From Neptuniibacter sp. (GTDB taxonomy: Bacteria > Pseudomonadota > Gammaproteobacteria > Pseudomonadales > Balneatricaceae): a DNA stretch of 20,166 bases. Shown in pieces: positions 1-20,166 of the stretch (the stretch's first letter is position 1; every line of letters begins with the position of its first letter). The position numbers were made by a program, and so were the translations under genes. Where the stretch lies: NCBI GenBank assembly GCA_030149405.1, contig JASBRM010000269.1, positions 1 to 20,166 on the forward strand. Reading direction: 5' to 3'. The notes below the pieces were generated by a model. It was not told where the DNA came from. It saw only the letters and a program-made list of their open reading frames with translations, and made no database searches.

Positions 1-15
1 TTTGAGATATTAGAT

Positions 16-426
16 ATGCAGTTATCAATGCTTACTGAAAGGCTAGGGGTTTTGGGAGCTATCGTCTCGGCGATGGGGTGTGCATCGTGCTTCCCTGTAT
101 TGGGGGCTTTAGGTTCTGCATTAGGAATGGGGGTTCTAGCACAATTTGAAGGTGTTTTCATTAATACCCTGCTTCCGTTATTTGCGGTTATCGCTCTTAT
201 CGCTGGATTATTCTCATGGTGGTCACATAAACGACATCTGAGAGGAATTTTGGCTATTTTAGGGCCTGTTATGGTGCTTGCTACTCTGTATCTGTTTTGG
301 ACAGATGCTTGGAGTACTTACATGTTTTATATCGCCCTTACGCTCATGCTTTGTGTGTCCTTATGGGATTTAATTTCACCACCACGCCAAGTTTGCCAAA
401 CCATTCGAGAGCATAAGGGGTTGTAA
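16..426 (+). CDS. merC: MerC-type mercury transport protein
   Basis: A 136-residue inner-membrane protein of the MerC family, which moves Hg(II) into the cytoplasm for reduction. Four hydrophobic segments are visible (about residues 10-40, 46-67, 74-94 and 101-119). A cysteine pair sits in the first segment (Cys22-Ala-Ser-Cys25), with further cysteines at 112 and 127. This matches the known MerC pattern of one membrane pair and one C-terminal pair. Length fits the family (about 140). The stop overlaps the next ATG (TAATG), so the two genes are translationally coupled. Upstream genes of the operon, such as a merR or merA, would lie outside the window. Other broad MerC-like metal transporters cannot be excluded. 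Confidence 0.85.
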   Translation: MQLSMLTERLGVLGAIVSAMGCASCFPVLGALGSALGMGVLAQFEGVFINTLLPLFAVIALIAGLFSWWSHKRHLRGILAILGPVMVLATLYLFWTDAWSTYMFYIALTLMLCVSLWDLISPPRQVCQTIREHKGL

Positions 427-638
427 TGAATAACAAGATTATTTTGGAATCGACAATTACCTGTCCTGAATGCGGGCATGCAAAAATGGAATCAATGCCA
501 ACTGATGCGTGTCAATGGTTTTACAAATGTGAGGGGTGCGGGATCTTACTAAAACCACGTTCTGGTGATTGCTGTGTCTACTGCTCCTATGGCACAGTTC
601 CTTGCCCCCCAATACAGGAAAGAACAAGCTGTTGTTAA
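426..638 (+). CDS. GDCCVxC-motif small cysteine-rich protein
   Basis: A 70-residue cytosolic protein with eleven cysteines. They include an N-terminal CPEC (13-16), a C-x5-C-x2-C stretch (28-37), the signature Gly-Asp-Cys-Cys-Val-Tyr-Cys at about 47-53, a following Pro-Cys-Pro-Pro, and a C-terminal Cys-Cys. It matches the small family known as GDCCVxC domain-containing (seleno)proteins, often found in mercury-resistance clusters; some relatives carry selenocysteine in the motif. Here all motif positions are ordinary cysteines and no in-frame TGA is used. The start ATG overlaps the merC stop, implying co-expression. Metal or mercury binding is inferred from cysteine content and context; the biochemical role is not established to my knowledge. 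Confidence 0.8.
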   Translation: MNNKIILESTITCPECGHAKMESMPTDACQWFYKCEGCGILLKPRSGDCCVYCSYGTVPCPPIQERTSCC

Positions 639-686
639 TCCAGTAATGCTTCTCAGTCCAATACCGCATAAGTTATCAACTTACTT

Positions 687-719
687 CCGACTTAGAGTGC
701 GGTCTAGGAGTGCTATCAT
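687..719 (+). promoter_or_regulatory. candidate MerR-type promoter before the metallochaperone gene
   Basis: A good extended -10 (TG-C-TATCAT, 711-719) is preceded by an imperfect dyad, ACTTAGAG (690-697) and CTAGGAGT (704-711), with a weak CCGACT at 687-692 in the -35 area. The over-long spacer with an internal dyad is what MerR-family metal regulators use, but only 5 of 8 half-site positions are symmetric. It may give the downstream gene its own metal-responsive transcription. Confidence 0.3.
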
Positions 720-752
720 CCTCATATCGTTTATCCAATGGGTCAATTAGCT

Positions 753-1175
753 ATGTCGAGTTGTTGCGGTAATGCACAGAAAACAAGAACACAAGGGAAT
801 AGGCATGCATGCCCAGTAAACGGGAAAGAATATGTAGAGGTACGTGTTTCGACAATCATTCACCATATTGTTGAACCTTGGAACTGGGATGATGATGGGG
901 AAGCTTTTTATTTTTGCGATGATCCTGAATGCAGGGTTGTCTATTTCTCGGCATCAAACAAAGTTATAACTCAAGATCAATTGCGAACCCCGATAGGCCA
1001 GAAAAATAGTTCCGAGATGGCTACTTTGTGCTATTGCTTTGGCGTTTCTCGTGGAGACTATATAAAAGATCAGAGGGTCAAAGCTTATGTCTTAGATCAA
1101 ACAACAAAACAGACTTGTGCTTGTGATGCAAGAAACCCATCAGGCCGTTGTTGTCTGAAAGATTTTCCTTCATGA
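753..1175 (+). CDS. CopZ-like iron-sulfur metallochaperone
   Basis: About 140 residues from the ATG at 753; an in-frame ATG at 738 is possible, but family members begin with a Met-Ser-x-Cys-Cys type N-terminus, which favours 753. Cysteine clusters run along the protein: CC near the N-terminus, a HACP motif, YFCDDPEC, LCYCFGV, and CACDARNPSGRCC near the C-terminus. This is the pattern of the CopZ N-terminal zinc/[2Fe-2S] domain family described from Archaeoglobus, annotated in bacteria as putative iron-sulfur metallochaperones and often found beside mer genes. It probably handles a thiophilic metal in the cytoplasm. The gene is convergent with tniQ, and the IS now sits between them. Confidence 0.75.
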   Translation: MSSCCGNAQKTRTQGNRHACPVNGKEYVEVRVSTIIHHIVEPWNWDDDGEAFYFCDDPECRVVYFSASNKVITQDQLRTPIGQKNSSEMATLCYCFGVSRGDYIKDQRVKAYVLDQTTKQTCACDARNPSGRCCLKDFPS

Positions 1176-1199
1176 AAGGCGTGCAACCCAGTGAAGTTA

Positions 1200-1208
1200 A
1201 TGTCCGCT
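1200..1208. repeat. left arm of the IS target hairpin
   Basis: ATGTCCGCT here is the exact reverse complement of AGCGGACAT at 2580-2588 on the other side of the IS. It lies outside the predicted element. With the IS removed at the shared GT, the two arms would form a 9-bp stem around a 10-nt loop. Confidence 0.7.
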
Positions 1209-1213
1209 TTGTA

Positions 1214-1226
1214 TATGGACTCCTCC
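1214..1226 (+). repeat. IS sub-terminal inverted repeat, transposase 3' side
   Basis: TATGGACTCCTCC, a perfect 13-bp inverted match to 2555-2567. It lies two bases inside the GT core at 1211-1212. Confidence 0.85.
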
Positions 1227-1261
1227 TGTTGAGCAAGGAAACTCAGTTTCGGATATAAGAC

Positions 1262-1380
1262 GCGTACGTATATTCGGCTTTTTGGTGGAGACGCTATCTC
1301 CCAGCCCACTATGTATGCGCACCCTGATCCCTCTACGTGTCGTTGACCTCATGGGCCACAAAGCGGAACAGGTTTAATCA
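1262..1380 (-). ncRNA. predicted bridge/seeker RNA of the IS
   Basis: The RNA would be read leftward, after the transposase stop. In RNA order it carries: (1) TCCGCTTTGTG (complement of 1357-1367), identical to the left target flank through the core; (2) AACGACAC (complement of 1337-1344), complementary to the right target flank GTGTCGTT; (3) CATACATAGT (complement of 1308-1317), 9 of 10 identical to one side of the joined IS ends, CATACATTGT; (4) ATATAC (complement of 1268-1273), complementary to the other side, GTATAT. Each guide includes the GT core. A CCTG/CAGG stem (1369-1372 with 1323-1326) can close the target loop, and a GGAGA/TCTCC hairpin (1287-1301) separates the donor guides. Guide order is as in the described IS621 bridge RNA when target and donor are read on the + strand. 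The RNA ends are not determinable by eye. Confidence 0.6.
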
Positions 1381-1441
1381 GGGCGGATATCTCTATCTGA
1401 TCCTGGCTTGCTTGCTGAACTCTTACAATTTTGTTTGTTTT

Positions 1442-1462
1442 GCTGCCTGAATTTCAGGCAGC
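1442..1462 (-). other. hairpin overlapping the transposase stop codon
   Basis: A perfect 9-bp inverted repeat with a 3-nt loop (GCTGCCTGA and TCAGGCAGC) contains the transposase TGA at 1454-1456. On the - strand it is followed by an A-rich run, not a U-tract, so it does not look like an intrinsic terminator. It sits just where the guide RNA should begin and may mark its processed 5' end or separate translation from the RNA. Confidence 0.5.
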
Positions 1463-2497
1463 TAATGCTCTGGTAACTTTAGCTCTATCGTATTCATCTC
1501 CTGTTGTAAGCAGTGCCCAAACAGTACGGACGTTTTTGTTCGCTAAGGCGACCGCTGCTTTCCCGTAGCCTGCCCGCTGAATGAGTGCCCAGAGCCATTT
1601 CTGCTTTTGGGTTTGAGGCTCTTTCAAGCGGTGAACATAAGCTCTTGCCCCCTGTATCAGAACAGATCGCAAACGGTGATTAGCAATATGCCGACTGATG
1701 CCTATCAGGTTGGTCTTACCGCCACTACTGTATTGTTTGGGCGTCAGGCCAATATACGCCGAGAACTCACGACCATTCTTAAATGCCTTGCCCGTGCCCA
1801 ATGTGGCAAATAACAGCACAGCACTGATAGGGCCGACACCTTCAATCTCCAGCAAACGGGAACAGGCCTCATTCTGTTTAACCAGCTGTTTGATTTGCTC
1901 ATTCAGATAATCGATATCTTCTTTGAGTTGGAGGTAGCGCTGATACATACGGTGCAAGGTAGGGCGAAACATATGTGGAATACCGTTTTCAGCATCTTCT
2001 AAAATCAGAGGGATATGATGCTGTAACGCCGCCCAGCCTTTGGGAATCACCTGGCCAAATTCCATCAGCAGACCGCGAATATGATTAGAGAGTGCCGTTC
2101 TGTTTTGTACCAGCAGTTCTCGGGATCGTTGCACGGATTGAAGGCCCTGTTGTTCAATACTCTTTAATGGAGCTTCTTTGATGTTGGGCCGCTTTGCTGC
2201 TTCGGCGACGGCTAGGGCATCATTTTTGTCAGTCTTATGCCCTTGTCGAAAAGGAGCAACTGCAATCGCTGGAATGATCCTGACCTGGTGACCATGCTCT
2301 TGGGCATACCGTGCCCAATGGTGGGCGCTCGAGCAGGCTTCAAAAGCGAATAAAGCTGGCTTCTGTTTAATCAGAAACTCAGCAAATTTGGTTCGAGAAA
2401 GTTCTTTGTTCTGCAGCTCTTTTCCTGAAGGTGAAACAACGGCAACCTGAATCACTGTCTTTGCCAGATCTACACCGATAGTATTTACTGTAGCCAT
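1454..2497 (-). CDS. IS110-family (IS1111-like) transposase
   Basis: A 347-residue RNA-guided DNA recombinase. The N-terminal RuvC-like domain carries the DEDD set: Asp10 in GVDLAK, Glu53 in FEACSS, Asp90 and Asp93 in KTDKND. The C-terminal transposase_20 (IS116/IS110/IS902) domain starts near residue 213 (LEIEGVGPISA), with a Ser-Ser-Gly-Gly-Lys at 257-261 where family members carry the nucleophilic serine. A coiled, charged linker lies at about 180-210. Length is normal for the family and no frameshift is seen. The ATG at 2497 has a good ribosome site (AGAGGA, 7-8 bases upstream). The family moves through a circular intermediate whose joined ends create a promoter; such a junction promoter can be assembled here. 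Confidence 0.95.
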   Translation of the reverse strand: MATVNTIGVDLAKTVIQVAVVSPSGKELQNKELSRTKFAEFLIKQKPALFAFEACSSAHHWARYAQEHGHQVRIIPAIAVAPFRQGHKTDKNDALAVAEAAKRPNIKEAPLKSIEQQGLQSVQRSRELLVQNRTALSNHIRGLLMEFGQVIPKGWAALQHHIPLILEDAENGIPHMFRPTLHRMYQRYLQLKEDIDYLNEQIKQLVKQNEACSRLLEIEGVGPISAVLLFATLGTGKAFKNGREFSAYIGLTPKQYSSGGKTNLIGISRHIANHRLRSVLIQGARAYVHRLKEPQTQKQKWLWALIQRAGYGKAAVALANKNVRTVWALLTTGDEYDRAKVTRALAA

Positions 2498-2554
2498 GTG
2501 TGGATTCCTCTTTTAGCGTTTTGGTCGACACTAAGCCTAGCGTCTCGCTGGGAG

Positions 2555-2567
2555 GGAGGAGTCCATA
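2555..2567 (-). repeat. IS sub-terminal inverted repeat, transposase 5' side
   Basis: GGAGGAGTCCATA, the exact reverse complement of 1214-1226. It lies four bases inside the GT core at 2572-2573, giving the asymmetric spacing typical of IS1111 relatives. Confidence 0.85.
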
Positions 2568-2579
2568 CATTGTGTCGTT

Positions 2580-2588
2580 AGCGGACAT
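2580..2588. repeat. right arm of the IS target hairpin
   Basis: AGCGGACAT pairs with ATGTCCGCT at 1200-1208 across the IS. The stretch from here to the tniQ stop at 2752 has no gene and no clear terminator that I can see. Confidence 0.7.
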
Positions 2589-2751
2589 GTACTGTCAGAT
2601 CAGATCCAGAGTTTTACTGATTATCCATTCTAATCGTTACCATAATAATTGATCAGCGTAACCCAAACATATTTGGCATGCTTGGCTACGTTTGATGTTA
2701 TTTTTCGTGGCAGACAGGGAGCTCATCGTGATCTCTGCTCCTCCCTTATTA

Positions 2752-3762
2752 TCAGAGCTGAGATTGCCCCAAATTGAGAGATTCCATTGCGCGTACCTGT
2801 ATTTCTATCTCATTTCGTAGGTAGTTGTGTAGTTTTTGAGGGGCATCTGGTCTTAACTTCAAATAATTCTCTGGAGTTTTATACACTGCGCTGAGAAGTG
2901 CTAAGCGGCTATATACACTACTACAGTGAATCTTACTTACGTCGAATGGTGTGGAATCATTTGAGTATGGAATGTTGTTGAGCCAAAGGCAGCTTTGAAA
3001 AATATGTTCAAAATCTTCATTAGTTAAACGAAGAGTAACAGCACCATCAGGGAAGGACGATATTGTATTACCAAGGACACTCAGAATAGTGGCTGTTAGG
3101 CTCTGTAGCTCAGAATCAAAATCGATCCATGGGAGATTTCCATCATAGGCAGCTTTCACCCAAAGAGGGATGTAACGCTCAAATTCAAATGTTGGTTCTT
3201 TGCAATAGGATGACAGATCGATTTGGTCTGAGAACTTTTCAGTAGGTAAGACCAGATTTCCATATGTTTCGAGCTCGCTATTATCTCGCACTATGCCGGT
3301 TGGTATATGATGTATAGGGCAGGTATTTACAAAGGACAAGTTAATGCTTCTATGCGGATACCCATAACCAATTGTGTTAATCTCGTTTTCTAGGCATTGT
3401 GGGCAATAATGATTACCCCTTACATAACGACGGTATGATAACTGCCTCATTAACCATCCGATCCCAAAACCGTCGAAATAACGTTGCCACATCGCATATT
3501 CTTTCCGTGAAGAGAATGGCAACATAAATGCAAAGGAACTAAATTGTGAAAATAGTTCTTTAAAAGTTGAAAAGCTCTGCCCTAAAGGAGAATGCAACAT
3601 ATTCTCAAAATAGTAGAAGTAATCGCCAGAGAGCTTAGGATTCCCCTGAAAAATCTCTTCCGTTGCCAGATCCCATTTGTTGCGAGCGTTAAAAAGATGA
3701 CTTGCAGCGATGTAGCTTTCTAGCGTTTGGTCGGGTTGTATTGCCGGTATTAAATTGATCAT
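2752..3762 (-). CDS. tniQ: short TniQ-family transposition targeting protein
   Basis: A 336-residue TniQ-family protein. The N-terminal part has the family's aromatic-rich TniQ fold (about 1-115, with LESYIAASHLFN near the start). A zinc site follows: Cys120-x2-Cys123 (HYCPQC) and Cys148-x2-His151 (TCPIHH). It lacks the long C-terminal DNA-binding region of its neighbour and is close to the size of TniQ in CRISPR-associated transposons. TniQ proteins connect target recognition to the TnsC ATPase in Tn7-like and Tn5053-like transposition. It lies 102 bases downstream of the tnsD-like gene on the same strand. No strong ribosome site is visible before the ATG. It could be a partner of TnsD or a second targeting factor. 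Confidence 0.75.
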   Translation of the reverse strand: MINLIPAIQPDQTLESYIAASHLFNARNKWDLATEEIFQGNPKLSGDYFYYFENMLHSPLGQSFSTFKELFSQFSSFAFMLPFSSRKEYAMWQRYFDGFGIGWLMRQLSYRRYVRGNHYCPQCLENEINTIGYGYPHRSINLSFVNTCPIHHIPTGIVRDNSELETYGNLVLPTEKFSDQIDLSSYCKEPTFEFERYIPLWVKAAYDGNLPWIDFDSELQSLTATILSVLGNTISSFPDGAVTLRLTNEDFEHIFQSCLWLNNIPYSNDSTPFDVSKIHCSSVYSRLALLSAVYKTPENYLKLRPDAPQKLHNYLRNEIEIQVRAMESLNLGQSQL

Positions 3763-3864
3763 TTGAGTTGGAACTGAATGCAGATTATAAGAGGTATATT
3801 TCAGCAGAAAACAACGGGTAATACATACTTTTTCTCTTCACAAGAAGCCGTACTTTAAGAGGCG

Positions 3865-5397
3865 TTATCTATGAAGATAGGGCTTCCAGAGGCTAGGCAG
3901 ATTGTCTTGAAGCCAGTCTTTATCGTGGCGGTATAACCATTGATAGCCGTTGCCAGGCTTTTTTCGCAGAGCCTTTACAGGTAGACCAGGATTATCTGCC
4001 ACAGTTTTAAGGAATTTTTTACGGTACTCTTTACGTTGTATTTCAAAGCGCGCGGTTTTCCATTTATCCAACAAAGTCGCGTCTGCGGCCAATAATCGAT
4101 TTAGAGATACAAGTGATATTCCTGTCGAACTGACTATATCCTTCTTCATAAGACCTTTGAGCACTTTGGCCTTCACCTTTTTTAATAGATCAGGTTTTAA
4201 CGTTTTCGCCCTTGATTTGAAGTCTATGTCATTTGCCCGAGCCCATTGAGTACCAGTCGTTGTGCAAATTCCCACTTCTCGAGATGCATCTGATATTGTC
4301 AGATTTTTTTCTTTAATAAGCTGAATGAATTGCTCAAGTATAGGGCTAACGTCAGGTGAAATAGACTCTATTTTTGGCTCAGTTTTTGGTACATGTGAGA
4401 GCTGTAAATGTGTGTATTTTTCCACAAACACTGACCAAGACTCGAAGAGCAAGTCAATAATAAGCAAGTGCTTGAAGGGGTGTGCAGGTTTAGAGTGTTC
4501 TCTTGTGATGGCTGTTACGAATCCCCCCGTGGAGGCATCTAAGGATAAAAATAGGCGATCAAACGGAGAGATGTTTCGTAGAGAGTTAAACCTCTCATTA
4601 ACCAGAGTGTGGAGTTTCGTAACCCTCAAATTCCCTCCATTAGTTAATAAGTTGGCTTTATCCAGTTCAAGTCTATAAATTCTTGATAAAGTGTCAGTAA
4701 GATAAGAGCCTGGTTTTGACTGTGCAGCAGCCGATGAATGATCGGCTAATCTCTTAAGAATTTGTATTTGTTCTTTCGTATATTCGATTGTATCCATAGG
4801 GAAATCAGGGTCGCCGGGAGTTAACCATCGACGAAGGTGGACCGGAGTACTTTGAGGTTTCACGACTTGTAGAGGCTGCATATGCTTATTGCAGATAAAT
4901 GATGATGGGTACTGATGTGATATCCTCCAATAAGCCCCCCCTTTCTCTTTAATATCTTCTTTCATGCAGGCATCACAAAATTTCAGCGGATGACTACCGC
5001 CGATTCGGCTTGCAGGTATTCCCAGTTTGTATTTAAGTTGAGGGTAACTACCTACGCACACACGATTAAGAATGTCTTCTGATAAGCTACTGCTTGTGAA
5101 CGAGAGATAATATCCAAGTAGGGATCGATTAAGTGCGATTTCTCTTGTGGTCCCAAGGGCGTTTTGTGTTGTTTGATTGAGGTGCTTAAGGTGGGCAGGA
5201 AAATCATGTAATAAAGCAGCGGACGAATGTCCAAAAAGTTGTTTGCTTGTTAACCGGACATCAGAGTTTGTATTCCATAGATGAACACGACTTGCCCAAC
5301 TGTAAAGAGTCTCGTCAGCATATGGTGCTGGGATATTTGGTAGAACGAACGGAAGCTCATCAGGCCTCATATTTTTAGCCCGTATTAGTTTTCTCAA
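3865..5397 (-). CDS. tnsD: TnsD-like target-site selection protein (TniQ family)
   Basis: 510 residues from a TTG at 5397, or 501 from the ATG at 5370; neither has a convincing ribosome site, so the start is open. The N-terminal TniQ domain (about 15-170) includes LYSWASRVHLWN and a zinc site, Cys141-x2-Cys144 and Cys169-x2-His172. The C-terminal half (about 340-510) resembles the TnsD DNA-binding region, with repeated helix-turn-helix-like segments and the ending motif QWLYRHDKDWL. TnsD binds a fixed chromosomal attachment gene and directs insertion just beyond it. The gene lies between the presumed transposon end and tniQ, reading away from folE2. Base composition is lower in G+C than the backbone genes. 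Confidence 0.85.
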   Translation of the reverse strand: MRKLIRAKNMRPDELPFVLPNIPAPYADETLYSWASRVHLWNTNSDVRLTSKQLFGHSSAALLHDFPAHLKHLNQTTQNALGTTREIALNRSLLGYYLSFTSSSLSEDILNRVCVGSYPQLKYKLGIPASRIGGSHPLKFCDACMKEDIKEKGGAYWRISHQYPSSFICNKHMQPLQVVKPQSTPVHLRRWLTPGDPDFPMDTIEYTKEQIQILKRLADHSSAAAQSKPGSYLTDTLSRIYRLELDKANLLTNGGNLRVTKLHTLVNERFNSLRNISPFDRLFLSLDASTGGFVTAITREHSKPAHPFKHLLIIDLLFESWSVFVEKYTHLQLSHVPKTEPKIESISPDVSPILEQFIQLIKEKNLTISDASREVGICTTTGTQWARANDIDFKSRAKTLKPDLLKKVKAKVLKGLMKKDIVSSTGISLVSLNRLLAADATLLDKWKTARFEIQRKEYRKKFLKTVADNPGLPVKALRKKPGNGYQWLYRHDKDWLQDNLPSLWKPYLHR

Positions 5398-5588
5398 TGT
5401 TTATCATCTTCGCTTTACCAAAGGCGCAATTTGAAACTCTAATAAAGCTAGATTTACAGAGCGTTTATCCAATCTAAATGCGGTGCCACCGTCAAACCTG
5501 CTAGTTAGTAGCATAGCAATAATTGGAGGCATATTTGATGATGTTTAAGGCTTAGTAATTGCGATTATCAAACGATGCGGTACCATTT

Positions 5589-5732
5589 TACGACTTAATT
5601 GTATAAATGCTGATAACTGTTTAAGTGAATGAGCTTAATTCTACGACTTTTTCATTTCGGTATAAGGAAACCCGGGCTTGTTAAGCCCAGTTTATTCAGT
5701 ACGTTAAAGTACGACTTTTTTGTAACGGAATA
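5589..5732. mobile_element. candidate right end of a Tn7-like transposon
   Basis: Three copies of TACGACTT occur in the same orientation at 5589-5596, 5642-5649 and 5710-5717. Read inward (- strand) the first and third are ACAATTAAGTCGTA and ACAAAAAAGTCGTA. They resemble TnsB-binding sites of Tn7R as I recall them (ACAATAAAGTCTTA). The outer two repeats share a longer pattern extending to TTAT-x-CCG. By analogy with Tn7, where nine bases precede the first site, the tip would fall near 5732, directly against the folE2 terminator. The trinucleotide there reads TAT inward instead of the usual TGT, so the tip is either atypical, mutated, or a few bases away. An inverted repeat (GGGCTT-GTT-AAGCCC, 5674-5688) lies between the outer sites. 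Confidence 0.55.
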
Positions 5733-5763
5733 AAAAAAGGCTGCCAACCGGCAGCCTTTTTTA
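5732..5763 (-). terminator. folE2 terminator
   Basis: GGCTGCC (5739-5745) pairs with GGCAGCC (5750-5756) around a 4-nt loop, flanked by an A-run and a T-run, so it can act in both directions. It follows the folE2 stop by about 20 bases and separates the gene from the transposon end. Confidence 0.85.
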
Positions 5764-5776
5764 TTTGGATCACAAA

Positions 5777-6712
5777 TTAGCTGTAATCAGCTGGACTGTA
5801 TCCACCTTCAATACCTTTAGAGGCCAATGCTACGGCATCGTGGGCATGCAGGCTCTCGAAGTGTTCTACCTTCAGCCAGAAGTCTGTGTATTGTTCTTGT
5901 GACTGCAGTGCCTGTTTAACGCGGCGGGCAGCATCTTCACAGAACATCAGGTTATGACCATTCAGGCGAGCAAATTCTTGTTCGTCAGCACGTTTAACCG
6001 CAGTCTGAACAGGAGTCTTAAGTGCATTTTCTACCAGATCAATCAGATCGGTCAGCGGGAATGCACCCATATTTTTATCCAGCTTCACCCAAGCAGTGGC
6101 CTGACTACGCTGACTGTGAGGTGTTGCAAAAGAGCCTTTCTCTGATTTAAGCCAGTTTTCTACGGCTTCAACACTCAGGCCTTCTTTGCCAGCAAAGTCG
6201 TCAGTAAATGCTTGGGCAAGGAGCTGACGTGATAGTGCTGCTGAGCATGGGCAGGTTGAAGAATACGGAACGCGAGTTGCCAGTTCTAGAATAACATCAC
6301 CATCTTTCAGTGTTGCGCGTAGAGTTGTGGAATAGCTTTTCCAGCCACTGTTATCACTTTTCAGGGCATCACGTTTGATCAGGAAATCAAAGTCAAAATT
6401 CAGGAAAACCTGAGTCGAGATGTCATGATGGCTATCCAGCAAGTGGGATAGGAAATCAGTCAGAGCAGGAACATTCAGCGTCTGGTTTTCAAAGAAATTG
6501 CTTAATGCCAAGTAGAGGCGAGACATGTGAATGCCTTTAACCTTAGGGTTAACCAGATTCACATAGGTATTCACCCGGGCTTCAATAGCGCGGACACCCA
6601 GTGAATTGTCTTCAAATGAGAGCGGTACGGTAATTCCGTTCATGCCTACCCAGTCTAGAGAACCGTGTATCTCAGGGTTTTGATGACTGGTGACGTCAGG
6701 CAAAGTGGTCAT
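5777..6712 (-). CDS. folE2: GTP cyclohydrolase FolE2 (type IB)
   Basis: 311 residues. It catalyses GTP to 7,8-dihydroneopterin triphosphate, the first step of folate and queuosine-precursor synthesis, in the cytosol. FolE2 is the metal-flexible form that replaces zinc-dependent FolE. Visible family signatures are NPKVKGIHMSRLY (about 55-67), the active-site region PYSSTCPCS with Cys154 and Cys156, a PHSQRS histidine region near 195-200, and a FCEDAARR motif near 260. Length is normal. The ATG at 6712 has GGAAG upstream at a reasonable distance. FolE2 is often zinc-repressed by Zur; I do not see a clear Zur palindrome in 6713-7115. The 3' end faces the Tn7-like end, making this the likely attachment gene. 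Confidence 0.95.
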   Translation of the reverse strand: MTTLPDVTSHQNPEIHGSLDWVGMNGITVPLSFEDNSLGVRAIEARVNTYVNLVNPKVKGIHMSRLYLALSNFFENQTLNVPALTDFLSHLLDSHHDISTQVFLNFDFDFLIKRDALKSDNSGWKSYSTTLRATLKDGDVILELATRVPYSSTCPCSAALSRQLLAQAFTDDFAGKEGLSVEAVENWLKSEKGSFATPHSQRSQATAWVKLDKNMGAFPLTDLIDLVENALKTPVQTAVKRADEQEFARLNGHNLMFCEDAARRVKQALQSQEQYTDFWLKVEHFESLHAHDAVALASKGIEGGYSPADYS

Positions 6713-7115
6713 GAATCTGGTCTTCCAATTGGTTTAAAACAATTTCGAGTTGAATCAGATTTTAGATTAAAACTCGCTAGTACCTGCATGATTGGGGCAG
6801 TCAGGTTAAAAAACAAGAGTAGTTATGGAAAAAGAATCGATAATCGAGGTTTTGAATTACCCCTGCTTAAAGTAGGAATTCCGGCTGATTCAGAGCTTAT
6901 TGAACTCTTTATTATAAATACTGACGAAACTACAACATTAAGACAGCGCTAAACTGGTCGATATTAAAAGTGGTTATCGACTGAAAATTACATTTTAAAA
7001 CAAGTAAATGAGATTAAATCCGTATTCTCTATTTACACTTGGCTCAATACAGCATAAAAACAAATAAAAGCCATTTATACAGTGGTGATGCTAGGCAGTG
7101 TGGGAGGCCCATAGC
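6713..7115. other. intergenic region between divergent folE2 and the glutamate synthase gene
   Basis: About 400 bases with no supported gene. It must hold both promoters. For folE2, a - strand TATAAT occurs at 6911-6916 but without a convincing -35. For the + strand gene, TTTACA at 7032-7037 has only an AT-rich -10 candidate about 17 bases on. An open frame beginning inside folE2 antisense and running to 6952 has no ribosome site and no family resemblance and is not called. Confidence 0.5.
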
Positions 7116-8606
7116 ATGAATGATCAGGTGACGAGCTTTGCAATTAACTTTATTGCATTTGTTGGTATTTTATTTCTGGCGATTTTCGTTATTGCGATTG
7201 TGGTTGCGGTTGTTCTCTACCAGATCGATAAACACCAAACTGCACAGACCATTCGTAGGAATTACCCTCTGATTGGTCGCTTCAGATATCTGTTTGAGCA
7301 TATGGGTGAATTTTTTCGTCAATACTTCTTCGCAATGGACCGTGAAGAGATGCCATTTAACCGTGCTCAACGCTCCTGGGTTTATCGTGCAGCAAAGAAC
7401 GTTGATAGCACGATCGCATTTGGATCCAGTCGTGACTTAAGAATCCCAGGAACCTATTACTTTTTGAACTGCCCATTCCCAACATTGAAAGAAGATGCCG
7501 TTAAGACTCAGTCTCTGCGTATCGGCCCTTATTGTGATCAGCCCTATGATGCGCCATCGTTCTTTAATATTTCAGGCATGAGCTACGGCGCGATGTCTCG
7601 CCCTGCAATTGAAGCGCTGTCCCAGGGAGCAAAGAAAGCCGGTTGCTGGATGAATACCGGGGAAGGTGGGGTATCACCATTCCATTTAGAGTCGGGCTGC
7701 GACATCGTTTATCAGATCGGTACGGCAAAATATGGATTGCGGGATGAAAACGGCCTTTTGAGTGATGAAAAGCTCAAAGAAAAAGGCTCTTTGCCGCAGG
7801 TAAAAATGTTTGAGATCAAACTCAGCCAGGGGGCTAAGCCGGGTAAAGGCGGTATTCTTCCGGGTGAGAAAGTGAATGAAGAAATTGCTGCTGTTCGAGG
7901 CATTCCGGTAGGGCAAGATTCTCTAAGCCCTAATCGCCATCCAGATATTGCGTCTATTGATGACTTGTTGGATATGGTTGAGAGGGTTCGCAAGATCACT
8001 GGTAAGCCTTGTGGCTTTAAGATGGTGCTGGGCGAATCAGAGTGGTTGGATGAGTTTCTGGATGCGGTAAATGCCCGTGGTGCAGAACATGCGCCTGATT
8101 TTATCACTCTGGACAGCAGTGATGGGGGTACCAGTGCTGCTCCAATGCCATTGATGGACAGTGTGGGTCTGCCTCTTAGAGAAAGTCTGCCTATCCTGGT
8201 GAATAAACTTATGGCACATGAGCTGAGAGAGCGTATTAGGGTTATTGCTTCAGGTAAGTTGATAAACCCAACTGATGTAGGTGCTGCTTTGTGTATGGGG
8301 GCAGACTTTACTGTTACTGGGCGTGGTTTTATGTTCGCGCTGGGCTGTATTCAGGCTCTGCAGTGTAATAAGAACACCTGTCCTACAGGTATTACTACTC
8401 ATAACCCGGATCTACAAAGAGGTTTGGTACCGCATGTGAAAGCAGATAGGGTCGCCAACTATCACAACCACTTGGTTCATGAGGTTGAGATGATTGCACA
8501 TTCGTGTGGTGTCACAGAACCGCGCAAGCTTAAACGTAAGCACTGCGCGATTGTGGTGGAAGGCAGTCGATCAATCCCGCTGAATATTTTGTATCCGGAA
8601 TATTAA
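7116..8606 (+). CDS. FMN-binding glutamate synthase family protein, membrane-anchored
   Basis: 496 residues from ATG 7116, chosen over a GTG at 7098 because GGGAGG (7102-7107) sits 8 bases before the ATG. An N-terminal hydrophobic helix (about residues 8-36) is followed by a GltS FMN/[3Fe-4S] domain related to the synthase part of GltB. Visible motifs are the FNISGMSYGAMS and GEGGVSP substrate/FMN region, the loop ASIDDLLDMV, LDSSDGGTSAAP, and the cluster-binding pattern Cys-x5-Cys-x4-Cys (GCIQALQCNKNTCPTG). The amidotransferase domain of GltB is absent, so it cannot take ammonia from glutamine alone. The physiological reaction of this short family (YerD-like) is uncertain. A terminator follows it. 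Confidence 0.85.
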   Translation: MNDQVTSFAINFIAFVGILFLAIFVIAIVVAVVLYQIDKHQTAQTIRRNYPLIGRFRYLFEHMGEFFRQYFFAMDREEMPFNRAQRSWVYRAAKNVDSTIAFGSSRDLRIPGTYYFLNCPFPTLKEDAVKTQSLRIGPYCDQPYDAPSFFNISGMSYGAMSRPAIEALSQGAKKAGCWMNTGEGGVSPFHLESGCDIVYQIGTAKYGLRDENGLLSDEKLKEKGSLPQVKMFEIKLSQGAKPGKGGILPGEKVNEEIAAVRGIPVGQDSLSPNRHPDIASIDDLLDMVERVRKITGKPCGFKMVLGESEWLDEFLDAVNARGAEHAPDFITLDSSDGGTSAAPMPLMDSVGLPLRESLPILVNKLMAHELRERIRVIASGKLINPTDVGAALCMGADFTVTGRGFMFALGCIQALQCNKNTCPTGITTHNPDLQRGLVPHVKADRVANYHNHLVHEVEMIAHSCGVTEPRKLKRKHCAIVVEGSRSIPLNILYPEY

Positions 8607-8617
8607 AAGCCGAATGC

Positions 8618-8648
8618 TAAAAAGCCAGTCGAATGACTGGCTTTTTTA
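8618..8648. terminator. bidirectional terminator
   Basis: AGCCAGTC (8623-8630) pairs with GACTGGCT (8635-8642) around GAAT, with an A-run before and a T-run after. It serves the convergent glutamate synthase-like gene and the small - strand gene. Confidence 0.9.
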
Positions 8649-8656
8649 ATTCTGGA

Positions 8657-8854
8657 TTATTCGTCGAACCAGCACTCATCAATATTGGCTGAAAGTTCTT
8701 TGTCTTCCTGGCGTTTTTCAATAGCACGTCTGGCCCGCAAAGCGCGGCGTGAAGCCAGTTTCTTACGTGACATCTGTTCTTCTTCTTCGAAACCTACCAT
8801 CAGGTCAAAAACTTCGATCTGGGTTTCATTCAAGTCTTGTGTCTTACGCAACAT
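8657..8854 (-). CDS. small charged protein, possibly PA3496-like
   Basis: 65 residues with no membrane segment. An acidic middle (VGFEEEEQ) is followed by an Arg/Lys-rich helix (RKKLASRRALRARRAIEKRQEDKE) and an acidic tail ending CWFDE. The basic helix plus acidic tail resembles the PA3496 family, annotated as putative envelope-integrity proteins, but that match is by eye and weak. The start is well supported: AGGAG lies 7 bases before the ATG at 8854. It stands alone between two terminator-like hairpins. Function unknown. Confidence 0.6.
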   Translation of the reverse strand: MLRKTQDLNETQIEVFDLMVGFEEEEQMSRKKLASRRALRARRAIEKRQEDKELSANIDECWFDE

Positions 8855-9020
8855 AAATAGACTCCTGATCTGATTAATTCGGTCAGAAGACTCATCCGGT
8901 GCTCGCTAAAATAGGCACCTTATGGAGGAGCTCTGAATCAGCATTAATTACTTTTTTATAATAGCTGCAACTAAATTTCAAACAGTTTTGAGGCACTTAT
9001 GTGTGCAAAACTTTGCTGCA

Positions 9021-9083
9021 CTGCAATGCCCGAATCCGCATCCCAGCTGGATTTTGGGTGATCTTAGCGATGAAGCATTGCAG
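9021..9083. other. nested inverted repeats, possible structured RNA or leader
   Basis: CTGCAATGC (9021-9029) and GCATTGCAG (9075-9083) form a perfect 9-bp outer stem. Inside it, CCCGAATCC and GGATTTTGGG can form an imperfect second stem. It lies between hexR and the small charged-protein gene, upstream of the latter. No U-tract follows, so it is not a plain terminator. Confidence 0.35.
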
Positions 9084-9102
9084 CGATATGAAGGGAAAAT
9101 TT

Positions 9103-9138
9103 AAAAAAAATGACAACTGATAAATATTGTCATTTTTA
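9103..9138 (-). terminator. hexR terminator
   Basis: AAAAATGACA (9106-9115) pairs with TGTCATTTTT (9128-9137) around a 12-nt loop, with an extended T-run on the - strand, just after the hexR stop. The stem is AT-rich and so of moderate strength. Confidence 0.6.
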
Positions 9139-9145
9139 GTTCAGA

Positions 9146-10015
9146 TCAGGAAACGGGAGGGCGTTTATCATTCTGCCTTAAAGAGCGCAGACTGCGTTTA
9201 ATGGTTTTCAGATGATCAACAAGGCCGGGACCGAGTTTCATTGCTACACCCACAGCCAGCACATCAATGACAACCAGATGCAGTACTCGCGAAGACATTA
9301 AAGTACTGAGGTCTTTATCTTCTTCCAGATCGATATGGATTGGGATTGAAGCAAGCTCGGCCAGCGGAGTACCACTTGGACATAATGCAATCACCGTGGT
9401 ACCGGTTTCCTTAACAAGTTTAACCGTGTGTAAAAGATCTTTGGTTCGGCCTGTTTGCGATATAGCGACTATGACGTCGCGGTCATCTAAAGATACAGCA
9501 CTAATCGCCTGCATATGGGGGTCAGAGTATGACGTACAGGAAACCTTAAGACGGTGAAACTTATGGGCTGCATCGGTACATACCGGAGCAGATGCACCAA
9601 AGCCGTAAAATTCTACGCGGCGAGCGTTGGCTAAGGCATCAATCGCTTCTTCCAGCGTTTCAGGGTTTAACTGCTCTTTAATATTCAGAAGGTTACCGAT
9701 CATAGAATCAAAGATCTTCTCTTTAAATTCGCTCACAGTATCTTTTGAATCGAGGGAGAATTGCTCAAAGTTGGTATTGCTGGCAAGACCCTGAGCAAGC
9801 ATTAATTTGAAGTCTTGAAAGCCTTCATGGCCCAGAGCACGACAAAAACGAACAACGGTAGGCTCACTGACTTCGGCTTCAGCGGCAAGATCAACAATGC
9901 GCATATGAATGACATCGTTTGGATTTGCCAATACAAAGTCTGCAACTTTTTGTTCTGATTTTCTTAAGTCTTCTCGCGCTTCAGCGATCAACTTAAGTAA
10001 GTTGACTGAGTTCAA
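9146..10015 (-). CDS. hexR: HexR-type transcriptional regulator (RpiR family)
   Basis: 289 residues. HexR represses or activates central carbon genes (zwf, edd, gap and others in gammaproteobacteria) and senses 2-keto-3-deoxy-6-phosphogluconate. The N-terminal RpiR helix-turn-helix (about 1-77) shows VSEPTVVRFCRALGHEGFQDFK. A C-terminal SIS phosphosugar-binding domain (about 125-260) shows FYGFGASAP and ISQTGRTKDLL. The start is TTG 10015: an in-frame TGA lies four codons upstream, no ATG occurs until residue 38, and GAGGTG lies 5 bases before the TTG. It is divergent from the DUF416 gene with a HexR-like site between them. No glycolytic gene is adjacent, so the HexR name rests on sequence resemblance. 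Confidence 0.85.
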   Translation of the reverse strand: MNSVNLLKLIAEAREDLRKSEQKVADFVLANPNDVIHMRIVDLAAEAEVSEPTVVRFCRALGHEGFQDFKLMLAQGLASNTNFEQFSLDSKDTVSEFKEKIFDSMIGNLLNIKEQLNPETLEEAIDALANARRVEFYGFGASAPVCTDAAHKFHRLKVSCTSYSDPHMQAISAVSLDDRDVIVAISQTGRTKDLLHTVKLVKETGTTVIALCPSGTPLAELASIPIHIDLEEDKDLSTLMSSRVLHLVVIDVLAVGVAMKLGPGLVDHLKTIKRSLRSLRQNDKRPPVS

Positions 10016-10142
10016 TCCTACACCTCAAATACACATACCCGCGCTAAGTATAACAACCTTCGGTCGTTGGATTCACTCTCTGAAGTAAAATAGCTGAAAT
10101 AGAAATGCTAAATGAAAGAGTAAGTTAAGTGTTTTTTAACTT

Positions 10143-10157
10143 TGAAATTTAACTACA
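10143..10157. promoter_or_regulatory. candidate HexR operator
   Basis: TGAAATTTAACTACA matches 14 of 15 positions of the gammaproteobacterial HexR consensus as I recall it, TGTARTWWWAYTACA. It lies upstream of both hexR and the DUF416 gene and ends 17 bases before a good -10 (TACAAT, 10175-10180) of the latter, so it overlaps that -35. Autoregulation or control of the DUF416 gene is inferred. Confidence 0.45.
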
Positions 10158-10209
10158 AAGCCGCAGAAACACGGTACAATCAGGGCTTTCCAATAGATCC
10201 GGTGATTTC

Positions 10210-10806
10210 ATGTCTGATCAAAGCCTTGATAAAGAGTTTTATGATCTAAACGATTGGCAGCTAGCCGCACTTTGTGCCGCTCTATCAGAACGGATGTTTC
10301 CGAATTTTGCGTTATTTTCACGCCTGATGGAGTTTGGGGATGCCCAACAGATGCGCCGTATTCTGGATGGCGTCTGGGATTATCTTGGAAACTCGGGTGC
10401 GAAAATGAATTTCGAGGTTCAGCTGGATAAAGTTGAAGCAAATATGCCGGATCTGGAAGAGTTTGAAATGTATGGTGCTTCGCCTGCACTGGATGCTGTT
10501 GTTGCTTTGTTCTCAACCTTGAACACGGTTATTGCTGCTGATGCCAGTGAAGTGGTTAACGTGGCCAATATGTCCCGTGAATCTGTGGCGACGTTTATTG
10601 AGATGACAGCAGACGATCAAATGTCAGACGACGAGTTGGTTCGTTATATCAATACTCATGAGTTGATGCAGCAGGAAGATGACTTTCAGGCTGTAGCGCT
10701 TGAGATTCTACAGGATGATATTTCCAGGTCAGAAGCGTTAAGTGAGCTACGTGAAGTTGCTTGCAATGACGGCTATAGCAACATCGGTATCTGCGACAAA
10801 GAATAA
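10210..10806 (+). CDS. DUF416 family protein (YjaG-like)
   Basis: 198 residues, soluble and acidic. The N-terminal half (DLNDWQLAALCAALSERMFPNFALF) and the region ALDAVVALFSTLNTV match the DUF416/YjaG family of gammaproteobacteria, which has no established function. The length is normal (E. coli YjaG is about the same). The ATG at 10210 is preceded by a weak CCGGTGA. A short AT-rich promoter with a good -10 at 10175-10180 lies upstream. The next gene begins 5 bases after its stop, so a three-gene operon with the two small envelope genes is likely. Confidence 0.85.
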   Translation: MSDQSLDKEFYDLNDWQLAALCAALSERMFPNFALFSRLMEFGDAQQMRRILDGVWDYLGNSGAKMNFEVQLDKVEANMPDLEEFEMYGASPALDAVVALFSTLNTVIAADASEVVNVANMSRESVATFIEMTADDQMSDDELVRYINTHELMQQEDDFQAVALEILQDDISRSEALSELREVACNDGYSNIGICDKE

Positions 10807-10811
10807 TACCT

Positions 10812-11072
10812 ATGTTACGTGTTGGATTAATTCTCCTTATCTTACCTTCGCTGGCGTTGATGCTGGTGTTTTTTATGGATCAGTCTGCTGTTGATGCCTG
10901 TCTCGATCAGGGTGGTTCATTCAATTACAAGGACGAAGTATGTGATATGGATGAGCAGCATCCATTTGTTCCATTAATCGCCCGCCACCCGCTACTGATT
11001 AACGGCACCATGCTTGTGTCAGTAATTGGTTTACTGATATGCATGAAAGGTTTGCTCTGGAAGCAGCGTTAG
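10812..11072 (+). CDS. small two-helix membrane protein, function unknown
   Basis: 86 residues with two hydrophobic helices (about 3-22 and 62-81). Between them lies a loop with two cysteines (DACLDQGGSFNYKDEVCD), probably periplasmic and possibly disulfide-linked. The C-terminus is basic (KGLLWKQR), consistent with both ends facing the cytoplasm. It starts 5 bases after the DUF416 stop and its stop is 8 bases before the next start, so translation is likely coupled. I do not recognise a named family. Confidence 0.65.
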   Translation: MLRVGLILLILPSLALMLVFFMDQSAVDACLDQGGSFNYKDEVCDMDEQHPFVPLIARHPLLINGTMLVSVIGLLICMKGLLWKQR

Positions 11073-11080
11073 GAAAAATC

Positions 11081-11530
11081 ATGATCAAGAAAATTATCTG
11101 GGGAATTCTCTTTCTAATCGCAGCGGTGATTTTTGGAGCTTGGTTAACACAAGATATGTGGTTACCGCAGTGGAATCAGGATCTGGCACAACAATCCACA
11201 GAGTACAGGGAAAAGGGTTTGGCTCTGGGTCAGACTGCAGATCAGCAGGTGTGCTTTGATGAAGCCCTTAGCAGCTTTAATCAGTGCTCAGGTTTTGCTT
11301 GCACCATTACCCACGGGAAGTTCCTCAAAGCATGTTGGGAAAATGCAGCGCCTACAGAAAATTTCTGTGAAGGCGTTCCTGCATACAACGAAGAAAAAAC
11401 CGAAGATGAAAAAAGCTGGGCTCGCCATGAATGCTGGGGACGTGATATCCGTGGGGAGGGCTGCCGCCTTCTTATGAGACAGCAGCAGTTATTGTGCTCA
11501 GAACAGGCTAAAACCGATTTAGACGGTTAA
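11081..11530 (+). CDS. membrane-anchored cysteine-rich envelope protein, function unknown
   Basis: 149 residues from ATG 11081, which has AGGA close upstream; an out-of-register longer start at 11039 inside the previous gene lacks support. One N-terminal hydrophobic helix (about 3-22) acts as signal or anchor. The rest is soluble with eight cysteines (VCF, QCS, ACT, ACW, FCE, ECW, GCR, LCS), an even number consistent with disulfides in the periplasm. Its last 12 bases overlap the convergent oxidoreductase gene. No family recognised; its partner is probably the small membrane protein before it. Confidence 0.65.
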   Translation: MIKKIIWGILFLIAAVIFGAWLTQDMWLPQWNQDLAQQSTEYREKGLALGQTADQQVCFDEALSSFNQCSGFACTITHGKFLKACWENAAPTENFCEGVPAYNEEKTEDEKSWARHECWGRDIRGEGCRLLMRQQQLLCSEQAKTDLDG

Positions 11531-12457
11531 GACCAGCTTACCTTTAACTTTTCCTGTTTTACTCAGATCGAACGCCTTCCCTGCATCTTTAAGCGGGAAG
11601 GTTTCGGCTAAGAGCAGGCTGAGCTTACGATCCGCATAAAGCCCAGCGAGACGATCCAATTGTTCAGCGTTTGGCTCAACACGAATAGGCTCGACGACCA
11701 CCTTCATTTGCTTACCCGCAGCGATCACTTCGTCTTTGGTAACAGAGGGGAGCGTCACCAGTGTTCCACCAGGTTTAACACAGCGAAGCGCATCGATACC
11801 CACTTCACCACCCACGCCATCAATCACCAGATCCACATTGTGGATATGATCCGTTAGGTTTTCGCTGCGGTAATCGATTACCAGATCTGCACCGAGCTCT
11901 TTAAGGAACGCATGATTTTCCGGTGAGGCTGTCGTAACCACTCGAGCCCCCATCCATTTGGCCAATTGAACCGCGAGATGACCAACGCCACCCGCACCAG
12001 CAAGTACGACAACTTGTTTTGAGGCCTGCAACTGACCTTTATCAAACAATGCTTGCCATGCAGTTAAACCTGCCAGAGCAAGACCGGCAGCTGCTTCTGT
12101 CGGAAGTTCTTTGGGTCTCAAACTGATTTGGTCAGCAGGAGCCGCTATGTACTCGGCAAAACAGCCCGCTCGTTCAGGGAAATTAATAAAACCAAATACT
12201 TCATCACCCACTTTAAATTCAGTGACATCATCGGCAATTTCTTCAACAGTACCTGCAAATTCCCAACCCGGAATAAACGGTAAATCGCCGATAAAAGGTG
12301 CTGCGCCACCGCCTGCGCAGGTTTTCCAGTCGATAGGGTTGACCCCAGCAGCGGCATTTTTTACCAGAACCTGTCCCTGGTTCAGCTCTGGTTTAGGCAG
12401 TTCGGTATATTGTAATTGCTCGCTGGAACCGAACTGACTGATCTGTAAGGCTTTCAT
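11519..12457 (-). CDS. NADP-dependent MDR-family oxidoreductase (quinone reductase-like)
   Basis: 312 residues. A medium-chain dehydrogenase/reductase of the zinc-free quinone-oxidoreductase type. The N-terminal GroES-like domain (about 1-125) has GVNPIDWKT and PGWEFAGTVEEI. A Rossmann domain follows, with the nucleotide motif AGAGGVGHLAVQLAKWMGARVV. The zinc-ligand cysteines of alcohol dehydrogenases are absent. It reduces quinones or activated alkenes with NADPH; the substrate is not predictable. The ATG at 12457 has GGAG six bases upstream. It is convergent and slightly overlapping with the gene on its left. Confidence 0.85.
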   Translation of the reverse strand: MKALQISQFGSSEQLQYTELPKPELNQGQVLVKNAAAGVNPIDWKTCAGGGAAPFIGDLPFIPGWEFAGTVEEIADDVTEFKVGDEVFGFINFPERAGCFAEYIAAPADQISLRPKELPTEAAAGLALAGLTAWQALFDKGQLQASKQVVVLAGAGGVGHLAVQLAKWMGARVVTTASPENHAFLKELGADLVIDYRSENLTDHIHNVDLVIDGVGGEVGIDALRCVKPGGTLVTLPSVTKDEVIAAGKQMKVVVEPIRVEPNAEQLDRLAGLYADRKLSLLLAETFPLKDAGKAFDLSKTGKVKGKLVLTV

Positions 12458-12573
12458 TGACTACTCCGATTAACTTTACGGTGCCAGATAACTTGGATTT
12501 TGTTAGTCTTGGCTTTCTATTACAGGGACCATATAGATATGAACTGGTTCCGCAATAAGTAAAGGCGAATGTG

Positions 12574-12798
12574 ATGTATCTGGCAATATTAGAAGTGTTT
12601 TTATTTTGGGGTGGTTTGCTGGTATTTCTGGTTTCTTTGGCAATGTATGCCGGTCGAACAAAAGACTTTAAATCGCTTATAGAGTTCTGGAAACCAACGA
12701 TGGAAATGACCAGAAAAGAGTTTAATGTAAATCGCGCAGGCCTGTTTATGATGATCGGGGCTGTCGCGATACGTTTGGTTGTTTTTGTAACCTATTAA
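12574..12798 (+). CDS. small two-helix membrane protein upstream of cysZ
   Basis: 74 residues from ATG 12574, or 75 from the adjacent GTG 12571. Two hydrophobic helices (about 3-25 and 54-73) flank a charged segment (RTKDFKSLIEFWKPTMEMTRKEF). It starts shortly after AAAGGCG and ends 7 bases before cysZ, so co-transcription is likely. I do not recognise the family. Confidence 0.65.
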   Translation: MYLAILEVFLFWGGLLVFLVSLAMYAGRTKDFKSLIEFWKPTMEMTRKEFNVNRAGLFMMIGAVAIRLVVFVTY

Positions 12799-12805
12799 GG
12801 TATTT

Positions 12806-13576
12806 ATGAAAGGAAATCCATTTCAGGGAGCAGGTTATCTGGTCCGGGGGCTGCAAATGTTGCCAGACCCTCAGATCCGTCCGTTTGTACTTGTTCCTTT
12901 AGTGACAAATATCATCCTCTTTATCGCCGCTATCTGGATGTTGTTTAGCAACTTTGGTGGCTGGGTTGATTATCTAATCACGACGTTTCTTCCAGATTGG
13001 GAGTGGCTGCAGTTTTTGCATTACCTGCTCTGGCCGTTGATGGCTTTACTGGTGATTGTGTTTGTCTACTATGGCTTTTCCATAGTCGCGAACCTGATTG
13101 CAGCGCCGTTTAATGGTTTTCTCTCGGAGAAAGTGGAAAAGCGCCTGCGTGGTGATGTTATTCAGGATGAAGGCTGGCAAGCTGTGCTGGCTTTAGTACC
13201 GCGTGCTATCGGCCGTGAATTGGCGAAGTTAGCGTATTACCTGCCGCGGATGCTGTTCCTATTGGTTCTATCCTTTATCCCGGTCATCAATATTGTGGCG
13301 CCATTTTTATGGATCTTGTTTGGTGCCTGGATGATGGCCATCCAGTATTGTGATTATCCGATGGATAACAACAAAGTCAGCTTTAAGAATATGAAAAATA
13401 TGCTTAAGGCCGATCGTCTGACTTCATTGGGCTTTGGCGGTTTGATTCAGGTGGGTATGATGATCCCGATTCTGAATCTGATTTTGATGCCCGCGGCGGT
13501 AGTGGGTGCAACCATTTATTGGGTAGAAGGCCACGTTTCTGTAGAAAGAGATCTGGATCAGAAGCGTCTGAAATAG
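12806..13576 (+). CDS. cysZ: sulfate transporter CysZ
   Basis: 256 residues, an inner-membrane protein of the CysZ/EI24 family that imports sulfate for cysteine synthesis. The hallmark start (NPFQGAGYLVRGLQML) and the RPFVLVPLVTNI segment are clear, as is the conserved ANLIAAPFNGFLSEKVE. Hydrophobic segments lie at about 28-48, 70-98, 140-175 and 205-235. Length is normal. It follows a small membrane-protein gene closely and ends one base before the convergent phoR stop. No cys biosynthetic gene is adjacent in the window. Confidence 0.92.
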   Translation: MKGNPFQGAGYLVRGLQMLPDPQIRPFVLVPLVTNIILFIAAIWMLFSNFGGWVDYLITTFLPDWEWLQFLHYLLWPLMALLVIVFVYYGFSIVANLIAAPFNGFLSEKVEKRLRGDVIQDEGWQAVLALVPRAIGRELAKLAYYLPRMLFLLVLSFIPVINIVAPFLWILFGAWMMAIQYCDYPMDNNKVSFKNMKNMLKADRLTSLGFGGLIQVGMMIPILNLILMPAAVVGATIYWVEGHVSVERDLDQKRLK

Positions 13577-13577
13577 A

Positions 13578-14951
13578 TTACAGTGATGGATGTGATGAGC
13601 CGTTATCGCTCTGTTCCTGGTGGATGATTAAGGGTTCATCATCCACCACTTCAACTTCCTTTTTGATCACCGCTTCTGCAGGGAAATGGCAGGTGAAATT
13701 ACTGCCCTTATTCACCTTACTCTTGATGGTTAGTTGACCGCCATGACGAGCAAGCACATGCTTCACAATCGCCAGCCCTAAACCTGTACCACCACTTGCA
13801 GAAGAGCGGCTCTCATCAACCCGGTAGAAACGTTCAGTCAAACGGGGCAGGTGGATAGACTCAATACCAGGGCCATTGTCCTTAACTGAGAAGTGGCCAC
13901 CATCTTTATCTGACCAGAAGCGGATACGAATACGTCCTCCCGCCGGGGTATAGCGTACTGCGTTGTAGACCAGGTTTGAAAAGGCACTGTGGAGTTCTAT
14001 TTCCTGACCTGTAAGGTCATGTTCATCATCCAGCTCTATGACAAACTGATGCCCACCACGGCCCTGCGATAGTTGCTCAGCGCCTTCCAGGATATTCTGA
14101 ACCATATTGTGAAGCTGGATCGGTTGTTCATCAGATATGTGATGGCTGGCTTCCAGACGTGATAACAGCAGCAGATCGGAGACCAGATTTTCCATACGGC
14201 GAGTTTGCTGATGCATGGAGCCCAGGCCTCGTACCAGAGGGCGTGGTAATTCCTGATCTAAGAACGTTTCCAGATAACCTCTGATTACAGTCAAAGGCGT
14301 TCTTAATTCGTGAGATGCGTTTGCTACGAAGTCCTGCCTGGTTTGTTCAAGGCGGCGGATACGGGTGACATCACGAGCAACTAAGAGACGATCGCCATCA
14401 CCAAAGGGGGTAATCTGAAACTGGATCTGCAGATCAGAATGAGCCGGTGATGGCAGGGTGATCGGGTCTGAATAATCCTGGCGCTTAAAGTAACGAATAA
14501 AACGTGGATCACGCAGTAGGTTCATTACTGGTTTGCCGCGATCAGAACTGTCGTTAAGGCCCAGAAGGCGATTAGCCGAATTGTTCCACCATTCAAGGTT
14601 ATTATTGGCATCAACAATCACTATCGCATCGGGCAGTGCAGTCGTTGACTCCTGAAAACGATTGATAACATTACGCAGCAGTTTTTCACGGGATTCCTGA
14701 CGACGGTTAATACGGGAGAGTTCATCAAAAACTTCGCCCCAATGTCCGGAACTTTCAGGGGGTTCAGACTGTTCTTCGCGATCTAATAACCACTCACTGA
14801 GTCGGTTAAACTGCTTTATCTGATAAAGTGCCCAGAGGAATACTGCAATAGCGACCGTCCATCCTGGCTGGCCAATCATGAATCCAAATACAAAAGCAGA
14901 CCCACTCACCAGCAACAAACTGGTTAACATCGAGTGGCGATTTTTTTGCAT
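13578..14951 (-). CDS. phoR: phosphate-regulon sensor histidine kinase PhoR
   Basis: 457 residues. The membrane-bound kinase that phosphorylates PhoB when phosphate is scarce. Two N-terminal hydrophobic helices (about 9-26 and 31-45) lead to a charged linker and a PAS domain (about 98-205, ALPDAIVIVDANNNLEWWN). A HisKA domain with the phospho-acceptor His214 in ASHELRTPL follows. The ATPase domain shows an N-box FSNLVYNAVRYTP, DNGPGI and GGTGLGLAIVKH. A C-terminal acidic tail of about 35 residues is longer than usual. It starts 24 bases after the phoB stop, in one operon. No large periplasmic sensor loop is present, as expected for PhoR. Confidence 0.94.
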   Translation of the reverse strand: MQKNRHSMLTSLLLVSGSAFVFGFMIGQPGWTVAIAVFLWALYQIKQFNRLSEWLLDREEQSEPPESSGHWGEVFDELSRINRRQESREKLLRNVINRFQESTTALPDAIVIVDANNNLEWWNNSANRLLGLNDSSDRGKPVMNLLRDPRFIRYFKRQDYSDPITLPSPAHSDLQIQFQITPFGDGDRLLVARDVTRIRRLEQTRQDFVANASHELRTPLTVIRGYLETFLDQELPRPLVRGLGSMHQQTRRMENLVSDLLLLSRLEASHHISDEQPIQLHNMVQNILEGAEQLSQGRGGHQFVIELDDEHDLTGQEIELHSAFSNLVYNAVRYTPAGGRIRIRFWSDKDGGHFSVKDNGPGIESIHLPRLTERFYRVDESRSSASGGTGLGLAIVKHVLARHGGQLTIKSKVNKGSNFTCHFPAEAVIKKEVEVVDDEPLIIHQEQSDNGSSHPSL

Positions 14952-14975
14952 GGTTCTTCCTTCTACATAGGCTGA

Positions 14976-15671
14976 TTAAGCAACGTTGGAAGAGAAACGG
15001 TATCCTGTTCCACGCACTGTCTGTACTAGATAATCATGGCGATCGCCCAGTGCTTTACGCAGACGGCGGATATGAACATCAACGGTACGTTCTTCCACAT
15101 ACACGTTACCGCCCCAAACCATATCCAGTAGCTGGCTACGGGAATAAGCACGGTCCTGATGTGTCATGAAGAATTGTAGCAGACGGAACTCGGTAGGTCC
15201 TAGCTCTACAGGCTTTTGATCTGATGTGACACGGTGAGAAATTGGGTCCAGAGTCAGATCATCTACAGTCACTGGCTCTTCAATTCCTTTAGGTGTGGTG
15301 CGGCGTAATACGGCTTTAAGGCGTGCCACTAGCTCACGAGGTGAAAAAGGCTTGGTGATGTAATCATCTACACCCGCTTCAAGGCCTTTGATCTTGTTAT
15401 CTTCATCACCTTTCGCAGTCAGCATGATGATTGGAATATCCGCTGTTGTTTCATCTTTGCGAAGGCGACGGGCAAACTCAATGCCGCTGGCACCTGGCAT
15501 CATCCAGTCCAGCAGAACCATGTCTGGTTTATCATCAACGATCAGACCGTGTGCAGCGTTTGCATTTTCAGCTTCGAGGCACTCATAACCCGCCATCTCC
15601 AGAGCGACAGCAATCATTTCACGGATAGGTGCTTCATCATCAACAATCAGCACACGTTTAGAACCAGACAT
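14976..15671 (-). CDS. phoB: phosphate-regulon response regulator PhoB
   Basis: 231 residues from ATG 15671, preceded by AAAGGG at a good distance; an upstream in-frame ATG at 15758 would swallow the promoter and Pho box and is rejected. The receiver domain has Asp11, Asp12, phospho-acceptor Asp55, Thr85 and Lys107. The winged-helix OmpR-type output domain (about 130-231) ends YLVQTVRGTGYRFS. It activates phosphate-uptake genes, including its own operon through the Pho box just upstream. phoR follows on the same strand. Confidence 0.95.
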   Translation of the reverse strand: MSGSKRVLIVDDEAPIREMIAVALEMAGYECLEAENANAAHGLIVDDKPDMVLLDWMMPGASGIEFARRLRKDETTADIPIIMLTAKGDEDNKIKGLEAGVDDYITKPFSPRELVARLKAVLRRTTPKGIEEPVTVDDLTLDPISHRVTSDQKPVELGPTEFRLLQFFMTHQDRAYSRSQLLDMVWGGNVYVEERTVDVHIRRLRKALGDRHDYLVQTVRGTGYRFSSNVA

Positions 15672-15707
15672 TTTATTGCCCTTTAATCTCAATTTATCGA
15701 CGCGGAT

Positions 15708-15741
15708 ATTAGAAGACAATAGTGTTACACAAATATGACAA
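15708..15741 (-). promoter_or_regulatory. Pho box and promoter of phoBR
   Basis: On the - strand, TTGTCAT-ATTT-GTGTAAC (15724-15741) matches about 15 of 18 positions of the Pho box consensus of two 7-base repeats with an AT-rich 4-base spacer. Ten bases downstream lies a -10, TCTAAT (15708-15713), the spacing typical of PhoB-activated promoters. The phoB ATG is about 50 bases further on. Autoregulation by PhoB is inferred. Confidence 0.7.
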
Positions 15742-15800
15742 GTTGCGTCATATATCAAGATATAGCAAGCAATTGGGAAAAAAGGGGCCTTAAGGGGGCG

Positions 15801-16703
15801 TTATGACCAGTAAAGCTGGAGTAAATAATCCGCTGCAATACCGATAAATACTGCTAAACCTGAGTAGTGGTTATTCAGGAAAGCCTTAAAGCATTCCTCT
15901 CTTTCACGGAACTGAATCAGGCGTTGCTGGTGGACAAAAGTACCAATTGCGACCGCAACACCCAGAAAATAGAGAATACCCATCTCAAGCTGAAATCCCA
16001 TAAGAATCAGACCAAGTGCAGCTAGAATCTGTAGCAGTCCAATGATTAGCTTATCGGCATCACCAAATAAAACCGCTGTGGATTTAACTCCGATTTTAAG
16101 GTCGTCATCACGGTCAACCATGGCATACATAGTGTCGTAGGCCACCGTCCAGATTAACTTGATGGTAAAAATGAGCCATGCAATTGCAGGTAAAGACTCA
16201 CTAACCGCAGTAAATGCCATAGGAATGGACCAGGCAAATGCAGCACCTAACACTACCTGAGGTAGGTGCGTATGACGTTTCATAAACGGGTAACAGGCAG
16301 CGAGCAGCAACCCACCAACCGACATCATCACAGTCATTTGGTTAGTAAACAGAACCAGCACAAATGCGATCAGCATTAAGACTGTGAAAAGCAGCAAAGC
16401 TTCTTTCGAGGTGACATGTCCGGATGGAATGGGACGTTGCGCAGTACGTTTTACATGGCCATCGATTTTACGATCCGCAAAATCATTGATAACACAGCCT
16501 GCGGAGCGAGTTAGAAATACACCGAGGGTAAAAATCACCAGTAAGTCCAGAGGTGGAATGCCTTCTGAAGCTATCCACAATGCCCAGTAGGTTGGCCATA
16601 ACAACAAAAGCGTACCAATGGGCTTATCAACACGCATTAACTGCCCGAAGTAGTGCCACTTTTCGCGGCTGAACAGCTCAGTAAACTGGATCGATGAAGA
16701 CAT
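15801..16703 (-). CDS. ubiA: 4-hydroxybenzoate polyprenyltransferase UbiA
   Basis: 300 residues, an inner-membrane prenyltransferase that attaches the polyprenyl tail to 4-hydroxybenzoate in ubiquinone synthesis. Both Asp-rich motifs for Mg-diphosphate binding are present: [15 protein letters not shown] (Asn73 to Thr87) and [13 protein letters not shown] (Asp190 to Asp201). About eight to nine hydrophobic helices are visible. Length is normal. It begins 35 bases after ubiC, giving a ubiC-ubiA operon. phoB lies downstream on the same strand but has its own Pho-box promoter. Confidence 0.95.
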
Positions 16704-16738
16704 ATTTCTGGATAAATTTTCAGAATTTTAGGGTTGCT

Positions 16739-17275
16739 TTAGTTTACCTGCAGTAACTCCGGGAGGAAAACTTCACAGACCAAAAGAGGCTTATTTGAGA
16801 GGAAAAAAACGGAACGTCGCGCCCAAAGCTTGCGACCATCTCTTAACTTAAGGCTGCTGATTTGGAGCGGGCCTCTTTTCATGCTGGGGTCTTTGAATAA
16901 CAGATTGCCTAATGAGCTGTTGCCCAGCATACGCAATTGACGTTGCTTTCCAGTCAGAGTGGTCGCGGGAATAATAGAGCGGGCATAGACCCAATCACGT
17001 CCTTTACCAATCAGTTTAACTTCGCGTACCAGCGCAAACTGACGGCTTCTCATGTTAAGAGCTTTCGCTTCAGAACGAGTAGGTAAGTACCAGCCTTGTT
17101 TTACCACTTCTACTTGGAAGTCGCCCTGGCTTTGTTTGACCAATCTTTGAGTCAGGGAGCCGCTATCCACCAGCCACGAATACCACTCTGCTGGCGCAAC
17201 CTGATGATATGGGCGACGCAGAGTGATCCAGCGGCTATCAAAACTTTGGCGGGTAAGTGCAGCTTGTACAGGCAC
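16739..17275 (-). CDS. ubiC: chorismate lyase UbiC
   Basis: 178 residues. A cytosolic enzyme that converts chorismate to 4-hydroxybenzoate and pyruvate, feeding UbiA. Family features include the central VREVKLIGKGRDWVYARSIIP stretch with the substrate-binding arginine, RMLGNSSLGNLLF, and the C-terminal acidic residue in CEVFLPEL. It is slightly longer than the E. coli enzyme (about 165). The start is GTG 17275, with AAAGGA eight bases before it. It is divergent from the DUF1415 gene across about 140 bases. Confidence 0.92.
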   Translation of the reverse strand: MPVQAALTRQSFDSRWITLRRPYHQVAPAEWYSWLVDSGSLTQRLVKQSQGDFQVEVVKQGWYLPTRSEAKALNMRSRQFALVREVKLIGKGRDWVYARSIIPATTLTGKQRQLRMLGNSSLGNLLFKDPSMKRGPLQISSLKLRDGRKLWARRSVFFLSNKPLLVCEVFLPELLQVN

Positions 17276-17414
17276 GTAATGGGTCCTTTAAACCTGTCCT
17301 TAAAATGAGTCGCGCTATATTAGCAGAAAGTTAGTAAGGGAACCTATGAATTACTGATAAGCTATCTTGTTGCAGGGTTATGATATTTCCCGAGGCTGAG
17401 GTAAGATCCCTGGC

Positions 17415-17999
17415 ATGAAAAAACAGCTCTTTAGTTTTCCTTCGGAACAGGCTCAACAGCTAACCCAGGATTGGGTAGAAGCGATGGTGGTTGGACTGAA
17501 TTTATGTCCTTTTGCTGCGCCTGAAGTTAAAAATAATCTCATTCGTTACGCAGCTTCTGATGCTGAATCCGTTGAGTCTGCAGTAAAAGATTTTTTGTTT
17601 GAGCTGGATAAGATCCAGAATTCCGAAGAGGAAGAATTATCTACAACGCTTCTGGCATTTACACAAGTTGCTGAAGATTTTGAGGAGTTTCTCGATCTTC
17701 TCGATATTTGTCAGCAATTTCTTGAGCAATCGGGTCTTGATGGTGTTTTCCAGTTGGCCAGTTTTCACCCCCAGTATTGTTTTTCGGGTGTTGAAGAAAC
17801 GGACATAACAAACTGGACTAACCGGGCGCCGTTCCCAACCATTCATCTAATCAGGGAAGGACAAATGAGTCGTGTTCTCACGCATTACAAGAATCCGGAT
17901 GAAATTCCTGAACGGAACATGGCGTTAATGGAACAGCTTGGAAAGGAAGGACTTATCCAGCGTTTTCCTCCTCTGGCGAAGTACTGGTCCGAAGATTAA
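17415..17999 (+). CDS. DUF1415 family protein
   Basis: 194 residues, soluble. The N-terminal TQDWVEAMVVGLNLCPFA motif, the central FLELSGLDGVFQLASFHPQYCF-like stretch and the histidine-containing NRAPFPTIHLIRE region are hallmarks of the DUF1415 family, which has no firmly known function. Conserved Cys, His and Asp/Glu positions hint at a metal site, but this is inference. Its stop codon shares TTAA with the convergent lysR stop (4-base overlap). Confidence 0.85.
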   Translation: MKKQLFSFPSEQAQQLTQDWVEAMVVGLNLCPFAAPEVKNNLIRYAASDAESVESAVKDFLFELDKIQNSEEEELSTTLLAFTQVAEDFEEFLDLLDICQQFLEQSGLDGVFQLASFHPQYCFSGVEETDITNWTNRAPFPTIHLIREGQMSRVLTHYKNPDEIPERNMALMEQLGKEGLIQRFPPLAKYWSED

Positions 18000-18901
18000 G
18001 CAAAGCCTTCAGCAATCCTTCTCTTCAACATCGGTTGTGCCCAGTCAATGAATACCCGGCTTCTTGAAGATAATTGCCTGGAGTGTGGGTAGACAAGATT
18101 TACAGGTATGGGTGGCAAGGAGAACTCCTCTAAAATGGGTATCAGCTTGCCCTGAGATATATATGGCCCTACCTGGTAACTCAGAAATTGACCTATACCC
18201 AGGCCATCACAACAGGCATCCCTGGCGGCTTCAACATGATTAGTTTTGAATTTCCCGGAGATTCTCACTTTGTTAATGCTGCCCCGGTCATAGAACGGCC
18301 ATTCAGGTGAACTGTTAAGTGCTGTTAAATGGATACAATCGTGCTGGTGGATTTCGGTTGGTTTTTGGGGAATGCCTGACTGGGTAATATATTCTGGGCT
18401 GGCACAGATAATGTGCTCCAGAGTACCCACAGGTTTAGCAATCAGCGTGGAGTCGGGTAAAGAGCCAATTCTCAGAGCTATATCTATACCTTCTTCAAGT
18501 AGGTCAACCACACGGTCAAGAAGGATCAGTTCGATCTCCATATTGGGGAACTGAGCCAGAAATTCATTAATCACCGGGCTTAAATGCATTCGCCCAAATG
18601 TCACGGGTGCTGTAAGCCTTAATACACCACTTGGATTGGTTTGCTTTTGATTCAGAGCGTTTTCCGCATCTTCGACTTCATGCAGGATCTGGCGACAGCG
18701 ACTGTAGTATTCCCGGCCTTCTTCCGTCAGATTTAAACGACGAGTTGTTCGAGTCAGCAACTGAACACCCAATACCTCTTCCAGGGCAGCAAGCGTCCGA
18801 ACCACTGCAGATTGAGACATAGAGAGCGTTTCGGCAGCAGAACTCATGCTGCCGCAATCCACTATCTTTACAAACACCGACATCGCTTTAAGTTTATTCA
18901 T
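17996..18901 (-). CDS. LysR-family transcriptional regulator
   Basis: 301 residues. The N-terminal winged helix-turn-helix (about 1-60) has the typical GSMSSAAETLSMSQSAVVRTLAALEEVLGVQLLTRTTRRLNLTEEG pattern in outline. A type-2 periplasmic-binding-like effector domain (about 90-295) follows, with PVTFGRMHL and DIALRIGSL, the CrgA/AaeR-like subgroup. The inducer is unknown. It is divergent from the pyridoxamine-phosphate-oxidase-like gene with 98 bases between, the usual geometry for a regulator and its target. Confidence 0.9.
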   Translation of the reverse strand: MNKLKAMSVFVKIVDCGSMSSAAETLSMSQSAVVRTLAALEEVLGVQLLTRTTRRLNLTEEGREYYSRCRQILHEVEDAENALNQKQTNPSGVLRLTAPVTFGRMHLSPVINEFLAQFPNMEIELILLDRVVDLLEEGIDIALRIGSLPDSTLIAKPVGTLEHIICASPEYITQSGIPQKPTEIHQHDCIHLTALNSSPEWPFYDRGSINKVRISGKFKTNHVEAARDACCDGLGIGQFLSYQVGPYISQGKLIPILEEFSLPPIPVNLVYPHSRQLSSRSRVFIDWAQPMLKRRIAEGFA

Positions 18902-18933
18902 GGATTTATATTAATGTGAAAAACGCAGTATTG

Positions 18934-18951
18934 ATATGCGGTAATGCATAT
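18934..18951. promoter_or_regulatory. candidate LysR-regulator operator
   Basis: A perfect inverted repeat, ATATGC and GCATAT with a 6-base spacer, in the short divergent region between lysR and the flavoprotein-like gene. The spacing is not a strict T-N11-A box, so assignment rests on position and symmetry. Confidence 0.4.
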
Positions 18952-18999
18952 TTATTGTTCATTTCGGGCTAATCATAATGACTCAAACATTAATCAGCG

Positions 19000-19581
19000 A
19001 TGGCAATAAAAATGGCTCACCGTTTCAGTCAACTCACATTTACGCCTTCTGTTGTGCGAATGCAGGAACAGTTTGGAACCGCTATACGTGCTCGTGAGGT
19101 GAGTCAGCGGATGCCGGAATTTGATCGATTCAGCCAAAGAGAAGTTGAATTCATCCAGGCAAGAGACAGTTTTTACATGGCGTCTGTGTCTGAGGATGGC
19201 TGGCCCTATATTCAGCACCGGGGAGGGCCAGTGGGTTTTCTGAAGGTAATCGATCAGTTGACAATCGGCTTTGCCGATTACTCTGGGAATCGCCAATACA
19301 TCACTACAGGCAACGTACTTACCAATGATCGAGTTGCGCTTTTTCTGATGGATTATCCGAATCGGAAAAGGCTCAAGCTGCTGGGACATATGGTGCTGGC
19401 TGGTTCTGAACAGAAGGCGATTCTTGAGCAATTGCACGATGGCGATTACAAAGCACCGGTGGAAAGGGGCATGATCATTCGTGTCGAGGCTTTTGACTGG
19501 AATTGCCCGCAACACATAACCCCTCGCTACACTCAGGCCGAGGTCGAAGCACTGCTTGAGTCTATGCACGACGGGGGCTGA
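19000..19581 (+). CDS. pyridoxamine 5'-phosphate oxidase-like flavin-binding protein
   Basis: 193 residues from ATG 19000, or 189 from ATG 19012; neither has a good ribosome site, and the family-like start MAHRFSQLTFTPSV favours 19012. The split-barrel flavin-binding fold is indicated by FYMASVSEDGWPYIQHRGGPVGFLKVID, GFADYSGNRQYITTGNV and the RVALFLMDYPNRKRLKLLG core. Members bind FMN or F420 and act as oxidoreductases or detoxification enzymes; the substrate is unknown. Likely controlled by the divergent LysR protein. A long - strand frame over the same bases is a shadow. Confidence 0.82.
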   Translation: MAIKMAHRFSQLTFTPSVVRMQEQFGTAIRAREVSQRMPEFDRFSQREVEFIQARDSFYMASVSEDGWPYIQHRGGPVGFLKVIDQLTIGFADYSGNRQYITTGNVLTNDRVALFLMDYPNRKRLKLLGHMVLAGSEQKAILEQLHDGDYKAPVERGMIIRVEAFDWNCPQHITPRYTQAEVEALLESMHDGG

Positions 19582-19588
19582 ACCGACA

Positions 19589-20053
19589 TCACAGGGTAGA
19601 CTGAAGCTTACTGCTATAGCGCCGAAGTTTGCTTACGGTTTCTGACCAGTCATCTGCCCCTACCATTTCGGTGAACTCACTGTGGGCTTCTTCCCATCGC
19701 GCCAGTGCCAGTTGGTATATGTCTTCGCCTTTTGAGGTCAAGGCAAGGCCTAGTGAGCGTTTATGGCCTGTTGGCTGGGATTGAAGCAAACCTTTGGCGA
19801 TCAGTTTTTCAACCGTTCGCTGAAGTGATGTCCGCTCCATGCCGAGAAGCTCAGCCAGCTCGTTGATGGAGTTTGGGGGCGACAGTTTGATGGCATTCAG
19901 AATTGAGAACTGGGTAATCCTGAGGCCGGTATCGGAAAGGTGATGATTGTAGTGCCGGGTTACCAGCCTCGAAAAAACACGTGAATAAAGAGCAGCGCAG
20001 GTTCTGGCAACCTCAAGAGGCGTTTTCTCCTGGTTGGTTGATTGCTCAGACAT
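19589..20053 (-). CDS. MarR-family transcriptional regulator
   Basis: 154 residues from ATG 20053, chosen because GGGAG lies about seven bases upstream and longer in-frame starts up to 20131 lack one. The winged helix-turn-helix core (about 40-115) shows LRITQFSILNAI, SINELAELLGMERTSLQRTVEKLIAKGLL and the wing region RSLGLALTSKGEDI. MarR proteins usually repress a nearby gene and are released by small phenolic or oxidising ligands. The gene it controls may lie beyond the right edge. The 113 bases from here to the window end show no gene. Confidence 0.88.
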   Translation of the reverse strand: MSEQSTNQEKTPLEVARTCAALYSRVFSRLVTRHYNHHLSDTGLRITQFSILNAIKLSPPNSINELAELLGMERTSLQRTVEKLIAKGLLQSQPTGHKRSLGLALTSKGEDIYQLALARWEEAHSEFTEMVGADDWSETVSKLRRYSSKLQSTL

Positions 20054-20166
20054 AATCGGCTCCCGCTCGATGAAGTGTATATGCATGAGCCTAAGTTGTA
20101 GCCCGGGCAATGTCCAGCCAATCAAACTCATGGAGTTGCAGGGAATCTTGCGCAGTTTGAGTAACA

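Follow-up and report, generated by a model that had tools for sequence, protein, structure and literature searches.

A probable bispecific guide RNA with target and donor loops in an IS1111-type insertion sequence, and a base common to its junctions

The window analyzed here, a stretch of 20,166 nucleotides of Neptuniibacter sp. DNA taken at its full length, carries at 1211–2573 a single IS1111-type element. Very probably, the segment 3' of its transposase gene specifies a bispecific guide RNA, with a target loop and a donor loop, that directs the recombination of the element. Guide-RNA logic of this kind is already published for IS1111 elements (PMC11187229, PMC11208160). A sequence-only reading of the window had taken the locus for an IS110-family element with a legible bridge or seeker RNA, and this stands, its target guides being correct and its donor guides plausible. 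The target specificity of an uncharacterized IS1111 element is accordingly readable from raw sequence and can be confirmed with public genomes; the statistics of the junctions further provide a simple, testable statement on a possible difference between the IS1111 and IS621 systems.

The element, its ends and its transposase

The following features define the element, with right and left given in the orientation of the transposase:

1211–2573, minus strand: IS1111-type insertion sequence, from its subterminal repeats and Pfam, with ends registered against relatives and against uninterrupted targets in the relatives' hosts
1454–2497, minus strand: transposase of 347 aa with an intact open reading frame, from the ORF list and Pfam (DEDD_Tnp_IS110 and Transposase_20)
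1214–1226, no strand assigned: subterminal inverted repeat of the right end, from a 13-bp repeat pair
2555–2567, no strand assigned: subterminal inverted repeat of the left end, the other member of the pair
1231–1236, minus strand: TTGCTC, a possible -35 box, 17 bp from TACAAT across the junction in the joined circle

With GT common to both junctions, the element proper comprises either 1211–2571 or 1213–2573. It combines the hallmarks of the IS1111 group, namely a DEDD transposase in the range of 330–350 aa with a GL-P----S(t)G motif, subterminal repeats in the range of 7–17 bp, and a longer non-coding region 3' of the transposase gene. Its 13-bp repeats match perfectly between the two ends, and the non-coding sequence amounts to 243 nt downstream of the transposase gene (1211–1453) versus 76 nt upstream of the start codon (2498–2573). 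The SG motif of the transposase reads GLTPKQYSSG and occupies residues 250–259. Across the window protein and 19 homologs this motif is invariant, as are D10, E53, D90 and D93, which we take to be the DEDD residues; Y256 is nearly so.

A single copy of the element is found in its own assembly, which comprises 397 contigs and in which repeats may have been collapsed. Beyond the 90% cluster to which the transposase belongs (three member sequences), its relatives reach 87% identity among the matches listed, and the best other copy in 390 genomes of the order is 48% identical. A plasmid collection holds 2,066 records with a relative at E ≤ 1e-60, all less than 60% identical, and a scan of viral contigs found no relative. 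A promoter created at the junction of a circular intermediate is a further mark of the group; the TTGCTC and TACAAT boxes of the joined ends match the consensus at three and five of six positions and are a candidate for it. A promoter scan of the integrated element gave a result at chance level, with two found and 2.4 expected.

A structured two-loop RNA downstream of the transposase gene

The RNA and its four guides are placed as follows:

1261–1391, minus strand: core of the bridge RNA or seekRNA, target loop followed by donor loop, from covariance model R1 and compensatory pairs
1359–1367, minus strand: target guide 1, TCCGCTTTG, the same as target bases 1203–1211 of the plus strand, from the family map and held-out copies
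1337–1342, minus strand: target guide 2, CGACAC, equal to target bases 2572–2577 read on the minus strand, from the family map and held-out copies
1309–1317, minus strand: donor guide 1, CATACATAG, matching the left IS end and core base at 8 of 9, with partial family support
1268–1273, minus strand: donor guide 2, ATATAC, identical (6 of 6) to the right IS end plus core, with junction-base agreement

We aligned the corresponding segments of the window and 20 related loci and used them as the training set of the covariance model R1. Its sole match in the window has an E value of 6.8e-33, the window being one of the 21 training rows. Loop 1 of the consensus is enclosed by helices of eight and three pairs and contains an inner hairpin of three pairs, and loop 2 is made up of a three-pair helix, a four-pair helix and a five-pair hairpin. 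The target guides lie on both sides of the first loop and the donor guides on both sides of the second, in the order along the RNA that had been claimed: target-left, target-right, donor-left, donor-right.

The 26 consensus pairs are kept in 96.9% of cells over the 21 copies, and 16 of them show compensatory double changes. Cells with such changes number 72 as against 17.7 in shuffles, with none of 500 shuffles as high, and sliding the register lowers the paired cells to 31.7–50.0%. The covariance-model search and folding proposed along with the sequence-only reading thus bear out a structured RNA in the 3' non-coding segment: the model and the compensatory pairing support the two-loop fold, and the single-sequence fold of 1244–1413 has z = -2.00. 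None of 4,227 Rfam families matches the window at the gathering score. R1 itself finds 70 places in 83 fetched sources and, in whole genomes, matches 30 of 390 from the order and 36 of 369 from the class, the window's own genome being counted in both.

Target guides match the flanks of this and related copies

The target was reconstructed as the window up to 1210, GT, and the window from 2574 onward. It contains TCCGCTTTGTG, the minus-strand sequence of 1357–1367, and its opposite strand contains AACGACAC, found at 1337–1344. For a chance test we took the RNA segment 1262–1453, masked the right end and made 300 dinucleotide shuffles. The core-spanning 11-base target match was reached in none of these and the 8-base match on the other strand in 6, whereas a 10-base donor match, one mismatch being allowed, appeared in 15 and a 6-base donor match in 60. 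Hence, on this element by itself, the target guides rise above chance and the donor guides hardly do so. An unmasked test with 2,000 shuffles yielded the 11-mer in none, the 8-mer in 44 and both together in none; its donor figures were discarded because the scanned segment included the right end, which matched itself.

For the comparison across relatives, the truncated loci L045 and L061 were excluded from the 70 R1 matches and the 68 full-length ones were examined. Twelve of these lacked a recognizable inverted repeat or had too little sequence and nine failed registration, leaving 47 copies with both ends resolved; L055 and other loci repeating an already included place had been left out of the search of the 83 sources. 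Each RNA position was compared with each flank position in both senses. The top two distinct diagonals among 5,796 of six bases are the two target guides of the sequence-only reading, so that its proposed check, covariation of 1357–1367 and 1337–1344 with the flanks, comes out positive on 47 copies. The best diagonal equates RNA positions 50–55 (window 1342–1337) with the six bases that immediately precede the element (mean z 9.0; per-position agreement 76–96%, expected 31–42%). In the next distinct one, RNA positions 25–33 (window 1367–1359) are the complement of the core base and of the sequence that follows the element (48–63% per position, expected 24–37%). The positions given for the guides were therefore right, but their lengths of 11 and 8 bases were too generous: the outermost two bases of both stretches are without family support, which extends over about nine and six bases. 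Among the 31 copies outside the window's own group of 16, the guide-2 diagonal is identical and the guide-1 diagonal is one base out of register.

Matches per copy were counted in the 45 of the 47 that have full flanks, against permutations that ignore the kinship of the IS copies. Guide 2 matches the left flank (in transposase orientation) at five or six of six bases in 38 of these (permuted mean 3.7, maximum 10). For guide 1, a match to the right flank at no fewer than six of eight bases is seen in 20 with the register fixed (permuted mean 2.3, maximum 8); allowing a slip of -2 to +1, which many distant copies need, raises this to 39 (permuted mean 3.9, maximum 13). Guide 2 misses in seven copies and guide 1 in six even with the slip. 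Among these misses, L040 is a clear one, with a right flank unrelated to its own guide 1, and L038 misses owing to a right end that lacks the four bases TATA. At the L038 locus (4255–4290), where TATA is missing before the target, the guides match the flanks, and the junction is the complement of guide 1, TTCCGCAAAGTGG; it is perhaps an immobile copy. Elsewhere, L042 and L054 have clearly different targets and correspondingly different guides.

A held-out set was drawn from a search of the class, which gave 30 loci. The window's own locus and L141, which has the local coordinates and score of L056, were removed, and 15 of the other 28 were kept and 13 dropped. These copies strongly support guide 2, with 79 of 90 bases matched (permuted mean 31.6, none of 5,000 as high), and weakly support guide 1, with 39 of 120 (permuted mean 28.8, 51 of 5,000 as high). 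Outer flanks of 200 bp were available for 88 of the 94 possible sides. At E ≤ 1e-3 they contained one similar pair, which flanks one and the same locus; hence, the copies are separate insertions.

The target palindrome and its surroundings

The element interrupts a palindrome, the two parts of which are:

1200–1212, plus strand: left half of the interrupted palindromic target plus core, with the arm ATGTCCGCT at 1200–1208, from a repeat pair
2572–2588, plus strand: core together with the right half of this target, with the arm AGCGGACAT at 2580–2588, from the same repeat pair

We predict the target of this element to be TCCGCTTTGTGTCG (plus strand), the center of a palindrome between convergent genes that end at 1175 (plus strand) and 2752 (minus strand), and the intact empty site of the insertion to read ATGTCCGCTTTGTGTCGTTAGCGGACAT. 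Some hosts of close relatives contain uninterrupted palindromes of the type that those relatives use, such as TCCGCTTCCGACCCAAAGCGGA, indicating that GACCC and AAAGCGG were contiguous before insertion. With up to three mismatches, the palindrome pattern has 40 matches in 20 genomes versus 13 for a reversed control. Among these genomes, the hosts of L062 (G403) and L049 (G400) have dispersed palindromes like TCYGCT..CGACCCAAAGCGGA, with 12 and 8 matches and none for the reversed control, the kind of site used by this IS group.

The window's own genome holds no second copy of the palindrome at up to three mismatches, and a 14-base part of it has two one-mismatch matches there versus three for the control. 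The empty site of the window insertion was found in none of the 59 other genomes among the 60 searched. No plasmid record with the same surroundings was found: nine matched only at 445–637, and a further plasmid search gave none.

Two TniQ-type genes on the minus strand at 2752–5397 code for a TniQ protein of 336 aa and a TnsD-like protein of 510 aa (Pfam), and a MerC-like gene (16–426) and a zf_CopZ gene (738–1175) are found beside them. This TniQ-type region may belong to an end of a Tn7-like element that the contig boundary truncates; the five proteins scanned with Pfam include no TnsA, TnsB or TnsC. Between the TnsD-like gene and a gene at 5777–6712, which presumably resembles folE2, lie three TACGACTT motifs (5589–5738), two of which belong to a 29-nt repeat (5642 and 5710), a possible Tn7-like end with its attachment site. 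The short gene at 426–638 adjoins the MerC gene and resembles the GDCCVxC-domain (seleno)proteins of plasmids; eight of the nine plasmid records matching there are annotated as GDCCVxC-domain proteins and one is without annotation.

The core base at the junctions

The GT/AC core is contained in all four guides of this element, as had been claimed, and both of its bases agree between the junctions of the window. The claim does not extend to the family, in which mainly one base is common. Over the 47 copies, base 1 of the two junctions is equal in 7 (permuted mean 8.4), base 2 in 41 (permuted mean 18.2, none of 20,000 as high) and base 3 in 23 (mean 17.7, 711 of 20,000 as high). The 15 held-out copies give equality in 12 for base 2 (8 of 20,000 as high), in 3 for base 1 and in 9 for base 3 (mean 6.9; 1,507 of 20,000). 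These junction statistics indicate that, for the family, the GT core seen in the window amounts to one common base, with a neighbor that coincidentally agrees in this element; a core dinucleotide common to target and donor in all four guides, as in the IS621 type, is not seen at the family level.

Base 1 of the right junction is A in 45 of the 47 copies. At the left junction it varies (C in 22, T in 12, A in 8 and G in 5) and tracks guide 2 (89%). RNA position 55, in guide 2, equals the junction base in 40 of the 41 copies with agreeing junctions, and position 34 of guide 1, at the second core base, does not track the core (z -1.2, 47 copies). An exchange stagger of at most one base was considered from the fixed A on the right and the guide-following base on the left; it was dropped, as mismatch repair would give the same pattern. 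For IS621, the part of PMC11208158 used here states that mismatches may undergo repair once the bottom strands have been exchanged.

The chances seem to us evenly divided as to whether IS1111-type bridge RNAs use a one-base core, a single base N common to target and donor. Under such a reading, N could be any of the four bases and would be written in guide 2 and in donor guide 2, and the neighboring base would be the target's on the left and the element's nearly fixed A on the right. Against a strict one-base core stand the equality of base 3, slightly above chance, and a signal at guide 2 position 56, which matches the right flank's first base in 70% versus 44% expected (z 4.3); guide 2 may extend one base beyond the core. 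Donor position 125, the counterpart of position 56, gives no signal (z 0.5). If a one-base core is true, IS1111 systems would be freer in target choice than the IS621 type with its two-base core, and a different exchange geometry may be indicated. The titles and abstract openings among the matches listed make no mention of a one-base core in IS1111.

Donor guides

Both donor strings occur where the sequence-only reading had placed them, matching the joined IS ends at 9 of 10 bases (CATACATAGT, 1308–1317) and at 6 of 6, although they lie close to chance level when this element is taken by itself. Among relatives, donor guide 2 is well supported and donor guide 1 partly so. Donor guide 2 and the right end are nearly invariant among the copies, with the last base of the guide varying. 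This base, RNA position 124, is the same as the junction base in all 41 copies with agreeing junctions and as the right-end base in 13 of the 15 held-out copies. In L050, a right end of CACATAC is paired with a guide of ACATAC.

For donor guide 1, complementarity to the core base is seen in 22 of the 41 copies (expected 11.0, z 4.9); the same core-base scan puts unrelated position 1 at z 4.8 and guide 1 at z 4.3. Only 3 of the 15 held-out copies show this complementarity. The mismatch that this guide has in the window is common to several close relatives, and the guide changes in part with variants of the left end.

A model of recombination and its alternatives

We propose that a bispecific guide RNA would be made from the non-coding segment downstream of the IS1111-group transposase gene. 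Its first loop would pair with both target strands, over about nine and six bases that overlap at the core, and its second with the joined IS ends, again on both strands. Recombination between the target and the excised circle, at the common core base, would then be carried out by the transposase with its RuvC-like DEDD domain and SG serine. This copy is presumably transcribed and its RNA bound by the transposase; a role for donor guide 1, the formation of a circle and the activity of the element are likewise presumed.

The matches might instead be coincidental, or a by-product of a palindromic target and inverted ends, with the 3' segment acting as a terminator or spacer. The target and the IS ends are palindromic, which does raise chance matching, and the donor matches taken alone lie near it (15 and 60 of 300 shuffles), but the target matches go beyond the shuffles (0 and 6 of 300), the guides co-vary with the flanks across independent insertions and the compensatory RNA structure is strong, which makes this explanation highly improbable. 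We give even less credence to the notion that the flank matches were inherited, by related elements sitting at orthologous sites, and not selected by the guides. Many close copies do have GACCC to the left and AAAGCGG to the right in common, yet the one similar pair among the 88 outer 200-bp flanks comes from both sides of a single locus.

A narrower role as a seekRNA that pairs with the target only, with the transposase reading the IS ends through the subterminal repeats and the donor-like stretches conserved for other reasons, seems unlikely to us, though it has several observations in its favor. Donor guide 1 is mismatched here and in several close relatives and, among the 15 held-out copies, complements the core base in just 3, the subterminal repeats of IS1111 elements are long, and target matches alone are described in the portion of the seekRNA paper considered here (PMC11187229). 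On the other hand, donor guide 2 tracks the right end (41 of 41 agreeing junctions and 13 of 15 held-out copies), with the variant end and guide of L050 going together. Donor guide 1, for its part, is complementary to the core base in 22 of 41 copies versus an expected 11.0, to be read beside the background position at z 4.8, and partly changes with left-end variants. We accordingly favor the RNA with both a target and a donor loop.

Relationship to known guide-RNA systems

SeekRNAs have been reported for four IS1111 elements, ISEc11, ISPa11, ISKpn4 and ISPst6 (PMC11187229). As far as the portion of that paper considered here goes, the element of the window resembles them in an RNA from the non-coding region 3' of the transposase gene, a top-strand complementary match placed 5' of the bottom-strand one, subterminal inverted repeats, a GL-P----SG motif, and relatives with other targets that carry other guides. 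It is unlike the four in its target, a TCCGCT..AGCGGA palindrome. The donor loop and the agreement of junction bases are treated here, whereas the same portion of PMC11187229 describes target matches. A short dispersed palindrome as the target in several hosts of related copies recalls the REP-targeting ISPa11 and IS621; unlike in those cases, a search of the genome that carries the window found no second palindrome of this kind.

Bridge RNAs, in the sections of PMC11208160 drawn on here, have a target loop followed by a donor loop, with covariation given for IS621-like elements, and one is predicted in 93.0% of IS1111 elements. Many of the IS1111 RNAs of that paper carry the donor-binding bases in a multi-loop, unlike the consensus here, which has a simple internal loop. 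Structures of IS621 are given in PMC11208158, and its core is a CT dinucleotide, in which T is almost invariant and C less conserved (same source, in the part considered). A sequence search of solved structures gave seven matches at E ≤ 1, among which ISCro4 and IS621 are the two chains of this recombinase type, and hence a structure from the IS1111 group would be informative. The similarity of the window transposase to that of IS621 is weak (E 3.8e-10 over residues 188–283).

With the IS621 bridge RNA, as presented in the parts of PMC11208160 and PMC11208158 used here, the RNA of the window shares a target and then a donor internal loop, two guides in each, the first donor guide being partly supported, and their overlap at the core. 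It is unlike the IS621 system in that the RNA lies on the 3' side of the transposase gene, that the subterminal repeats are long and that, in place of a CT dinucleotide core, mainly one core base is common to the target and donor junctions.
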